NCBI GenBank assembly: GCA_005116835.1 | Contig: SWDM01000018.1 | Coordinates: 427,993-491,992, forward strand | Direction of reading: 5' to 3' | From: Nitrospira sp. | Lineage (GTDB): Bacteria > Nitrospirota > Nitrospiria > Nitrospirales > Nitrospiraceae | DNA: 64,000 nucleotides | In this document: positions 1 through 64,000 of the stretch, in pieces | Position numbering within the stretch: position 1 is the first letter of the stretch | Layout of the letters: every line of letters starts with the position of its first letter | Translations under genes and position numbers: made by a program | The notes under the pieces: generated by a model | Databases searched by the model: none | What the model saw: only the letters and a program-made list of their open reading frames with translations | Told to the model about the DNA's origin: nothing

Positions 1-99
1 ATAAATCAACGAGTTAGTGCGTCGGTATCGATTTTCAGCCCTTGACACGCAAGATCAGCGAATTCTCGATTGCACCAGCCCTCTCTGACTACGGCAACG

Positions 100-411
100 T
101 CAGTTGCAACATTTGTCCATTTTTTCCTTCATGGCCTCTCGCCCGGCTTTCACCGCCGCCTCGGCATCCGCCGTTTTCTCTGCGAGGAACCTTGTGCCAC
201 GATCGATAGTCTCATCAAGGGAGGCTCGCACCTCCTTCGCCCTTTCAAGAACTTCTTCCTCCGTTTTTCTCGCATAGCCCTTCAAGGCTCGCCGCGCTTC
301 TTCCCCGGACTTAGGCGCGAGAAGAAGGCCTGCCACCACTCCAGCCACAGCTCCCCCTAACAATGCGAGTACCACAGCCGGCGCCGAACATTGTGTCTCT
401 CGATTGTCCAT
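100..411 (-). CDS. YtxH-domain small membrane protein
   Basis: A 103-residue protein with one N-terminal hydrophobic segment (about residues 12-32, Ala/Gly/Val-rich) that ends in LLLAPKSGEEAR, the usual signature of the YtxH family. A charged helical tail rich in Lys and Glu follows. The start was placed at the inner ATG because AAGGAGGG sits at ribosome-binding distance in front of it; an upstream in-frame ATG adds 12 residues but has no such site. YtxH proteins are poorly understood and often stress-linked, so no specific role is claimed. Confidence 0.8.
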   Translation of the reverse strand: MDNRETQCSAPAVVLALLGGAVAGVVAGLLLAPKSGEEARRALKGYARKTEEEVLERAKEVRASLDETIDRGTRFLAEKTADAEAAVKAGREAMKEKMDKCCN

Positions 412-642
412 AGGAATCCCTCCTTGGATAAATTGTGTCTCGCTCATTTAAAAGCGAAGGACGTGCCAGAAAAGCAGAACCTGGAATGCACTCATTACTG
501 TGATTTGACGAGGCATTGAGGGAACTCATGAGGAAGGGAGACCTGCTCCTGTGGCATTCCAGGTCTTAGGAGAACAGAGCGCTGTCGCAATAGGCAACAA
601 CCAGCAACGCGGATGCGGCAGCCCATCCTTCACCCTGTCCCA

Positions 643-1080
643 TCATGCTGGCCCATGCTCACCGGTGAAGCTTCGGAGGTACTGGATGAGGGCCCAGATC
701 TCTCCGTCCGTCAATTGATCTCCATATCCAACTAAGCCGGTACCGGGCGATCCGTTTTTAATCAACCAGAAGACTTCGCCTTCCGTACGCTGGCTCCAGA
801 ATCCCTGGTCCTGGAAATTGCGCGGTGAGGGATTCAACCGGGTGGCCAAAGGCCCATTACCGTCCCCATCTTTCCCATGACACCTGAAGCAGGCGCCCTT
901 GCCGTTATAGATCGTCTTCCCCTGCGCGGCGGTCTCAGGGGAATTCGGCAAGGGGCTCGTGAGCACGCGCGCCTCGGCCAGCTTGTCAGCCGGCACCAAC
1001 AACTGGACCCTCTGCCGTTCGGCAGCCCAGGAAGGGATGGTAAGAGAAACCACGAAGGCCAGTAATAGAAATATGCTCAT
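643..1080 (-). CDS. Monohaem c-type cytochrome, periplasmic
   Basis: A 145-residue protein with an N-terminal signal peptide ending near SWAAE and one haem-binding motif, CFRCH (about residues 64-68), followed by GKDGDGNGP. The likely distal ligand region contains the phrase GSPGTGLVGYGDQLTDGEIW. It is a close paralogue of the cytochrome at 4728-5282 (shared LVPADKLAEAR, LTSPLP and PSPRNFQ stretches) but lacks that protein's Gly/Met-rich tail. It probably carries electrons in the periplasm; its partner is unknown. No strong ribosome-binding site is visible before the ATG. Confidence 0.85.
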   Translation of the reverse strand: MSIFLLLAFVVSLTIPSWAAERQRVQLLVPADKLAEARVLTSPLPNSPETAAQGKTIYNGKGACFRCHGKDGDGNGPLATRLNPSPRNFQDQGFWSQRTEGEVFWLIKNGSPGTGLVGYGDQLTDGEIWALIQYLRSFTGEHGPA

Positions 1081-1168
1081 TCCATATCCGTACTTGAAAG
1101 AATATACGATGTGCTCTCGTTAGCATTGAAAGCCAGGAAGCCTTGGTCTGTCGGCCCTGTTTCTGACT

Positions 1169-1969
1169 TCATACGTTTCCCCCAAACAGTTTCATGCCGT
1201 TGTGAATCATCATGACAATGGCGACCAGGATTGCGATTCCGGCGAAACTCTTTGCCAATGTCGCCTGTGAGACCTGTTGAGCGCCCCACGATCCTCCGGT
1301 CATGCCGATGGCGCTACCAAGCAGCAAGAGACCAGCGAGAGGCCAATCCACCTGCCCCGATTGCAGATGGCCGACGAGTCCTCCGATGGCAACGAGGGCA
1401 ATAATCAGCAGTGAGGTGCTCACAGCCATTCACATGGGAAACCCCAGCACAAGGGCGAGTGCCGGCACGATCACGAAGCCGCCGCCGACGCCGAAGAATC
1501 CGGTCAACAGCCCGACGACCATGCCGATCAGCGAGACCTTGACCCAGCAGGAACGAGGAAAGCGTTCAGCACAGCTCTCGCCGGTAAATTGGCTGTCGCT
1601 TTGACTGCTGCTTCGCCACATCCGCCAGGCCGATACGATCATCACGACGCTGAACAGCAGGAGCACCGTTTCTCCCTGCACGAACCGATGGCCGAATGCG
1701 CCGACCCATGCGCCGGCTGCGCCGGTGATGCTGAAGATCAATCCTGGCTTCACCCTCACCTCATCGGACTTTCTCCGTTGAAACACGCCGATCAAGGCCG
1801 AAGCCGCGACCACCATCAACGACAGAACAGTGGCCGGCTGCACCTTCATGCCGAGCAGGTATACCAGCAGCGGAATTGCCAGGAGGGAACCACCTCCGCC
1901 GGTGGCCCCCAGCGCAAAGCCGATCAATCCTCCTGATAGAAGGGCCAATCCTGCATGGTCAATGGTCAT
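1169..1969 (-). pseudogene. TauE/SafE-family exporter split by an in-frame TGA
   Basis: Two contiguous pieces in the same frame make up one TauE/SafE (sulfite/organosulfur exporter) membrane protein. The first 179 residues (1430-1969) carry the N-terminal half, including GFALGATGGGGS and the second-half start LTGFFGVGGGF, and end at GFPM-TGA. The next codon is ATG, and the following 86 residues (1169-1429) complete the last transmembrane helices (MAVSTSLLIIALV). A single CGA-to-TGA change would explain the break. It follows the persulfide dioxygenase gene by 76 bp on the same strand, which fits export of sulfur oxyanions. The second half could be made by reinitiation at the adjacent ATG, so some function may remain. 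Confidence 0.75.
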
Positions 1970-2045
1970 TGGTCAATCGTCGTCCGTGAGGCGCTGCTCA
2001 TCACTCGTAGCACACATCCCGACTCTCTTGATCTGCATCGACCCC

Positions 2046-3128
2046 TCACGCCTCCGTCGGAAATCCCGCTTGTTTCCATCCCTGCATCCCGCCCATCATG
2101 ACCTGGACTTTGGGGAAACCGGCCTGCATGAGAATCTGCGCGGCGGTATGGGCTCGCCCTCCTGCTTTGCAGATTGCGACAATCTCTCGACCGCGATAGG
2201 TCTCCAACTCGGACAGCCGATGCGAAAGCTTGGCAACCGGGATGTTGGTCACCCCTTTGATATGGCCAAGTTCCCCGCTCAACTCGTGGGGATCACGCAC
2301 GTCGAGCAAGAACAGGCGAGGCTCTATCGCCAGTTTACGGGAAACTTCTTCCACAGGAATCCCGACGACCTGCTGGTCGTTTGCCCCAACTTCCAATGTC
2401 CCTTTGACCTCACAGGCCGGTACGTCGACAGGAATCCAGGCTGCCTTCGGATCGCGTGCGCAGGCATAGTTGGCCTTCAGCACCTCCTTCATCCAATCGG
2501 CGGGACCGAGTGTGAGCCCTTCAAGATAGTCGATGTACTCCTGCTTGGTGCGAGGTTTCAAATTGGGATTGCGGAGTTTCTGATCTTTTAAACTCGATGG
2601 TTGGCGTCCCCGATACTCGTGGGCCGGATACACGATGAGGTGATCGGGCAGGCCGAGCACCCGCTGCATGCTGTCCCAATGTTCGCCGGGATCGCCACCT
2701 GGCAGATCCGTGCGCCCGGCGCCAGCCTCGTCCAAAAACAGGACGTCTCCGGTCAGAATGCGATCCTCCAGCACCAGCGCAATGCTGTCTTTTGTATGCC
2801 CCGGCGTGGTCATCACTTTCACCGGAATATTCCCCAGATGGCAGGCAAACCCGTCCATCAGGTGCATGGTGACACAACGGGCCGGAGCTTTTTGATGCAT
2901 GACGTATTCGCAGCCCGTCTTATCCTTGAGCGCCGCCCCGCCGGAGATATGATCAGCATGGGTATGCGTATCGATGACGTGCGTCAGTGTGAGCTTTCGT
3001 TGATCCAGCGTCTTGAGGTAGTCCTCGACATGTTCCAGAACCGGATCGACCAGGATCGTTTCACGACTCCTCTCGTCGCCGATCAGATAGGTCCGACAGG
3101 CATGAGGATTGAGTTGTTCGAATATCAT
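2046..3128 (-). CDS. Persulfide dioxygenase-rhodanese fusion (ETHE1/Blh-like)
   Basis: A 360-residue two-domain enzyme. Residues about 1-245 form a metallo-beta-lactamase fold with the metal motif THTHADH (near residue 55), later metal ligands in TTPGHT and LTGDVLF, and YPAHEY, as in ETHE1-type glutathione persulfide dioxygenases. Residues about 260-360 form a rhodanese domain with the active-site loop AICKAGGRA, whose Cys would carry the persulfide. The enzyme would oxidise sulfane sulfur to sulfite in the cytoplasm. The start follows AGGAGGGG at good spacing. The TauE-type exporter gene 76 bp downstream would remove the product. Confidence 0.9.
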   Translation of the reverse strand: MIFEQLNPHACRTYLIGDERSRETILVDPVLEHVEDYLKTLDQRKLTLTHVIDTHTHADHISGGAALKDKTGCEYVMHQKAPARCVTMHLMDGFACHLGNIPVKVMTTPGHTKDSIALVLEDRILTGDVLFLDEAGAGRTDLPGGDPGEHWDSMQRVLGLPDHLIVYPAHEYRGRQPSSLKDQKLRNPNLKPRTKQEYIDYLEGLTLGPADWMKEVLKANYACARDPKAAWIPVDVPACEVKGTLEVGANDQQVVGIPVEEVSRKLAIEPRLFLLDVRDPHELSGELGHIKGVTNIPVAKLSHRLSELETYRGREIVAICKAGGRAHTAAQILMQAGFPKVQVMMGGMQGWKQAGFPTEA

Positions 3129-3362
3129 TCTTTGTCCCCTCCTTTTTGTAAGAGATACCTATCGGTGAGAGTCATAGCCACGGAAAAGGGTTCACGCCTG
3201 CTACTCGTACTGTCCCATTCTGCATTCGTGTACCGGACGTCTCAGTATTTTTAGCAGTCGGCCGGCTCAGCCATTTGCGATGTTTCAGGAGGTGCGCCAC
3301 AAAACTATTCACATATCGGGGAGTAGGTGACGGGGGCAAGAGTATCTGCCTATGCGGATTGA

Positions 3363-3824
3363 TTACTGTTGCCCAAAAGCCCGTATATATCGCAACACCT
3401 GCCAGGCCTCTTCTTCTGTCAGCACGAGGGGAATAAAGGGAGCCATCGCCGTGCCCTTGCTGCCATTCTTCAAAATCCAGAAGAGTTCTCCGTCGGTTCG
3501 CGCGGCCTGCCAAGTCTTGTCGGTAAAATTTCTCGGCAAGGGGCCTTTCAGAGTCCTCGGGTCAATATCCGCCCCCAGCCCTTTCCCATCCGGCCCATGA
3601 CACACTTTGCAAAAAGCCTTTCCTTCATACAGGGCTTTGCCCTTGGCAATGGTCGCCTCATCGGCAGGGAGTGGATTCGTCACAGCGCGGGCCGCTTCGA
3701 TCTGGTCCCGTGGTACTCGCGGACGCATGACCGCCTTGTCAGCCGCCCACGTCAGGCCCTCGGTAATCAGGGAAAACCCCACCACCACCAACATCATCGA
3801 CGTAATCCCGAGTCGATTGGTCAT
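3363..3824 (-). CDS. Monohaem c-type cytochrome, periplasmic
   Basis: A 153-residue protein with a signal peptide (ending near LTWAAD) and one haem site, CKVCH, followed by GPDGKGLGADIDP. The later segment, DGELFWILKNGSKGTAMAPF, matches the pattern of the other small cytochromes in this block and supplies the probable Met ligand. AAGGA lies 8 nt before the ATG. It is likely an electron carrier in the periplasm; donor and acceptor cannot be told from sequence. Confidence 0.85.
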   Translation of the reverse strand: MTNRLGITSMMLVVVGFSLITEGLTWAADKAVMRPRVPRDQIEAARAVTNPLPADEATIAKGKALYEGKAFCKVCHGPDGKGLGADIDPRTLKGPLPRNFTDKTWQAARTDGELFWILKNGSKGTAMAPFIPLVLTEEEAWQVLRYIRAFGQQ

Positions 3825-3900
3825 GACGAACGTCCTTCTTTAAATGAGATAGAAGCAGAGCAAGGAGAACCTGTTGCCAGGCTCCCCTCGCCAGCCCATC

Positions 3901-3994
3901 TTGTCCATTTGGTCTGTTTGGTCTATCAGGTCTGTCTGATTCAACCAAACAAACGAGATAGACCAGATCAACAAGAGAGACCAGACAGACCAGG
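3901..3994. repeat. Intergenic inverted repeat, family R1 (TTTGGT/ACCAAA arms)
   Basis: A left arm of T/G-rich units (GTCTGTTTGGTCTATC) faces a right arm with the complementary CCAAACAAAC and GATAGACC units around the centre TGATTCAACC. It is one of six copies in the window. It lies just 3' of the DUF1264 gene, the position also seen for most other copies. Confidence 0.7.
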
Positions 3995-4022
3995 CTTATT
4001 TTTTCCCCACAGCCTGCTGAGC

Positions 4023-4553
4023 TTACTTGGTTCGATGCTTGTGGCCGACCGATTGCGGATGGCCAACCACTCCTGTGGGCGCTTTGGCTCCATCCGGCCA
4101 GAGATGGAAGATGATCCCGTCTGTCTGAGCTGCAACTGCGGCGACTTCTTTGGCTTGGGCTTCTGGCATATCGAGAATCTGGACGCGACCGGTGGCAATC
4201 TCTACCTCGTGGTCATGGTAGTACTTGTTCCAGGCTTTCAGCGGTACATCCTTCCGCGAGATGGACTTGGCCACGAAATACTCGACATCCGTGAGCCGCG
4301 CATTAGGATCGGTCGATTCAAACAACAGACATTGCAGGATTTCGGGAGAAATTCCCTTGCAGTAATGGTGATAGGGGCCGTGCACGGTGCCGTCTTCAAA
4401 TTTGTGCGGGGCCATGACATGAAGGGTAAAACCGTCCGCCGGACCCGGCTTCTTCTCCGCCGCCGGAGCAGGGGCATTGTCTTGAGCCAACGCAACGCCC
4501 GCGGAGAACACAGCGAAACTCAATACCGATGCAATACTCAATGATCGAATCAT
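4023..4553 (-). CDS. DUF1264-family secreted protein
   Basis: A 176-residue protein with a clear signal peptide (cleavage near ALAQD). The mature part carries phrases typical of DUF1264/OBAP-like proteins: HGPYHHYCK, ILQCLLFES, and ARLTDVEYFVAK. Several conserved His residues (HHYCK, YYHDHEVE) suggest metal or cofactor binding, but the family's biochemical role is not established. AGGAGG precedes the ATG at good spacing. An R1 inverted repeat follows its 3' end. Confidence 0.75.
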   Translation of the reverse strand: MIRSLSIASVLSFAVFSAGVALAQDNAPAPAAEKKPGPADGFTLHVMAPHKFEDGTVHGPYHHYCKGISPEILQCLLFESTDPNARLTDVEYFVAKSISRKDVPLKAWNKYYHDHEVEIATGRVQILDMPEAQAKEVAAVAAQTDGIIFHLWPDGAKAPTGVVGHPQSVGHKHRTK

Positions 4554-4727
4554 GAGGACCTCCTGAGGTTAAGACACGGGTGACTCAGTCTAGTTTATCT
4601 AGACCGAGAAAGACTCTAATACGTTCGACAGACTGTGGGAGACACGGAGCTTCAAAAAGATTTAACTATTTTCTTGGGAGTTTGACGTCTGGATTGAATA
4701 ATCAACATTCATCGTTGAACATTGCAG

Positions 4728-5282
4728 TTATCGGCCACAGGCGGCGCCTTCACAACCGTCCATCCCACCTCTCCGACCGCCCTGTCCCATGCCGCCCCCT
4801 GACCCCTTCATAGGTCCCATGCCTTCTCCACGTCCCATCATGCCGGGTCCATGTTCGCCGCCGAAGTTTCGGATGTACTGGATGAGAGCCCAGATTTCTC
4901 CATCGGTCAGTTGCTCGCCAAATCCGACCATGGAGGTGCCGACCGATCCATACTTGATCACCCAGAAGATTTCCCCCTCCGTCCGATGGCGCCAGAACCC
5001 ATGGTGCTGGAAATTGCGGGGCGAGGGTTTCAGCTGAGCCGCCAGCGGCCCATTGCCGTCCCCTTCTTTCCCATGACAGTTGAAGCAGGCACCCTTGCCG
5101 TCGTAGATCGCCTTGCCCTGCGCGACGGTCTCCGGGGATTTCGGCAAGGGGCTTGTAAGCGCGCGGGCTTCGGCCAGTTTTCCGTCCGGCACCAACTGCT
5201 GCATCATGTGCTGTTCTGCTGCCCCAACAGGGATGGCAAGAGACACCAACATAGCCATCAAAGAGAAAATACTCGGCCTCAT
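4728..5282 (-). CDS. Monohaem c-type cytochrome with Gly/Met-rich tail
   Basis: A 184-residue cytochrome with a signal peptide, the haem motif CFNCH and the GSVGTSMVGFGEQLTDGEIW segment. It is a paralogue of the protein at 643-1080. It differs by a C-terminal tail of about 35 residues rich in Gly and Met (GPGMMGRGEGMGPMKG) ending in CEGAACGR, which could bind a soft metal such as copper (inference). The start was placed at the ATG preceded by AAAGGAGGAG; an upstream ATG would add 37 residues without signal-peptide character. Confidence 0.85.
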   Translation of the reverse strand: MRPSIFSLMAMLVSLAIPVGAAEQHMMQQLVPDGKLAEARALTSPLPKSPETVAQGKAIYDGKGACFNCHGKEGDGNGPLAAQLKPSPRNFQHHGFWRHRTEGEIFWVIKYGSVGTSMVGFGEQLTDGEIWALIQYIRNFGGEHGPGMMGRGEGMGPMKGSGGGMGQGGRRGGMDGCEGAACGR

Positions 5283-5636
5283 CACACTCCTCCTTTGATT
5301 GATCATCTGATGCAGAACATCAAACCAGCAACGAGCAGAGACATTCCTTACGGAACGACATTCGGTTCGATATCGACGCCAAGACCGATCCAAGCCCTAA
5401 GGCGATCGTGTCACGTGATCGAAGGTGCCGTCTCGACGACTCGAAGTACGGATCAGCAACCTCTATGCCAATCGTGCAAATAACCGAGGGCTGAACACAG
5501 TTGAATTAACGGGGTGTTCGACGATGGAGACATCAGTATCGATCAGTCGCGCGACGGAAGTGGGGAGACTTGCAACGGTAGAGGCTGGAAACTGAGGCGA
5601 AATGCCACTGTGGAAGGATCGATGAAAGCTCAGCAG

Positions 5637-6080
5637 TTACGGATTCACTGGAGACGTCACGGTCTTCACACCGACTCCGTATGTATAGACCAACTCGCCT
5701 CCCCAATAGCCAGTGAGAGTCAGGACGACAATCCCTATCACACCAAGACCGAGAGTCAGAGAGCGGATTTCTTTGAGCAACCCCCACCGCATGACAAGTC
5801 GCAATCCCAACAACGCGACAAAAACGACCAGCGTGACTGTCCCCAGGCTTTCGTGGAGTTCAAGCACCCACTCCGGCACACCGGCCTCCTCTGCCGCGTC
5901 TTCTTCTATCTTGCCCGTGGCCACCGCAAGCGCCGCGCTCATCACGCCGGCCACCAACGTATAGAAGCTTGTGTCTCGAAGCCCTCCCGTCGGCCAGCGA
6001 GACGCAAGGGCATCGAACGCCACGCTGGCGCATAGCAGCCCGATAGGAAAATGGACCACAATCGGATGAATCGGATGCAT
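5637..6080 (-). CDS. DUF2231 integral membrane protein
   Basis: A 147-residue protein that begins HPIHPIVVHFPIGLL, the hallmark of the DUF2231 family, and has four predicted membrane segments. The His residues at the N-terminus may bind haem or metal, as suggested for related redox membrane proteins, but this is not shown here. It sits among cytochrome and copper protein genes on the same strand. Confidence 0.8.
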   Translation of the reverse strand: MHPIHPIVVHFPIGLLCASVAFDALASRWPTGGLRDTSFYTLVAGVMSAALAVATGKIEEDAAEEAGVPEWVLELHESLGTVTLVVFVALLGLRLVMRWGLLKEIRSLTLGLGVIGIVVLTLTGYWGGELVYTYGVGVKTVTSPVNP

Positions 6081-6153
6081 GCCGTCTCTTGCTCCAGCCC
6101 CCTTTATTCATGAACACTCCTGCGCAATCGCCGAGCCGTCTGAAGAATGCGGG

Positions 6154-6771
6154 TTAGTGTTTATGCTCAGCTGCCCCCTCTTTCCCAGCTCCTCCACTTT
6201 TCCCATGCCCTCCGCCTTGCATTCCGCTCATGCCACTCATCCCACCGGTATGCTGCCCCTCTCCTCCCATCATCATCTCCATCATCTTGTCCCTCATTAA
6301 GTGAGCCTTCTCACGCTGTTCGGGAGTCAATATCGCGATCGCGTCGCGCTTCGACTTGATCGTCACAAACAGCAGGCCGCCTTCCGCCTTCTTGAGTTGG
6401 TCCACTTTGGCCTGAATCACTGCCGAGCTAGCCTGTTCATCCTCGACTAACGCATGCAATTCGAGCTGTGCCACCTTGACATCGGCCTCCACTCTGACTT
6501 GCGCGCGACTCAGATCCAGCTGCATGGATTTCAGCTTGCCGATCTGCTCCGATGTGAGGCCGATTTCTTTCCCATGCTTGAGGAGGTGCTTCAGGTCATA
6601 GCCGCCGTGCTCGGCCTGATGGTTCTGATCGTGGCCCTCATGCATTTCACACATGTGGCCACACATCATTTCTCCATGGCCCCCATCCGCTCGAACAGTT
6701 TGGACATTCGCGCCAAGAAGCGCCACTGATCCCCATACGAGGACCGCTGCATATCGAGAGACCTTCATCAT
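6154..6771 (-). CDS. Spy/CpxP-like periplasmic protein, His/Met-rich
   Basis: A 205-residue exported protein. After the signal peptide comes a Cys/His/Met-rich stretch (GEMMCGHMCEMHEGHDQNH), then a long helical region with the LTxxQ-type motifs LTSEQIGKLK and LTPEQREKAH. The tail is again Met/Gly/His-rich. Spy/CpxP family proteins are periplasmic chaperones or metal-responsive accessory proteins. The extra metal-binding-like residues point to copper, nickel or zinc handling (inference). AGGGAGGT precedes the ATG. Confidence 0.8.
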   Translation of the reverse strand: MMKVSRYAAVLVWGSVALLGANVQTVRADGGHGEMMCGHMCEMHEGHDQNHQAEHGGYDLKHLLKHGKEIGLTSEQIGKLKSMQLDLSRAQVRVEADVKVAQLELHALVEDEQASSAVIQAKVDQLKKAEGGLLFVTIKSKRDAIAILTPEQREKAHLMRDKMMEMMMGGEGQHTGGMSGMSGMQGGGHGKSGGAGKEGAAEHKH

Positions 6772-6870
6772 GACTGGTTACCTCCCTTATTCGTTGTGAC
6801 TTGGAATGACCCTGCCTTCATCTCTATTGAAACGGTCTTGCTCTTGTATCGCACCGCACTCGTCCATTCA

Positions 6871-7905
6871 TTACAAATCCAGCACTACCATCTTGCGGTG
6901 GAATCGAGTGATGACGTTGGGATCCGGCGCCAGGCGCATGGGGGCTGCGTCCTTACCACTGTACGGCAGCAAATTCAGCACGTACCGTAGGCTTTCCAAT
7001 CGCGCCGCCTGCTTGTCGTTGGCCTTGACGATAATCCAGGGGCTGAATGTCGTATGGGTCTTGCTGAACATTTCCTCTTTGTAGCGGGTATAGGCATCCC
7101 ACAGTTCTTGTGCCTTCTCGTCGACCGGGCTCAACTTCCATTGCTTGAGTGGATTCTGCCTGCGCGCTTCGAATCGCTTCGCTTGCTCTTCCTTGGAAAT
7201 GGAAAACCAAAACTTGATGATCGTCACCCCGTCTTCATAGAGCATATGTTCGAACTCCGGAACCTGCTGCAGGAACCGCTGGTGTTCCTTCTTGCTGCAG
7301 AACCCCATCACCGGTTCGACCACGGCGCGGTTGTACCAGCTTCGGTCGAAGAACACGATCTCGCCCTTGTTGGGCAGCTGACGGATATAGCGCTGAAAGT
7401 ACCATTGCCCACGTTCTTCATCCGACGGTTTTGGCAGCGCGACCACCCTCATAGCCCGGGGATTCAGATGCTCGGTGAACCGGCGGATCGTCCCGCCCTT
7501 CCCCGCTGCATCGCGCCCTTCGACCAGAATCGCGATCCGTTCTCCATTGCTCTGCACCCATCGTTGAAGCCTGACCAATTCGACTTGCAATTGCCGCAAC
7601 TCTTGCTCATACAGCAGCGTCTTGCGCACCTCCTCGATATCGACGGCTTTGTTCTCAAGGAGCTTCAAAAATCCTTTTCTCGTGTTGACCCTTCGGAGAT
7701 CGTCCTCGGTCAAACCGTGGCCCGGTTCGCCGATGCGTCCAAGACCCTGGCTGACCAAGCCGCTAAGCGGGGCTCGATAACCGTCCCCTTCCCGGGGCAC
7801 CATTGTTGGAATGGTCTCCAGCTCATTGGGTTCATCGATGCCCAACTCATCCCGCCGACTCACTCGGCCTTTTGATTTTCCGCTCGATTCGCCATTGGTG
7901 GCCAT
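6871..7905 (-). CDS. ppk2: Polyphosphate kinase 2 family protein
   Basis: A 344-residue protein with the PPK2 catalytic core: Walker A EGRDAAGKGGTI (near residue 130), lid-type motif ARRQNPLKQWK and Walker B-type motif FFDRSWYNRAVVEP. PPK2 enzymes transfer phosphate between polyphosphate and nucleotides, usually making NTP or NDP from polyphosphate. The first 60 residues are charged and poorly conserved. AAAGGGATC lies before the ATG. A DsrE gene ends upstream on the same strand 27 bp away, so the two may be cotranscribed. Confidence 0.9.
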   Translation of the reverse strand: MATNGESSGKSKGRVSRRDELGIDEPNELETIPTMVPREGDGYRAPLSGLVSQGLGRIGEPGHGLTEDDLRRVNTRKGFLKLLENKAVDIEEVRKTLLYEQELRQLQVELVRLQRWVQSNGERIAILVEGRDAAGKGGTIRRFTEHLNPRAMRVVALPKPSDEERGQWYFQRYIRQLPNKGEIVFFDRSWYNRAVVEPVMGFCSKKEHQRFLQQVPEFEHMLYEDGVTIIKFWFSISKEEQAKRFEARRQNPLKQWKLSPVDEKAQELWDAYTRYKEEMFSKTHTTFSPWIIVKANDKQAARLESLRYVLNLLPYSGKDAAPMRLAPDPNVITRFHRKMVVLDL

Positions 7906-7931
7906 ACAGTGATCCCTTTCTTTGGGCGAAA

Positions 7932-8291
7932 TCAGAATGCCACGTTGCGGTCACGTTCAGCGACTGCCTTGATATAGTCTGGCATGCCCTTGATCGTCGC
8001 GCCAGAAACAAGATCCCCCACGCCAATCTGCCGCGCTACGGCGCAGGCCCCGCAGACCCAGATGGGGATATTCGCGGCTAACACGGCTGCCAACAGATCT
8101 TTCAAAGGCGTCAGATTCACTCCAATCACATGATCGGCAGTTTCTTTGCGCCCGAGCGTCACTGCTTCATTCCAAAGCCAGAGCACGACCTCGTGCCCTT
8201 GCTCCTTCGCCACTTTCGCTGCCATAAACGGCAGCGTCGCCATCGTGGGATCGTCCGTGCCCCGACTACCGGAAATAATGAATGTCGCCAT
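7932..8291 (-). CDS. DsrE-family protein
   Basis: A 119-residue protein starting MATFIISGSRGTDDPTMA with the DsrE/F-like alpha/beta fold pattern (MAAKVAKEQGHEVVLWLWNEAV). The segment IWVCGACAVARQ holds two Cys residues where sulfur-carrying members of the family have their active Cys. The start follows AAGGAG at the right distance; a possible upstream start adds only six residues. A role in sulfur relay would fit the persulfide dioxygenase upstream, but this is inference. Confidence 0.8.
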   Translation of the reverse strand: MATFIISGSRGTDDPTMATLPFMAAKVAKEQGHEVVLWLWNEAVTLGRKETADHVIGVNLTPLKDLLAAVLAANIPIWVCGACAVARQIGVGDLVSGATIKGMPDYIKAVAERDRNVAF

Positions 8292-8555
8292 AATCTGCTC
8301 CTTGGACAAGTAATCAGCTGTCAGCCATCAGCATCCGGCTGACTGCAAGTTGTAACCTATGTCATAATTGCAAGCCGGCACTCCGAATCAGGCCAACGGC
8401 GCGAAGCTCAAGGACATACCTGTATTTTCCCGAGCGATTAAACGATTTATTCATGACCGTGTCTGCAATGTAGAGACTGAATCCCATCAAAAATCGAGTT
8501 TGAGATAGACTCGAGTCGACGTAAGCCTTTCTCAACAAGCAGTGCTGCTCTCTGG

Positions 8556-9023
8556 TTATTGCCCCACGACTATTCTGCCCCCCATATCTGCATCTGCCCG
8601 ATGAAGGGGGCAGTAGAATCGATAGGTCACCATCTCTCCATCGGCAGTGATCGCATCGCTCGCCATCCGATCCCTGTCGATCACGGTCTGCTCAATCCCC
8701 TCAGGCGGAATGGTAATCCGAAGCGGCCTGGTGATCTGAACACCTCCCTCTTCTATAGACTCAAACAACGCCGGGGCTTCAAACACATGGGTCCGTTTGG
8801 TTGGATTTTCAAACCGAAAAACCAACGGCTCGGTGAAATCCGTGCTCCGGTGAATGACGATTTCCCTGGGAAGCCAAACCGCTTGCTGATCTTCGGCCTC
8901 ACGAGCGACAAACGCAATTTCCTTCGCCCATACGGCAAACGGTATGGCAAGCACTCCGACGCCAATCACAAACCCAATCCATACACCGACAGCGCGAGCG
9001 AGTTGTCTCCTGAACCCTTTCAT
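8556..9023 (-). CDS. Cupredoxin-domain protein (blue copper-like)
   Basis: A 155-residue protein with an N-terminal signal/anchor segment followed by a plastocyanin-like domain. Type 1 copper ligands are visible: His in KRTHVFEAP and the C-terminal loop FYCPLHRADADMGG, which gives Cys, His and Met. It is likely a periplasmic electron carrier or copper-binding domain. AAAGGA precedes the ATG. The neighbouring genes encode a second cupredoxin-like protein and a tetrahaem cytochrome. Confidence 0.8.
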   Translation of the reverse strand: MKGFRRQLARAVGVWIGFVIGVGVLAIPFAVWAKEIAFVAREAEDQQAVWLPREIVIHRSTDFTEPLVFRFENPTKRTHVFEAPALFESIEEGGVQITRPLRITIPPEGIEQTVIDRDRMASDAITADGEMVTYRFYCPLHRADADMGGRIVVGQ

Positions 9024-9235
9024 GTGGTGTTTCCTTTACCCACTACACGACCCGCGCAGCCTCTCATCCCAGCGCCACCCATCACAAGAACAGGTCCGCC
9101 AGTCCCGGCTCAACTTCGGTATGAACTTTCGCCGGTCAGGACCGGAATCCTCACCCTCCCTCTCCTTCGTTCGAAGAACAACAACCGATTCTACATCTTG
9201 GTGGAACACGTTTCAGAGTGAGACCAGGAAGACAC

Positions 9236-9733
9236 TCATCCACCACCTATATCACCACGGGTTTCAATGACAAATACCTCGCCTTTCACCTCGGGATGGA
9301 TGTCACACCACAGAGCATGCCGCACACTTTCGGCTCCACCAGTTTGCGGATCGAAGTTTGATGGCGCTGTGGAGAAACGCAGTGTCATCGTCTTTCCCGC
9401 ATCGATGTGGAACGACTTGAACTGCTTTCCTCGCACCTCAAGACCACCGTCCACCTTCACCGGAATATTTTTGAACAACGTTGAAGCTAACCCGTGAGTG
9501 ACGGAATCCTGGTTTCGGACGACGATGATCGTGTCCTGCGACGGCATCGTGATCCCGACCGTTTCATAGCCGTGCTGACGGTCCTTGATGGTGATCTCTA
9601 CCTTTGAGGGCGGCGCTCCCATCCCCGCGGCTTGTGCGAAGACGATATCATGGCCACCGGCCAATACCGCCCATGCCGCAACAGCAAAAGGAACGGCTGA
9701 TACCACCGCTCCGTAACGATTCACTCTCCTCAT
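9236..9733 (-). CDS. Cupredoxin-like periplasmic protein
   Basis: A 165-residue exported protein with a cupredoxin fold pattern: His in SVTHGLASTLF and the loop ALWCDIHPEVKGEV with Cys and His. The Met usually found in this loop is absent, so the copper site, if formed, is atypical. The start was chosen at the ATG after AAAAAGGAGG; earlier starts run into the upstream cytochrome gene. It lies 44 bp downstream of that tetrahaem cytochrome gene and is probably cotranscribed with it. Confidence 0.75.
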   Translation of the reverse strand: MRRVNRYGAVVSAVPFAVAAWAVLAGGHDIVFAQAAGMGAPPSKVEITIKDRQHGYETVGITMPSQDTIIVVRNQDSVTHGLASTLFKNIPVKVDGGLEVRGKQFKSFHIDAGKTMTLRFSTAPSNFDPQTGGAESVRHALWCDIHPEVKGEVFVIETRGDIGGG

Positions 9734-9777
9734 AGTGTGCCTCCTTTTTGATATATCAACATGCACCCTCCTTACTA

Positions 9778-11184
9778 TCACCTCGCCAAACTCCTGATGT
9801 AGTGAACCAGCTGCCACACCTGTTCGTCCGGCAACGAAGCAAACGGCATCATGCCGGTTCCCGGGGAGCCATTTTTGATGATCCAGAACAACTGTCCGTC
9901 CGGAATCTCGCGCATCATTGATCCGCACATGAAGTTGCGCGGCGGCGGTACCAATGCTGCCCCCATGATCCCCTTCCCATCGCCTTGTTCTCCATGGCAC
10001 ATCGCACAAGCAATCGGCTGTGCCGTTTTCAGGAATAACTCTTTACCTGCTTGGATTGAACCAACAGATGACGAAAGCGGATTGGTCTTCGGCAGGAAGT
10101 CTTCAGGCGCCTTGACCGTCTTGCGTTGCTGCACACAGGCGCCTCCTTGAGCGTCTCCAGCCACAGCAGCAACATCTGGGACTCCCTTGAATGTCACTTT
10201 CAAATAGGCAATCACATCCGCCACGCCCTGTTGACCGATCGTCAAATTCCAATAGGGCATGTTCGGCGATTTGCCTACTGCTGGCCCGCCATGATTGATG
10301 ACGTTGTAGAGATATTCGATCGGGAGCTTTTCGAATGGAATGTTGGCATGGATCGCCGGTTTGGGTTCCAGACCCGACGCTGCCGGTCCGTCACCTTTGC
10401 CCGTCGAGCCGTGACATTGCGAACAATACTCTTTGTAAACTACCTTCCCCCGATCCACGCTGGCCGTCTCGAATTCACGGCTCGTCCAGGGCTCGTAATA
10501 CGTGAAGTCCTTCACGCCCTGCACCATGAGGAAGCCGATCACTGCGCGGAGTTGTGGCTCCGTCGCATCCGCCAAAAACTCCCCGCTGTGCGGCGTGAAG
10601 TCTTGCGGGTTCTGCCCGAACCGGAAGAGCCAATCCTGGTTGTACCGCTGTCCTGCCGTGACGAGCGATGCACTCTGCGGACCCCCGATAAACTTGCCGT
10701 TCTCTTCGATCACGTGACAGCCAAGGCAGGCATGGGCTTTAAAAGCCGCCGCACCAAACTTCACGTCGAATTTGGTGACTTTCGAGAGATCGAACGCGCC
10801 GATGGTCACGCGCGGATCTTTCTTGTGTTCGGCAAAGTAATCCGCGAGTGCTATCGCCTCCGACTCCGTGACAATCGGGTGCTTGGACGGAACGGTTGTC
10901 AGGTCCCACATATATCCCTTCGCATAGAGCGGAGCCTCGTGACCGGTCAACCAACGAATGAGCCACGACCGTTGGTACTTGCTGCCCGCCCACATCAAGT
11001 CAGGAGCGTGAAGCTTGAAGCGCGAATCCGGCTGACCTTCCAGCCGGTGACAGTGCACACAGGTCTGCTGGATAATTTCCTTTGCGCGTGCCTGATCGCC
11101 GGCGAGCGTCATGTTAGGGGACGACATCAGCCCAAGTAACGTGAGTAATAGGCTTCCAAGCGCCGCCTGGATTTTCATATTCAT
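9778..11184 (-). CDS. Tetrahaem c-type cytochrome (four mono-haem domains)
   Basis: A protein of about 468 residues with a signal peptide and four CxxCH motifs in order: CVHCH, CLGCH, CSQCH and CAMCH. The last domain ends in DGQLFWIIKNGSPGTGMMPF, the same pattern as the single-haem cytochromes nearby, suggesting growth by domain duplication. It likely passes electrons across the periplasm, perhaps together with the cupredoxin encoded 44 bp downstream. The start is uncertain between two ATG codons two codons apart, and no strong ribosome-binding site precedes them. Confidence 0.85.
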   Translation of the reverse strand: MNMKIQAALGSLLLTLLGLMSSPNMTLAGDQARAKEIIQQTCVHCHRLEGQPDSRFKLHAPDLMWAGSKYQRSWLIRWLTGHEAPLYAKGYMWDLTTVPSKHPIVTESEAIALADYFAEHKKDPRVTIGAFDLSKVTKFDVKFGAAAFKAHACLGCHVIEENGKFIGGPQSASLVTAGQRYNQDWLFRFGQNPQDFTPHSGEFLADATEPQLRAVIGFLMVQGVKDFTYYEPWTSREFETASVDRGKVVYKEYCSQCHGSTGKGDGPAASGLEPKPAIHANIPFEKLPIEYLYNVINHGGPAVGKSPNMPYWNLTIGQQGVADVIAYLKVTFKGVPDVAAVAGDAQGGACVQQRKTVKAPEDFLPKTNPLSSSVGSIQAGKELFLKTAQPIACAMCHGEQGDGKGIMGAALVPPPRNFMCGSMMREIPDGQLFWIIKNGSPGTGMMPFASLPDEQVWQLVHYIRSLAR

Positions 11185-11200
11185 GCCGCTACTCTTTTCA

Positions 11201-11614
11201 TCATGGGTTCTCCTCACGGCGATGGGGGTTGAGCTCGATCGCCACACCGGCTGGCACAGCGAGGGATTGATGAACGGTGCAGCCATGCGCCACTTTGAGG
11301 AGCCGCTCGCTTTGTTCAGCCGTCATGCGATGCGGTAAGCGAATGGCCAGCAGGATCTGTCCGACCCGATGCGGCTGTTCTGCCATGGTCCATTCCGCCT
11401 CGACGCTCAATCCTTTGGTCGAGATCTGATGGCGATCGCAATAGCGGCCGACAAAATACCCGACACAGCTGGCTAGTGAGCCGACGAAGAGTTCGACGGG
11501 ACTCATGCCGGCGTCCTGCCCCCCATCTTCGATCGGCTAGTCGGTTACGACCCGATGTTTGCCGCTCGTGATGTCGTACCGAGTGCCACTATGGTAGGCG
11601 ACGGTCAGTGTCAT
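11201..11614 (-). pseudogene. OsmC-family protein gene with in-frame TAG
   Basis: The full reading frame starts at the ATG at 11614, preceded by AGGAGA, and reads MTLTVAYHSGTRYDITSG then VVTD-TAG-PIEDGGQDAG before continuing into MSPVELFVGSLASC and the rest of an OsmC-like domain. The TAG at 11537-11539 is one base change from CAG. The 101-residue remainder from 11506 lacks the first strands of the fold and is unlikely to work alone. OsmC/Ohr proteins reduce organic peroxides or handle reactive sulfur using Cys; CVGY supplies one such Cys. Confidence 0.8.
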
Positions 11615-11630
11615 CGCGGCTTCTCCTGTC

Positions 11631-11663
11631 GTTTCACGTTTAACCTTTCACGTTTCACGTCTC
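11631..11663. repeat. TTTCACG heptad repeat (family R3)
   Basis: Tandem degenerate copies of (G)TTTCACG lie between the OsmC start region and the stop codon of the dihaem cytochrome gene. Similar runs occur at 15250-15279, 20491-20518 and 28790-28818. Confidence 0.6.
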
Positions 11664-12501
11664 AATACGGCGCATCATCGGGTTTGCCGCCCTTCGGCCA
11701 ATCGTTCCCCTTGCCGGGAAAATCAGGTCGCGGTTGGGAATTGATATAAGTGGCGACATCGTAGGCGTCATCATCCGACAGGCTCCAACCCCAGCTACGA
11801 GGCATATTCGATTTGATGAAAGCGGCGGCGACCGTCACCCGAGACATGTCTGCTCCAATGGTGTAGGACTGCGGTCCCCAGACCGGCGGCGCTGCCATCG
11901 TCCCCAGGCCATCGACCCCGTGGCAGAAGGCGCACTTACCCGCAAATACCTTCTTCCCGTTGTCGGCATCGATTGGGCGACGCGATTGAATGCGCTGGAG
12001 ACCTCGCCAGGGTGCGGGTGCCTGTTGCGACACTCCGCGTGAAAGCCAGGTGATATAGGCCACGACCGCCTGCAGCTTGGAGCTGTCGGGCGGGAACGGT
12101 CGCCCATTCAAACTCCGCTCCATGCACTCGTTGACGCGATCGGCAAGCGTATTCACCTTCGCGCTACGGGTGCGGTACTCGGGATAGACCGATGCAAGGC
12201 CGACGAATGAGGCCGCGTTCGGATTGAGCCCTCCGTCGAGATGACAGTTGGTGCAGTTGAGGCGATTGCCGACATAGGGTTTGGCATACTCCTGTGTATT
12301 GACGACAATCTGATAGCCGAGCCTGATTTCCTCACCCAATCGGCTGCCTGGGATGGTTTCGGGGGAAGGCGGAGCGAATTCTATCGGCGCGCTGCCGGTC
12401 TGCTCAGTCACCCGAGGCTCCTCGGTCGTAGCCTGAACCCTTTCACCTGAGCAACTCAGGAGCAGCGTCATCCCAAGGATAGCCGGCAACAGCCACATCA
12501 T
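11662..12501 (-). CDS. Dihaem cytochrome c, TsdA/thiosulfate dehydrogenase-like lipoprotein
   Basis: A 279-residue protein with a lipobox (LLLSC, Cys near residue 17) and two haem motifs, CTNCH in LNCTNCHLDGGLNPNAASF and CAFCH in the second half. The first motif and surrounding residues match the TsdA family, which oxidises two thiosulfates to tetrathionate or runs the reverse reaction; sulfur or iodine oxyanion use cannot be told apart here. An in-frame TTG would add six residues, but AGAAGGGA sits before the chosen ATG. It would be anchored in the outer or inner membrane facing the periplasm. Confidence 0.8.
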   Translation of the reverse strand: MMWLLPAILGMTLLLSCSGERVQATTEEPRVTEQTGSAPIEFAPPSPETIPGSRLGEEIRLGYQIVVNTQEYAKPYVGNRLNCTNCHLDGGLNPNAASFVGLASVYPEYRTRSAKVNTLADRVNECMERSLNGRPFPPDSSKLQAVVAYITWLSRGVSQQAPAPWRGLQRIQSRRPIDADNGKKVFAGKCAFCHGVDGLGTMAAPPVWGPQSYTIGADMSRVTVAAAFIKSNMPRSWGWSLSDDDAYDVATYINSQPRPDFPGKGNDWPKGGKPDDAPY

Positions 12502-12695
12502 ACAGGTCCCTTCTGCCAAGACCGTGCCACTAACAGGAGAAACAGTCCTGTCGTCTTATCCTGTCAAATCATGTGATTAGCCGTCAGATTCCGATCGCTC
12601 TGGAGCTAATAGCCACAGCATCGATCTCGTCATTGTTGCGGGATGCCACAGAAGAAGGCTGTTACAGGATGAGACTGAGGGCTAGGCGCCTCTGT

Positions 12696-13805
12696 TCATC
12701 TCGGCTGGTTCTCCGACGCGCAGCCTTTGTTATACAACTCGACGCGGTTTCGCCCCCTGCGCTTGGCGTAATACATGGCCTGATCCGCGCGTGTCACGAG
12801 CGCCTCTACTTGCTCGACTTCCGGAGATAACATCACGACCCCAATGCTGACCGTTACCACGGTGGAATGATATTCCCACATACACTGCTCCTGTGCGATT
12901 TTCAGCCTGATGCGCTCGGCAATCTGCAGGGCGTTGGATTGATCGCACTCCACCAAACCGATCACAAACTCCTCACCTCCGTAGCGGCCCATGATATCGG
13001 GCGGACGGATGATTCCCCTGGCCAACTGCACGATATGGAGCAGCACGTGATCGCCGAACACGTGCCCATGCCGGTCATTGATTTCTTTGAAAGAATCCAC
13101 ATCTAGAAACAACAATGCGAACGGATGCTGATAGCGGCGGCTCCTGTGAAACTCCATGGCCAGCGCCTCCATCAGTGCGCGCCGGTTGTCCACCGGTGTG
13201 AGGGAGTCTCGTCGAGATAGACCTTCAAGCTGCCGATGGGCAGCCCTCAGTTGACTGAGGCTGTCTTCCAGCCGTTGCATCGTCGCATGGTAATAGGTCT
13301 CCACGACAAAGATTTCATCGAGCGTGATGATCTTGTTCAGGGTGAGGGTCAACGAGGAGAGCCGGCGCTCGTCTCCCGGATAACGAACCGCAAGCCGCTG
13401 TAGTATTAACTCAAAGAGCTTGTGGTAGGCGCCCAAGTACCATTTCTGCTTGAGCCCGACTCGTTCGTGCGTAAATCCGATCCGAAGCCGCGCCTCAACA
13501 TACTCCACGCAGTCGACGGATAGCCCAAGGCTGAGCAAGTACTGACGCTGCGCTCCCTTGAGTCGCCCCACGAGCGCCGGATCGGACAAGATCCCACGCA
13601 GTTCCTCGAATTGCAGTAGGTGATCGTAGAACGATCCGATGATCTCCTCGACATGCGACGCGATCACGTCGCGGATCTCGACCAGATTCCGCCCGTCTTG
13701 TTCACCAAATGAAAGAAACGCCAGCCTGGTCTTCAGCTCCTCCGCTGTCATCTGCAGTTGATCACACAAACTGCTCACTGCCTGCTCGCCCTGTTGTTCA
13801 GCCAT
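12696..13805 (-). CDS. Globin-coupled sensor diguanylate cyclase
   Basis: A 369-residue cytoplasmic protein. Residues about 1-170 form a protoglobin-like sensor with a probable haem-proximal His in FTHERVGLKQKWYLGAYHKLFE. A short linker leads to a GGDEF domain (about 200-360) with the active-site motif YGGEEFV and the substrate-binding DVDSFKEINDRHGH. The domain's opening motif is LTPVDNRRAL instead of the usual LTGLxNRR. It would make cyclic di-GMP in response to oxygen or another gas ligand. It is single, with no cotranscribed partner. Confidence 0.9.
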   Translation of the reverse strand: MAEQQGEQAVSSLCDQLQMTAEELKTRLAFLSFGEQDGRNLVEIRDVIASHVEEIIGSFYDHLLQFEELRGILSDPALVGRLKGAQRQYLLSLGLSVDCVEYVEARLRIGFTHERVGLKQKWYLGAYHKLFELILQRLAVRYPGDERRLSSLTLTLNKIITLDEIFVVETYYHATMQRLEDSLSQLRAAHRQLEGLSRRDSLTPVDNRRALMEALAMEFHRSRRYQHPFALLFLDVDSFKEINDRHGHVFGDHVLLHIVQLARGIIRPPDIMGRYGGEEFVIGLVECDQSNALQIAERIRLKIAQEQCMWEYHSTVVTVSIGVVMLSPEVEQVEALVTRADQAMYYAKRRGRNRVELYNKGCASENQPR

Positions 13806-13935
13806 GACGCTACTTACTGGGTTGACCTAACTGACCAGAAAGCTAAAAAGTTCTGCAGCAGTTTATCCGCGCGAAAGGTAGGTCTGCAGTCTCCCTAGCC
13901 TCTCGTGAATAACGTGACCCAGCAGAGCATCAATC

Positions 13936-14316
13936 TCATCGAAGCCCGCTGCCCATACCGCCGGCTTGTTCAGGAGCCAGCGTCCGCACATAGGCGAGCA
14001 CATCCCAAATCTCATCGTCTGTAAGTGCTTCTCTCCAAGCTCCCATCGCCGTATTCGACTTGCCGTCATGCACACTCTTAAACAGCCTCGCATCCAGCTT
14101 TCCTTGAACCGCCGGGGATGTGAGGTCAGCGACCGGAGGAGTGAATTTCATCTGCCCATTTCCCTTCCCCTCGACCCCATGACAACGGATGCAGGTCGTC
14201 GAATAGATCACTCTGCCGCTCAGCACATCACGCTCCGGCTGAGACACGTTCAATTCTTTCAAACTTGCGCCCCCGGCAAACGCCAACAGCGCAACTCCGA
14301 TCAGTACAGCTTTCAT
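13936..14316 (-). CDS. Small monohaem c-type cytochrome
   Basis: A 126-residue exported protein with one haem motif, CIRCH, followed by GVEGKGNGQM. The second half (NTAMGAWREALTDDEIWDVLAYVRTL) provides the probable Met ligand and the final helix. AAGGAGG precedes the ATG. It is a close paralogue of the lipoprotein cytochrome encoded just upstream at 14468-14854, and both are on the same strand. Confidence 0.85.
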   Translation of the reverse strand: MKAVLIGVALLAFAGGASLKELNVSQPERDVLSGRVIYSTTCIRCHGVEGKGNGQMKFTPPVADLTSPAVQGKLDARLFKSVHDGKSNTAMGAWREALTDDEIWDVLAYVRTLAPEQAGGMGSGLR

Positions 14317-14467
14317 TTCGTTGCCTCCTTAGCCAATATCGTTCAAGCGAGAGGGGCGAGACTTGCGGGAAAAGTGCGACTGGTGAAGCAGGTTGCGCCC
14401 CTTCAGCCTTCAGATTGCCTTGTCGCGTTCCCCCTGCGAGATCATTCCAAGTAGACCGATACATTCC

Positions 14468-14854
14468 TCACGGCTGCGAGGCTTTTCTGTCCCTCAGCGT
14501 TCGCACATAGTCCAGGACATCCCATATATCACCATCATCGGAGAGGGCACCTTTCCAGGCTCCCATTGCAGTGTTTGGTTTGCCCCCATGAATACGGCTA
14601 AATAACGTGTGAGCAAGTCGACTCTGAACGGCATCCGAACTAAGATCCGACGGGGGCGGAACGAGCGTAATCCCCGGTGCCCCTTTCCCATCTGCTCCAT
14701 GACAACGAATGCAGTGGTTCACATAGATTTCCCGCCCGTTGACCGGATCACCCAATGATGCCCAGGGAGAGAGATCCTTGAGTCCGAAGCCACTAGAACA
14801 TCCAACCGAGACGATCCCAAGCAAGAGGCTAAGCACGATTCCAGCGAGACCCAT
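14468..14854 (-). CDS. Small monohaem c-type cytochrome, lipoprotein
   Basis: A 128-residue protein with a lipobox (SVGCSS) after a short hydrophobic segment, one haem motif CIRCH in NHCIRCHGADGKGAPG, and the shared NTAMGAWKGALSDDGDIWDVLDYVRTL end. It differs from its paralogue at 13936-14316 mainly in lipid anchoring. AAAGGGCGGAG lies before the ATG. It is probably a membrane-tethered electron shuttle in the periplasm. Confidence 0.85.
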   Translation of the reverse strand: MGLAGIVLSLLLGIVSVGCSSGFGLKDLSPWASLGDPVNGREIYVNHCIRCHGADGKGAPGITLVPPPSDLSSDAVQSRLAHTLFSRIHGGKPNTAMGAWKGALSDDGDIWDVLDYVRTLRDRKASQP

Positions 14855-15364
14855 ACTCCGCCCTTTCTTTCTCTAGGAGCCTGCAGGAACATTGCGAGTG
14901 CTGTGCCACAGCACAAGCACTAGAGCGACCGTCGGAATACTGATATCTAGCAGTGAGTTAACCTGTGAAGGGAGCCAGCGTCTGATGGCGCGGTCCGCAG
15001 TGGCGAAAAATACCCCGACGAGAATCTGGTCACTGTCGCAAGACGCCACAGAAGGGAGAGCGTCGAAAGGCATTCGTCGTCACGACTCAGGTGGATAGGC
15101 TGAATGTTTTTAGCATTCAGAATTCAGTCTAACAGTGTGTTGACAAACTCAATGACAACACCGGAAACGACACCACGTCCGAGATCACTCACGAAAGCTG
15201 AATGGCCTGCAGGCTGTTCAGAAAGGCCGCAGCTCCAAGGCTGACCCTCGTTTCACGTTTCACGCCTCACGTTTCACGATCCTTGGGAGCGACGCGAGAA
15301 CAAAGCTGGCGGACTTTTCCAACATCCTGCTTGCTTGCCGTGTATGCGGTACAGAGGATGGAAT
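14855..15364. other. Intergenic region with R3 heptads and a partial R2 repeat
   Basis: No convincing gene is seen. It holds TTTCACG heptads at 15250-15279 and, at about 15290-15330, a half copy of the R2 repeat (GAACAAAGCTGGCGG then CATCCTGCT) whose full copies lie at 25912-26041 and 56605-56725. Confidence 0.6.
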
Positions 15365-15568
15365 ATGAAAAAGAAAAATTTAGGATCATCAGTGCGCGGC
15401 CAGCAAGCCGGCGGGAGCGCCAAGCTTATGCCCGACTCACAGATTGATTTCTCGGACATCCCGGAGTCTACAGAGGAAGAACTCCGGCGCGCGCTCCGGG
15501 AGCAAAGAAAGCTCCTCACACCCCTACGCCTCAGCTTCGAAGACCGCGCGTTGCGCGAGCACAGATGA
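15365..15568 (+). pseudogene. Truncated antitoxin-like gene (BrnA-type N-terminus)
   Basis: A 67-residue reading frame with KMxDSQIDFSDIPE-type wording (SQIDFSDIPESTEEELRRAL) typical of the N-terminal part of BrnA-like and related antitoxins. The expected C-terminal DNA-binding part is missing. Instead the last 20-25 residues are encoded by a degenerate repeat (GACCGCGCGTTGCGCGAGCAC) that also occurs at 16426-16672. No matching toxin gene is adjacent. It is most likely a broken antitoxin gene; a short functional protein cannot be excluded. Confidence 0.5.
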
Positions 15569-15698
15569 TGACATGCTTCCATCCCATCCCCGCCAGCAGG
15601 TGCTTCCAAAAATGTCAGCGACGAGGTATTCTGCCGCCAGTTGCATGGCGAGTTGTGAGTGCCATGTTCTGCCGAGACGGGACAAGAGACGGTACGAA

Positions 15699-16049
15699 AT
15701 GGATCTGCCCAATAAAGGTCACACTGTCGTCGAACGTGAGAAAGTGCAGGATTATCTCCTGAGCCCGTCCCATCCAACCGGTAAGGGCAAGGCTGAATTC
15801 TTTATCACGATGGGCTTTCAGCGAGATGCCTGGGAAATCTTGGCTGATGCCTTGCGCCACATAGCCCGAGACTGTTTCGTCACAAAAGACATGACATCCC
15901 CCCACGGGCAGAAGTATATTGTAGACGGTATATTGGTTACGCCAAGTGGGCAGCGGCCCTTTATCAGGACCGTGTGGGTTGTAGATGCCGGAGACGATCG
16001 GCCACGGTTGGTCACCGCCTATCCGCTGGCGCAGGAGGCCTCACGATGA
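15699..16049 (+). CDS. DUF6883 domain protein, possible toxin-like partner
   Basis: A 116-residue protein starting MDLPNKGHTVVEREKVQDYL and continuing LLSPSHPTGKGKAEFF, the recognisable DUF6883 pattern, which is found in toxin-like modules. Its stop codon overlaps the start of the next gene by four bases (ATGA), so the two are translationally coupled. The start was placed at the ATG that begins the domain; the longer upstream frame reads through the antitoxin remnant and repeat sequence. Role as a toxin is inference from domain and pairing. Confidence 0.65.
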   Translation: MDLPNKGHTVVEREKVQDYLLSPSHPTGKGKAEFFITMGFQRDAWEILADALRHIARDCFVTKDMTSPHGQKYIVDGILVTPSGQRPFIRTVWVVDAGDDRPRLVTAYPLAQEASR

Positions 16050-16276
16050 TCAGGGAACATGACACAGTCGTCTTGGTTGCCGCCATCCCGGCGGAAGGAC
16101 TTTTACCTGGCGATGTGGGGGCAGTTGTTCATGTGTACCGTGACGGCCAAGCCTACGAGGTCGAGTTCATGACCTTGGAAGGAAAGACTGCTGCAGTGAT
16201 GACGTTGGAAGCGTCACAGGTCCGCCCCGTCGGGCAACGCGAGATTGCGCATGCCCGCGAACTCGCGTCGCGATAA
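16046..16276 (+). CDS. DUF4926 domain protein, probable partner of DUF6883
   Basis: A 76-residue protein beginning MIREHDTVVLVAAIPAEGL with a beta-rich, SH3-like pattern (GDVGAVVHVYRDGQAYEVEF) typical of DUF4926. GCAGGAGGCC lies just upstream of the ATG. It overlaps the preceding DUF6883 gene by four bases. DUF4926 and DUF6883 often occur together, and one is thought to counteract the other; the direction of that relation is not shown by sequence. Confidence 0.65.
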   Translation: MIREHDTVVLVAAIPAEGLLPGDVGAVVHVYRDGQAYEVEFMTLEGKTAAVMTLEASQVRPVGQREIAHARELASR

Positions 16277-16425
16277 TCACGCCTCTTTTCCTTCTTCCCC
16301 CTAATGGCAGCGATAACGTCTTCCTCTGTACGGGGAAATAAAAAGTGCCTGGAGTCTTTTCCAGCCGCACGGTCCACCGTTTCTCTATCTTCTTCCTTGG
16401 GGGCGGACTAGAGGGTCTCCCACTG

Positions 16426-16672
16426 CGCGTGTCCAACGAGGGGAGTCCGCGACCGCGCGTTGCACGAGCACAGGAGACCTTCTAGTCTGCCCTCAATCCC
16501 CGCCTCCAAGCTCGCTTGTTCTCTCTCCAGGGATGGGGGCTGATTGATCTTCCACTGCGCGCGACTTCCCAATTTCCCAGTTGATTTTCAAGGGTAGCCT
16601 GGTCGATCCTCGATTGCGCGCGTCGAACGAGCACATTCTTATCGTGCGCGTTCCGCGAGCAGGAGGACGATC
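16426..16672. repeat. Degenerate GCGCGTTGCGCGAGCAC-type repeats (family R6)
   Basis: Several imperfect units occur here: GACCGCGCGTTGCACGAGCAC near 16453, GATTGCGCGCGTCGAACGAG near 16613 and CGTGCGCGTTCCGCGAGCA near 16645, separated by CTGCGCG remnants. Another unit forms the end of the reading frame at 15365-15568. The rest of 16277-16690 shows no gene. Confidence 0.55.
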
Positions 16673-16692
16673 GGGCTACCCCAGGCCCCCTG

Positions 16693-16830
16693 CTACCGGA
16701 TAGTCGGTTCCAAGCTGACCTTCGCCTTCATGGAATTGGAAATCAGACCGTTCGCCTCGGCCTTCTCGATCAACTCCTTGTCTTTGGCCGCATGGCCTTC
16801 ATCGAAAGTGGAGCGGAAACGCCTGGTGAC
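16693..16830 (-). pseudogene. C-terminal remnant of an OsmC-like protein
   Basis: A frame of about 46 codons without a start reads VTRRFRSTFDEGHAAKDKEL and then EANGLISNSMKAKVSLEP before TAG. The ISNSMK...LEPTI ending resembles the last helix and strand of OsmC-fold proteins. A stop lies directly upstream in the same frame, so only a fragment is left. Confidence 0.45.
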
Positions 16831-16878
16831 TTGTTACGTCTAAACAGATAGAAATCACCTTCTCACATAGAGGACACC

Positions 16879-17277
16879 ATGTCTCAATTCCAACACCTGT
16901 ATCTTCTTGTTTGGCGGGTCTCTCACGTCATGGTTTCCACCGCTTGCTTCCTGATGCTGAGTTTTGCATGCCTTTCCTCAGCTGCCCTCGCTGCAGACAG
17001 GACCAGGCCACAAATCGACCCCCAACTCCAGCGCCCGCTGGATATACCATTGGAACGGCTGGAACGCCCGCTACGAACACCGACCGATCGCATAAAGCCG
17101 ATTGATCTGAATAGGGCATCGATTGACCAGCTCGTTACGTTGCCTGGCATAGACGCAACGATGGCCCAACAAATCATCGAAGGCCGGCCCTATCGCGACA
17201 TGGCAGATCTGGCACAGAAACATATTCTGTCGGATGCCGCGTACGACCGAATCAAAGACCTCATCGCCGTTGAGTGA
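16879..17277 (+). CDS. Secreted helix-hairpin-helix (ComEA-like) protein
   Basis: A 132-residue protein with a signal peptide (ending near AALAAD), a Pro/Arg-rich linker and a C-terminal helix-hairpin-helix pair: IDLNRASIDQLVTLPGIDATMAQQI. This arrangement is typical of exported ComEA-type domains that bind DNA, though many such proteins have no tested role. AGAGGACACC precedes the ATG. It is divergent from most neighbours. Confidence 0.8.
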   Translation: MSQFQHLYLLVWRVSHVMVSTACFLMLSFACLSSAALAADRTRPQIDPQLQRPLDIPLERLERPLRTPTDRIKPIDLNRASIDQLVTLPGIDATMAQQIIEGRPYRDMADLAQKHILSDAAYDRIKDLIAVE

Positions 17278-17315
17278 AACTTGCTAGCCCTGCTCGCGCC
17301 TGTACTGCTGGACGG

Positions 17316-18005
17316 TTACTTCTTGTGAGTCGAAGCGCCGACCAGCTGAGGAAGATCGTACTGGAGCAGATCGCCGATGCGGTCAATCGTCAGGTCCGCC
17401 TGCGGGTAACTCTTGAGCAGATGCGGATCGAGGGCATAGTGTCCCTGCCGCGGAAAGACGGTCGTCACCCGCGCGCCCCAGACTTTCTTGACCGATGTGA
17501 GGATTCTGAGCTTGTCGTCGATCAACACATAGTGATCGCCCGGATACCGATGCTCGACATCGTCGAGTTCCTGCTCTTTATGAATGTAGATCAGCACATG
17601 GCCCTCTACAGCCTCGAGGAGACCGGACCGTTCGACTTTCCTCGGTTGGAACACCACATCCCCGTCCGACAGGATGACCGCCTTCCCCCATTGCTTCACA
17701 TGTTCCAACGCATCGAGCGCATTAGGAAACAATCGATTCGCGAACGGATAGTTCACCAGAAAGTGCGAAACCGTCAATACTTGTGGATCGCGAGGATGCT
17801 CGACCCGAAAACGCTGGAGCGCTCCCAAGTAATCGGCGTAGCCGAGCTCCGTTCGCAACCGCTCGAAGATCGTCCAGTAGTTTTTCTGCCGCTCATGCCC
17901 CATCGTCTGTTCAAGATGGCGTTTGAGATCGGCCGTCACCCGATCGTTGTCGAGGAGAGTGTTGTCGACGTCGAAGAGAAAGACCACGTTCGGTTGTTTT
18001 GTCAT
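17316..18005 (-). CDS. HAD-superfamily hydrolase
   Basis: A 229-residue protein with the HAD motif I FLFDVDNTLLDND at the N-terminus, motif II VILSDGD, and a late DDK motif (YVLIDDKLRIL). The cap region is helical. The substrate is unknown; HAD enzymes of this type are usually phosphatases. It starts 45 bp after the phosphoketolase stop codon on the same strand, so it may be cotranscribed and act on a sugar phosphate, which is inference. Confidence 0.85.
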   Translation of the reverse strand: MTKQPNVVFLFDVDNTLLDNDRVTADLKRHLEQTMGHERQKNYWTIFERLRTELGYADYLGALQRFRVEHPRDPQVLTVSHFLVNYPFANRLFPNALDALEHVKQWGKAVILSDGDVVFQPRKVERSGLLEAVEGHVLIYIHKEQELDDVEHRYPGDHYVLIDDKLRILTSVKKVWGARVTTVFPRQGHYALDPHLLKSYPQADLTIDRIGDLLQYDLPQLVGASTHKK

Positions 18006-18050
18006 GGACAGACCCGCTGGCCTGTCTCGCGTGCGTGGACCCGCATGTTT

Positions 18051-20414
18051 TCAGCCTCCTTCACCCCATCGCCAGTTGCGGATCTCCGGCATGTCTTCGC
18101 CATATTTGGCGATGTACTGTTTGTGCTCGAAGCGCTTGTCGCGGAGGGCCTGTTTGGCATAGTCCGCACGGGAACCTTGCAGGGGAATCCGGTCAATGAC
18201 ATCAGCGGCCAGATGAAAGCGATCGAGATCATTCATCACCACCATATCGAAGGGGGTCGAGGTCGTTCCTTCTTCCTTGTAGCCGCGCACGTGCAGGTTC
18301 TTGTGGTTGGTCCGCCGATAGGTCAGGCGATGAATCAGCCAGGGGTAGCCGTGGAAGGCAAAGATGATCGGCTTGTCCGTCGTGAACAGGGCGTCGAAAT
18401 CCTTGTCGGGCAATCCGTTCGGATGCTCATTGGGCGGTTGCAGCTTCATGAGATCCACGACGTTGACCACGCGCACCTTGACATCGGGCAGATAGACACG
18501 CAGCAACGATACAGCCGCCAGCGTTTCCAGTGTAGGCACGTCGCCACAGCAGGCCATCACGACATCCGGTTCACTGTTTCTGTCGTTGCTCGCCCATTCC
18601 CAGATGCCGATGCCGGCGGCGCAATGTGTGAGCGCATCGTCCATGTTGAGCCACTGCGGCGCAAGCTGTTTGCCCGCCACGATGACATTGACGTGGTTGC
18701 GGCTGCGCAGACAATGGTCTGTGACGGACAAGAGCGTATTGGCATCGGGCGGCAGGTAGACCCGGATGATCTCGGCCTTCTTATTCACCACATGGTCGAT
18801 GAAGCCGGGATCTTGATGACTGAATCCATTATGGTCCTGCCGCCAAACGTGGGAGGACAAGAGATAATTCAGCGAGGCGATCGGTCTCCGCCAGGGGATG
18901 TGACCGCAGACCTTCAGCCACTTGGCATGTTGGTTGAACATCGAGTCGATGATGTGGATGAACGCCTCGTAGCAGGAGAAGAACCCGTGGCGGCCGGTCA
19001 AGAGATACCCTTCCAGCCAGCCCTGACACTGGTGCTCACTGAGCATCTCCATGACCCGGCCGTCCGGCGCGAGGTGATCGTCGTAGGGAAAGCGATCCGC
19101 CATCCAGGCGCGATTGGTCACCTCCAACAGATCCTGCCAGCGGTTTGAATTGTTCTCATCCGGGCTGAAGAGTCGAAAATTCCGGCTCTCCATGTTCAGC
19201 TTCATCGTATCCCGCAGAAATGTCCCCATGACCCTGGTGGACTCGACGTCAAGGGCGCCTGGCTTCGTGACCTTCACGGCATAGTCGCGGAAATCCGGCA
19301 GACGCAGGTCTCTGAGAAGCAGGCCGCCGTTCGCGTGGGGATTCGCACTCATGCGGCGCGCGCCTTTGGGCGCCAGGTCGGCCAATGCGGTCTTGAATCC
19401 TCCCGTCTTGGTAAATAGCTCCTCGGGTTTGTAACTCTTCATCCACTGTTCGAGGATCTTGATGTGCCCCGGTTTGTCCATATCCCCCATGGGCACTTGA
19501 TGTGAGCGCCAGTAATCCTCGGTCCGCTTGCCATCGACCTGCTTCGGACCGGTCCAGCCCTTGGGCGTCCTGAGTACGATCATGGGCCAGAGCGGCCGCT
19601 TCTTGACGCCGCCCCGGCGCGCAGCCGCCTTGATACGTTGAATATCCCGGATCACGACATCGAGCGTCGCGGCCATGATCCGGTGCATCTTCTGGGGATC
19701 GTGGCCTTCAACGAAGTAAGGGATGTAGCCATACCCACGAAAAAGATGATCCAGTTCGTCGTGACTGATACGGGCCAGGACCGTGGGGTTCGCAATCTTG
19801 TAACCGTTCAGATGGAGGATGGGCAGAACCACGCCGTCAGTGAGCGGGTTGAGAAACTTATTGGAATGCCAGCTCGTCGCGAGCGGACCGGTCTCCGCTT
19901 CCCCGTCACCGACCACGCAGGCTGCAATCAAGTCTGGGTTGTCGAATACGGCCCCATAGGCATGGGAGAGTGAATAGCCTAATTCGCCGCCTTCGTGGAT
20001 GGAGCCAGGGGTCTCCGGCGCCACGTGGCTGGGAATACCGCCCGGGAAGGAAAACTGTTTGAACAGCCGTTTCATGCCCCGTTCGTCCTGCGAGATATTG
20101 GGATAGACTTCGCTGTAGGTGCCTTCGAGATAGGTGTTCGCCACAATCCCAGGCCCACCATGGCCGGGGCCGGCGATATAGATCATGTTAAGATCCTGTT
20201 CCTTGATCACGCGGTTCAGATGGACATAGATGAAGTTCAACCCTGGCGTCGTCCCCCAGTGACCGAGCAACCGTGGCTTGATGTGGGCGCGCGTCAGCGG
20301 TTTCTTCAATAAGGGATTGTCATAAAGATAAATCTGCCCAACGGACAGATAATTGGCCGCCCGCCAATAGGCATCGATCAGGCCCAACTCTTTCTTACCT
20401 ATTGAGGACTTCAT
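18051..20414 (-). CDS. xfp: Phosphoketolase (xylulose-5-P / fructose-6-P)
   Basis: A 787-residue thiamine diphosphate enzyme of full family length. The TPP-binding motif [14 protein letters not shown] is near residue 180, and [21 protein letters not shown] lies near residue 84. It cleaves xylulose 5-phosphate (and often fructose 6-phosphate) to acetyl phosphate and an aldose phosphate. The acetate kinase gene directly upstream would use the acetyl phosphate to make ATP. AAGGTGGAG lies before the ATG. Long open frames on the opposite strand are codon shadows. Confidence 0.95.
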
Positions 20415-20490
20415 GGCTGTAACTCCACCTTGGCAGATCCGTAAAAGGTAAAATGTGAAAGGTAGTGCTGCCGAATGATCTTCTTCTGAA

Positions 20491-20518
20491 ACGCTTCACG
20501 CTTCACGCTTCACGAACG
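20491..20518. repeat. TTCACG heptad repeat overlapping the acetate kinase 3' end
   Basis: Tandem ACGCTTCACGCTTCACG units (family R3) continue into the last codons of the acetate kinase gene, so that its final residues (SSFVKREA) come from repeat sequence. Confidence 0.6.
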
Positions 20519-21767
20519 ACGAGGGCGGCCTCTTCAGTACGCAGTCGCGAGTGGCGCGCGCGATCTCCAACTCTTCATCGACGCCCGCCATATAGCAAGA
20601 AATCGGCGCAGAGGCTTCGCTGATCCGGACCGCTTCGCCTGGCGCAACCTGCACAGCCGCGTCGTTGCGATGCCGATCGAGCCGCAGTCCGCACCAGCCC
20701 ATTCCCTCACAGATCCGCGCGCGGATGACCGCAGACCGCTCACCGATGCCGCCGCCGAAGACAAGCGCATCGGCGCCTCCCAGCACAGCCAGATACGCGC
20801 CGATGTACTTTCGCACGCGATAACAAAACATTTCCACCGCCAGCGCGGCGCGTGAGTCAGGCTTGCCTTCGGCTGCTTTCAGAAGCTCGCGCATGTCGTG
20901 CGATACACCCGACACCCCCAAAAGACCAGAACGCTCATTTAAGAGACGCTCGACCTCATCGACCGACAGGCCTTCCTTCCGAAGAAGATGCCCAACCACT
21001 GCAGGGTCCAGGTCGCCCGACCTAGTCCCCATCACTAGACCTTCGAGCGGGGTGAACCCCATCGAGGTATCCACCGAGCGTCCATGATCGATTGCCGTTG
21101 CAGAACAACCGTTGCCGAGTTGCAGCGTGATGAGCCGGAGTTCACCGAGTGGGCGATTGACTGCTGCGGCACAGATGCCGGCCAGCGACGCATGGGCAAT
21201 GCCATGAAATCCATAGCGCTGAATGCCGTGCTTACGGGCCAGATCGAGATCGATGGCATAGGTGGCTGCCCGTGGTGGGATCGAACGGTGAAAGGCCGTA
21301 TCGAACACAGCGACCATCGGGATCTGCGGCCCCAAGACAGCCCGCGAGCCCTTGATCCCTGCGATCGATCCAGGATTGTGGAGTGGCGCGAGTTCGACCA
21401 AACCTTCAATTGCGACCATCACAGCATCGTCGATCACGACCGGCTCTCGAAATTGCTCCCCACCATGCACCACTCGGTGCCCGACCGCATCAATGTTGAG
21501 AGCAGGTCCTTCACGCTTGCTCGACTCTTCCAGTATCCGCATCATGGATTGGACCGCCTCGGCATGGGTCGAGACAGGACGCGCAGTTTGAACAACCGTT
21601 TCTCCTGCGAGACGGAGCATCAGCCTCGCTCCAGGCCCAATGTCTTCCACCGATCCATCATAGCGGATGCTCGGTTGCCGACTGTCCGCCACGCCGGCCG
21701 ATTCGGTAAACTCGACGACCTTGAACTTCAAGGACGAACTTCCACTATTGATCGCCAACACATTCAT
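20496..21767 (-). CDS. ackA: Acetate kinase
   Basis: A 423-residue protein that begins [16 protein letters not shown], the standard acetate kinase N-terminus. Other family motifs are GHRVVHGGE, RYGFHGIAH and LGNGCSATAI. It converts acetyl phosphate and ADP to acetate and ATP. The start overlaps the P-type ATPase stop codon by four bases (ATGA), which suggests translational coupling; an in-frame ATG five codons earlier is possible. With phosphoketolase it forms an ATP-yielding branch of sugar phosphate metabolism. The last residues are encoded by a TTCACG repeat. Confidence 0.95.
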   Translation of the reverse strand: MNVLAINSGSSSLKFKVVEFTESAGVADSRQPSIRYDGSVEDIGPGARLMLRLAGETVVQTARPVSTHAEAVQSMMRILEESSKREGPALNIDAVGHRVVHGGEQFREPVVIDDAVMVAIEGLVELAPLHNPGSIAGIKGSRAVLGPQIPMVAVFDTAFHRSIPPRAATYAIDLDLARKHGIQRYGFHGIAHASLAGICAAAVNRPLGELRLITLQLGNGCSATAIDHGRSVDTSMGFTPLEGLVMGTRSGDLDPAVVGHLLRKEGLSVDEVERLLNERSGLLGVSGVSHDMRELLKAAEGKPDSRAALAVEMFCYRVRKYIGAYLAVLGGADALVFGGGIGERSAVIRARICEGMGWCGLRLDRHRNDAAVQVAPGEAVRISEASAPISCYMAGVDEELEIARATRDCVLKRPPSSFVKREA

Positions 21768-24634
21768 CGTCGTCTCAGCCATTTGATCGATTCCATGATC
21801 ACGAAAGGCAGGATGCCCATAGCTCCCATCAACTCCCAGTCTTCGATCGGCAGCGGAACGACCTTGAAGATCGTCGCGACCGCTGGAACGGTGAGCACGA
21901 TAACCTGAATTCCAAGAGAAAGCGAAACGGCCAAGAGGAGCGGACGATTGGTCCACAGACCAACTTGGAACAAAGACCATCGTTCACTTCGGCAGTTGAA
22001 CGCATGTACCAATTGCGCGATGACCATCACGGTAAATGCAACGGACCTCGCCTGCTCGACCTCTTGATGAAGACCGTACAGACTGTAGGCGAATGCCCCC
22101 AACGAAATCGCGCCCAACATGACCCCTTGGGCCCCGATAGCCAGGAGTGTGCCGCCGTCCAGCAACCGAGCCTCCGGTCGGCGGGGCGGCTGCTTCATCA
22201 GATCGAGCGACTTGGGATCCACTGCCAGCGCCAGAGCCGGAAATCCGTCGGTGACCAGATTCATCCACAGAATTTGAATCGGCAACAGTGGCAACGGAAG
22301 CCCGATCAACGCCGCAAAAAACATCACCAGCACCTCGCTCACATTGCACGACAAGAGAAAATAGATGGTCTTGCGGATATTGTCGAAGATGCCGCGACCT
22401 TCTTCCACGGCCGCAGCGATCGAGGCGAAATTATCGTCCGTCACTACCATATCGGCAGCTTCTTTTGTCACATCGGTTCCGGTTATCCCCATAGCCACGC
22501 CGATATCCGCTGCTTTGACTGCTGGTGCATCGTTCACCCCGTCGCCCGTCATGGCCACGATGGCGCCCTGCGCCTTCCAGGCTTTGACGATGCGCAACTT
22601 ATGCTCGGCAGAAACCCTCGCATAGACCGCCACCTGGTCCACGGTCTTGACCAGTTCATCGTCGGACAGCTGATCGAGTTCCATCCCGGACAACGACCGT
22701 ATCGGTTCCTTCCCCCCCCTGAGTTCTTCTGCAATCGCCACTGCCGTATCCTTATGATCTCCCGTAATCATCACCGTCCTGATGCCAGCATCGTGGCAGG
22801 CCTGGACGGCGGCTTTTGCCTCAGGCCGCAACGGATCTTTCATCGCTGCGAGTCCAAGAAAGACCAGCCGGTCCTCCAACTCTTGCGCCCGATAGGCCTT
22901 GGGCTCCCCATCCAACCGCCGATGGGCCATCGCCAGCACACGCAACGCCTGATGCGCAAACGATGCATTGGCGTCGAGGATGGCGGCGAGAATCGATTCC
23001 GTGATCGGTTCAACTGTGCCGTCCAAGGCTAATCGATGCGTACAGTGCCGCAACAACACATCCGGCGCGCCTTTGACATAGGCGACCGGTCCGTCCGGCG
23101 TCCGCCGTACGATCGTCATCATCTTGCGCTCCGGATCGAACGGCACCTCTCCGAGAAAGGGATAGGCCGAATCGAGTGTCTCGATCGTAAGCCCTACCTT
23201 CGCTGCCACAACCAGCAAGGCCCCTTCCGTCGGATCGCCCAGAATTTTCCACGTTCCCTCCTCCGGTCGCAGCGTAGCACCATTGCAGAGTACTGCCGCT
23301 GTCAGGAGTTCACGCAAGGCGGGAGACTGGGTCAGTGCTGAGTGCTGGGTGCTGAGTGCTGAGTTTTCCGGAGAAGAAATTTCTCGTCGGTCCGATGACT
23401 CAGGACTCAGCACTCTCGACTCAGCACTGTTTTCTCGTATCACGCCGACCGGCTCATAGCCTTCACCCGTGACTTCGAACCGCCGGTCTCCGGAGAATAA
23501 TCTGGTCACCGTCATTTCGTTCTTGGTAAGCGTGCCGGTTTTGTCGGAACAGATGACCGTGGCAGATCCGAGTGTTTCAACCGCGGGCAGCTTGCGGATC
23601 AAGGCATGGCGTTTCACCATCCTCGTCACGCCTAACGCCAGCGTGATCGTCACGACAGCGGGCAACCCTTCTGGAACAGCGGCCACGGCGAGACTCACCG
23701 CCGTCAACAACATCAAGACGGCCGGCTCGCCCCGCAGATAGCCCAAGGCAAACACAACGGTCACAACCGCCAGAGCCAGCCACAATAACTGGTAGCCGAA
23801 TTGTTCAAGCCGGCGCTGCAAGGGAGTTTCCTCACGCTCAGCTTCCGTGGCTTTCTGAATCATCGCCGCGACCCGACCCAACTCCGTGCGCACAGCGGTC
23901 GTGACGACCAGTGCCCGGGCTTTCCCGGACACCGCGACGGTCCCCATAAAGGCCATGTTCGTCCGCTCGGCCAGCGGGACGTCGGTTCCGGCCATGACGC
24001 CAGAATGCTTCTGAACCGGCGTGGATTCGCCGGTCAGCGAGGCCTCCTGCGCCTGAAAATTCGTCGTGTAGATCAGCCGGGCATCGGCTGGGATACGGTC
24101 GCCCGCTTCAAGAAGAATCAAATCGCCGGGCACCAACTCGCGTGCAGGAATGGATCGAAGCACATCGTCACGAAACACCCGAGCCGTCGCCACCGACATT
24201 TTCCGCAGCGCCGCCAAGGACCGCTCCGCCCGAAACTCCTGGACGAATCCAAGGACTCCATTAAGCAACACAATGGTCAGGATGGCCGCCGCATCAAGCC
24301 AGTCCTCCAAGAGACCAGAGATGACTGCCGCCCCGATCAACACCCAGACAATGACGCTTGTGAACTGAGAGAGAAAGAGCCTCAGCAGAGAAGGTGGCTG
24401 GGCTTCCGGCAGTTCGTTGGGACCTTCTCGCTGGAGTCGTTGCCTGGCTTCAAGATCGGACAGGCCTCCTTCGAGACTCGTGTGGAGCTCCTCCGCCAGA
24501 GTATCAGGCTGACGCGAATACCAGGTCTCAATGAGAGGCGATGCAGACACATTCTTTCCGTCCTGCGCTTTACGCTCCACGCCTGTCCTGAGCACAGTCG
24601 AAGGAGACGACGTTTCACGCGCAAGGATGCTCAT
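21764..24634 (-). CDS. P-type cation ATPase, Ca2+ (type II) family
   Basis: A 956-residue membrane pump with the phosphorylation motif [14 protein letters not shown] (near residue 363), the TGES actuator motif, the [10 protein letters not shown] segment of membrane helix 4 and the hinge motif [12 protein letters not shown]. These match PMCA/SERCA-like Ca2+ ATPases. Residues about 402-434 (rich in Ser/Glu) have no family counterpart and are encoded by a dispersed repeat inserted in frame in the nucleotide-binding domain. The first 30 residues also come partly from repeat-like sequence, so translation may start at the GTG near residue 30. Confidence 0.9.
23333..23429. repeat. GTGCTGAG/CTCAGCAC inverted repeat inside the ATPase gene
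   Basis: The left arm has four tandem units (AGTGCTGAGTGCTGGGTGCT...) and the right arm carries the complement (ACTCAGGACTCAGCACTC, then GACTCAGCACTG), with a spacer of about 45 bp between them. The whole element keeps the ATPase reading frame open. Confidence 0.75.
24585..24612. repeat. CTGTCCTGAGCACAGTCGAAGG-type repeat at the ATPase 5' end
   Basis: The sequence CCTGTCCTGAGCACAGTC followed by GAAGGA matches a short dispersed palindromic repeat seen in many bacterial genomes (from memory). Here it encodes part of the ATPase N-terminus and is followed by ACGACGTTTCACG, an R3-like unit. Confidence 0.5.
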
Positions 24635-24646
24635 GAATCATGCCGA

Positions 24647-25030
24647 TTAGGGCTTGTGCTGCTGTTTGCGTTCTTGTTTCTGCGCGCCCTTCATGTCTTT
24701 TTCCGGCTTCTCTTCCTCCACGTCGATCACGGCTCCCGACTCCGCATCGATGTGAACCTCCATCAACTTGTTCTCCGCCGTGACGACTTCAACTTCCCAC
24801 ACGAGTTTATCGTGCTTCATTTCCAGTTCCGCTTCGACCACCTTACCGGCCACTTTCTCCGATGCCGTCTTGATTGCCTGGTCGATCGTCACCTTGGCCG
24901 TTGCGGCCATTTCAACCGTCTCTTTCACTTCATCTTTCTTCCCCTTACCTTTCTGATCGCTCCATGCGGGACCGTTCAGCACCAATACTGCGCCAATGGC
25001 CAAAGCCATTATTCCTATTAGTTGCTTCAT
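24647..25030 (-). CDS. PepSY-domain secreted protein
   Basis: A 127-residue protein with a signal peptide (MKQLIGIMALAIGAV...AWSDQ) and one PepSY domain: VTIDQAIKTASEKVAGKVVEAEL followed by VWEVEVVTAENKLMEVHIDAESGAVI. The tail is highly charged (Glu/Lys). PepSY domains often bind peptides or inhibit proteases, or take part in metal/redox membrane systems. AAGGAGG precedes the chosen ATG. It ends 12 bp before the ATPase gene and is probably in the same operon. Confidence 0.85.
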   Translation of the reverse strand: MKQLIGIMALAIGAVLVLNGPAWSDQKGKGKKDEVKETVEMAATAKVTIDQAIKTASEKVAGKVVEAELEMKHDKLVWEVEVVTAENKLMEVHIDAESGAVIDVEEEKPEKDMKGAQKQERKQQHKP

Positions 25031-25214
25031 GCGAACCTCCTTGTATATGTAGTTGTGCGCGACGCTCGCGCGGGATGACCACGAGCTCCCATGCGTCATA
25101 TGGTTCGATTGTGCAAGACGTAGACCTCTTGCACTCTTTCAATAGGCCATAGCCAAGAACCCCTTCTGGCCCCTTATGCAACAAAACAGCAACCCCCTCT
25201 GGGGAGTTTCGCGC

Positions 25215-25257
25215 CAGATCTGTCTGGTCCAACCAAACAAACGGAACAGACCGATGG
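25215..25257. repeat. R1 inverted repeat (short copy)
   Basis: A short version: CAGATCTGTCTGGTCC facing AACCAAACAAACGGAACAGACC. It lies 17 bp 3' of the VIT-like gene. Confidence 0.6.
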
Positions 25258-25274
25258 ACTTTATCCGCATCCTG

Positions 25275-25751
25275 CTAACCCAACGTCGAATGAATCCAGT
25301 CGCCCACGTAGTGCGTGATCGCAACCACACTGACGCCGATGACGACATGCTCCGCGATGACTTTCCAGGCCGGGATCTGCTGAGCTCGCGCCAAGAGAAA
25401 ACTCAGCCCCGCGAGCAGTGCGAGACCCCATCCCACGCTCACCATCATGGCCACCTCCAGCGGCAACAGCAGCACCGGCACGACAAAGGTCAGCGCGATC
25501 ACGAACTTGGCCATAAAGGTGGCGATGGTCGATTCCCAAATCTCCGACACATTCCCGTTATTCCTGGACTCCTCAGCAATATGAATGCCTAAGGCATCCG
25601 ACATAGCATCGGCAACCGCAATGGTCACGATGCCGCCGATAACGACGGATCGTGAATGGGTGCCTGAATGGAGTCCCACCATCAACCCCAATGTCGTAAT
25701 CACGCCGGACGTGAGACCAAAACTCAGACCAGTTTTGAACGATGATTTCAT
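25275..25751 (-). CDS. VIT1/CCC1-like membrane protein
   Basis: A protein of about 158 residues with four to five hydrophobic segments. It begins MKSSFKTGLSFGLTSGVITTLGLMVGL and contains VADAMSDALGIHIAEES, a pattern of VIT/CCC1-family iron/manganese transporters. It is shorter than canonical family members, and only part of their metal-binding region is seen, so substrate and transport activity are uncertain. GAAGG lies before the chosen ATG. Confidence 0.65.
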   Translation of the reverse strand: MKSSFKTGLSFGLTSGVITTLGLMVGLHSGTHSRSVVIGGIVTIAVADAMSDALGIHIAEESRNNGNVSEIWESTIATFMAKFVIALTFVVPVLLLPLEVAMMVSVGWGLALLAGLSFLLARAQQIPAWKVIAEHVVIGVSVVAITHYVGDWIHSTLG

Positions 25752-25911
25752 CAACCTTCGTTGCGGATGCCGCACTCCAGCGAGACGAGCAAGATTGGCG
25801 AGAAAAGCGCGACGCGTGAAACAGGCTGAAGGCCAGAGGTCGGAGATCCGAACACTTCAGCCTATCTGGCCTGCCCCGCTATTCCCCCAAGTCCCACGAG
25901 TCTCACCTATT

Positions 25912-26041
25912 TCGCAGGATGCTCAAAATGGCCGTCCAGCAAGGCCGCAGGCGAGTCGAAACCGGAGGCGTACCCTCGGGGTACGTTGAGGATTTCGACG
26001 AACCGAGAACGAAGCTGGCGGTCATTTTCAGCATCCTGCTA
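25912..26041. repeat. R2 intergenic repeat (full copy)
   Basis: About 130 bp that, read on the minus strand, runs GCTGAAAATGACCGCCAGC, CGTTCTCG, CCTCAACGTACCCCGAGG, TGCGGCCTTGCTGGACGG. The same order of blocks appears on the plus strand at 56605-56725. The repeat abuts and slightly overlaps the ftsH stop codon. Confidence 0.75.
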
Positions 26042-27847
26042 ATACTTGTCCATGATGGCCTTGAGATCCGCCCCGCTGATCACCTCGTCAACGAGCAGCC
26101 TCTTTGCTCCTTCGAGGAGCGCGGCCTTGCGTTCCGTCAGCAGCTGTTTCACACGCCCGTATTGCTCATCGACGATGCGGCGCACTTCGCAGTCGATCTC
26201 GCGGGCGGTCTCCTCCGAGTAGTCGCCTTTCTCCTGGGGCGCTTGGATCTGCATCATGAGGGGCTGGCGTTCACGATCGAGCGTGATCGTCCCCAGCTTT
26301 TCGCTCATCCCGTAGGATTTGACCATGCTCTTGGCAATGTCCGTCGCCCTAACCAGATCGTTCTGCGCCCCCGTGGAGGCCTCGCCAAAGATCAATTCTT
26401 CCGCATTCCGCCCTCCGAGTAAGACGGCAATCTTGTTCTCCAGCTCCGTCTTGGTCATCAGGAAACGATCCTCTGTCGGGAGCTGAAGGGTATAGCCCAA
26501 CGCGGCGATCCCGCGGGGAATGATCGAGATTTTTTGTATGGGGTCTGCGCCAGGAACCGACAGCGCCACCAATGCGTGACCCACTTCATGGTGCGCGACT
26601 CGTTCCTTCTCCATCTTGTTGAGCACCCGATTCTTCTTCTCCAACCCGCCCACGACCCGCTCCACCGCTTCTTGCAATTCCGAGTGGCCGACCTGCTCCT
26701 TATTCCGACGCACGGCCAAGAGTGTCGCTTCGTTGATGATATTGGCGAGATCGGCGCCCGAGAAGCCGGGGGTCATCGCGGCAATCACTTCGAGGTCGGC
26801 ATCGGGGCCCAAGACCACTTGCTTCGCATGGACTCGCAAGATAGCCAGTCGACCGATCTTGTCCGCACGATCGACCAAGACTTGCCTGTCGAACCGGCCG
26901 GCCCGCAACAGTGCAGGATCCAAGATTTCAGGCCGATTGGTCGCAGCCATCAGGATGACGCCGATGCGGGGATCGAAGCCATCCATTTCTACCAACAGTT
27001 GGTTCAAGGTCTGCTCACGCTCCTCATGCGCCATCGGTCCCATCCCGCGGGCTTTTCCGATCGCATCCAGTTCGTCGATAAAGATAATACAAGGCGCTTT
27101 GACCTTTGCCTGCTCGAACAGGTCCCGCACGCGGGCTGCTCCCACTCCCACAAACATTTCTACGAACTCGGACCCGCTGATGCTGAAAAAGGTAACCCCT
27201 GCCTCTCCAGCCACGGCGCGGGCCAGGAGCGTCTTGCCGGTTCCTGGCGGGCCGACAAGCAAAATCCCTTTCGGAATCTTCCCTCCGAGCCGCGTGAACC
27301 GTTCCGGCGTCTTGAGAAAATCAATCACCTCACGCAATTCTTCCTTCGCCTCGTCCACGCCAGCCACATCCGCGAAGGTGACCTTCGTGTCCTTTTCGGC
27401 ATAGATCTTCGCCTTCGACTGCCCCACCGTCATGAATCCGCTTTGGCCCTGCCCGAATCGCTTCATGGCAAAGAACCATATACCGACAAAGACCAGCGCG
27501 GGAAGGACCCAAGAAAGGAGATCGCGCAAGAAAGTACTTTCAATCACGCCGCTAAACGTGACGTTATGTGCGTTGAGCTCCTTGACTAGATCGGGATCTT
27601 CAACCCGAACGGTCGTAAACAGCTTCTGGTCTTTGGAGACTCCTTCCGACTTCAGCTTCCCGGTCACTCTCTGATTGGTGACCGTGACTTCCGCCACTTT
27701 GTCTGACACCACGAGTGTCCTGAATTCGCTGTACGGAAGCTCCTCAAGTTTCTGCGTGGCCACAATGAAATCGTGCACGAGCACGATGGCAATCATCGCA
27801 AGAACGACATACCAAATTGAAAAAGAGATTTTTTTATCCACTGGCAT
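26039..27847 (-). CDS. ftsH: ATP-dependent zinc metalloprotease FtsH
   Basis: A 602-residue protein with an N-terminal membrane segment, a periplasmic domain and a second membrane helix near residue 110, then an AAA+ domain with Walker [12 protein letters not shown], Walker [12 protein letters not shown] and the SRH region, and a protease domain with the zinc motif HHEVGHALV. It degrades membrane and some soluble proteins. The start was placed at the ATG preceded by AGGTG; a GTG three codons earlier is possible. A second ftsH copy elsewhere in the genome is likely but cannot be seen here. Confidence 0.95.
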
Positions 27848-28109
27848 AGCCGGCACCTATGCAGGTTAGGGAGGAACAGCAACTGCTGAATGGCGCGACA
27901 AGCCTCACAACGTAAAGGTCGCGCACCACGTCGAGAACAAACCTCTGCAAGCCCAGTACCGTTCGTCTCTCAATTGAAGGGGAGGACTTTACGAGTGTTT
28001 TTGAGTGGTTGAACCGCAGAAACGAGAATATGCCGCGACTTCCGGGGAGTCTTGCTACAGCACAGAAAACTCGCACTGTGGCGGAAGGCTACAGAACGCG
28101 GGGGTTAAG

Positions 28110-28193
28110 TTGGTCTATTTGGTTTGTTTAGTTTATTTGGTTCATTTGGTTAGTTTCGGTCAACCAAACAAACAAAAGAGGCCGAATCAACCA
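28110..28193. repeat. R1 inverted repeat
   Basis: The left arm TGGTCTATTTGGTTTGTTTA and the right arm CAACCAAACAAACAAAAGAG flank the centre TTAGTTTCGGTC. It ends directly beside the stop codon of the CopD-like gene. Confidence 0.75.
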
Positions 28194-28194
28194 G

Positions 28195-28668
28195 CTAACT
28201 CCGCGCAAGCAAGACTGCGGCTAGCAAGACAACCAGCGTCAGGAGGAGGGAGCCGCGGGCGATCCAGGGAGAGCATCCAATCAAGGCGTGATCGGACTTG
28301 GTTCGGCTCTCTGCTGGGAGTTGCAAGATCCGGCCGACACGAGGCCCGACGATGAGATCGTGAGTCATGGTCACGAGAAGAAGGATCGCCACAAGTCCTA
28401 GCTTGATACTCAGGACCATCGGCCATTCCGATGGGTTCATGATTGGAATCCCTCGCTGATGTAGTAACGGAGGGCCTGTGAGTAGGAGCGTGGTAATCGA
28501 TCCCCACACCACCATGCGGAACCGCATGGCAATGGTCCGAAACAGCAATGCCTTCTGTGACGCAAACTGTTCACGTCTCAGTACCGGTACCAGTACAACA
28601 GAAAGAAAAATCGATCCGCCGATCCAGCTGACCGCTGCAAACACATGGAACCAGACCAGGACAACCAT
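28195..28668 (-). CDS. CopD-like integral membrane protein
   Basis: A 157-residue protein with four predicted membrane helices. The first helix holds VWFHVFAAVSWIGGSIFL, a pattern seen in CopD and related haem- or copper-associated membrane proteins, and later helices hold MTHDLIVGPR. The conserved His residues may bind copper or haem. Function in copper handling is inference. An R1 repeat lies immediately downstream. Confidence 0.65.
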   Translation of the reverse strand: MVVLVWFHVFAAVSWIGGSIFLSVVLVPVLRREQFASQKALLFRTIAMRFRMVVWGSITTLLLTGPPLLHQRGIPIMNPSEWPMVLSIKLGLVAILLLVTMTHDLIVGPRVGRILQLPAESRTKSDHALIGCSPWIARGSLLLTLVVLLAAVLLARS

Positions 28669-28789
28669 TATCCCCGCTGACGCTCCATTGGTGAGCCCGC
28701 ATTACTCATTACGGCGACAAGCGTGACCCGAAGGCTGAAGGGGTGCAGGCCGAAGGACAGAGGTCGCATCTCACTTGCCTCGCCTCACA

Positions 28790-28818
28790 CTTCACGCTTC
28801 ACGAACGACGTTTCACGC
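28790..28818. repeat. TTCACG heptad repeat (R3)
   Basis: Units of ACTTCACGCTTCACGAACG and CGTTTCACGCGTGAG lie 10 bp 3' of the cyclopropane synthase stop codon. Confidence 0.6.
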
Positions 28819-28827
28819 GTGAGCGAG

Positions 28828-30075
28828 CTAAGAGTGAACCTTGGGCTCTTTGACGAGGGTGTGCCCCACAAACCCGGAAAATGTCAGGCTGACGGACGCG
28901 ATTGCCAAATAATGCTTGAAGGTTCTTATCGCAAACTCCACATCTTTGACTTTGCTGTTCTGTTGCAAATGCTCTCGAATCTTCGGTTCAGCCTTGCAAA
29001 AATTTGCAAACCAGGCGTCGAGCGTTTTCGGATAGGACAAATGCGGTAACTTCTGCGGATCTACAACACTAAAATATTTCCTGAAGTATCTCATGTTGGA
29101 AGAAAAGTTCGGACAAGCTCCGTACGGAAAAATGTATTTCAGAAACCATCGATCCGCTTTATAGAACCATGACTCCGAATAGATCGAATGCATCAGCGCC
29201 TGTCCGCCTGGATTCAGCGCCCTGGCAGTTTTCGCATAGAGGTCATCGAAGTCGCTGATGTGCTCCAACATGCCGATGGAAATGATGTAGTCGTACGTCC
29301 CTTCCATGTCATGGACATTTCTCAATTCCACCGTGACCAGATCTTGCAAGTGTCTCCGTTGAATTTCTTTTGTAATGAAACGATGCTGTGCGCTGGACAG
29401 GGTGAGACCTTTGGCACGAACGCCGAATCGCTCCGCCATGAAAAACAAGACCCCTCCCCACCCGCAACCCAAATCGAGCAGGGCCTTTCCCCGGCTGTTT
29501 CCATCGATCCCCATTCGCTTGGCATACAATTCCAGTTTGTTCGTTTCAGATTCTTCAAGAGTCTTGGTCTCCGGGTCCCATTTTCCGCACGAATACATGC
29601 GATGATCCCGATCGAGCCAATAGTGGAAGAATGTATTCGAGTCGTCGTCATTCTCGAACCAGTCGCTGAGGGAATAATGGTTGTCGATGGTCGCATTTTC
29701 TCGGGGCCTCGAAAAATATACGCCTGCTCTGGCCCGGACGGCTGCAATCATATCGAAGATCGAAAGTTGCCGGAGAATGCGCGGCGAAACGGCGTAGACA
29801 CAGATACACAAGAACTCTTTATAGTCTGCATCCTTCACCTCGATGAGCCCCTCGGAATACCCTTCGCCCAACCCCATATTGCCTTCCAGAAATATTCTTT
29901 GAAAGAGGCGCTCGGCATTGTGAAACGACACATCCACAATTCTGGAGCCACTGCCGATCACAGGCTGAGGGACGCCATCGAACGCAAACCGGAAACTGAT
30001 CTCCGGCCGTTCCTCCCCAACATAGGCACGAGCTACCTTTAAGAAGATTTTCTGTTCTCGCGTCAGTCCTTTCAT
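28828..30075 (-). CDS. cfa: Cyclopropane-fatty-acyl-phospholipid synthase family methyltransferase
   Basis: A 415-residue protein with the SAM-binding motif LLDLGCGWGGVLFFMAE in the second half and the family phrases YSLSDWFENDDD, YSCGKWDPETKTLEESE and MLEHISDFDDLY. The enzyme transfers a methylene from SAM to double bonds in membrane lipid acyl chains. GGGGGA lies before the chosen ATG; a TTG seven codons earlier is less likely. The next gene downstream encodes a fatty acid desaturase transcribed towards it, consistent with a lipid-modifying pair. Confidence 0.9.
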   Translation of the reverse strand: MKGLTREQKIFLKVARAYVGEERPEISFRFAFDGVPQPVIGSGSRIVDVSFHNAERLFQRIFLEGNMGLGEGYSEGLIEVKDADYKEFLCICVYAVSPRILRQLSIFDMIAAVRARAGVYFSRPRENATIDNHYSLSDWFENDDDSNTFFHYWLDRDHRMYSCGKWDPETKTLEESETNKLELYAKRMGIDGNSRGKALLDLGCGWGGVLFFMAERFGVRAKGLTLSSAQHRFITKEIQRRHLQDLVTVELRNVHDMEGTYDYIISIGMLEHISDFDDLYAKTARALNPGGQALMHSIYSESWFYKADRWFLKYIFPYGACPNFSSNMRYFRKYFSVVDPQKLPHLSYPKTLDAWFANFCKAEPKIREHLQQNSKVKDVEFAIRTFKHYLAIASVSLTFSGFVGHTLVKEPKVHS

Positions 30076-30164
30076 AAATATTTCCCCCGCATTCAATCAG
30101 TGTCCTCAACATCAGTAGCCTTTATCCGCACTATTCATGAACGCTTCTGTTGCAATCGCTAATG

Positions 30165-30250
30165 TTCAGGCAAGAGGCACGGGGCCAGAGGCAAGGGGCG
30201 AAGACGTCCCGTCGAACGCACGGCTCTTTCCTCTAGCCCCTCGCCTCGCG
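30165..30250. repeat. Imperfect inverted repeat (AGGCAAGGGGC / GCCCCTCGCCT)
   Basis: The left arm CAAGAGGCACGGGGCCAGAG and right arm CTCTAGCCCCTCGCCTCG form a possible hairpin between the desaturase and cyclopropane synthase genes. Confidence 0.45.
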
Positions 30251-30266
30251 CCTGTCAGTTAGCATG

Positions 30267-31184
30267 CTACCCCGCAATGTCCCCAAAACCATCTGACATT
30301 GAGTTGCGTGGCCCTATCCCGACCCGCCTGCCGGCATCGCACCTGACCAGCCCCTCGGCGAGTCCAAGCTTGGACAACGTGTAGATCAGCCACTTCGACG
30401 GATCGACGTTGTACCAGAGAGGACCGTTTCGATAGTCTCGCGGAAAGGTGTGATGGTAATTATGGTAACCCTCTCCCAGCGTGATGAGCGACACCCACCA
30501 ACTGTCCCGGCTGGAGTTCGACCGGCTATAGGGCTGACTTCCCCATAGATGGCAGACGGAATTGATGCAGAATGTGGAGTTCAGCACGAGAAAGATCCGT
30601 CCGACACCGGCGAGCATAAAGCAACCCAGGCCACCCATCCAACCATTGTAAAAAAACCCGACGAGAAACGGCAAGACCAGTCCAGATAGCAGGAGGGGGA
30701 CATACCAGCGATGCTGCCACATCACCACAGTATCTGCGAGCAGCCAATGCGTGTATCGTTCGATCCGGTGAGCGCGTTTCGTGAAGAGCCAGCCACAGTG
30801 GCTGTACCAGAATCCTCTCCTCGCATTGTACGGATCATCCTCTTGGTCCACGCGCGTATGGTGCCGAACATGATTGGCGCTCCACTTCAGCGCCGAATTC
30901 TCCATCGCCCAGCTGCCGGCTACTAGAAACGCCACTTTTACCCAGTCAGGGCACCGGAAGCTGCCGTGGGAAATCATCCGATGGTACCCCACGGTAATGC
31001 CAAGTCCGCTGAGGAGATAGAGAATACCGGCCATGGTCCAGTCCAGCTTCGTATAGCCATAGACGTAGCCGAAGAGCGGCACCCCGATGAGAGCCGACAA
31101 TGTCACCAGTGAAAATAGCCCTATCGTTGGGATATCCAATGTTCTTTTGACATCCTCCGAGGATGTTTTCAGCTGGCCGCTCAT
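30267..31184 (-). CDS. Acyl-CoA/acyl-lipid delta-9-type desaturase
   Basis: A 305-residue membrane di-iron desaturase with three His boxes: HRMISH, HVRHH and HNYHH (in EGYHNYHHTFPRDY). Hydrophobic segments lie between the boxes, as in stearoyl-CoA desaturases. It would introduce a double bond that the cyclopropane synthase downstream could then modify. The chosen ATG follows AGAGGCTCC; an earlier frame start adds 21 residues without support. Confidence 0.9.
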   Translation of the reverse strand: MSGQLKTSSEDVKRTLDIPTIGLFSLVTLSALIGVPLFGYVYGYTKLDWTMAGILYLLSGLGITVGYHRMISHGSFRCPDWVKVAFLVAGSWAMENSALKWSANHVRHHTRVDQEDDPYNARRGFWYSHCGWLFTKRAHRIERYTHWLLADTVVMWQHRWYVPLLLSGLVLPFLVGFFYNGWMGGLGCFMLAGVGRIFLVLNSTFCINSVCHLWGSQPYSRSNSSRDSWWVSLITLGEGYHNYHHTFPRDYRNGPLWYNVDPSKWLIYTLSKLGLAEGLVRCDAGRRVGIGPRNSMSDGFGDIAG

Positions 31185-31418
31185 AGTTGGAGCCTCTTTA
31201 TTTAATAAGCTACGCTTCACGACTCGCGAACGCGTTGAATTTCGCACCGCGCATTGCCCGCCACTCTCGCCCGTCTCGCTTGAGTCCGATATCGGCGATC
31301 AAAACAGAAGCACTCATGACAAGGTGGGGTAGGGCCGTACGGTCACCGCGAACATGCGCAGCGTCGGGCGAGGGGAAAGTGGAACGAGGCGAGAGGAGAG
31401 TTATTTCTGGCGGACTCA

Positions 31419-32060
31419 TCATGAAAACTTGTCCGGAAACTGCTTTACCAATGCCGCGGTTAGAGTATCCGCGATGACATAGACATGTTGTCTCATCATC
31501 GACCAGGTTTCCTCTAGCTCCGCATACTCCTTTTTCTTGTATTGGTTGATTTGGAGAACATGGTGGGCTCCATGCGCTGCGATCAGGCCACGAATTGTGC
31601 CTTTCGGCAGATTGTGAGGATTGACTCCGTTGAAGAATACATCGATGTCGTCGGCATTGGATGCCATGAGGGCAAGTGCAGCATCCTGCTGATCCCTACT
31701 CCCCGCGATGGTGGCTTCGGAATAGTCTTTGACCGAAGCATAATGAGCGGCCAGCAGGGCATAGAGGTTTTCAGCCCTCGTTCCGCCGTAGAACGGCGTA
31801 AACGTGCTCGCAATCTGTTTTGCATTGGCCAGGACTTGCTTGTCTGCGGCATCCAGCTCAACCGGATTGTTCTTGGCGTTGAACAACACGACATGCTGAA
31901 TCATAAAAATATGCCCCAGCCAGAGATCGCGAAGGGTCTTCTCCATCTCCGCCACATGGGCCGGATCCGCCTCCTTGACCGCTCGCGGTTCCTGAGTACA
32001 ACCCATCAAGACAACGAGCGCGAGGACTGACACTGCCATAGACAGATATGTCTTGCCCAT
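31419..32060 (-). CDS. Helical lipoprotein, sigma54-controlled, function unknown
   Basis: A 213-residue protein with a lipobox (VVLMGC, Cys near residue 21) and a helical mature domain. The order of motifs, LWLGHIFMIQHVVL, ASTFTPFYGG, FFNGVNPHNLP, and MADTL-like IADTLTAALVKQFPDKF, resembles a four-helix family of unknown role also found in Firmicutes (from memory, not tested). Repeated His residues (HH, HGAHHV) may bind metal. A sigma54 promoter (32131-32144) and a palindromic enhancer-like site (32301-32326) lie upstream, matching those before the multicopper oxidase gene. AAAGGGAGAG precedes the ATG. Confidence 0.7.
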   Translation of the reverse strand: MGKTYLSMAVSVLALVVLMGCTQEPRAVKEADPAHVAEMEKTLRDLWLGHIFMIQHVVLFNAKNNPVELDAADKQVLANAKQIASTFTPFYGGTRAENLYALLAAHYASVKDYSEATIAGSRDQQDAALALMASNADDIDVFFNGVNPHNLPKGTIRGLIAAHGAHHVLQINQYKKKEYAELEETWSMMRQHVYVIADTLTAALVKQFPDKFS

Positions 32061-32130
32061 ACAGCTCTCCCTTTGGCGCCCCTCTCGTTCCTCTTCCAGA
32101 TCTCCACCGCAACGTTACGTAATTACACAC

Positions 32131-32144
32131 GCAACAGCCGTGCC
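32131..32144 (-). promoter_or_regulatory. Predicted sigma54 promoter (-24/-12)
   Basis: On the minus strand GGCACGGCTGTTGC matches the -24 GGCAC and -12 TTGC elements with the required 12-base GG-to-GC spacing. It lies 71 bp upstream of the lipoprotein ATG, leaving about 60 nt of leader with the AAAGGGAGAG site. Confidence 0.7.
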
Positions 32145-32300
32145 TGGACTCGCTCGTAGGTTCTCCACAGTCATTTCATCGACAGATACGGAAGTTAGCT
32201 TCAGGGGGAAATAATGTATGCGGTAATAGTTCTGGCGCGTTCTTCTACAGACTGAGACCGGCCAGGGGCTCGCTAGAGTCGATGCGAATAAACACAATGC

Positions 32301-32326
32301 GTTACGCTGTCTACTTTCTTGGACAG
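32301..32326 (-). promoter_or_regulatory. Predicted activator-binding palindrome (sigma54 enhancer)
   Basis: The plus-strand sequence GTTACG is followed by CTGTCTACTTTCTTGGACAG, a CTGTC...GACAG palindrome. An almost identical 26-bp element lies at 39207-39232. Both are in the same orientation and 157-160 bp upstream of a sigma54 promoter, as expected for an enhancer-binding protein site. Confidence 0.65.
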
Positions 32327-32359
32327 CAACTCGCGTGAAATGGGGCATTGCGGGTAGGA

Positions 32360-32453
32360 TTGGTTTATCTGGTTTATTTAGTTTGTTTTGTTTATTTGGT
32401 TAGTTTCGTTCAACCAAACAAACCAGATGAACCAAACAAACCAAAAGAACCAG
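32360..32453. repeat. R1 inverted repeat
   Basis: Left arm TTGGTTTATCTGGTTTATTT, centre TTAGTTTCGTTCAACC, right arm AAACAAACCAGATGAACC. It ends 2 bp from the stop codon of the ChdC-like gene. Confidence 0.8.
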
Positions 32454-32454
32454 T

Positions 32455-33168
32455 TCATCCGCCGAGTGTATCGAGCGTTTCCTTGAGGCTCTTGCGGATG
32501 CAGGTGAAAATCGGCGTATCGCGCAGCGTATAACGGGAGCCTTCGGTTTCGCGGAGCGCCATCACCAGGTCCAGGAAGTCTTCCGGCTTATCACTTTCAA
32601 ACGCCACCACCCATTCCTGGTCATCCAATCCGAAAGAATAGGTCGTATTCAGCTTCACCGAGGGGAAGCGATGGCCGACTTCAATATGTTCGTCCATCAT
32701 GCCCTGCCGCGCCGCCTTCGTGAGCAGGAACCATTTGCGGGTCTTCAGGAATGGATAGACGAAAATATACTTGCCTTTTCCCGGAACGACGGTCAGACGC
32801 TTGCTCTCTTGATTTTCGTGGGTGTGGTGCTCCACGTACACCGAGCGTTTGGTGATCGCGAGATAGGAATAGGGAGTGCTCAGGTATTGTCCCAAGCCCG
32901 AAGCCAGGATTTTCGTGGTCATGTCCTGGAACAGCTCCAGATCGTAACTGATCCGCCAGAGCATGATGTCGCAATCGCCTCTGATGCCGACCGAAGAGTA
33001 TGCTACGACGAGAACTTTGCCTGTGTACTCCTCGACCGCACGGATAAATTCCTGTTTGCCCTTGGTGCGTTCACTCTCAGGCAGGCGCCGCCAGGCCGGA
33101 TCGATTTTATAGAAGACGAAGTTCACATATTGCCGTCTCGGTGCTTGGGTCGGTTCAGGGGTCGACAT
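32455..33168 (-). CDS. Chlorite dismutase-family protein, ChdC/HemQ-like
   Basis: A 237-residue protein with the family motifs YPFLKTRKWFLL, MMDEHIEVGHRFP and NTTYSFGLDDQEWVVAFE. The His in DEH is the probable haem-proximal ligand. The position 13 residues later, where true chlorite dismutases have a catalytic Arg, is Asn here, and the end RYTLRDTPIF is typical of coproheme decarboxylase (HemQ/ChdC) relatives. Haem synthesis is therefore a better guess than chlorite breakdown. ACGGAGGA precedes the ATG. It is single, between a sigma54-controlled lipoprotein gene and a Cys-rich gene. Confidence 0.8.
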   Translation of the reverse strand: MSTPEPTQAPRRQYVNFVFYKIDPAWRRLPESERTKGKQEFIRAVEEYTGKVLVVAYSSVGIRGDCDIMLWRISYDLELFQDMTTKILASGLGQYLSTPYSYLAITKRSVYVEHHTHENQESKRLTVVPGKGKYIFVYPFLKTRKWFLLTKAARQGMMDEHIEVGHRFPSVKLNTTYSFGLDDQEWVVAFESDKPEDFLDLVMALRETEGSRYTLRDTPIFTCIRKSLKETLDTLGG

Positions 33169-33240
33169 CGAAAGTCCTCCGTATAAGGTCTACAATTACC
33201 GATGCTACAGTCAGAGGGCTTTCCCCTCACCTATAATTGA

Positions 33241-33744
33241 TCACCGTGATCCCTGCACCTTGAGATTAGGACACCAGTCCACTTCGGATTGTATCGCAAT
33301 CGCCTTCAATTGAGCGCGAATGGGTGGAGCGCCGATCTCCCGGACGACTTGCAGGCAGCGCATACAGATGAACTGGCAATGGGAGATGCAGGCGCGATCC
33401 GGGCAGCTGCCCACATCACCAACCCTCGCGACCTGCCGCGCACAATGGGCCTGAGGGTTGAGTTCCGTCAAGCTTTCGCGGTAACACCTCAACACGCTCA
33501 AGAACTTCGTCAGACTTTCGACAGGCCGCCCATCGATCGACACCTGGACCTCCGAAAGCTCGGCTGCCGCCTCAATCAGTCGCTCCACGAGATCGAATGA
33601 CAGGGACAGATCGGAAAAGATAGCCGTGTACGCCATCGTCCCACCCTCCGTCTCAATCCGAAACGTCGGAGCGGAACGGTACAAGCTGATCAATAGGGGC
33701 AATGCCTCAGACTTGGAATGGGGAACCCGCAGGGCCAAACGCAT
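33241..33744 (-). CDS. Cys-rich protein of unknown function
   Basis: A 167-residue protein not recognised as a known family. The first half (MRLALRVPHSKSEALPLLIS) looks like a small alpha/beta domain. The second half is rich in Cys: VLRCYRES, AHCARQVARVGDVGSCPDRAC then ISHCQFICMRCLQ, which could bind zinc or an iron-sulfur cluster. The start was placed at the ATG after GGGAG; the upstream extension is encoded by repeat-like GAGAGGCGAGAGG sequence. It is 72 bp upstream of the ChdC-like gene on the same strand. Confidence 0.6.
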   Translation of the reverse strand: MRLALRVPHSKSEALPLLISLYRSAPTFRIETEGGTMAYTAIFSDLSLSFDLVERLIEAAAELSEVQVSIDGRPVESLTKFLSVLRCYRESLTELNPQAHCARQVARVGDVGSCPDRACISHCQFICMRCLQVVREIGAPPIRAQLKAIAIQSEVDWCPNLKVQGSR

Positions 33745-33943
33745 AGGAGAACTCCCTGATTCCCTGGCCACTAACCTCTCGCCTCTCGCCTTAGCAACCG
33801 GTTTCCACGGCAACAGCGTGGCAGGGCCGAAGTAGTCAACCGCATCCTTGAGATTGGAAAACATCTCTGCGGCATTCGCCGATCCACTCCGGCGACAGGC
33901 CTTTGACCGACTGACTCGCTTCTCAGCCCCTCAACTAACTGTT

Positions 33944-33977
33944 GGGGACAGGCACCATTTTATTGGCACCTGTCCCC
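33944..33977. repeat. GGGGACAGG...CCTGTCCCC hairpin repeat
   Basis: An inverted repeat: GGGGACAGGCACC, an 8-base A/T-rich loop, then GGCACCTGTCCCC. It lies 48 bp 3' of the multicopper oxidase gene and could act as a terminator or be a REP-type element; this motif is seen in many genomes (from memory). Confidence 0.65.
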
Positions 33978-34024
33978 TGCCGCCGCTCATCGACTTCGCG
34001 ACACACCGTCATGAAACATGCCGG

Positions 34025-37000
34025 CTAGTTAGCCTTCATCGACACCGGTACGGACTGCGCCGGACTCTGCTCCTCGGCTTGCTGTGTGGCCGGCACCTGC
34101 CCGCCCAGCGGCAAGATCGCCCGGCTGTCGCGGTCGAGCACCGTCAGCGTTCCCCAGTGGCCAGCGTCGAGATACCCCGGCCGCTGGTTCAGCCACAGGT
34201 AATTACCAGGGATCCCGTTCGGACCTCCGGCTCCACCATGCAGCCAGGCATTGATCACCTCGGTGCCGCCGAACTCCATGGTGCTCACGAGGTCCGCCCC
34301 GCTCATATAGGGCTCGTGTTTCCACTCATGGCCCGACACGCTGAACAGTTGTATCTGTTCGCTAAAGGCGCCCAGCACATGGATCACGACCGGATCTCCC
34401 ACATGCGCCGCGATGCTCGGGGTCACAGGCTGATCCCCCGCCTTGACGCAGACAAACACTTCGCTGTAGGCACAGCCCTTCTCGACCCGGTAATCGGTCG
34501 GTTCGGACCGGTAGTTCACCGCCGTCACGCCTGCCACCTTTTGGATGTAGGGCATGAAGCTGGTGCCGATGATGTTGTCCTCGTCCTGGAACAGGAGGGC
34601 GAAGGACCGATAGTTCTGTCGATTCTCGTTGCCCGGAAGATTTCGATCCACAATAACATCTGCCCGCCAGGAACTCTTTTGGGCCAGATCTTCGCCGGTC
34701 GCAGGATCGCGATATTGCGACCCGCGCGGCCCGATGATGATCGCACCAAAGAGCCCGTTTCTTGGATTTTCAATCACGTTGCCCCAGTCTTGAATCAGGG
34801 CTGCGTTCTCCCCGAATTCCGGATGGGCGAAGAACGTGTACGTTTTCCTCTGCCCAGGCGCCACCGTCTGATCGCCAGGGTTGTTCCCGGCATTGATCCC
34901 CATCGATTCCTTGGGATCGAATGCCACATGGTCTACGTGGAACCCAGCCCGCTCCTTGGCCATCTCGTTCTTGAGATTCACCTTGATGCAATCGCCGACG
35001 TTCACGTGCAGGGTCAAGGGACTCGGTTCAATGCTGCCCGAGGCAACCTTGGTCTTTTCGCCTTCGAGCACGTACATCTTGCCGTTTTCATTGCCCAACA
35101 CCATCTTCCGTTCCATGTCCACTTCCATCACGCCAGGCGTTCCTTTGTTGTAGCGAATCGCCTTATCGATGGCTGAGACATTGAACGTCTTCACCGGCGC
35201 GTTGGCCGGGCAGACGGACTTGGCCGACTGCGGAATCTCTTCCCGGCCCGGCAGAGGCTTCAGCGTGGCATCCGCCTTGTCCAATACCCGGAAGAGACCC
35301 CAGCTGCCTTCCGCGAAGTGCGATGCGCGACCGCTATAGTAGGGATAGTCGCCCGCCATCTGTTGCGGTCCTCCTGCGGCAGGAATAGCGGCATCGTACC
35401 GCTCTCCGATCACCACATGCAGCGAGCTTCGGGGGATGGAGTTCGCACTGTAGCGCTCCATCGGGAACCAGTGGCCGCTGATGTGCCAGGAATGCACTTC
35501 GTTCGCCGAGCCTTCGATCAACCGGACCACGATCGGGTCGCCCAAGTAGGCCCGCAACATCGGGGTCTCGGGATCGCCGTGGATCAGGCTGCTGAACAGC
35601 TGCGACGGATCAGGGTTGTTGGCCAACCGCACCGACAAGGGCTCCACACGCATATTGTACCCGCTGCCCGTTGTCGATTCTCCGCCGTTCAAAAACTTAA
35701 ACGGCGACATGTTGAGTTTGGCCGGATAGACCGCAGAGGGAGTGCCGTCTACCGAGACGGCCCCAACCCTTGCCTGGGGATTATCAGCCGTGATGAGTTC
35801 CGATGTCCGAGGATTGGAATCCATGACCTGGGTCACGATTTCACGGAAGGAGCCTTTGATATGAGCGGACACCGGTTCGAGAGTGTGAATGTCGGCCACC
35901 GGACCGCTGCGGACTTCTTTGCCGGTCATTGGGTCATGATAGGTAGACCGGGGCGGTTCGGCGATGAACGTGGAGTAGAAACCATGACCCCACCCATCTA
36001 ATCCAAACACATGGTCGTGCCAGAAGGTGGTGCCGAAATCGGCATCCACATACCACCGTTCGCGAATCCACTCCACCGACACGATCTCGCCCTTCTTATG
36101 CCCGTACTTCAGCGGCCGCTCGAACGTGACCGTATTGCCTTCGATCTTGCTGATCCGAGCCGACTCGAATCCGCCCACTTCGTCCATGCCCACGCCCAAT
36201 TCGGTCTTGACGTGATAGCGTGAGGCGTCCTTCACCTTGATGCTGCTCGCACCCTTGGCTACATCGGCCTCAATCGTTGTATTCATCGGCACCGGCATGC
36301 CCTTGCCGGGATGCTCGTCCTTCAAAATCGTAAACGGTCGCAACGACATCTCGTATGAGAAGCCGATGATCGGGCCATCCGACGCCTGTGTATCGAACTG
36401 GAACATGTGAGGATGCAGGTTCGTCTTGCTGGAGAACCCTTGCCGCACATCGTCTTTCAACTCGCTCTTGTACACGACGTCGATGCAATCCTGCACGTTG
36501 CCGCGAATCACCAGCGGCATCTGTTTGGCGGGATTCTTCCGAACTTCCTGCTCTTCTTCATGCAGCACGTAGAGCAGTCCTCCCGGATCCACAATTGCCG
36601 GCGTCTTGGCTGTCGCCTTCTTCAGCGTAATCGGCAACGCAATCGCATGGATATTGAAGTACTTCATCGGCGCCCCTTCCGGGCACAGACTCCAGGGCCC
36701 CTGCTCGCCCGGTCTCGGCGGTTCAGTGGAGTTGCTCCCGTCGTCGCGGCGATGGATCGGCTCCAGCCACGGCGCGCCACTGTGGCTCGGAGAGAACGGT
36801 ACGCGCCGGCCCAAGTGCGGCCGTAACCACGGCCAGGCGATCTTGCCCGTTTGCGGATCGAAGAGAATCTCCTGCCGTTTGCCAGGCGTTGCCGACTTGT
36901 AGTTGACCCACTCATAGGTGGTCTCAGGCTCGCTGAGCGCTTTGTTGCCATCCCAGGCCCAGTCGTTGACGGTTGCGTCGTAGGCCAGGGTCTGCTCTTT

Positions 37001-38779
37001 CTCGCTGGTCTTCTTGCCCGGCTTGCCTTGCGGCGTGAGCATCATCTCCACCCAATCCTTGATGGAGACCTTGACCGGGTTGGCTTTCCAATCAGTCTTG
37101 TCCTTGGTGATCTCGTACTTCTTGCCGCCGTACCAATCCACCGTGGTGCCGACCAACTTGTCCGACGGAGCGCCGGTCTTCATCTTGCCGACTCGATCCG
37201 GCAGTTCGACCAGTGGCTTCATCACATCGGTCTGGAAACCAGGCTGCTGCAGTGTGTTGTACACACGCCAGAAGCCCCACATACCGGTCACATAATGTTG
37301 TGGAATGTGGCAATGGAACACGAACTCCCCGGCCAATGCTTGCAGGCCCCCCGAGCCGCCCTCGATCACCTGATCGTAGACCTCTGTCGGCCCGATGGAC
37401 TGCACGTCCAAACGGTCTGACGGGTCGCTGATCGCAGGGAATTTTACCGGCCCATTCTTCGACAGTGCGAAGTCGAGATTGCTGTTCCCCGGCTGCCGCG
37501 CCCAGCGAATTGAGCCGCCGTGGAGGTGATGCGAATGCACGATTTCCGAGCCGCCCGCCATCCGGAACTTGGCCGGATCGCCGAGGTAGGACCGGGGAAC
37601 GGTCGTGGCAGGATCGCCAAAGGTATAAGACCCATAGGCCATGGACTCATCGCCGTAGAAGCCCATGTGGGCCTGAAGCTCAATGCGTGTGCCGTGTGGC
37701 TCGCTTCGGTAATTCAGTAACCGCGCGCCTGGCCGATAGGAATCGGTATGTGGATCGCGCTGGGGCAGCATTTCGCCTTTCTTGTTCAAGAGACGAAAGG
37801 CTTCGTCCCCGGCCTCATGATAGAAAATCGCGAATTCCCGGAAGTCCGCGCCCTTCGGATCTTCGATCATCGCTTCCCAGCCGCTCGCCATCGGCTTGCC
37901 GTCGAAGGGGCTGAGATAGCGTGAGCCACGCGGCTCTACGACGAGCATGCCGATCATGCCCTGGTTAAACTGTTCGCGCGAGGCATGAGACCGGAAAAAT
38001 CTCGCTCCCTCCTGAGTATCCGGCTTGATATACCACTCGAATGTCTGCTGCCCGCCCGATGCCACAGTGCTATCAGGATTCGAGGGAGTCGCCGGCTTGC
38101 CCGTAGCCGCCACCACCATGGATGACCCATTGATCACCAGATTGGTGGGCTCATCGGGGATCTCATTGTGCAGGGTGAGCTTGAGGCAATCGCCTTGGTT
38201 CGCCCGAATCACGAGCGGCTGGATGGCATCGCCCTGTAACCCGCTCGACACGGCGCCGGAATCGTTCTCCTTCTCCCGCGCCGTCCTATTCGCAGCCTCT
38301 TCGCCACGCACCTTCTCGACGTTCTCCTTCAGCACATACATGTAGCCCGTAAAATAGTCGAGAAACCGGCTCAACGTGATTTCAACGTTGATCGCCGAGA
38401 CGTGATAGTCCTTTACCGGAGCATTCGCCGGACAACGCTGCCCAGCACTCACAGAAACTTTTGTCGGATCCTCCGCTACCAGCAAAACGCCCTGCTGCAG
38501 CATGTGACTGTTTGCGCCGTTACTATAGCCGCCTTTCAGCCCCATGGCTTCCTGTTGGCGCTTCACCTCCTCCATCATGCGGTCGTGAAGCATCGCTCCG
38601 CCTTCGCGATAAATGACCTTCTCCGCCGATGCCGCCCCCAGGTCGTCGCCATGGTGGGTGGGCTGGTCTGCGGCCAGCCCCATCGAAGTTGTCAGCAGGC
38701 TGCTGACGAACAGCGCTGCCGGCAGTCCTGCTACCATGCGATAGGCGCGGCAGCTGCGCGAAAGTGATGCCCTTTTCAT
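34025..38779 (-). CDS. Very large multicopper oxidase (multi-cupredoxin), exported
   Basis: A 1584-residue protein with a signal peptide and repeated cupredoxin-type domains. Copper motifs in order: HSHHLHGGSIRW (near 416), FHCHIPQHYVTGMWG (near 493; His-Cys-His plus His and Met of a type 1 site), LHPHMFQF (near 793) and FWHDHVFG (near 923). The last third has further cupredoxin-like repeats (HISGHWFPMERY, ISAHVGDPVVIHVLG) without a full copper set. Size and motif order recall the giant oxidases MnxG and MofA, but substrate is unknown. AGGAGAAGGAGG lies before the ATG; a sigma54 promoter and enhancer site lie upstream. Confidence 0.85.
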   Translation of the reverse strand: MKRASLSRSCRAYRMVAGLPAALFVSSLLTTSMGLAADQPTHHGDDLGAASAEKVIYREGGAMLHDRMMEEVKRQQEAMGLKGGYSNGANSHMLQQGVLLVAEDPTKVSVSAGQRCPANAPVKDYHVSAINVEITLSRFLDYFTGYMYVLKENVEKVRGEEAANRTAREKENDSGAVSSGLQGDAIQPLVIRANQGDCLKLTLHNEIPDEPTNLVINGSSMVVAATGKPATPSNPDSTVASGGQQTFEWYIKPDTQEGARFFRSHASREQFNQGMIGMLVVEPRGSRYLSPFDGKPMASGWEAMIEDPKGADFREFAIFYHEAGDEAFRLLNKKGEMLPQRDPHTDSYRPGARLLNYRSEPHGTRIELQAHMGFYGDESMAYGSYTFGDPATTVPRSYLGDPAKFRMAGGSEIVHSHHLHGGSIRWARQPGNSNLDFALSKNGPVKFPAISDPSDRLDVQSIGPTEVYDQVIEGGSGGLQALAGEFVFHCHIPQHYVTGMWGFWRVYNTLQQPGFQTDVMKPLVELPDRVGKMKTGAPSDKLVGTTVDWYGGKKYEITKDKTDWKANPVKVSIKDWVEMMLTPQGKPGKKTSEKEQTLAYDATVNDWAWDGNKALSEPETTYEWVNYKSATPGKRQEILFDPQTGKIAWPWLRPHLGRRVPFSPSHSGAPWLEPIHRRDDGSNSTEPPRPGEQGPWSLCPEGAPMKYFNIHAIALPITLKKATAKTPAIVDPGGLLYVLHEEEQEVRKNPAKQMPLVIRGNVQDCIDVVYKSELKDDVRQGFSSKTNLHPHMFQFDTQASDGPIIGFSYEMSLRPFTILKDEHPGKGMPVPMNTTIEADVAKGASSIKVKDASRYHVKTELGVGMDEVGGFESARISKIEGNTVTFERPLKYGHKKGEIVSVEWIRERWYVDADFGTTFWHDHVFGLDGWGHGFYSTFIAEPPRSTYHDPMTGKEVRSGPVADIHTLEPVSAHIKGSFREIVTQVMDSNPRTSELITADNPQARVGAVSVDGTPSAVYPAKLNMSPFKFLNGGESTTGSGYNMRVEPLSVRLANNPDPSQLFSSLIHGDPETPMLRAYLGDPIVVRLIEGSANEVHSWHISGHWFPMERYSANSIPRSSLHVVIGERYDAAIPAAGGPQQMAGDYPYYSGRASHFAEGSWGLFRVLDKADATLKPLPGREEIPQSAKSVCPANAPVKTFNVSAIDKAIRYNKGTPGVMEVDMERKMVLGNENGKMYVLEGEKTKVASGSIEPSPLTLHVNVGDCIKVNLKNEMAKERAGFHVDHVAFDPKESMGINAGNNPGDQTVAPGQRKTYTFFAHPEFGENAALIQDWGNVIENPRNGLFGAIIIGPRGSQYRDPATGEDLAQKSSWRADVIVDRNLPGNENRQNYRSFALLFQDEDNIIGTSFMPYIQKVAGVTAVNYRSEPTDYRVEKGCAYSEVFVCVKAGDQPVTPSIAAHVGDPVVIHVLGAFSEQIQLFSVSGHEWKHEPYMSGADLVSTMEFGGTEVINAWLHGGAGGPNGIPGNYLWLNQRPGYLDAGHWGTLTVLDRDSRAILPLGGQVPATQQAEEQSPAQSVPVSMKAN

Positions 38780-38959
38780 ACCTCGGCCTCCTTCTCCTTG
38801 CTGTACCTGCCGCTATCGGCAAGTGGTTGATCTGGATCGCACGCTCAGCCGTCAGCTTTCAGTTCTCAGCCGGCAACTCAGTCCTCTCGGTCTAGCTGAT
38901 GGCTGACAGCTGTGGGCTTCTCTGTTACTCTTGGCCTTTGTTTAGAGCTGGCGAAGGGT

Positions 38960-38975
38960 TCCTCCTTGCGGAGGA
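38960..38975 (-). other. Hairpin in the long leader of the multicopper oxidase mRNA
   Basis: TCCTCC-TTGC-GGAGGA is a perfect 6-bp stem with a 4-base loop. If transcription starts at the sigma54 promoter at 39034-39047, this lies within a leader of about 240 nt in front of the oxidase gene. The rest of 38780-39030 shows no gene. Confidence 0.45.
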
Positions 38976-39033
38976 TGGGTCATTCGGAGGCCGGTCCTAA
39001 TTACCCGACCTTCGCCAGCAATTACTTTCTAGC

Positions 39034-39047
39034 GCAATCCCTGTGCC
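39034..39047 (-). promoter_or_regulatory. Predicted sigma54 promoter (-24/-12) of the multicopper oxidase
   Basis: On the minus strand GGCACAGGGATTGC fits GGCAC-N5-TTGC exactly with 12-base GG-to-GC spacing. It lies 255 bp upstream of the oxidase ATG. Confidence 0.7.
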
Positions 39048-39206
39048 GTAATGGTTCACCTGTCTCAGAAACACAGAAATGCCTTGATGAGCGCGACGAT
39101 TGTGAGTCACGTACGTCAACAACGGCCTTCACAATAGTGGGGCAGAAATCCATATGGGTAGACAGCTCCGAATGAAGTTATTGGTCAGCACTCGCAATTT
39201 CAAAGT

Positions 39207-39232
39207 GTTACGCTGTCTAAACTCTTGGACAG
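39207..39232 (-). promoter_or_regulatory. Predicted activator-binding palindrome (sigma54 enhancer)
   Basis: The plus strand reads GTTACG followed by CTGTCTAAACTCTTGGACAG. It matches the 32301-32326 element at 23 or more of 26 positions and lies 160 bp upstream of the oxidase sigma54 promoter, 41 bp beyond the stop codon of the sigma54 activator gene. Confidence 0.65.
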
Positions 39233-39272
39233 GAGAGACAGCAAGTTGGGGCAGGGAGGGACAACACAACAA

Positions 39273-40652
39273 CTACTGGATGTGATAGCTGCGCAGCTTA
39301 TTGTAGAGGCTGGCCCGGCTGATCTTGAGAAGCTTCGCCGCCTTGACCCGATTGCCGCCGGCCTGCTGAAGCGCTTGCACGATATGCATCCGCTCCGCTT
39401 GCGTCGCAGCCCCGCGCGATACAGAGCGGAGGTCATGCGCCACCGACGTTGCTCCCACCGGTACCAGATCCGGACAACTCAACGCAGGCCCTGCCGTTGT
39501 GACGACTGCCCGCTCTATATAATGTTGCAGTTCCCGCACATTGCCAGGCCAGGGGGCCTGGGTGAGCGCCACCATCACCTCCGGCGATACCTGCCGAAGC
39601 GGCTGCCGATGCCGGCTACAAGACATCGCCACGAAATGTTCAACCAACAGAGGAATGTCCTCCCGCCGTTCCCTGAGCGGCGGCAAGCAAAGCGGCAAAA
39701 CCGCTAACCGATAGTAGAGATCCTGGCGAAACCCCTTGGACTGTACCAGCCCTGATAGATCCTTGTTCGTCGCCGAGATGACCCGCGCATCGATCTTGAT
39801 CCGTTGGTTTCCTCCGACCGGCCTAATCTCACCCTCTTGGAGGACACGCAGCAGCTTGGCTTGAAAGACCGGCGTCGTGTCTGCGATCTCGTCCAGGAAG
39901 ATTGTCCCGCCATCCGACTCTTCGAAGAGTCCCCGTTTGGTCGCATGAGCCCCGGTGAAGGCCCCCTTCACATGGCCGAATAGCTCACTTTCCAATAATG
40001 TTTCCGGCAGCGAGCCGCAATCGACGACGACAAAGGGCTTATCGCGCCGATAACTGGTCTGGTGAATCGTCTTCGCCACCAGTTCCTTGCCGGTGCCGCT
40101 CTCACCCTGAATCAACACGGTCGCGGGACTGTCCGCCACGAGCCGGATCATGGCGAGGACTTCCCGCATCGGTTCGCTCGACCCGATCAGCTCTCCCAGC
40201 GTCGATTTGCATGTCGCGTCTTCCTGCTCGACGCTCGACCGTTTCTCGGGCTTCGGACGTTCCCTGAACAACACCAGCACAGATTCGACTTCGCCACCGC
40301 TTGAGACTAGCGGAAAGGCCTGGCGCATCCCGCAGGCTGTGCCGTCTCCTCCGATGGAACAGGCCACGGATTGGACATCGGGCGAATCGTATACCTTCGT
40401 CGCGGGGCAGGTGCCGCAGGGATCGGCCCTGTGCGCGAAGGCCTGATAGCACTTTGCCTGATGGCCGGATTGTTGAGACGCACCCTCAGACCAGGCAGAT
40501 TCGTTCGCGTAGATGACGTTGAACTCGCGGTCCAAGACCGCCACTCGATCGGAGAGCCCTCCGGCTAATTGTTTGATGGCCTCCATGCGAGCTGCGAGGA
40601 TGGGATCTGTCACGGGGTAGGCGATGAAAGACTCTTGTTGAGATCCGGCCAT
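39273..40652 (-). CDS. Sigma54-dependent activator with Cys-rich PAS sensor domain
   Basis: A 459-residue regulator. Residues about 15-130 are a PAS-like domain with many Cys residues: [31 protein letters not shown]. Residues about 155-380 are a sigma54-interaction AAA+ domain with Walker A GESGTGKE, the GAFTGA loop and Walker [11 protein letters not shown] Fis-type DNA-binding helix-turn-helix ends the protein ([22 protein letters not shown]). It has no receiver domain, so the PAS Cys residues are the probable sensor of metal, redox or NO state. It is the obvious candidate for binding the 39207-39232 site. Confidence 0.9.
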
Positions 40653-40694
40653 CTCACACCTATCGCACGTTTGGAGTTAACACTCTGTAAGGTC

Positions 40695-41090
40695 TCAGTC
40701 GATTTCTCCATTCAATGCCGGACCTAACAGACGCCGAACGGCTTCTTTGAGCTCGCTGATGCGGACCGGCTTATCGAAATAGGCCTCGACACCCATGGCT
40801 AACGCATCGGCTTTCGTCTGAGCATCGCCAAATGAGGTGATCAGCACCAGCGGCACACCAGGAGCGAAGGTCCGAAGCCTGGCGATGTAGTCCAACCCCC
40901 CGGCGGGCATCCGAAGGTCTGTGAGGATCAGGGAAGGGCGCCTATCCAGCACCGACCGCAGGGCCTCATCCCCATCGGCTGCCTCCCTGATGGACACTCC
41001 CAGATCGAAGAGTTCATCGCAGAGGAGGCTCCGCATCTCTCGATCGTCTTCGGCAATCAGCACCAGGGCTTGCTTCTTCTCCAGCGTCAT
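40695..41090 (-). CDS. Single-domain response regulator (CheY-like)
   Basis: A 131-residue receiver domain with the acidic pair in LIAEDDREMR, the phosphoacceptor Asp in LILTDLRMPAG and the conserved Lys in YFDKPVR. No output domain is present. It ends 42 bp before the sigma54 activator gene and is probably cotranscribed with it, passing phosphate within the nearby kinase system (inference). The ATG after GGGGGA was chosen; a GTG six codons earlier is the alternative. Confidence 0.85.
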   Translation of the reverse strand: MTLEKKQALVLIAEDDREMRSLLCDELFDLGVSIREAADGDEALRSVLDRRPSLILTDLRMPAGGLDYIARLRTFAPGVPLVLITSFGDAQTKADALAMGVEAYFDKPVRISELKEAVRRLLGPALNGEID

Positions 41091-41353
41091 TCTTCCCCCT
41101 ACGTTCACCCTTCTTCACTCTCTCACACGATGCTGATGGGATAGAATGCACAACCCGTGCAAGCCAGCCCCCCCTCGCCAGCTGAATGCGCTGGATCACA
41201 GAACTGAGCCAACTTGCTTGAGATTTTCATGGAATGAGCGGGGCTACGGAAGGGAATGCCCTACGGTTTGGCGAGAATTGCAACAGAAGCCACTTTACTC
41301 CTGTTGCAGATTGCGACAGAAGAACACCGGCCAAGATTATTGGAAGGTTGAGT

Positions 41354-43159
41354 CTAAGGCTGAGATGGCGGGGCTTCACCCAGTGGGATCCGGACCCAAA
41401 ACGTCGTGCCCTTGCCGACCACACTTTCCACCGTGATCGTCCCACCATGCTCCTCGACGATACCCTTCACGACCGTGAGGCCAAGACCGGTCCCCTTCCC
41501 AAATTCTTTCGTCGTGAAAAATGGATCGAATACCTTCTGACGAATCTCTTCGGGCATCCCATGGCCAGTATCGGACACCCCGAGGCACAGGTGATTGTTC
41601 TCTCGCGCAAGGCTCAGCCTGAGCCTGCCCCCCTCCGGCATAGCATGGAGACTGTTCACCACCAAATTGATCAGCACCTGCAACACCTGGTCTCGGTCAG
41701 CATGGGCAGGAGGCAGACCGGCTTCAATCACCTTTTCCACAGTGATACGGCTGTGGGCAATCCGTTCCTGAAACATCTCCAGACTGTCCTCCACGATCTC
41801 ACCGAGATCGACGGCTCGTCGTTCCGGCGTCTTCCGCCTGGCGAAGGCAAGGAGTTGGTTCATCACCTTGGTAATTCGCTCGATCTGCGTGACGATGGTG
41901 GTCAGCCCCCTCTTCATCCCTTCATCGGCTGTGCGTTGGAGTAGATATTCTGCGCGACCGAGGATCACGTTCATCGGCGTGCCGATCTCGTGCGCCATGC
42001 CGGAGGCGAGTGTGCCGAGTTCCGCAATCCGCTCCGTTTTGCGGAGTTGTTCCTGGATCTGTTTGAAATCGGTAATGTCGAGGCCGGCTGCTACAACGTA
42101 CTCGACCGCGCCGTTGGAATCCCTCAGTACCGTATTCGACCAGGAAATCCGTCTGAGGGCGCCATCCTTTCCTTTCCAGTAATTTTCATAATCGTTGCGC
42201 GGCTCTCCGCCCCGAAGCCGCTCGAACACCGCTTTTACTCCCTCAACTTCATTGGGAACGATGAACAGGTCCCACACATGTCGGCCCATCACCTCTTCAG
42301 AGGAGTAGCCGGTCGTCTGTTCACACGCGCGATTGAAGCGCAGAATCCGCCCCCCCTGATCCAGCACGACCACGAGCGCCCCGGCGGTCTCCAGCACAGC
42401 ATCGATGAAGTCCCTCTCTTTCTGGAGCGTCTGTTCTGCTAATTTTCGGTCGCTGATATCCACGACCGACGCCAAGACTCTCATTCCGTTCGGTGTCTGG
42501 ATCGGATTGAGGCCGATTTCCAGCGGAAACTCCGTCCCATCTTTACGCACACCAAAAAGATCCCGCCCCTTTCCCATGGCGCGCGACTCGGAATGGGCCA
42601 TGAATTCCGCTCGGTCGCCGGCATGGTGTGACCGCATATGCTGAGGCACGAGCATTTCCACAGGCTGCCCGATCAATTCAGCCCGTTCATAGCCGAACTG
42701 CTGCTCAATCTGCCGGTTCACCAGGCTGATGGTGCCGCTCTTATCCACCATCAGTATCCCGCTCGGGGACGATTCGACCACGAGGCGAAATTGCTCCTCC
42801 GCCCGCTTGGGCTCGGTGAGATTGCGTACGATCGCCGCAAGACCGGTCGGCTTCCCATCCTCCCCCTTCACTGCAAATACGGTGACGTACACGGAAACTT
42901 GGGAACCATTCTTCCGGAGATAGTCGATTGCATATTCGACCGGCTCGCCGATCTGGATGACCTGAGCCACGACGCGATCCCGCTGTTCTTTGTGCTGTTG
43001 GGGAATCAAGTCCCGCGCATTCATCCTGAGCAGCTCTTCCCTCGAGAAGCCGGTCAGTTCGGAAAAGGCCCGATTGACGAGGAGGATGGTTCCATCCAGT
43101 GCGGCATAGCCGATCGCGTCCTTCGAGGCTTCGAAAATACCTTCAAACCGTTCCGGCAC
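41354..43159 (-). CDS. PAS-domain sensor histidine kinase
   Basis: A 601-residue kinase with three PAS domains (about 5-120, 125-240, 250-370), a HisKA domain whose H-box is LASGMAHEIGTPMNVI, and a HATPase domain with N-box INLVVNSLHAMPEGG, G1 DTGHGMPEE, and GTGLGLTVVKG. No membrane segment is visible, so it is probably cytoplasmic. It starts with GTG after AAAGGA. The NtrC-type regulator gene 116 bp upstream is the likely partner. Confidence 0.9.
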   Translation of the reverse strand: MPERFEGIFEASKDAIGYAALDGTILLVNRAFSELTGFSREELLRMNARDLIPQQHKEQRDRVVAQVIQIGEPVEYAIDYLRKNGSQVSVYVTVFAVKGEDGKPTGLAAIVRNLTEPKRAEEQFRLVVESSPSGILMVDKSGTISLVNRQIEQQFGYERAELIGQPVEMLVPQHMRSHHAGDRAEFMAHSESRAMGKGRDLFGVRKDGTEFPLEIGLNPIQTPNGMRVLASVVDISDRKLAEQTLQKERDFIDAVLETAGALVVVLDQGGRILRFNRACEQTTGYSSEEVMGRHVWDLFIVPNEVEGVKAVFERLRGGEPRNDYENYWKGKDGALRRISWSNTVLRDSNGAVEYVVAAGLDITDFKQIQEQLRKTERIAELGTLASGMAHEIGTPMNVILGRAEYLLQRTADEGMKRGLTTIVTQIERITKVMNQLLAFARRKTPERRAVDLGEIVEDSLEMFQERIAHSRITVEKVIEAGLPPAHADRDQVLQVLINLVVNSLHAMPEGGRLRLSLARENNHLCLGVSDTGHGMPEEIRQKVFDPFFTTKEFGKGTGLGLTVVKGIVEEHGGTITVESVVGKGTTFWVRIPLGEAPPSQP

Positions 43160-43275
43160 TGATGAGTCCTTTCCGCAGAGGCTTGAGGTGGATCACCCCC
43201 GGAGCAACGCCCCACGGGACGAATGCGTCCAACATGCGACTGAACCGGCCATAAGGAATCGGAGGCCGGAAGCGG

Positions 43276-44655
43276 TCATTCCTCAGGATGGGGCTTGCCT
43301 TCGATTTCGGCGAGTTTACGATACAGGGTTTTCCGGTCGATGCCAAGGGCGTGGGCGGCCTGATATTTATTGCCGCCGGTCTTCTCGAGAATCTTGAGAA
43401 TATATTCTTTCTCCACTTCGTCCAGCCGCAGGGTCCGTTCAGCTGCGTCGTCGAGCACGCGGCGATCGCCGCGGGACCCCTGGATCGTCGCGGGCAAATC
43501 GTCGGGAACGATCTTCTCGCTCCGGCTGAGCGTGACGGCCCGCTCGATCACATTCTCCAATTCCCGCACGTTGCCGGGCCAGGCGTAATCCACCAGCATC
43601 GACAGGGCGGATTCGCTCACCCCCTGTATCTGTTTCCCGCGAGAGGCCGCGCACTTCTTCATGAACGAATCCACAAGCAATAGAATGTCTTCTCGGCGCT
43701 CACGTAAGGGCGGAAGGCGCAGTTCGATCACGTTGAGCCGGTAATACAAGTCTTCCCGGAAGCGCTTCGCCTTGACCTCTTCCGTCAAGTGCAGGTTCGT
43801 CGCCGCAATGATGCGGACATCGACGGGGGTCGGTCTGTTGGCCCCCACGCGGCGAATCTCTTTCTCCTGGATCGCGCGCAGAATTTTGGCCTGCAACATC
43901 AGCGGCAGTTCGCTGATCTCGTCGAGGAACAGCGTGCCCTTCTGTGCTTCTTCGAAGAGACCACGCTTGTCCGCCTTCGCATCCGTGAAGGCGCCTCTCA
44001 TATGGCCGAACAGCTCGCTTTCGAGCAGCTGCTCCGGAATGGCGGCACAGTTGACGGGGATAAAAGGGGCATCCTTGCGATCGCTATTATAATGGATCGC
44101 CTTGGCCACCAACTCCTTACCGGTTCCGCTCTCGCCGGTGATCAAGAGGTTCGTCGGGCTGTCCGCCACGCGCCGGATCAGGTCGAAGATCTCCTGCATC
44201 GGTTTGCTCTTGCCGATGATCTGATGAAAACTGTACTCCTTGTGGACTTCGCGTCGTAGCCTGTTCACCTCGCGCCGTAACGATGCTTCGCGGATCACAC
44301 GCTCGACGACGCGAACCAACTCGTCGTTTTTCACCGGCTTGGTCAAGTAGTCGCTGGCGCCTCGCTTCATGGCCTCGACCGCGGTATCCACCGACCCGAA
44401 GCCTGTCATGAGGATGACCCCGATGTCCGGATAGAGACGTTTGATCTCCACCAGCAACTCCGTGCCCTGCATCCCTTTCATCCGCAAATCCGTCAACACG
44501 ACGGCATAGTCTTGCTCGGCCAACACCTTCAAGGCCTCTTGTCCGCTCCCTGCTGCCGTGACCTGATGCCCGCGATCCTTGAACACATCGTGGACCAGTT
44601 CCCGCATTTCAGCATCGTCATCGACGACGAGAATCGCGCCCCAATCTTCAGTCAT
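43276..44655 (-). CDS. NtrC-family response regulator with GAFTDA loop
   Basis: A 459-residue protein: receiver domain (phosphoacceptor Asp in VVLTDLRMKGMQG), sigma54 AAA+ domain (Walker A GESGTGKE; Walker B TLFLDEISE) and Fis-type helix-turn-helix (GGNKYQAAHALGIDRKTLYRKL). The sigma54-contact loop reads GAFTDA instead of GAFTGA. AAGGAG precedes the ATG. It lies upstream of the PAS histidine kinase gene, forming a two-component pair. Its target promoters are not evident. Confidence 0.9.
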   Translation of the reverse strand: MTEDWGAILVVDDDAEMRELVHDVFKDRGHQVTAAGSGQEALKVLAEQDYAVVLTDLRMKGMQGTELLVEIKRLYPDIGVILMTGFGSVDTAVEAMKRGASDYLTKPVKNDELVRVVERVIREASLRREVNRLRREVHKEYSFHQIIGKSKPMQEIFDLIRRVADSPTNLLITGESGTGKELVAKAIHYNSDRKDAPFIPVNCAAIPEQLLESELFGHMRGAFTDAKADKRGLFEEAQKGTLFLDEISELPLMLQAKILRAIQEKEIRRVGANRPTPVDVRIIAATNLHLTEEVKAKRFREDLYYRLNVIELRLPPLRERREDILLLVDSFMKKCAASRGKQIQGVSESALSMLVDYAWPGNVRELENVIERAVTLSRSEKIVPDDLPATIQGSRGDRRVLDDAAERTLRLDEVEKEYILKILEKTGGNKYQAAHALGIDRKTLYRKLAEIEGKPHPEE

Positions 44656-44672
44656 GCCGCACTCCTTCTCTG

Positions 44673-44777
44673 AACTGGTTCATCTGGTTGATCTCGTTTA
44701 TTTGGTTTGTTTTGTTTGTTTGGTTGAATCAAATTAACCAAATGAACCAAATCAACCAGATAAACCAAACAAACCAG
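44673..44777. repeat. R1 inverted repeat
   Basis: Left arm TGGTTCATCTGGTTGATCTC and TTTGGTTTGTTTTG; right arm AACCAAATGAACCAAATCAACC, AGATAAACCAAAC. It lies 18 bp upstream of the NtrC-type gene start and is the only copy not directly 3' of an annotated gene. Confidence 0.75.
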
Positions 44778-44968
44778 AATGAGAGGCTAGCCCTTTGCCC
44801 TGGAAGGGGTCAAGGCTGCTCTGGCGCAAAAAGCCACAGACAACATTCCCATTTGGGGAGGAACGCCCCACTATTCGCCTATTACTGATAGTTTATCCGA
44901 CTAATGGGCATGGTTGTGCAAAGGCGGGACCATAGACCAGTGAACTATGGTGACTTACCTGAATTAAG

Positions 44969-45148
44969 GTGGGTCCGTACAAAGGATCAGGAGACACGAA
45001 GTTCTCCGGCACCGTCAACACGTATCTGGATTCGGACGGCTTGAAGTGGAAGCATCGATTCAACAGGTCCCCCGATAAAGACGAGTTAATTGGATTCGGG
45101 AGCAAAGGAACGAAAATCCTCGTCATCACTCTTGAGAACTTACGTTGA
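44969..45148 (+). pseudogene. Short coding-like remnant of unknown origin
   Basis: A GTG-started frame of 59 codons reads VGPYKGSGDTKFSGTVNTYL, then DSDGLKWKHRFNRSPDKDEL and ends VITLENLR. The codon pattern looks protein-like, but no ribosome-binding site or family is recognised. It is probably a fragment. The rest of 44778-45403 shows no gene. Confidence 0.3.
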
Positions 45149-45403
45149 ACCTCAAAGATGAGTGGACCAACCGGGCGACTGTTGGCCCACTGTGGTCTTC
45201 TCCTCCAACTGCATACGGTTGGACTCTCGACCTCAAGGGGGTACGTAAGAAATGAAAGACGGATGGGGACACTAAGAACCAGTCCCATGCCTCTCTCAGT
45301 CTACTATTTGCAGTCTGCTACAGTCTCCATTCGCCCATCACGTCGCTTTCCGGTGCGCTGAGCTGTGACGAACAACTCTGATACATGCCTCAACGACCGC
45401 TCT

Positions 45404-45444
45404 CGACCCTTAGCCGAAGTCCACGACCGACGGCTATCAGGTGG
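45404..45444 (+). repeat. 41-bp direct repeat, left copy flanking the NACHT region
   Basis: Begins CGACCCTTAGCCGAAGTCC and ends GGCTATCAGGTGG. It matches 51340-51380 at 38 of 41 positions, in the same orientation. The two copies bracket about 5.9 kb holding the nuclease-NACHT gene. Confidence 0.7.
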
Positions 45445-45978
45445 TCCAATCGAATGACGACGCCATCGGGATCCCACGGGGTGTAAAAGAAAGAACGTTC
45501 ACAGCAGCATTTGCGCTTTAAGTTAGTGCCGAAGGCTGGATTTGATTTGAGGCTAACTGAGCACCTTCAATGTTGGCGCGTATTTCACAGCTTCTGCGGC
45601 AGAAAGTCAACGACTTGTGCCATGTGAAGGAGTGAGATCGAGTGCGACAGAATGATCGGAAAGTAGCTCTGCTATACAACCGTTTTCGACCGCATTTTTT
45701 ATTTGCTTTCGAGTCCTGCCCGGCTCCCTGTCTCGTATTCTTTCGAACCATGCCATTTGAGATTTTCAGGAGACCAATAGTCAATAAGTAATCCTGCAGA
45801 TGTAAGGCTAGGCAAGCCATTAGACTTGCGCAGTAACGGGCTTCTCCTCTCCCGATAAATCCTTGGAGTGGACATGTTATAGCTAGTTGGGTAGCTTGAC
45901 ACTTCGGCATGTGTGGCATAGCCTTTCCGAGCCTTATATCCTGATTCGCTAGCAGTATTCCCTCACGAAGAAGGACCC
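45445..45978. other. Intergenic region upstream of the NACHT gene
   Basis: No convincing gene is seen. A 169-codon open frame on the minus strand overlaps the NACHT start and has no coding character. The promoter of the NACHT gene should lie here; AAGGA precedes its ATG. Confidence 0.5.
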
Positions 45979-48900
45979 ATGAGCCAGCCCATAACTCCTC
46001 TTCCCAGTTGGCTTGATACCCCTCCAAATAGCGAAGTCCTTCCTCCAGTTGAGACGAAAGCGCAGGACTTACCTTTCGACTGCCTTTCCTGGGAAGACTT
46101 TCAGAGACTCTGTCTTCGGCTGGTAAGGTTCGAGGCCAATGTAGAACATTGCCAGACCTATGGAACGCCTGGTCAAAAACAAGAAGGTATAGACCTATTC
46201 GCTCGTCAAAAGTTATCTGAGAAGTACAGGGTATACCAGTGTAAGAGGGTTGAGGATTTTGGTCCTGCAGATATCAAGAAGGCTGTCGAAGAATTTCTTG
46301 AAGGAAACTGGGTCGATCGAACAGAACTGTTCGTGTTGTGTACTCAAGACACTTTGGTGCCGACGAAGAAGGCCGAAGAGATAGAAGCGCAAAATAAGGT
46401 CTTGAAGGCCAAAGGAATTACTCTAATTCCGTGGGGAGCCGAGGAGTTATCAGCTAGCCTTAAATCACATCCGGAAGTGGTAAATGACTTTTTCAGTAGA
46501 GAGTGGGTAAAGAAATTCATCGGTGAAGAAGCTGCTGCACTACTGGGGAAGAGACTCGACGCTGGGCAAGTTAGAGAATATCGAATTCGATGTAAGCAGC
46601 TCTATTCCAATGTTTTTGAGAACCATGACCCTGGGATTCCTTCGGCGCAGATTCCAGCCACTTCCAATCTTCCACTAATTTCTCGCTTCGTTGTTCCTGA
46701 TATCTACGATTGGCAATGGGTGCCAAGTCAGTCTGTATCCGAAAGTGAAGAGCCGAAGCCTCCTGTGGATCTGGGAGAATCGAGCCTCCCCTCACTCTCC
46801 GATGGACACACATCCTCCGTGGCAAGGACACAAAAAAAGCCTGAAGCCATGCAGTACCAACAGCGAGTTACCCTGGAGGAGTGGATTTCTAAAGGAGATT
46901 GCCATGTAGTGTTAGGTGGGCCAGGAGCAGGGAAAAGTGCATTGTTGAGATACATCGCCATTCAATTGTTGAGCGAGTCGCCTAGCGTCCCTAGGTTGCA
47001 AGAGAAATGGGGTAACCGTTTGCCGATTTGGATCCCATTTGCCCTATGGACGAAAATCATATCTTCTTCTCCTTCAGGAGAAGGGTCTCTGGGAGACGCG
47101 GTTCAGCAATGGTTAAAGACTTGGAATGAACTGCGTTTGTGGCCAATCTTTGAACAAGCCATTGATGATGAGCGAGTCTTGTTGCTGGTAGATGGATTAG
47201 ATGAGTGGACTAACGAATCTGCCGGAAAGATAGCGCTGGATAGGCTTCAAGTCTTTGTTCGTCAAAGAAAAGTGGGAGCAATAGTGACTAGTAGGCCACA
47301 TGGCTATAAGCGTCTTGGCATGCAAAGGGATGGCTGGCAGGTCGGGGAATTGTGCGAATTATCGGTTGCTCAGCAGAAAGAACTCGCTACGATTTGGTTT
47401 ACTCAGAAGGTTGCCACATCTAGCTCTGGATTGGAAAGAGAGGAAATTAATCGGCTTGCTTTGTTTGAGAGTGCAGGTTTCATGGAGCAATTGGGTAGAT
47501 CTTCTGATTTGAGCGAACTAGCAAAGCTTCCAATGCTTATTTGCCTTCTTATTTTTCTGCGCTTCCAGAACGCGCATTTGCCACAAAGTCGCTTTAAAGC
47601 TTACGGGCAAATCGTGGACCACTTGATCTTAGTACATCCAAAGAAAAGACAAACGGCAGCGTCAATTACTTCTAGTGAAGGAGAGCTTTCTGATGAAGAC
47701 CTGAAAGGGCTTTTGGCTTATCTAGCGCTGGAAATTCATGAGAAACACAGTGAAGGGCTAGTGGATAAGAAGATTGCTGAGGAAATCTTGAGGGAGCGTA
47801 TTGAACAGGACTTTGGCTTTGATAGACCCAAGGCGATTGCATTGGGAAGATATGCAATCCAGACAAGCGAGAATGCTGTCGGACTTATTGTTGCTAAGTC
47901 TCCAATGGAACTGGGCTTTCTGCATAGAACGTTTCAGGAATACCTTGCGGCCTGGGGGTTGTCTACAATGCCCTATGCGGTGATTTCTGAAAAGATTGAA
48001 GCGCACTGCGCAGACTATCAGTGGCATGAGGTTATATTCGCCCTTCTGATACTCACTCCTCGAACTGAGGATGTAGACAGTCTTCTCAAGAAAATAAGCG
48101 AGAAGAGGACTGCAGCCATCACCATTGACCGGTACGCAATCGATCGCCTGCTTTATGATTCGGCTCTAGTTCACTCGAAGTGTTCTATCGAATTTGCTAA
48201 CACAGTGGCGCTAGAGGCATTCAAGACTATCGAATCAGGGTCATGGAAGCCTCACCGGTTGCGCGTTGTGCGAACTGTGGTAGACGGATTGCGCCAGCCT
48301 AGATTGAGGAATGTGATTGTAAGAAAACTGCGAAGTTGGTATCCAGCCAGGCAATGGTCTAGGGCGAGCGTGTTTAATGGGATGGCTGGCTGGAAAAGGG
48401 ATAGAGAGATCATCGCGTGCCTTGAGAGAGGGTTGCTTGATGAGATGGGATTTAATCAGAGAGCAGCGGCAACTGCCATTGCTCGCGTTGGAAGAGGAGA
48501 CCATGAGATTGGAGAGAAGGTCGCAGTCTTGTCTAAGGTTACAGAGAGTCCGAGTGCCAGAGCAGCAGCTATCGAAGCTCTGATTCGAGGCTGGCCTGCT
48601 CATAGTAGCCTGGAGGCTATTCTTTCCAACGGTGTCCAATCACTAAGTCCTGAGATTCAGGCTGCTTCGCTGTACGGAAAGGTTAAGAAAGGACTTCATC
48701 TACCTGAGGACTTGAATCGTTTACTTGACCTGGGGAAGCAGCATTCAGGACTAGATCACAGTTGGAGAGAAATTGTCCATGAGGGAATCAAGTTGGGGTG
48801 GACTGGTTCGGCAGAAGTGAGAACACTCTGCTTTCGTTCGCTGGAACGTCATGGCTATCGTGATGATTCTCTGGAGAGAGAAATTGCCATCGGGCTCTTG

Positions 48901-50889
48901 CTGGAGTGCTATCCTCAGGATGAGGAGGTAGCTCAATACTGTGTAGGCGAAATTCAAAACGAACGGTATCCGTTTCTTGCTGCTGGGATGAGAAGTGACA
49001 TATGGAAATTAGTGGCCGTAAACTTTCGAGACCATCAAAATATTATTTCCGCCATTGATGCCTGGATTCCTCGTCAAGAATACCAGGAGCCAGATGTATC
49101 TGCTGCTGCTCTAGTCGGACGAACATCGATTGCCAAAGCCAAATTGCTGGCACTCAATAAAAACCATATCCCATTCTGGTCAGCCAAAGCCTTACTAGAC
49201 GGTTGGGGAATGTCTGATCCCAAAGTGTCAGCACTTCTTACTGGAATGGCATATGCGTCGGCAGCCGAAACATCCCAGATTGGTCATCTACTTCCACGTA
49301 TCGTAACCAACCCATCAGAGTGTAGAAGAAGGCTCCTGGAGGTACTCAAGGACCCGAGTTGTGAACGGCCAGATTTCGTCCTTCAAGGGTTGAGAGATCT
49401 TGGGAATACGCAAGGTGACAATGAAGCGATAGAAATTGTCCTTGAATGTCTCAAGAGGGATATAAAGTTTGGGTATCGGTATGGAGCGATGGCTAGTATC
49501 TTTGCAAATTTTTCACAGGATTTACGGGTGAGGGAGCTTGCCTTAAAGGAACTCGATGTGCATGAAGGCCAGTACGGTGCCATAGCTGCGGCCTATGCAG
49601 ATGATGCTGAAATCAGATCTAGAGTGATGGAAATTGCTTGCCCGCTACCCTCATATGTGCGCAAGCAAATCGTGGAGTCAGTTACCAGAGGATTAGGAGA
49701 CGAAAAGCTAGAACAATCTATTCTGGCGTTATATGACCTTGAGCATGAAGCGGATCTGAAAATTGCAAGTTCAATTGGCTTTCATGGAATCCTGAAAAGA
49801 ACACATTCTTCAATAGCAGAGCATCTAGACGATCTCAAGCGGACTTTGTTCTGCCTAGGCCCAGACTATGAAGAGCGAAGGCAGGGGGCATTTTGCGGCT
49901 TGGTGGTCCTTGGGGAGAGTGAGTATATCCGGACTGCTAGAGAGCCGTGGGAGAGAGCAAAACAATTTGAGGTGCCTATTAGGATACATGGAGAACCAAG
50001 TATCCCCTTCGTTCAGTTTCTTCTAGACAATTGGAAAGAATGCAAGTCGATAATTTTTAACGGAATCGACGAAGCAGATGAGGAGGCATTAGCAAATGTA
50101 TGGGAGGAGCTGTGTCTTATTGCTCATAGCTTTGAAGAGCCAAGAATAGAAGCGCTTCAGTTTCTTGAGAGTAGATCGGGCAAAACAGCCGGGCCAAATA
50201 TTCTTAGATTTGTAGCGAGAGCAAAGCCGAGGAGTAAGCTTCTCTTAGATCTCTGTATTTCTACTCTTATCAGACGCGATCAAAACCTTTACGGGCCAAC
50301 TCCTAAAGCTGCCGCAGAGTTGCTGGCAGATCATTTCGCGGGAGATGTTGAAGTCAAGAAGCTCATTCCTCCAGTGATTGATGCGCATCGTCGTCTGAAT
50401 TCATATGTGTTGATGGCTCTCAGTGAGGGATGGCCAGATAGTGAAGAGATCGCCATGGCTATGCAACTGCTTCGAGATCGTATGGAGCACATTAGCCCGG
50501 CGCCGTACTATGCAGTCGTATGCGCTAGGAGCAATACGGAGAAGGTTTTCATGTTGGTAATGGACGAATTAGCCAATGCTTTTCCTGGATATGGTTTGCG
50601 GCTTCAACTTCTAGTAAGGCCGTTGCTACGAAGGATTCGAAAAGATGAGGGATTAGCCGTTATGCTGAAGAAGCGTTTGTTCGCCGATCCCACACCCTCA
50701 GAAAAGTCATCCATATCGCGTCTTCTCGCGGCGAGTCAGGGGGTTTCAAAGGATGTAAGAGATTGGTGTATGGAGGAACTTAATCGACAGGTTCGCGAGG
50801 GTGTTATTCCGGAGCTCGGGGCTGATCTTTTCGAAGGGACACTACGTCCAGTAAGGCATTCTCTCTTGGATGTGCTTGCTGACCGATAG
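45979..50889 (+). CDS. Nuclease-NACHT STAND NTPase with long helical-repeat region; candidate phage-defence protein
   Basis: A 1636-residue protein. Residues about 30-190 form a restriction-endonuclease-like domain with E39, D72 (EGIDLF) and Q87-C-K89 (VYQCKR), a PD-(D/E)XK/Mrr-type pattern. A NACHT NTPase follows: Walker A GGPGAGKS (near 313), Walker B VLLLVDGLDEW (near 404), VTSRPHGY, and LHRTFQEYLAAW (near 650). The remaining 950 residues are helical repeats (HEAT-like), the likely sensor. This is the plan of bacterial NLR-like defence proteins such as bNACHT and Avs. Codon use is A/T-rich compared with neighbours, and 41-bp repeats flank it, so it was probably acquired. Confidence 0.8.
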   Translation: MSQPITPLPSWLDTPPNSEVLPPVETKAQDLPFDCLSWEDFQRLCLRLVRFEANVEHCQTYGTPGQKQEGIDLFARQKLSEKYRVYQCKRVEDFGPADIKKAVEEFLEGNWVDRTELFVLCTQDTLVPTKKAEEIEAQNKVLKAKGITLIPWGAEELSASLKSHPEVVNDFFSREWVKKFIGEEAAALLGKRLDAGQVREYRIRCKQLYSNVFENHDPGIPSAQIPATSNLPLISRFVVPDIYDWQWVPSQSVSESEEPKPPVDLGESSLPSLSDGHTSSVARTQKKPEAMQYQQRVTLEEWISKGDCHVVLGGPGAGKSALLRYIAIQLLSESPSVPRLQEKWGNRLPIWIPFALWTKIISSSPSGEGSLGDAVQQWLKTWNELRLWPIFEQAIDDERVLLLVDGLDEWTNESAGKIALDRLQVFVRQRKVGAIVTSRPHGYKRLGMQRDGWQVGELCELSVAQQKELATIWFTQKVATSSSGLEREEINRLALFESAGFMEQLGRSSDLSELAKLPMLICLLIFLRFQNAHLPQSRFKAYGQIVDHLILVHPKKRQTAASITSSEGELSDEDLKGLLAYLALEIHEKHSEGLVDKKIAEEILRERIEQDFGFDRPKAIALGRYAIQTSENAVGLIVAKSPMELGFLHRTFQEYLAAWGLSTMPYAVISEKIEAHCADYQWHEVIFALLILTPRTEDVDSLLKKISEKRTAAITIDRYAIDRLLYDSALVHSKCSIEFANTVALEAFKTIESGSWKPHRLRVVRTVVDGLRQPRLRNVIVRKLRSWYPARQWSRASVFNGMAGWKRDREIIACLERGLLDEMGFNQRAAATAIARVGRGDHEIGEKVAVLSKVTESPSARAAAIEALIRGWPAHSSLEAILSNGVQSLSPEIQAASLYGKVKKGLHLPEDLNRLLDLGKQHSGLDHSWREIVHEGIKLGWTGSAEVRTLCFRSLERHGYRDDSLEREIAIGLLLECYPQDEEVAQYCVGEIQNERYPFLAAGMRSDIWKLVAVNFRDHQNIISAIDAWIPRQEYQEPDVSAAALVGRTSIAKAKLLALNKNHIPFWSAKALLDGWGMSDPKVSALLTGMAYASAAETSQIGHLLPRIVTNPSECRRRLLEVLKDPSCERPDFVLQGLRDLGNTQGDNEAIEIVLECLKRDIKFGYRYGAMASIFANFSQDLRVRELALKELDVHEGQYGAIAAAYADDAEIRSRVMEIACPLPSYVRKQIVESVTRGLGDEKLEQSILALYDLEHEADLKIASSIGFHGILKRTHSSIAEHLDDLKRTLFCLGPDYEERRQGAFCGLVVLGESEYIRTAREPWERAKQFEVPIRIHGEPSIPFVQFLLDNWKECKSIIFNGIDEADEEALANVWEELCLIAHSFEEPRIEALQFLESRSGKTAGPNILRFVARAKPRSKLLLDLCISTLIRRDQNLYGPTPKAAAELLADHFAGDVEVKKLIPPVIDAHRRLNSYVLMALSEGWPDSEEIAMAMQLLRDRMEHISPAPYYAVVCARSNTEKVFMLVMDELANAFPGYGLRLQLLVRPLLRRIRKDEGLAVMLKKRLFADPTPSEKSSISRLLAASQGVSKDVRDWCMEELNRQVREGVIPELGADLFEGTLRPVRHSLLDVLADR

Positions 50890-50895
50890 CTTGGG

Positions 50896-51033
50896 TCATT
50901 GCTTCAAGATTACACGATGGAAAATGAAGTTGGGTTGATTCACGGTCTTTGTAATGGCTCTCAGGTATAGAACCCTTTCAGTGATGCCTAAGGCGAGCAG
51001 AATTCCGAGCGGCTTAACTTCCCAGACCTTCAT
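50896..51033 (-). CDS. Possible small protein, unknown
   Basis: A 45-codon frame, MKVWEVKPLGILLALGIT and onward, is preceded by GGAGGGAACACG, a good ribosome-binding site. No family is recognised. It may be a truncated 5' end of a lost gene at the edge of the acquired segment. Confidence 0.35.
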   Translation of the reverse strand: MKVWEVKPLGILLALGITERVLYLRAITKTVNQPNFIFHRVILKQ

Positions 51034-51339
51034 CGTGTTCCCTCCGTATTGATTCCGGTCGTCGATGCCTGTTGTTTTGAAATCATCTGATTTCTGGACG
51101 GTGGAAGTCGAGTTCTTGGTCACATGAGTTCGAGAACTTACGGGAAGATATTTGGGCAGGTGTGGTGGCACCGACACGCGTGCGAGGTACCTGTTCTACG
51201 AACCTTTCCCAGCCGACTCAGGCCCACTCCAGCCAAGCGTAGCGCGAAGCGAGCACCATCTCTAATGGCCGGCAGCTTTCCGGCGCGAAGATTGCCGTAG
51301 CGACTGTCGCAAAGTGGCCGTTCTGCGACGGTCGGTATC
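51034..51339. other. Intergenic, no gene seen
   Basis: No convincing gene. The stretch AAGTGGCCGTTCTGCGACG just before the right 41-bp repeat looks like part of a longer repeat unit, but its boundaries cannot be set from one copy. Confidence 0.4.
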
Positions 51340-51380
51340 CGACCCTTAGCCGAAGTCCACAACCGACCGCTATCAGGAGG
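51340..51380 (+). repeat. 41-bp direct repeat, right copy
   Basis: Begins CGACCCTTAGCCGAAGTCC and ends CGCTATCAGGAGG; three differences from the left copy at 45404-45444. Confidence 0.7.
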
Positions 51381-51533
51381 AGGGAGTCTTACGCCGACCC
51401 GCATAAGAACCCGTGGTAATTGGTCCTACCGTGGCAACTCATTGAAACGACACCGGGCATGGCGTATTCTTCCCGACCTGTTGTGGCGTGTTATGCGGAC
51501 AGAAATTGGCAGATCCGGTTCTTATACGGATCG

Positions 51534-51604
51534 GCCTAAACATCCCTTTTGCTTGCGCAAAAGCCACGCCATTGCGCTTTGGCTCTTGAACAAAGGCGTT
51601 AGAC
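51534..51604 (+). other. Probable integron attC-like site (upstream)
   Basis: Starts with GCCTAAA and ends with GTTAGAC, close to the RYYYAAC and GTTRRRY ends of attC sites, with an internal palindrome TTTTGCTTGCGCAAAA. It directly precedes a cassette-sized gene. A weaker pair, GCATAAG (51401) and GTTATGC (51490), could be an older site before it. Confidence 0.5.
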
Positions 51605-51620
51605 ATCATCAAGAACCTTC

Positions 51621-52082
51621 ATGCCTTCACTCGAGCATAAGATTCCTCCGCCCGTTGTTGGCGCGCTCGTCGCAGGGGCGATGTGGTGGGTCTCTTCGCT
51701 GGGGTCTCTGTCCACTGTCGCCACTGGACTTCGCCACGTAGCCGTTGCACTTCTTATCACCGCCGGCGTTGCCTTCGACGTACTCGGCCTCCTGGCCTTT
51801 CGAGCCTCTCGCACAACCATCAATCCACTCAAGCCAGAGCGTGCCTCGGCTCTGGTCACAGGTGGCGTGTATCAGGTCACCCGGAATCCCATGTACGTCG
51901 GCATGGCCCTTCTCCTGCTGGCTTGGGCGGTCTACCTGTCGGCGCTTTTGTCCTTCGCTGGTCCAGTCATCTTTATCCTGTACATCACTCGCTTCCAAAT
52001 CCAACCAGAGGAGCGCGCGCTCCAGGGAATCTTTGGAGAGGAGTTCGCGGCCTATGCTGCCCGCGTGAGACGGTGGCTGTGA
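51621..52082 (+). CDS. Isoprenylcysteine carboxyl methyltransferase-family membrane protein (cassette gene)
   Basis: A 153-residue protein with four hydrophobic segments and the C-terminal signature VTRNPMYVGMALLLLAWAVYL...EERALQGIFGEEFAAYAARVRRW, typical of ICMT/PEMT-like small membrane methyltransferases. It probably methylates a lipid or small molecule; the substrate is unknown. It starts 17 bp after the GTTAGAC core and ends 2 bp before a second attC-like site, the compact layout of an integron gene cassette. Genes of this family are often seen as cassettes (from memory). Confidence 0.8.
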   Translation: MPSLEHKIPPPVVGALVAGAMWWVSSLGSLSTVATGLRHVAVALLITAGVAFDVLGLLAFRASRTTINPLKPERASALVTGGVYQVTRNPMYVGMALLLLAWAVYLSALLSFAGPVIFILYITRFQIQPEERALQGIFGEEFAAYAARVRRWL

Positions 52083-52083
52083 T

Positions 52084-52141
52084 GCCTAACCCATCAATCC
52101 AGCAGACCGCCTCCGGCGGCCTCTGATTTCAAACGTTAATG
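52084..52141 (+). other. Integron attC-like site (downstream)
   Basis: Begins GCCTAACCCATCAATCCAG, has a central GACCGCCTCCGGCGGCC palindrome and ends TTTCAAACGTTAATG. The last core is GTTAATG where GTTAGGC would be expected, so the site is slightly degraded. Length 58 bp fits known attC sites. Confidence 0.65.
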
Positions 52142-52575
52142 CGACAGGGCTGAGGACCGCTTTATGGCGGTGCGACCTCGGCGCCGAACTTCCGCACTTG
52201 GCCGTAAGCGGACCTTTGGCTTCGAGCGCGACCGCCCAAAAGTTCCATCACTGGCGACCTGGGTTCGGATTTACACCGCTACGTTCTGAAATCATACGAA
52301 AGGATTCTTTCTTCTCAGAAATTTCACCATTCCCCCCCTGGCCCTTGCGCCTCCTTCGCCACCCCCCTTCAATACCCCCTCCCTGCGCGGCCCCTATGCG
52401 CTTCTCGACCTGCTTGTCATGTTCAAAGAGGTCTTGGGCCGGCATCGTAGCGCGGTCGCTCGCCTCGGCTGCGCATGTGTCAGACGATGCCTTGATCTCT
52501 GCACGGGCACGACCGAAGGACCACAGCATGTCAGGCACCACACTGCGCAGACAACTGAACCAAGGACATCGCGTT
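52142..52575. other. Intergenic, no gene seen
   Basis: An open frame continuous with the Slp gene runs through here, but it lacks family features and a ribosome-binding site. No repeats or RNA genes are recognised. Confidence 0.45.
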
Positions 52576-53067
52576 ATGACTCCGTACGGTTGGCTTCAAC
52601 GGTGGTCTGAGTGCCTTACAATGGCCATCACCATGACCGTAGTCCTTAGTGGATGCGCCAATGTGCCACGCCATTATGTGCGGATGGCAGAGCCTGGCAC
52701 TACGCTCACCGCGCTGACCGCCCATCCGGAGATGTATCGCGGGAAGGTGGTGCTATTGGGGGGAACGATCATTGAAGAAGAACTGGACCGAGATTATAAA
52801 CCCCATCGTCCCGCGGACATGAATGGTCCCGAAGCTGGATCCTATTGGGTGGTGGTGGCAAAGCAACAACTCCCAAGCCTGTATCGGCAGTAGGCGCGAA
52901 TAACGGTGGTCGGACAAGTCACGGGCACGCAGCGATTCAAGACCGAACCGGTGCTCTCGCTCCTCTACGTGCGAGGTTGGGGGATAAACGAGGCTCATCA
53001 CGGGGTCTGGGAGAATGTTAATCCTAATTATATCTTCTCAACTCCGGGAGGCATCAAAAAGAATTAG
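52576..53067 (+). pseudogene. Slp-family outer membrane lipoprotein gene with in-frame TAG
   Basis: The frame begins MTPYGWLQRW, has a lipobox (VVLSGCAN) and the Slp-type sequence HPEMYRGKVVLLGGTII. It stops at TAG (52891-52893) after LPSLYRQ but continues in the same frame with ARITVVGQVTGTQRFKTEPV and a normal-looking end GGIKKN-TAG at 53067. The first part alone (106 residues) lacks the final strands of the Slp domain. One base change would restore the gene. Slp proteins are starvation-linked lipoproteins of unclear role. Confidence 0.75.
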
Positions 53068-53148
53068 GTGGGAATCTGCCGTAGCCCGCATTATTCACGA
53101 GATCGCTATGGATCATCCCTTCAAACATTCATAGCAATTCGACACCAG

Positions 53149-53292
53149 CTAGGCCTTGGTGTTCTGGATGCTGAGAACGCCCGTAAACAAACCGACATAG
53201 TGATCTATGGCATGGACGCTGGTGAGATCCTTCGTTTCGAGGCGGTAGCCTGGCATCGAAGCAGGCAGGCTCGCCATTTGGTCGGTCAACAC
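53149..53292 (-). pseudogene. Coding-like C-terminal remnant, unknown family
   Basis: A 47-codon frame reads VLTDQMASLPASMPGYRLET, then KDLTSVHAIDHYVGLFTGVL and stops. The sequence looks protein-like, but there is a stop just upstream and no ribosome-binding site. It may be the end of a decayed gene. Confidence 0.3.
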
Positions 53293-53357
53293 ACTGATTC
53301 ACGTATGCCTCCCTCCCGTCGTAGGCTCGGTTCTGAATCCTGCCTCGCCCACTCCAC

Positions 53358-53440
53358 CAAAGGGGGCCAGCCCCCTTGGAGAATCCCCACGAAGGGGGCA
53401 CACCCCTTTCGTCACTCCCAGGCGAGGAAGCCTCGCCTCA
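53358..53440. repeat. Cluster of three short G/C-rich hairpins
   Basis: Three palindromes in a row: AAGGGGGCCAGCCCCCTT, GAAGGGGGCACACCCCTTTC and AGGCGAGGAAGCCTCGCCT. They could be terminators or REP-type elements between the Slp remnant and the small genes downstream. Confidence 0.55.
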
Positions 53441-53542
53441 CGGCTCCGCGCGCCTTTCTCGCATGACGACTGCGTGGTTCCGCCACGAACAGTCGTAAAT
53501 AATGCAGGTTAAAGACATCCTGCCGAAGGTTCGTCCCCCTCT

Positions 53543-53567
53543 TTAGGGTAGGTTGACCTACCTCTAA
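53543..53567. promoter_or_regulatory. Palindromic operator-like site GGTAGGTTGACCTACC
   Basis: A perfect 16-bp palindrome, apart from the TG centre, extended by TTAG/CTAA arms. It lies 90 bp before the zinc-ribbon gene start. It could bind a dimeric repressor. Confidence 0.45.
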
Positions 53568-53656
53568 GGTATTTTCAAAAATTTTGCCCTGGCTCAATAT
53601 CAGCATCAGTCGAACGAACCAGGCGCCAAGGGCATCATTTCTTGAAGGAGAGACCG

Positions 53657-53857
53657 ATGCACAATCAGATTGGGAAAATTGGGGCAATTCGTCGAATCTT
53701 AGACGGTAAAGCCTGTCCCTTCTGTCAATGCAAAAAGTATCAGCTCGTGCTTCGAGGGGACATGCTGCCCCAAGCCGGAGGACTCTTTGCCCGCTGTTCT
53801 CAGTGCCAGCGCCCGCGCGGACTCGATGAAGATATCGGACAGATACTCTGGATGTAA
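53657..53857 (+). CDS. Small zinc-ribbon-like protein
   Basis: A 66-residue protein with two Cys pairs, CPFCQC and ARCSQC, spaced like a zinc ribbon. AAGGAGAGACCG precedes the ATG. The function is unknown. The next small gene follows 39 bp downstream and may be cotranscribed. Confidence 0.6.
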   Translation: MHNQIGKIGAIRRILDGKACPFCQCKKYQLVLRGDMLPQAGGLFARCSQCQRPRGLDEDIGQILWM

Positions 53858-53896
53858 GAACATTTTCTCATCCGCTCGGCAGGGAAGGAACGTACG

Positions 53897-54226
53897 ATGC
53901 AGGCATTCTCGTCACTGATGCAATACCTCAAGTATCTCCAGGTGCGGAGAGCGCGCAAAAAACAGAAGCTCACCGCGTTGCTCATGTTGGCACACAGCGG
54001 CGTCGTCAGACCCGGCCATATTGAACTTCATTACCTGACACCGACCACCCGCAGTACCGCATCCCGTTCCCAACCTGCTTCGATCGGGCTTCCGCTGATT
54101 CACACGATCCCTTTTCGGTCAGTGGAGCAAGAACCTGCGCAGACACCGCAATGGGCGCGCAGCATCACGTCCTCCATCGACCACCTTTTGGAACACCGGC
54201 CAAAACTGTCTGGAACGGGTGGCTAA
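53897..54226 (+). CDS. Hypothetical protein
   Basis: A 109-residue protein, basic near the N-terminus (VRRARKKQKLTALL), with no recognised domain. GGAAGGAACGTACG before the ATG supports translation. It may be cotranscribed with the zinc-ribbon gene upstream. Confidence 0.5.
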   Translation: MQAFSSLMQYLKYLQVRRARKKQKLTALLMLAHSGVVRPGHIELHYLTPTTRSTASRSQPASIGLPLIHTIPFRSVEQEPAQTPQWARSITSSIDHLLEHRPKLSGTGG

Positions 54227-54397
54227 CGCCTGAGAGTGCCTCCCTGCCTCTCTCCGAGAGTTTTTTCGGCTCACCTTGCGAATCGCTTGTACCTCTCACA
54301 TAGCCTGGGGTAAGATCACCGCTCGATTGCTGGTCTTCCTAGGGTCATCGACCTCTGTCGCAGATCATCGGGAACCCCGCATAGAGCTGTGATCCGT

Positions 54398-54489
54398 GGA
54401 GAGGTGGCCGAGCGGCCGAAGGCAGCAGTTTGCTAAACTGCCGTAGGGGGAAACTTCTACCGAGGGTTCAAATCCCTCCCTCTCCGCCA
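54398..54489 (+). tRNA. tRNA-Ser (GCU)
   Basis: The acceptor arm GGAGAGG pairs with CCTCTCC, and the 3' end GCCA is encoded. The anticodon stem GCAGT/ACTGC holds the loop TTGCTAA with anticodon GCT. A long variable arm (GTAGGGGGAAACTTCTAC) and GGTTCAAATCC T-arm are present, as expected for serine. Confidence 0.95.
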
Positions 54490-54494
54490 CAGCC

Positions 54495-54601
54495 TATCTG
54501 GTTCATTGGTTGCTTTGGTTTGTTTGGTTTATTTGGTTAGTTTCGTTCAACCAAAAACCAGACAAACTAAACAAACCAAATAAACCAGTAAACCAGTCAG
54601 A
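54495..54601. repeat. R1 inverted repeat
   Basis: Left arm TATCTGGTTCATTGG, TTTGGTTTGTTTGGTTTATT; centre TTAGTTTCGTTCAACC; right arm AACTAAACAAACCAAATAAACC. It begins 6 bp after the tRNA-Ser 3' end. Confidence 0.8.
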
Positions 54602-54666
54602 CCAGAACGCTTGATTTTTCTCTGACGATCCTGTAACAGTGCGTCGCTCTTCTTGCCATGAACCGT

Positions 54667-54742
54667 GCCGAGGTAGCTCAGTTGGTAGAGCACAGCCCTG
54701 AAAAGGCTGGTGTCGACAGTTCAATTCTGTCCCTCGGCACCA
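54667..54742 (+). tRNA. tRNA-Phe (GAA)
   Basis: A 76-nt cloverleaf: acceptor GCCGAGG/CCTCGGC with encoded ACCA, D-arm AGCTCAGTTGGTAGAGC, anticodon stem CAGCC/GGCTG with loop CTGAAAA (anticodon GAA) and T-arm ACAGTTCAATTCTGT. Confidence 0.97.
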
Positions 54743-54812
54743 CTCCATATTCTTTACTGTAGATCGATTACCGGCTGACTCGGAACCTTGCCTGCGAGCG
54801 AAGTGGTTCTGG

Positions 54813-55625
54813 TCAGCCTGCTTTGGGAAGTCGTGAGAAGTAGAACGTGGCAATGGCCGCGGTTGCGGCGACATTGAGGGATTCTACCTCGCGGCTGAGT
54901 GGGATGGTAAATCGAGTGACAGCCTGCCTGCGAATTTGAGCTGACAAACCGCGGCTTTCATTCCCAAGGGCAAGAATAAGTTTTCTCGGCGCCTGCCGGA
55001 TCTCGTCGATTGAAACAGTCCCCTCCCCCAACACTTCTGCTGCAAACACATCACAGCCATGCCGAATCAATCCTTCGACACCCCTGGCAGAAAAGACCGG
55101 GAGCGAGAGCAACACACCACTCGTCGCACGAACCACCTTGGGATGATAGAGATCGGCGGATTCCGGTGTCAGCCAGAGGGCACTGGCATTGAGCGCTGCC
55201 GCCGTTCGAATAATAGCCCCAACATTGGCGGGATCTTGTAGTTGTTCTCCAAAAATTCCCAAGACAAACTGCTGTCTCAGAATCGCTGCTTCATCCCAGG
55301 TCGGCTGGCGCACCACCGCGAGAATGCCTTGCGGCTCGTCCAGATCGGATAGTTTCAAAAATTGAAGATCAGAACAGGAGTACTGTGTCGCTGATGAGGC
55401 AAGTCGAACCACCCGGTCGCCCTGCTCTTCCTTCTGCAGATAACTAGGGGCTGTGACTATCGTGAGAATCTCTTCGGAATATCGGGCCAGAAGATCGCGA
55501 ACTGCGCGGGTGCCTTCGACAACGAAGACACCCTCTTCTTCCCGTACCCGCCTATCGAGAAGCAGTTCACGAAAGTGCGCCCCTTGCGAACGCGTCAGGG
55601 GGAGGGGGGAGGCTGCCTGGCTCAG
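54813..55625 (-). CDS. TrmH/SpoU-family RNA 2'-O-methyltransferase with unusual start
   Basis: The C-terminal SpoU domain is clear: LGIFGEQLQDPANVGAIIRT, then LALGNESRGLSAQI and IPLSREVESLNVAATAA. The N-terminal substrate-binding part (FRELLLDRRVREEEGVFVVE) is encoded upstream of the first GTG (55412), so the gene must start earlier. No ATG, GTG or TTG is in frame there; a CTG at 55625 overlaps the stop of the upstream gene by four bases (CTGA) and is taken as the start by coupling. A start at 55412 would drop the N-terminal domain. The likely target is a 23S rRNA or tRNA ribose. Confidence 0.75.
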   Translation of the reverse strand: MSQAASPLPLTRSQGAHFRELLLDRRVREEEGVFVVEGTRAVRDLLARYSEEILTIVTAPSYLQKEEQGDRVVRLASSATQYSCSDLQFLKLSDLDEPQGILAVVRQPTWDEAAILRQQFVLGIFGEQLQDPANVGAIIRTAAALNASALWLTPESADLYHPKVVRATSGVLLSLPVFSARGVEGLIRHGCDVFAAEVLGEGTVSIDEIRQAPRKLILALGNESRGLSAQIRRQAVTRFTIPLSREVESLNVAATAAIATFYFSRLPKAG

Positions 55626-55963
55626 CGGCGTTTCCGCCCTGATGCAGCTTCGGCAGCACGGATCCGTTGGGCTCGTGCCTTCGCTCGTTTGAGTGCGGTC
55701 AGCTTCCCTCTCGTTCGGTCCTGCTCGTGCTGGAGCTTGTCGAACTGAGATTTGAGATGAAGTTTTTCCCGCTTGTGAAGCGTCTCACATTCTTCTTGAG
55801 ACAGTTGCATCCAGTCTCCACAGGTACGAGCTCGCTTGATCCGTTGCTCCAATGACTCACGCAATTGCTTGGATCGCATGGTCAACAGCGATTTCAAGGC
55901 GTCTTTACGACGCTGAACCTCTTCTTCCTCTGCGATAATTCCACGAATGTCTGTTCCCAACAT
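55622..55963 (-). CDS. Coiled-coil protein, unknown
   Basis: A 113-residue, highly charged protein predicted to be almost fully helical and coiled-coil (EEEEVQRRKDALKSLL; REKLHLKSQFDKLQHEQDR). It ends with a basic Arg/Lys tail (SGRKRR). No known domain. Its stop overlaps the probable start of the RNA methyltransferase gene, suggesting the two are coupled. Confidence 0.7.
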   Translation of the reverse strand: MLGTDIRGIIAEEEEVQRRKDALKSLLTMRSKQLRESLEQRIKRARTCGDWMQLSQEECETLHKREKLHLKSQFDKLQHEQDRTRGKLTALKRAKARAQRIRAAEAASGRKRR

Positions 55964-56136
55964 GGCACGCCTCCTTACTGGGTCGAGTATGAACTAGGAA
56001 GCGCATTATACCTGATTTCATCGTTCATGTTCCACTCAGGGAAATTACACATAAGCCATTGTTTCCTAAGGTATATCACAGAGTGGCCTGTCAAAGTGAG
56101 GTTGCGGAGACGGACTGAATCCAGTATCATCGCGCC

Positions 56137-56598
56137 ATGGCACTGGGACAACAGATTCAGGCTTGGCGCATCTCACGCGGACATTCGGTCGACGACCTGG
56201 CAGCCGAGTCCGGTATTCCCCCACCTCGCTTAGAAGAAATTGAAGCGGAAGAAATTGATCCCGCCGCTTCTATACTCGAAGCGCTCGCAGCCGCGATGAA
56301 GATCCCTCCAGCCTGGCTCTTTAGCCACCCAACCTTGTTTCGTACTTTGTTTGACGATCCGGAAGATGTCGAAAATACTATCCCTGCAGGCCCCGACCCC
56401 ATCACAGAGCGAATTTTGGCAGGCTCTCGGATGGACCGTTCGCTTTACGTCCTGCTGACCGCCATCGTCCAGAGCGGCGAACCGAAGTTGCTCCGTGCAG
56501 CGGAAGTGAATTTGCGCAGCCTCGTCAAACAAGCCAAGCAGTCAACAGTGCCATGGCAGAATAGGCCTTCGGGCCACTTCGAACCTCCGAACGATTAA
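56137..56598 (+). CDS. XRE-type helix-turn-helix protein
   Basis: A 153-residue protein with an N-terminal HTH: IQAWRISRGHSVDDLAAESG then PPPRLEEIEAEE. The middle (AAAMKIPPAWLF) is typical of small XRE regulators. The C-terminal half is helical without a known domain. It is transcribed away from the coiled-coil gene. Its target is unknown. Confidence 0.8.
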   Translation: MALGQQIQAWRISRGHSVDDLAAESGIPPPRLEEIEAEEIDPAASILEALAAAMKIPPAWLFSHPTLFRTLFDDPEDVENTIPAGPDPITERILAGSRMDRSLYVLLTAIVQSGEPKLLRAAEVNLRSLVKQAKQSTVPWQNRPSGHFEPPND

Positions 56599-56604
56599 CT
56601 TCGG

Positions 56605-56725
56605 GCGCTGAAAAAAGCCGCCAGCAGCGTTCTCGCATCGTTCAGACCCTCAACGTACCCTGAAGGGTACGCCTCGGGCCTTCACTCGCTGCGGCCTTGC
56701 TGGACGGCGTTTTTGAGCGCCCTCC
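56605..56725. repeat. R2 intergenic repeat (full copy)
   Basis: Blocks in order: GCTGAAAAAAGCCGCCAGC, CCTCAACGTACCCTGAAGG, GTACGCCTCGGGCC, TGCGGCCTTGCTGGACGGCG, TTTTTGAGCGCC. Same order as the minus-strand copy at 25912-26041. Confidence 0.75.
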
Positions 56726-56758
56726 ATGCGAGCGACGATCTCACCTACAAGCGCACAC

Positions 56759-57952
56759 TCACAGTATCTGCAGAATGAAACATTTCAAGTAGCGGGTTTC
56801 CGGCATGGTGGCGAGGATGGGATGATCCCCGGCCTGCCCACGCTGTTCAAGCAGACGGACTTGCCGTTTTGCATCTCGTGCCGCCAGACGGATACCAGTC
56901 CACAACTCTTGTTCCGTCACGTGATGAGAGCAGGAACTCGTGACGAGAAATCCTTCTGGCTTGAGCAGCCTCATCCCAAGCAGATTCACATCTTTGTACC
57001 CAGCGAGAGCACGGGGCACGGCCTGTTTACTACGAGCAAAGGCCGGGGGATCGAGCAAGACCAAATCGTATCGGCGCCCGGCCCGTTCAAGCTTTCGCAT
57101 CTCCTCAAACGCATCCGCTGTCCGATAGACACAACGATCTTCCACCTTGTTTAAGACCGCATGGTTGCGCGCGAGCGCCAGGGCATCCTCACTCACATCC
57201 AGCCCCTCAACCGACTTCGCTCCCGCGAGCGCCGCATGGATCCCAAAGGCGCCAGTGTGAGCAAATACCTCCAGCACCTCCGAGCCTGCTGCGAACCGCG
57301 CCGTTGCCAGGCGATTTTCCCGCTGATCGCAAAACCAACCGGTTTTCTGTCCCCGTTCGATATCAACCTGAAATCGCGCCGGTCCCTCCTGAACATCGGC
57401 CATCGTGTCGCCACCCCCTCGGAGAAATCCCTTCTCCACCGGCAGTCCCTCCAACATGCGGCTCTTGGCATCGTTACGCACATACACCCGCGCGGCCCCG
57501 GATTCTTGACAGAGAAGATCGGCCAGCAACTCTTTCCGGCGGTCCATACCAGACGAGAGTGTCTGCATGACCAAGACATCGTCGTAACGATCCACAATTA
57601 AACCCGGCAAGCGATCCGATTCTCCATAGACCAGGCGATAGGCAGTCGTGCCGACAACAATGTGCCTGCGTAACCTGATTGCCTGCGCGAGTCGCCCCCT
57701 CCAAAACTGTTCTGTGATCGGCTCGTCGTCGAAGGTCAATACCCGCACACGGATCTTGGAGGCAGGATTGTAGAAGCCTCTGGCGTAGAAACGCCCATTC
57801 GGCGCCATGACATCGACCACATCGCCCGAAGCCAGGTCACCCCTGGCCTCCTCGACATGACCGGCATAGATCCAGAGATGCCCCAATTCCTCGGTCCCGC
57901 GTGTACGCGAGAGTCGGATACGTCCGCGTGGACTGTCATCGTGAATAGTCAT
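56759..57952 (-). CDS. Class I 23S rRNA (cytosine) methyltransferase RlmI-like
   Basis: A 397-residue protein with an N-terminal PUA-like domain (LGHLWIYAGHVEEARGDLASGD), a central region (YGESDRLPGLIVDRYDD) and a SAM-binding domain with VLEVFAHTGAFGIHAALAGA, DPPAFARSK and SSCSHHV. These are the RlmI/RlmO family features; members methylate C5 of a cytosine in 23S rRNA. The frame is free of overlaps and is full length. Confidence 0.9.
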   Translation of the reverse strand: MTIHDDSPRGRIRLSRTRGTEELGHLWIYAGHVEEARGDLASGDVVDVMAPNGRFYARGFYNPASKIRVRVLTFDDEPITEQFWRGRLAQAIRLRRHIVVGTTAYRLVYGESDRLPGLIVDRYDDVLVMQTLSSGMDRRKELLADLLCQESGAARVYVRNDAKSRMLEGLPVEKGFLRGGGDTMADVQEGPARFQVDIERGQKTGWFCDQRENRLATARFAAGSEVLEVFAHTGAFGIHAALAGAKSVEGLDVSEDALALARNHAVLNKVEDRCVYRTADAFEEMRKLERAGRRYDLVLLDPPAFARSKQAVPRALAGYKDVNLLGMRLLKPEGFLVTSSCSHHVTEQELWTGIRLAARDAKRQVRLLEQRGQAGDHPILATMPETRYLKCFILQIL

Positions 57953-58096
57953 GGTCTACTTATCCAATGGCGCGACCAGAAGGTCAAGCCCTTCCGCATA
58001 CGTATAGTTACTTGACGGCAGACTCATGCTGTGGTTTGCTGCCTTTATGCGTGAAAGACACCATGTGTTCCACTCCATAAACCAGAAAGTACCACG

Positions 58097-59752
58097 ATGA
58101 CCCGAATGCCGACTATCGGTTCCGCCGTGATCGATCGGCTCCATCAATTGGGAGTCCGCCATATCTTTGGAATCCCCGGCGACTATGTTCTCAGCCTCTA
58201 CCAATTGATCGAGGCCTCACCGATTCAACATATCGGAACCACGCGCGAGGACTGCGCGGGGTTCGCGGCGGATGCCTATGCCAGGATCAACGGGATCGGG
58301 GCTGTCTGCGTCACCTACTGCGTCGGCGGACTCAATACCGTGAATGCCATCGCCTGCGCCTATGCGGAACGGTCTCCGGTGGTATTGCTCACCGGGTCGC
58401 CGGGACTCTCGGAGCGTGTTCGCACACCCTACATGCACCATATGGTGCGTGACTTTTCCACGCAACGAGAGGTGTTCGAGAAAATTACAGTGGCCGCCAT
58501 CTCCTTGGACGATCCTTCAACTGCCGAACGGGAAATGGATCGAGCCTTTGCGGCGCTGTTACGCTATCGCCGCCCGATCTATATCGAAATCCCTCGCGAC
58601 CTTGTGCATACGCCTCTGCCGCACCCCTTACAACCCCTGAGCCTCGACGATGAACCAAGCGATTCCGCCGCGCTGGATGAAGCGATTGCCGAAGTCCGCG
58701 CGATGCTGGCCGTTGCCAAACGCCCTGCGATTCTTGCTGGGGCGGAGATTGCGCGATTCGGCCTGCAAGACGATCTGACCGGCTTGGTCGAACGGCTCAA
58801 CGTCCCGATCGCTTCGACCCTTCTGGGCAAATCCGTCATCCGTGAAGACCACCCGCTCTACGTCGGAATCTACGGGGGCTTTATTGCCCGAGACGAGGTT
58901 CAACAGTTCATCAATCAATCCGATTGTCTCCTGATCCTGGGGTCGATCCTATCTGACGTCGAAGATCTCACTGCCGATTCGCCACTGATGACGGGAGGCC
59001 GCACTATTCATGCGACCGCCGATCGGATCGCGATCAAGCACCATCGCTACGATACGATCCGGTTTCAAGACTTCGTGCGGGCGCTGGTGACCAATCCCCT
59101 CCCCTCCTTTCCTTCCCGCCCGCTTCCTGCGCCTCTCGCCATAGCTCAAGATGCCCCTGCGCCGGATGCCCCCGTGACCTTAGCGGGACTCTTCCGTCAT
59201 CTCGATAGTCTGTTGAATAAAAATACCCTGGTCATTGCCGACGTTGGGGAATCGCTCTTTGCAGCAGCCGACCTCCATGTTCACCAGCGATTCGAATTTC
59301 TCTCTCCCGCCTATTACACCTCGATGGGATTTGCTGTCCCGGCAGCCGTAGGCGCCTCGTTTGCGGATCCTACGCTCAGACCGATCGTGCTGGTCGGCGA
59401 CGGCGCATTTCAAATGACAGGGACGGAGCTCTCAACTGCCGTGCGATTCGGCCAAACACCGATCGTCATCGTGCTCAATAATCGAGGTTACTCTACGGAA
59501 CGGGAGATTCTGGAAGGTCCCTTCAACGATGTCCACGAGTGGCACTATGACCGAATCTGCGACTTGATTGGGGGCGGAGTCGGCACGAGGATTTCCACCC
59601 AAGGAGAATTCGAACGAGGGCTCATCGCTGCCTTAGCAGACTCCAGCCGCCTGCACGTCATGAACGTGCTGCTCAATCCAGCCGATCGTTCTGCGGGCAT
59701 GGTCCGACTGGCCCATCGCCTTGCCAAACGACTCTCCACCGATCGGCCGTAA
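58097..59752 (+). CDS. Thiamine diphosphate-dependent 2-oxoacid decarboxylase (PDC/IPDC-like)
   Basis: A 551-residue enzyme with the usual three domains. The catalytic Glu lies in TTREDCAGFAADAYAR, the paired His in PYMHHMVRDF matches the decarboxylase HH motif, and the TPP-binding motif is VGDGAFQMTGTELST...IVLNNRGYSTE. This combination points to pyruvate, indolepyruvate or phenylpyruvate decarboxylase rather than acetolactate synthase; the substrate cannot be told. It converts a 2-oxoacid to an aldehyde and CO2. It is single, and G/C-rich palindromes follow it. Confidence 0.85.
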   Translation: MTRMPTIGSAVIDRLHQLGVRHIFGIPGDYVLSLYQLIEASPIQHIGTTREDCAGFAADAYARINGIGAVCVTYCVGGLNTVNAIACAYAERSPVVLLTGSPGLSERVRTPYMHHMVRDFSTQREVFEKITVAAISLDDPSTAEREMDRAFAALLRYRRPIYIEIPRDLVHTPLPHPLQPLSLDDEPSDSAALDEAIAEVRAMLAVAKRPAILAGAEIARFGLQDDLTGLVERLNVPIASTLLGKSVIREDHPLYVGIYGGFIARDEVQQFINQSDCLLILGSILSDVEDLTADSPLMTGGRTIHATADRIAIKHHRYDTIRFQDFVRALVTNPLPSFPSRPLPAPLAIAQDAPAPDAPVTLAGLFRHLDSLLNKNTLVIADVGESLFAAADLHVHQRFEFLSPAYYTSMGFAVPAAVGASFADPTLRPIVLVGDGAFQMTGTELSTAVRFGQTPIVIVLNNRGYSTEREILEGPFNDVHEWHYDRICDLIGGGVGTRISTQGEFERGLIAALADSSRLHVMNVLLNPADRSAGMVRLAHRLAKRLSTDRP

Positions 59753-59762
59753 GCAGGTTGAT

Positions 59763-59885
59763 AGGCTGAAGGGATTCAGGCTGAAGGCTGAAGGGTTCGG
59801 ACCTCCGGCCTTCAGTCTGAACCCCTGAATCCCTTCAGCCTGCGCCCGTGACCTTCGGCCTGAATCCCTTCAGCCTGAACCCCTT
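59763..59885. repeat. AGGCTGAAGGGATTCAGG inverted repeat (family R7)
   Basis: An 18-bp unit at 59763-59780 is perfectly matched in reverse at 59824-59841, and a second reverse copy lies at 59859-59876. The stem would be long and stable. Shorter related phrases occur near 25825 and 28730. Confidence 0.7.
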
Positions 59886-60056
59886 GCATTTACTGTAGGG
59901 TTTTCCCACCACCCTCTTCACCTCGCACCCTGTTTCCTCCTCGAATATTCAACGATCGAAACATTCTCTAGTGGCACGTCATCTGCACAGGTAGGTGCAG
60001 CTACATCTGCGTAGAAATGCCAGGGCCTGGAAGTATCTCGCTCCGGGGAGGACCGA

Positions 60057-61301
60057 TTGTCGGATTTTTATCAAAATGGTGTCGTCACAGTGCTCCATCG
60101 CCTCGGGCAACCGAATGTCGACCAGCTGGAGCGAGAGTTGGGCCGCTACGGTCGCGTCAACCCCATCGCCCTGGTCCTCCCTTCACTCTATGCAGAGCTG
60201 GGGCGCCCGGCATTGAAATCCATCGTGGACAGTCTCAAGAATGTGTCCTACCTCAACGAAATCGTCATTTCATTGGATCGCGCCTCGGCCTTGGAGTTTC
60301 GCCTGGCCAAGCAATTCTTCTCTGTGCTCCCTCAGCGAGTGCGGCTGATCTGGAATGACGGGGCGCGGATTCAATCCATCCTCAAGCTCTTGGTGGATCA
60401 CAACCTCGATATCGGCTTGCAGGGCAAGGGACGAGGCTGTTGGACTGCCTTCGGCTATGTGCTGGCCAGAAACCAGAGCCAGGTCATCGCCCTCCACGAT
60501 TGTGACATCACCAGCTACAATCGGGAATATCTGGCGCGCCTCTGCTATCCCATTGCAAATCCAAATCTCGGTTATGAATTCTGCAAGGGCTATTACAGCC
60601 GCGTCACGGACCGTCTCCATGGGAGAGTGACCCGCCTCTTCATCACCCCCATGATTCGTAGCCTTCAACAACTCGTGGGCCCTCATGCGCTTCTGACGTT
60701 CCTCGATAGCTTTCGCTACCCTCTGGCCGGTGAGTTTGCCATGGTACGGGATCTGGCTTGGACCAACCGCATTCCCGGTGACTGGGGTCTCGAAATCGGT
60801 GTCCTCGCGGAAGTCTACCGGAACTGTGCCCTACGCCGAATCTGTCAGGCCGACATTGCCGATGCCTACGACCACAAACACCAGATGCTCTCGGATCACA
60901 ATCCCGATGCCGGACTCCTCAAGATGTGCGTCGATATCACCAAATCTCTTTTCAGAAACCTGGCGAGCGAAGGCGTCATCTTATCGGACGGGGTTCTCAA
61001 GACGTTGCGGGCGACCTATTTGCAGGCGGCTCAGGAAGCGATCAGCCGCTACGAAAACGACGCGGCCATCAACAGTCTCACGTTCGACCGGCATCAAGAA
61101 CGAACGGCTGTCGAAGTCTTCTTGAAGGGGATGAAACTGGCCACCGACGGGTTTCTCGACGATCCGCTTGGCGTCCCCATGATTTCCAACTGGAGCCGGG
61201 TCACTCATGCCGTGCCGGATATCTTCGATCGCCTGGTAGACGCAGTGGAGGCGGATCACATGTGGGATCCCACAGCAGAACCGGTCGCCAGTCCATCATG
61301 A
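60057..61301 (+). CDS. Glucosyl-3-phosphoglycerate synthase-like glycosyltransferase
   Basis: A 414-residue GT-A-fold enzyme. The phrases GKGRGCWTAFGYVLARN and IALHDCDITSYNREYLARL (DxD-type metal motif) match GpgS-type enzymes (GT81), which join a nucleotide-sugar glucose to 3-phosphoglycerate. It starts with TTG, after GGGGAGGA. Its stop overlaps the next gene's ATG by four bases. It is the first gene of a four-gene operon for a compatible solute. Confidence 0.8.
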   Translation: MSDFYQNGVVTVLHRLGQPNVDQLERELGRYGRVNPIALVLPSLYAELGRPALKSIVDSLKNVSYLNEIVISLDRASALEFRLAKQFFSVLPQRVRLIWNDGARIQSILKLLVDHNLDIGLQGKGRGCWTAFGYVLARNQSQVIALHDCDITSYNREYLARLCYPIANPNLGYEFCKGYYSRVTDRLHGRVTRLFITPMIRSLQQLVGPHALLTFLDSFRYPLAGEFAMVRDLAWTNRIPGDWGLEIGVLAEVYRNCALRRICQADIADAYDHKHQMLSDHNPDAGLLKMCVDITKSLFRNLASEGVILSDGVLKTLRATYLQAAQEAISRYENDAAINSLTFDRHQERTAVEVFLKGMKLATDGFLDDPLGVPMISNWSRVTHAVPDIFDRLVDAVEADHMWDPTAEPVASPS

Positions 61302-62632
61302 CCACCGGACTCACACCGCTCACCGCACCGACCGAAGCGCGCATCCGAGAGATCGGTTCGGCGGAGATTCTCGTCGGGATTCCCAGCTACAACAACGCGG
61401 ACACGATCGGCCATGTCGTGCGGGCCGTCAGTGTGGGGCTTGCCAAACATTTCCCCGGTCATCGAGCCGTCCTGGTCAACTCCGACGGGGGTTCTTCAGA
61501 CGAAACACTGGCCATCGTGGCCCGCACTGTCATCGACTTCCAGCACTTCTTCATCTCCGACCAGCAAAGCATCCTGCATCGAATTATCACCCCCTACTAT
61601 GGCATTCCTGGAAAAGGCAGCGCCTTCCGCACGATCTTCGAGATTGCGCGGCAGCTGAAGGCCCGGGCTTGCGCAGTCGTCGATGCAGATCTCCGCAGCA
61701 TTTCACCGGAATGGATCGAACTGTTACTGCGACCGATTATGGAAAAGGGATACGACTACGTCGCGCCCTACTATCTGCGCCACAAATACGACGGCACGAT
61801 CACGAACAGTCTCGCCTACCCGCTCACCAGGGCTCTCTACGGGCAACGGATCCGACAACCCATCGGAGGAGAATTCGGTTTTTCCGGCGACCTTGCGGCC
61901 CACTATCTCGACCAGCATGTCTGGGATTCTGAAGTGGCGAGGTTCGGCATCGATATCTGGATGACGACGGAAGCCATTGCCAGCGGCGCACGAGTGTGCC
62001 AAAGCTTTCTCGGCGCAAAAATCCACAATCCGAAGGATCCTGCAGCAGACCTGTCGGCCATGTTGATGCAAGTGATGGGAGCGCTCTTTGCCCTCATGGA
62101 ACAGCATCAAATGCTCTGGTCAGGCCAGGTGGGATCCCAGCCAGTTCCGCTCTTTGGATTTCCCCACGAGGTCGGAGTTGAGCCGATCCATGTCAACCTG
62201 GAACGGATGGTGTCTCACTACCGACAGGGACTGACAGATCTTGAACCGATTTGGCGACAAGTCTTGGCCTCTGATACCTTCACCCATCTCTGTGACCTCC
62301 AAGGGACATCCTCCACCGACTGTCGAGTTCCGGATGAGCTGTGGGTCCAGGTCGTCTACGATGCGGCCATCGCATACCGCAAACGGATCATGCCGCGCGA
62401 TCACCTCCTGAAAGCTCTCACTCCACTGTACTTGGGCCGAACTGCCTCGTTCGTTCAGGCCACGCAAGGCCTGACATCGACAGAGGCAGAGCAGAAGGTC
62501 GAAGCCTTGTGCCACAGGTTCGAACGGATGAAGCCCTATCTGGTTGAACGGTGGCAGCCGCCGACGCTCAAACCGGCAGCGCCGGCTCTGTTGCACCACG
62601 CGACCCTCGACGCAGGAGGCACTCATGGATAA
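61298..62632 (+). CDS. Second glycosyltransferase of the solute operon (GT-A fold)
   Basis: A 444-residue glycosyltransferase: VGIPSYNNADTIGHVV near the N-terminus, LVNSDGGSSDET, GKGSAFRTIFEIA, and the DxD motif VVDADLRSISPEW. The C-terminal half is helical, as in mannosylglucosyl-3-phosphoglycerate synthases and glucosylglycerate synthases. It could add a second sugar to the product of the first enzyme (inference). Start overlaps the previous stop (ATGA); its own end overlaps the next gene. Confidence 0.75.
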   Translation: MTTGLTPLTAPTEARIREIGSAEILVGIPSYNNADTIGHVVRAVSVGLAKHFPGHRAVLVNSDGGSSDETLAIVARTVIDFQHFFISDQQSILHRIITPYYGIPGKGSAFRTIFEIARQLKARACAVVDADLRSISPEWIELLLRPIMEKGYDYVAPYYLRHKYDGTITNSLAYPLTRALYGQRIRQPIGGEFGFSGDLAAHYLDQHVWDSEVARFGIDIWMTTEAIASGARVCQSFLGAKIHNPKDPAADLSAMLMQVMGALFALMEQHQMLWSGQVGSQPVPLFGFPHEVGVEPIHVNLERMVSHYRQGLTDLEPIWRQVLASDTFTHLCDLQGTSSTDCRVPDELWVQVVYDAAIAYRKRIMPRDHLLKALTPLYLGRTASFVQATQGLTSTEAEQKVEALCHRFERMKPYLVERWQPPTLKPAAPALLHHATLDAGGTHG

Positions 62633-63332
62633 CTTCATGAATCAAGCGCTCCTCAAACCATTGGAGTTGCTCGGACAGCAGCTGTTGAGCATCCTCCCCA
62701 ATTTGCTCGCCATGAGCATTCTTCTGCTCGGTGGGCTCTTCACTGCCTGGGCACTTGGGTTCTTCATTGAACGGCTGCTGCGAGTGATCGGATTCGACCG
62801 TCTCTGCGATCGGCTGGGGATGAATGCGGCACTCCTTCGGGGTGGAGTGAAAACCGATCCCTCTCGCCTCGTCGGTCGCAGCATCTATTGGACGGTTCTT
62901 GTGCTGGCCTCGATTGCGGCGTTAGGAGCCCTGAACCTGAGTCCCATCAATCAGTTCGCCCAGTCGCTGCTAGCCTATGTGCCTCATCTCGTGACGGCAG
63001 CAGTGATTCTCCTCGCCGGATATTTTCTCTCGAACTTTGTCTCCCGGGCCGTCCTCATTGCGGCCGTCAACGCCGGCCTGCCCCCCGCCAGGCTCATCGC
63101 AACCTGTTCCCGCTGGGGAATCCAAGCCCTTGCCGGCGCCATGGCGTTGGAACAACTCGGCATTGCCCAGCATATCGTGGTCGTGGGGTTCGGGATTACC
63201 TGGGGAGGCATTGTGCTGGCCGGAGCGATTGCATTCGGACAAGGCGCAACCGATCTCGCCAAAGGATTCTTAGAACGACGACTGGGGGGCCGACAGAAAT
63301 CCGGAGCGATCGACGATCTACATCACTTATGA
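62625..63332 (+). CDS. Small mechanosensitive-channel-like membrane protein (TM-helix repeat)
   Basis: A 235-residue protein with four to five membrane helices, including conserved TM-helix repeats (NLLAMSILLLGGLFTAWALGF; PHLVTAAVILLAGYFLSNFV). It resembles the membrane part of MscS-like proteins but lacks the cytoplasmic beta domain. AGGAGG precedes the ATG. It overlaps the upstream gene by 8 bp and the downstream gene by 4 bp, so it belongs to the solute operon and may release the solute on osmotic downshift (inference). Confidence 0.75.
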   Translation: MDNFMNQALLKPLELLGQQLLSILPNLLAMSILLLGGLFTAWALGFFIERLLRVIGFDRLCDRLGMNAALLRGGVKTDPSRLVGRSIYWTVLVLASIAALGALNLSPINQFAQSLLAYVPHLVTAAVILLAGYFLSNFVSRAVLIAAVNAGLPPARLIATCSRWGIQALAGAMALEQLGIAQHIVVVGFGITWGGIVLAGAIAFGQGATDLAKGFLERRLGGRQKSGAIDDLHHL

Positions 63333-64000
63333 CGACACAAACCATGCCCAATTTAATCGTCTTCACAGACTTGGATGGCTCGCTCCTGGATGGGACCACC
63401 TATTCCTACGAAGCGGCCACACCGGCGCTCACGGCCCTCCGCGAACAAGGGATCCCCCTCGTGCTGGTATCGAGCAAAACACGCGCGGAAATGGAACCGC
63501 TTCGACAGCGTCTCGGTCACCATGACCCGTTCATCGTCGAAAACGGCGGCGCGGTATTTGTTCCTCATGGCCTCTTTGATTTTCCCTTGGAGCGAATGCG
63601 CACCAGGTCGCCCTACCAGGTGATCGAATTTGGCCTTCCCTATCACATGCTTCGGGAGGTCCTGAAACAAATTGAAGAGGCGGTTGAAACGCCGTTGCAA
63701 GGCTTTGGGGATCTGTCGGTCGAAGCCATCATGCAGGTGACCGGACTCCCGCACGCCGATGCGGTCCTGGCCAAGCAACGGGAATACGACGAGCCCTATC
63801 TGCTGCAAGGCCCGCAGGCGCTCATTGAAGAAGTCTGCCGGCAAATCATGATCCGAGGCCTTCAATGGACCAAAGGAGGACGGCTATTTCACCTGATGGG
63901 GGACAATAATAAAGGAGAGGCCGCTTCGGTACTCCTGCGCTGCTACCATCGCCAACAACATATGAAGGGACAGAGCGGGCGGATTGAAACGGTGGGGATC
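63329..64000 (+). CDS. Mannosyl/glucosyl-3-phosphoglycerate phosphatase-like HAD hydrolase (partial)
   Basis: The N-terminal 224 residues are present; the gene runs off the right edge. It begins MTTQTMPNLIVFTDLDGSLLDG with the HAD nucleophile motif, then VLVSSKTRAEMEPL, IVENGGAVF and KGGRLFHLMGDNNKG, all typical of HAD-IIB mannosyl-3-phosphoglycerate phosphatases. It would remove the phosphate from the product of the upstream glycosyltransferases. Start overlaps the channel gene stop by four bases. Confidence 0.85.
   Translation, partial: MTTQTMPNLIVFTDLDGSLLDGTTYSYEAATPALTALREQGIPLVLVSSKTRAEMEPLRQRLGHHDPFIVENGGAVFVPHGLFDFPLERMRTRSPYQVIEFGLPYHMLREVLKQIEEAVETPLQGFGDLSVEAIMQVTGLPHADAVLAKQREYDEPYLLQGPQALIEEVCRQIMIRGLQWTKGGRLFHLMGDNNKGEAASVLLRCYHRQQHMKGQSGRIETVGI

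Follow-up and report, generated by a model that had tools for sequence, protein, structure and literature searches.

A predicted sigma54 regulon links an MnxG-like multicopper oxidase to a lipoprotein operon in Nitrospira

By sequence comparison, a dyad-type enhancer, the spacing behind it and a putative sigma54 promoter are conserved throughout the family to which Nitrospira sp. belongs and into a sister family, nearly always beside the gene of a sigma54 activator and usually before that of a multicopper oxidase. The most probable reading, to which we assign a probability of roughly 0.78, is that these are classical sigma54 enhancer-promoters, at which a PAS-type activator (hereafter the EBD) drives an MnxG-like multicopper oxidase and a lipoprotein operon via an upstream element, UAS1, with the regulatory cassette that contains the EBD as signal input. 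Very probably, a single signalling system turns on both the oxidase and the lipoprotein/membrane-lipid operon. The arrangement is best read as a sigma54 regulon that is new but of a known type, and it resembles MnxR control of Mn-oxidizing multicopper oxidases.

The window, i.e., the whole 64-kb stretch of DNA analyzed, contains two such regions, both read on the minus strand. Upstream of the oxidase gene, CTGTCCAAGAGTTTAGACAGCGTAAC at 39232-39207 is followed by GGCACAGGGATTGC at 39047-39034, with 159 bp separating the 26-mer from the GG of the promoter; upstream of the lipoprotein gene, CTGTCCAAGAAAGTAGACAGCGTAAC at 32326-32301 is followed by GGCACGGCTGTTGC at 32144-32131, with 156 bp in between. 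Exact CTGTC-N10-GACAG and exact GGCAC-N5-TTGC each occur twice in the window, in these two regions only. Their elements are:

39213 to 39232, minus strand: UAS1 of the oxidase promoter, dyad CTGTCCAAGAGTTTAGACAG (TGTCYA-N6-TRGACA), seen in the sequence and conserved in family genomes
39198 to 39210, minus strand: IHF-like box TAACACTTTGAAA (compare YAANNNNTTGATW), directly behind the oxidase UAS1, from position scoring over 64 non-redundant sites
39147 to 39164, minus strand: oxidase UAS2, degenerate second dyad TGTCTACCCATATGGATT, 67 bp from UAS1, with TGTCYA at that offset in 40 of 64 sites
39034 to 39047, minus strand: predicted oxidase sigma54 -24/-12 promoter GGCACAGGGATTGC, by sequence match
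32307 to 32326, minus strand: UAS1 of the lipoprotein promoter, CTGTCCAAGAAAGTAGACAG, by sequence match
32292 to 32304, minus strand: IHF-like box of the lipoprotein promoter, TAACGCATTGTGT, from the sequence
32242 to 32259, minus strand: UAS2-like degenerate dyad of the lipoprotein promoter, GGTCTCAGTCTGTAGAAG, from the sequence
32131 to 32144, minus strand: predicted sigma54 -24/-12 promoter of the lipoprotein operon, GGCACGGCTGTTGC, by sequence match

The initial annotation had described a 26-bp palindromic element shared by the two regions with the same orientation and spacing, and the exact promoter sequences at these two distances bear out the shared layout. The palindrome itself stands in part: the dyad is real, while its true length is 20 bp and the last six bases (CGTAAC) are the start of the IHF-like box. 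At dyad plus box, 27 of 32 bases are identical between the two regions; the spacer between dyad and promoter cannot be convincingly aligned, so the two regions are not one freshly copied block. The features that characterize sigma54/bEBP systems are found together here: an invariantly spaced GG-N10-GC promoter, a tandem dyad 80-250 bp upstream (UAS2 being weak at the lipoprotein promoter), an activator with a sigma54 AAA+ domain, GAFTGA and HTH, and rpoN in the genome. The genome carries one rpoN gene and three HU/IHF genes.

Genome-wide statements rest on pattern searches of the 3.94-Mb genome, for which the composite was defined as TGTCYN8RGACA-N152-182-GGCAYN5TTGC and the shifted-spacer control as that pattern with its spacer set to 260-290. 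The composite is present twice, compared with a control-based rate of ~0.011 per genome (P ~6e-5 for two), in agreement with the earlier statement that the match was unlikely by chance. CTGTC-N10-GACAGCGTAAC with fewer than three mismatches is found only at the oxidase and lipoprotein sites, and the strict dyad TGTCYA-N6-TRGACA at four places, two with a sigma54 promoter at the expected spacing and two with none there.

A search of the genome and its relatives for the dyad upstream of a sigma54 promoter, which the initial annotation had proposed, was positive in 80 of 175 family genomes, compared with 2/175 for the shifted spacer (Fisher 1.7e-26) and 1/175 for the reversed pattern; the genomes are related and not independent trials, and the Fisher values given here and below are only guides. 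The composite tracks the EBD, being present in 79 of the 152 genomes with it and in one of 23 without it, where the contig ends at the site (Fisher 6.6e-6, kinship ignored). Outside the family, it is found in 3/217 genomes of the phylum, two of them from the sister family, whose members among the Nitrospirales have the same layout with an EBD 48-52% identical. A scan of 84,980 species genomes returned 103 stretches, with about 29 matches expected in total by chance (computed from base counts); among the 80 matches listed, 54 were titled Nitrospir-. Records titled N. defluvii and N. lenta are among the carriers of the composite. Two composites (L192 and L199), inside or beside genes and otherwise unsupported, were set aside as chance. 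A Candidatus Cloacimonadota MAG (L263, L288, L303 and L309) has four copies of TGTCCA-N6-TGGACA plus GGCACACTTCTTGC with neighbors unlike the Nitrospira ones, and seems to have a distinct regulon that uses this enhancer type.

Comparison of 85 distinct composites, 64 of them non-redundant, defines the site. The logo of the 64 reads TGTCYA-N6-TRGACA, then G-(C/T)-N-T-A-A-C-N3-TTG-AWTTT. Its dyad and promoter letters are partly set by the search pattern, of which the box, UAS2, the gene linkage and the PWM test described below are independent. The segment behind the dyad matches the IHF consensus, YAANNNNTTGATW, on the other strand, and the mean score at this position is 7.4 of 9 over the 64 sites, compared with 3.7-5.6 at other offsets. 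In the 40 sites mentioned above, TGTCYA reappears 48-50 bp behind the dyad (chance expectation ~0.1), as part of a degenerate second dyad, TGTCYA-N6-TRGA. The gap from dyad to GG is 160-168 bp in 83/85 composites and 177-178 bp in the other two; helical phasing was dropped as evidence, as the gaps span 160-168 and just two sites lie near one turn further. The PWM was applied to 19 EBD neighborhoods, mostly from closed genomes with the EBD and not chosen by exact composite, with the tested copy excluded from training. It recovered a composite in 18 of them, with scores of 42-65 and at most 3.4 for reversed or shuffled sequence; in the remaining one (G048), where the EBD is present, no composite was recognizable in the neighborhood.

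The probable activator is the last gene of a four-gene cassette upstream of the oxidase gene:

43276 to 44655, minus strand: NtrC-type response regulator (REC-AAA+-Fis HTH), the second EBD of the cassette, with the variant GAFTDA
41354 to 43159, minus strand: triple-PAS sensor histidine kinase, from the sequence
41301 to 41319, minus strand: UAS-A, a different dyad, CTGTCGCAATCTGCAACAG, upstream of REC-EBD, from sequence comparison
41269 to 41285, minus strand: UAS-B, TGTTGCAATTCTCGCCA, upstream of REC-EBD, from sequence comparison
41147 to 41162, minus strand: near-consensus sigma54-like TTGCACGGGTTGTGCA before REC-EBD, ~157 bp from UAS-A
40695 to 41108, minus strand: single-domain response regulator (REC), from the sequence
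39273 to 40652, minus strand: EBD, with PAS, sigma54 AAA+ with GAFTGA and Fis-type HTH, probable activator, from the sequence

A sigma54 activator with a Fis-type domain directly upstream of the oxidase had been noted before, and the PAS-AAA+-Fis protein with GAFTGA confirms it. The order response regulator, kinase, REC and EBD is kept in nearly every neighborhood examined. Four cysteines in the PAS of the EBD (68, 79, 82 and 107) are invariant across 70 orthologues and suggest a redox or metal input, and in the response regulator GAFTDA replaces GAFTGA. In many relatives from other genera, the REC-EBD promoter matches GGCAY-N5-TTGC exactly, and in this genus its -24 box and its -12 box both deviate from consensus; its own distinct dyads and sigma54-type promoter suggest a two-tier cascade.

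Which of the two proteins would bind UAS1 is the main point on which a second explanation differs: the enhancer-promoters would be real, the NtrC-type response regulator would bind TGTC-N10-GACA, and the PAS-type EBD would act elsewhere or as a partner. GlrR, which binds TGTC(N)10GACA, is a response regulator of the same build (PMC4987338), and the NtrC-type response regulator is itself conserved along with the cassette. As the two EBDs tend to be found together (140 and 152 of 175 genomes), phylogenetic profiles cannot separate which of them binds UAS1. The gene layout does bear on it. The REC-EBD operon has dyads of its own, UAS-A and UAS-B, and must be switched on before the PAS-type EBD exists; with two dyad types and two EBDs, the simplest pairing is response regulator with UAS-A and EBD with UAS1; and the distance from the PAS-type EBD gene to the UAS1 behind it is usually between tens of bp and about 200 bp. 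From this arrangement we infer that the PAS-type EBD rather than the response regulator is the binder of UAS1, and regard the reverse assignment as unlikely.

The second target is predicted to be an operon of three genes:

31419 to 32060, minus strand: lipoprotein, 213 aa, all-helical fold, no clear PDB match
30267 to 31247, minus strand: fatty acid desaturase, a probable member of the lipoprotein operon, the order being kept in two relatives (G146 and G150)
28828 to 30096, minus strand: cyclopropane fatty acid synthase-like methyltransferase, likewise a probable member of this operon, the order being kept in G146, G150 and G141

Sequence and fold searches with the lipoprotein gave no informative relative. 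An alternative is that its site is a decayed or coincidental copy and that the oxidase alone is regulated, to which the weak UAS2 would conform, as would the occurrence of the lipoprotein gene in only 63/175 family genomes and its two paralogues in the own genome, which have no site. Against this, the operon has its own site not only in the own genome (G000) but also in G146, G149 and G150, where it is kept within diverged flanks, and in three other relatives (G136, G140 and G141) the lipoprotein gene lies directly behind the EBD, which links the two independently of the motif. We hold a decayed or coincidental copy to be quite improbable, and the regulon of oxidase and lipoprotein gene that the initial annotation put forward is supported by the family-wide conservation, the adjacency of the EBD, the lipoprotein sites of G146, G149 and G150 and the gene order in G136, G140 and G141. 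Mere coincidence of a common palindrome with a chance -24/-12 match, for which one could cite the frequency of one-mismatch -24/-12-like matches (26 in 64 kb), is already refuted by the comparative data, namely the shifted-spacer and reversed controls, the spacing, the co-conservation with the EBD, the IHF-like box and UAS2. Between the chlorite dismutase-like and lipoprotein genes, at 32340-32440 of the window, there is also an A/T-G inverted repeat (TTTGGTTTGTTTGGTT ... AACCAAATAAACAAAAC), and a similar repeat stands before REC in two other loci (L176 and L144).

The gene downstream of the 85 composites is mostly that of a multicopper oxidase, in two clades (about 90% or 52% identical). Many of these oxidase genes immediately follow the EBD, REC and EBD often standing together just upstream, and in two genomes (G153 and G158) the oxidase gene with the site adjoins a different EBD. 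The oxidase of the window and its neighbor are:

34025 to 38779, minus strand: MnxG-like multicopper oxidase, 1584 aa, with signal peptide (PDB 9bxa MnxG, E 5.6e-100)
32455 to 33168, minus strand: chlorite dismutase-family protein, between the oxidase and lipoprotein genes, from the sequence

Against the NCBIfam MnxG equivalog model, the oxidase scores 110 bits, far under the 3100-bit cut-off. The genome also encodes a paralogue of it (C10:122602-127233), 70% identical, which lacks a site. The chlorite dismutase-family gene is possibly read through from the oxidase promoter. At 33241-33864 of the window, a 207-aa protein with no Pfam match and a Cys-rich C-terminal part is encoded, which recurs beside multicopper oxidase, chlorite dismutase or oxygenase genes in relatives. 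The long 5' leader of the oxidase (38900-39034, minus strand) contains a strong hairpin, GCTGGCGAAGG...CCTTCGCCAGC, with a z of about -3; as the leader matched no Rfam family, no riboswitch is claimed. Other genes found behind composites include a 2OG-Fe(II)/HalD-like oxygenase cluster, a CRP-type regulator with CsbD, and outer-membrane proteins. The enhancer precedes the HalD-like 2OG-Fe(II) oxygenase gene in L172, L196 and L202, in L172 behind a gene for an unassigned 344-aa secreted protein, and encoded nearby in L202 and L172 is a chlorite dismutase or a protein related to the 207-aa Cys-rich one.

In the accessible literature on Nitrospira with sigma54 and multicopper oxidase or with EBP regulons, we found no description of such a regulon, consistent with the initial view that the regulon is not a known one. 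The accompanying view that the motif is not known does not hold, as TGTC(N)10GACA is the published enhancer of GlrR/QseF (PMC4987338, PMC8745638). Upstream of E. coli glmY (L253, 7342-7700), GlrR dyads are located at -230, -197 and -134 from the glmY 5' end, and an IHF-like box, TAACTCATTGATTT, lies directly behind the -197 dyad, in the order of the Nitrospira sites. The two systems share TGTC-N10-GACA, sigma54 dependence (predicted for Nitrospira), several dyads at -130 to -230 (two of them 63 bp apart) and the IHF-like box. They differ in that GlrR is a REC-type response regulator acting on small RNA genes, whereas the likely activator in Nitrospira is a PAS-type EBD without REC and its targets are the oxidase and the lipoprotein operon; among the target genes identified behind composites, there is no glmY/glrK-qseG neighborhood or target.

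Pseudomonas putida GB-1 is described as requiring the kinases MnxS1/MnxS2 and the sigma54 activator MnxR for the oxidases mnxG and mcoA, whose promoters are predicted to be IHF-sigma54 dependent (PMC11409713, PMC11930936). Common to both, as predicted for Nitrospira, is a sensor kinase and a sigma54 activator controlling an MnxG-type multicopper oxidase; MnxR, however, is a response regulator, whereas Nitrospira has a four-gene cassette with two EBDs, one RR-type and one PAS-type. PrsK/PrsR-sigma54 is an earlier regulon found by comparison, in which a cis motif plus -24/-12 precedes scattered PEP-CTERM genes and the distribution tracks the sigma54 activator, as here (PMC1569441). Unlike the Nitrospira dyad, the PrsR motif ends in TTTACA, with an average spacer of 63 nt and other targets. 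Against both the GlrR and the PrsR models, the EBD (P0001, which has PAS and no REC) and the NtrC-type response regulator (P0005) fall under the cut-off. The best-scoring model for P0001 is that of NifA, again under the cut-off. The NifA enhancer, TGT-N10-ACA, is a TGT...ACA dyad at a similar distance, while that of Nitrospira is TGT-N12-ACA with fixed C/G and YA/TR flanks, and no nif genes are involved among what was examined.

Based on these comparisons, we propose a mechanism in which the sequence elements with their family-wide conservation and linkage are observed, and binding to DNA, transcription, the cascade's order and its signal are predictions. The histidine kinase and the NtrC-type response regulator would probably drive the REC-EBD operon via UAS-A/B and its own sigma54-type promoter. 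The Fis-type EBD would then bind UAS1 and the degenerate UAS2 ~67 bp further on, an IHF/HU-type protein may introduce a bend at the box that follows UAS1, and the EBD would hydrolyze ATP to open the promoter, where sigma54-RNA polymerase is expected to wait at GGCAC-N5-TTGC. A second redox or metal input may be added by the Cys-rich PAS of the EBD. The cascade would lead to expression of the MnxG-like multicopper oxidase and, within this genus, of the operon for lipoprotein, desaturase and cyclopropane synthase. More tentatively, this may be a lineage-defining cascade of the Nitrospirales, from kinase and response regulator to a redox/metal-sensing Cys-PAS EBD and on to an MnxG-like oxidase with swappable envelope genes (membrane-lipid genes, HalD-like oxygenase, outer-membrane protein). 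If true, such a cascade would be an unrecognized metal or oxidant response of nitrite oxidizers.

Nitrospira, which are major nitrite oxidizers, do not lend themselves easily to manipulation, and knowledge of their regulation is scant. With the predicted regulon, an enhancer layout like that of GlrR, IHF-like box included, would extend to a phylum distant from the enterobacteria. The regulon would also tie the oxidase to membrane-lipid genes and suggests metal, redox or oxidant conditions, and a conserved, readable enhancer together with its putative regulator may offer a way to learn when Nitrospira use their giant multicopper oxidases.

Follow-up and report, generated by a model that had tools for sequence, protein, structure and literature searches.

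Bacterial NLR-like proteins rely on one switch that is coupled to many sensors and effectors. Animal NLRs are made up with CARD or pyrin domains and leucine-rich repeats, the sensors of Avs1 to Avs4 are of the TPR type, and clades of bacterial NACHT proteins were reportedly defined in a 2023 survey. According to their published description (PMC12169576), bNACHT25 and bNACHT32 belong to bacterial NACHT clade 6 and are defence proteins that consist of PD-(D/E)XK, NACHT and NCH1 parts; the D48A substitution in their nuclease abolishes defence, infection triggers DNA degradation, and sensing or activation by bNACHT25 needs the host protein DnaJ. Because these PD-(D/E)XK-NACHT defence proteins are published, the plan of the Nitrospira protein studied here is less new than a first-pass annotation of its gene had implied.

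The nuclease-NACHT-HEAT gene was called as an ORF at positions 45979..50889 (+ strand, ATG start, stop included) of the window, i.e. the whole stretch of 64,000 nucleotides that was analysed. It encodes 1636 aa, no internal stop interrupts the 1636 codons between the ATG at 45979 and the stop at 50889, and homologues start at about the same place. Directly 5' of the ATG, the purine-rich stretch AAGAAGGA (45968..45975, + strand, read directly) is a possible ribosome-binding site with short spacing. Scans for a gene-specific promoter or terminator gave counts no higher than in shuffles. The gene is present as a single copy in the 3.94-Mb genome.

Residues 1-190 (45979..46548, + strand) are likely a PD-(D/E)XK nuclease of the Mrr type, as judged from Pfam, PADLOC, hhalign and a structural model. 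In the query, Mrr_cat matched residues 36-109 under the Pfam cut-off (E 0.0034), and the PADLOC model LmuA gave a weak match (E 1.8e-4); among 12 aligned family members, Mrr_cat was found in five at E <= 0.01, all with weak scores (best 1.2e-4). Motif position and alignment identified D72 (codon 46192..46194, + strand) and the QxK of Q87-C88-K89 (46237..46245, + strand) as predicted catalytic residues. D72, Q87 and K89 were invariant in 7/7 aligned nuclease domains, and in P0014, a Streptomyces-family member, R replaces the catalytic K. When the nuclease profile was aligned with the Mrr domain of a type IV restriction enzyme, D and QxK came into register (hhalign E 2e-4, probability 46%), and a search of solved structures with the same profile returned chance-level matches only. 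The modelled domain (helix 38-52, strands 54-61, 70-76 and 83-89, helix 96-107, strand 115-122) has the predicted alpha-beta-beta-beta-alpha-beta order, which is that of the PD-(D/E)XK core. No recognition domain for modified DNA was found by Pfam in the query or the 12 members.

The same nuclease also heads proteins of other build: a 2170-aa TPR-HTH-PIN protein in genome G234, a 1365-aa TPR-PIN protein of Deinococcus gobiensis that adjoins a type I restriction system, a 1050-aa protein of Rhodococcus ruber with one weak TPR match, and a fourth protein, from Pseudomonas luteola, that matches no family. Such swapping between scaffolds would be expected of an effector. The 2170-aa protein lies at L082:7162-13674, and an ORF resembling an integrase precedes it by about 2 kb.

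The NACHT NTPase core comprises residues 290-480 (46846..47418; Pfam, alignment and model), with the Walker A motif G316-A-G-K319-S320 at 46924..46938 and the Walker B motif DGLDE (D405-G-L-D408-E409, residues 405-409) at 47191..47205, both assigned by motif position and alignment. It is followed in residues 481-740 (47419..48198; alignment and model) by helical domain 1, a winged helix (GFLHRTFQEY, 646-655) and helical domain 2; all these features are on the + strand. The Pfam NACHT match of the query at 310-476 (E 3.7e-5, 24.0 bits) was just under the cut-off of 26.7, and NACHT was detected in 12/12 aligned members (best E 1.5e-12). Walker A, DGLDE, R439 and H649 were invariant across the 12 aligned members. 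H649 sits in a GFxH motif, and the histidine at that position holds ADP in animal NLRs. The statement of the first-pass annotation that all key nuclease and NTPase residues are intact was confirmed by the location of D72, Q87, K89 and both Walker motifs; its 'K318 region' does contain the Walker A lysine, but the exact residue is K319.

A model of residues 1-740, built from four sequences (mean pLDDT 70), was compared with known structures by VIA-align, and the matches cover residues 194-740 only, not the nuclease. Human NLRC4 (8fw2) matched this part with Z 21.7 and rmsd 6.2 over 414 residues, followed by NLRP3 (8ej4, Z 18.5) and NOD2 (5irn, Z 17.2). Foldseek, run with the model of 1-740, likewise placed NLRC4 first (E 7.0e-12), with Avs4 (8dgf) at rank 37 (E 2.0e-5); Avs chains were absent among the 50 VIA-align matches listed for the N-terminal model, which proves nothing. 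Residues 194-740 are thus modelled as a complete NACHT-HD1-WHD-HD2 module with an NLRC4-like fold. Because the NLRC4 match spans the winged helix and helical domain 2, the sensor starts near residue 741 and not at the end of the Pfam domain.

The remaining residues, ~741-1636 (48199..50886, + strand), are, as predicted from Pfam, profile and model, a HEAT-type alpha-solenoid, not a TPR array, and form the putative sensor. The query alone matched HEAT_2 with E 0.059 only; HEAT_2 was found in six of the 12 members at E <= 0.01 (best E 1e-6), and TPR was absent from the 16 Pfam families found in these members. Since NACHT was detected in 12/12, HEAT_2 in 6/12 and Mrr_cat in 5/12 members at E <= 0.01, the Pfam labels of the query are not due to chance. 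At residues ~795-892 the family profile matched alphaRep HEAT proteins, the best being a synthetic fusion (E 4.2e-9), then alphaRep itself (2.2e-7). Residues 690-1636, modelled from four sequences (mean pLDDT 67, below 50 at 1229-1320), form a chain of antiparallel helices; a single pair of strands lies close to its end. Fold searches with the solenoid returned importin beta, CAND1, Integrator and PP2A scaffolds with Z up to 12.8, a value that helical-repeat proteins reach even when unrelated and that is no evidence of importin-type kinship.

These results agree with the order of nuclease, NACHT and helical repeats proposed in the first-pass annotation, which is borne out by Pfam in 12 members, fold models and motif alignment. 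They also agree with its view that the repeats are not the TPR sensors of the Avs types, and the structure prediction and profile search of the C-terminus that it had proposed yielded the all-helical model and the alphaRep HEAT match. Its figure of about 950 residues of helical repeats was right as to their all-helical nature but too high: because the helical domains of the NACHT module reach ~740, the repeat part is nearer 900.

Within the solenoid, alignment conservation was best at residues 1065-1085 (49171..49233, + strand). The last 25 residues were considered as a strikingly conserved stretch and rejected, being slightly above the solenoid average (0.62 vs 0.44); two near-duplicate rows (P0011, P0013) were dropped for these conservation figures. 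GW dipeptides occur five times vs 0.95 expected (maximum 5 in 2000 shuffles), and their spacing (67, 69 and 135) would be compatible with HEAT repeats taken in pairs.

Base composition sets the gene apart from its surroundings, as had been noticed at first pass: its G+C is 0.476 vs 0.564 in the remaining window, and all lowest-G+C stretches of the gene's length in the window overlap it. At third positions, G+C is 0.44 vs 0.75 and 0.69 in two upstream genes. The nearest convincing genes are ~1.3 kb away on the upstream side, where transcription is divergent, and ~0.7 kb away on the other; upstream is a two-component pair of a PAS histidine kinase and a sigma-54 response regulator (Pfam), downstream a gene of the phospholipid methyltransferase type. 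The four small ORFs between the gene and these flanking genes match nothing in Pfam, and therefore the gene can be said to stand alone, again as first described. By Pfam, the only scan run on the window, no defence-type neighbours of this copy were detected.

The gene had further been described as lying between direct repeats. Such a pair exists (41 nt, 93% identical, at 45404 and 51340), but the role as element ends was rejected: four places in the genome match, both window copies counted, so that the pair belongs to a dispersed repeat and does not prove where an element ends. A clean empty site was not obtained in relatives. G026, the closest of them, aligns with both flanks (43294-44943 and 53535-54485), and what it has in between is unrelated DNA of about the same length; in the other 14 of the 15 regions the left flank aligns and, toward the right, short or scattered stretches only. 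The locus is therefore variable, and an insertion boundary cannot be given. Compared with L129, the window differs at 44943-53535, an interval bounded by the response-regulator gene and the tRNA-Ser region, in which the closest relative has other genes. A long imperfect palindrome of GGTTT/AAACC type is present at 44676-44767 and 54496-54588; as similar stretches recur in several same-genus regions, it is a genus-wide dispersed repeat. In the region 51594-52145, a GCCTAACCCATCAATCC...CGTTAATGC stretch behind the methyltransferase gene (51621-52082) resembles an integron attC site in look; no paired core sites were detected by a strict scan.

The family is rare but widespread across bacterial phyla. 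Whole-length copies were present in 2/61 relatives, own genome counted, and in 2/295 genomes of the phylum sample, a third genome having in each case the nuclease part only; none of 31 same-genus genomes had a full-length copy. Frequencies were similarly low in the order of Paraburkholderia (4/399 genomes, the centre itself counted) and the Streptomyces family (2/200), and in the class of Enterobacter mori 0/369 genomes had a full-length copy and one had a NACHT-only match. Copies on plasmids, full-length or interrupted, came from Deinococcus, Lysinibacillus, Enterobacter, Pantoea and Streptomyces. Searches outside the plasmid collection added Paraburkholderia, two viral contigs and G044 of the query's order, and further copies came from the Paraburkholderia order (three more genomes) and the Streptomyces family (two genomes). 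A single-protein scan of genome contigs gave no close relatives, phage records contained no relatives of the protein, and E. coli genomes searched with the DNA of the Enterobacter copy gave none; of the viral-contig scans, query A4 returned none, and A5 gave no contig beyond the one that A3 had detected before.

A tree of the NACHT region was calculated from 27 rows, namely the query, 14 other family loci and 12 distant NACHT relatives picked from 66 non-family loci. The 15 family rows formed one clade (support 100/99), and the settings of the 14 other loci are chromosomes and plasmids as well as contigs linked to an integrase or recombinase and one P4-like island. The sister of the query was the plasmid copy from Lysinibacillus (97/98); G044, which belongs to the order of the query, was not its sister and grouped, less surely, with the Enterobacter-Paraburkholderia pair (88/92). 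The position of the query therefore indicates transfer across phyla, and the window gene is real, intact and horizontally acquired.

Identity to the query (11 homologues; 10 for the nuclease, as one row is without it) was 36-48% for the nuclease, 31-45% for NACHT, 25-34% for the winged-helix part and 18-28, 17-30 and 14-28% for the three thirds of the solenoid, which diverges fastest. A kept effector and switch with a changing sensor would be expected of an arms-race sensor; loose constraint on the solenoid would look similar. Three family copies are interrupted: that of Deinococcus (L006) is split, that of Lysinibacillus (L009) is in ten pieces and that of G044 (L080) in two ORFs, which may reflect sequencing error or real loss.

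The neighbourhoods of relatives were studied by a PADLOC scan of 20 neighbour proteins, part of them picked by eye, at 10 family loci; the Deinococcus, Pantoea, Lysinibacillus, G044 and G469 loci were left out. Defence-type neighbours occurred at 6/10 scanned loci, a raw count without random-gene control. They comprise a type III restriction enzyme, NERD-UvrD and WYL in G724, a type IV restriction enzyme beside the Paraburkholderia copy, two ThsB TIR proteins, adjoined by an annotated CBASS phospholipase, at the Enterobacter copy, a GajA/OLD-like protein in G1238, a PD-T4-5/AbiD-like protein at the Streptomyces locus L010 and PDC-S02 in G1229. At the other four scanned loci (L098, L011, L146, L085), PADLOC detected no defence-type neighbour. 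The viral-contig copy L146 adjoins an integrase, and L085 is close to a serine recombinase. The Paraburkholderia copy was found with a D5/PriCT-2 primase and an integrase, which we read as a P4-like setting; P4-like satellites are described as known defence hotspots (PMC9122126).

Based on the three parts, the conserved residues, the NLRC4-like fold of the middle part, the fast-changing solenoid, the horizontal spread and the defence neighbours of several relatives, all of them observed, we consider the window protein to be, in all probability, an NLR-like immune sensor of the STAND/NACHT kind that is encoded by a single gene, is armed with a nuclease effector, senses phage infection and then cuts DNA. 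The single-gene defence system that the first-pass annotation had put forward as a candidate is supported by fold, family, tree and neighbourhood evidence. The long HEAT solenoid would hold the protein in an ADP-bound resting state until it is bound by a protein of the phage or by a host protein that infection has altered. By analogy to NLRC4, the NACHT-HD1-WHD-HD2 module may then exchange nucleotide and open, and the protein would oligomerise and bring its N-terminal Mrr-type nuclease domains together. Clustered nucleases would cut the DNA of the phage and probably of the host, and infection would be stopped or the cell killed. The protein may in this respect work like bNACHT25/32, the nearest tested proteins in plan. 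A more detailed picture is tentative, and as a whole we lean slightly against rather than toward it: the family would be a separate cross-phylum NLR clade in which an importin-like HEAT solenoid, instead of TPR or leucine-rich repeats, wraps a folded phage protein or infection-changed host protein; the NLRC4-type switch would signal to a nuclease module that is also plugged into TPR-PIN sensors; and the patch 1065-1085 would be a contact common to all members, made to the ligand or else to the NACHT of the same protein.

The same machine could be aimed mainly at plasmids, other mobile DNA or rival elements and not at phages. Many copies reside on plasmids or integrative elements, and such elements are often armed against rivals; however, plasmid copies were partly found because a plasmid collection was searched, several relatives have as neighbours genes of the restriction, CBASS or Thoeris type, whose targets are phages, and bNACHT25/32, the closest tested plan, act on phages (PMC12169576). 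We regard this target range as unlikely. The Mrr kind of nuclease, as in type IV restriction enzymes, might alternatively read foreign or modified DNA itself, with NACHT and HEAT parts serving assembly or regulation only. Such a restriction-like enzyme is very improbable, as a plain restriction enzyme does not need a NACHT module that matches NLRC4 through HD2, no DNA-recognition domain was seen by Pfam in the query and 12 members, and repeat scaffolds unrelated to the solenoid carry this nuclease as well.

Some STAND NTPases are transcription regulators, and the window neighbours are a two-component pair, both of which would suit a host STAND-type regulator or stress-response protein with no conflict role. 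The patchy presence (0/31 same-genus genomes full-length, 4/399 in the Paraburkholderia order, 2/200 in the Streptomyces family), the cross-phylum tree and the nuclease domain with its conserved residues argue against it and leave such a role only a very slight chance. We give equally little credence to a decaying, inactive relic of a defence gene: the three interrupted relatives, possibly sequencing errors, would fit, but the window copy is open throughout and every motif residue is intact.

With bNACHT25/32, the window protein shares a PD-(D/E)XK nuclease, a central NACHT and a C-terminal sensing part in one protein; those carry an NCH1 C-terminus, whereas the query family has the ~900-residue HEAT solenoid, a distinction by description and not by alignment. 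Pfam scans of the query and 12 members gave no line for NCH1 (presence of an NCH1 model in the library is unconfirmed). The Avs1-Avs4 proteins are alike in N-terminal nuclease, STAND NTPase, long helical repeat sensor and killing by DNA cleavage (in part after PMC12931631), but differ from the query family, in which Pfam found no TPR among 12 members, the repeats are HEAT repeats and the NTPase is recognised as NACHT in 12/12 members. The comparison with bNACHT and Avs families proposed at first pass was thus made by description for the former and with protein models for the latter: the query had no Avs match at E <= 1, and 3/12 members matched Avs2 weakly (best 2.1e-5).

The closest named NCBI model is EruA (NCBIfam NF058535, 'NACHT domain-containing antiphage protein'), for which we found no paper in the literature. 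A similar NACHT region was detected in 7/12 members at E <= 0.01, and the best-matching stretches of members are in the NACHT part; the model needs 1000 bits, however, and the query scored 17.7 and the best of six members listed singly 41.8. The Mrr catalytic domain that marks type IV (Mrr) enzymes is present with weak scores. The family was named by no model in PADLOC, NCBIfam or Pfam, and our literature searches found no title or abstract on proteins of nuclease-NACHT-HEAT architecture. The kind of protein is known; its HEAT-sensor family is without name or paper in the databases and literature searched. In having Walker A and a DGxDE-type Walker B, the order NBD-HD1-WHD-HD2, an N-terminal effector and a C-terminal putative sensor, the protein has the characters of NACHT (NLR-related, STAND) proteins. 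Plasmid-borne enterobacterial members make the question of the ligand directly testable in laboratory E. coli. Like the animal inflammasome NLRs NLRC4, NLRP3 and NOD2, the query has the NACHT-HD1-WHD-HD2 fold (194-740), but with a nuclease and a HEAT solenoid instead of their flanking domains, and a family that joins an NLRC4-type switch to a HEAT sensor, with members ranging from Deinococcus to Enterobacter, would introduce a sensing arm of a new kind.
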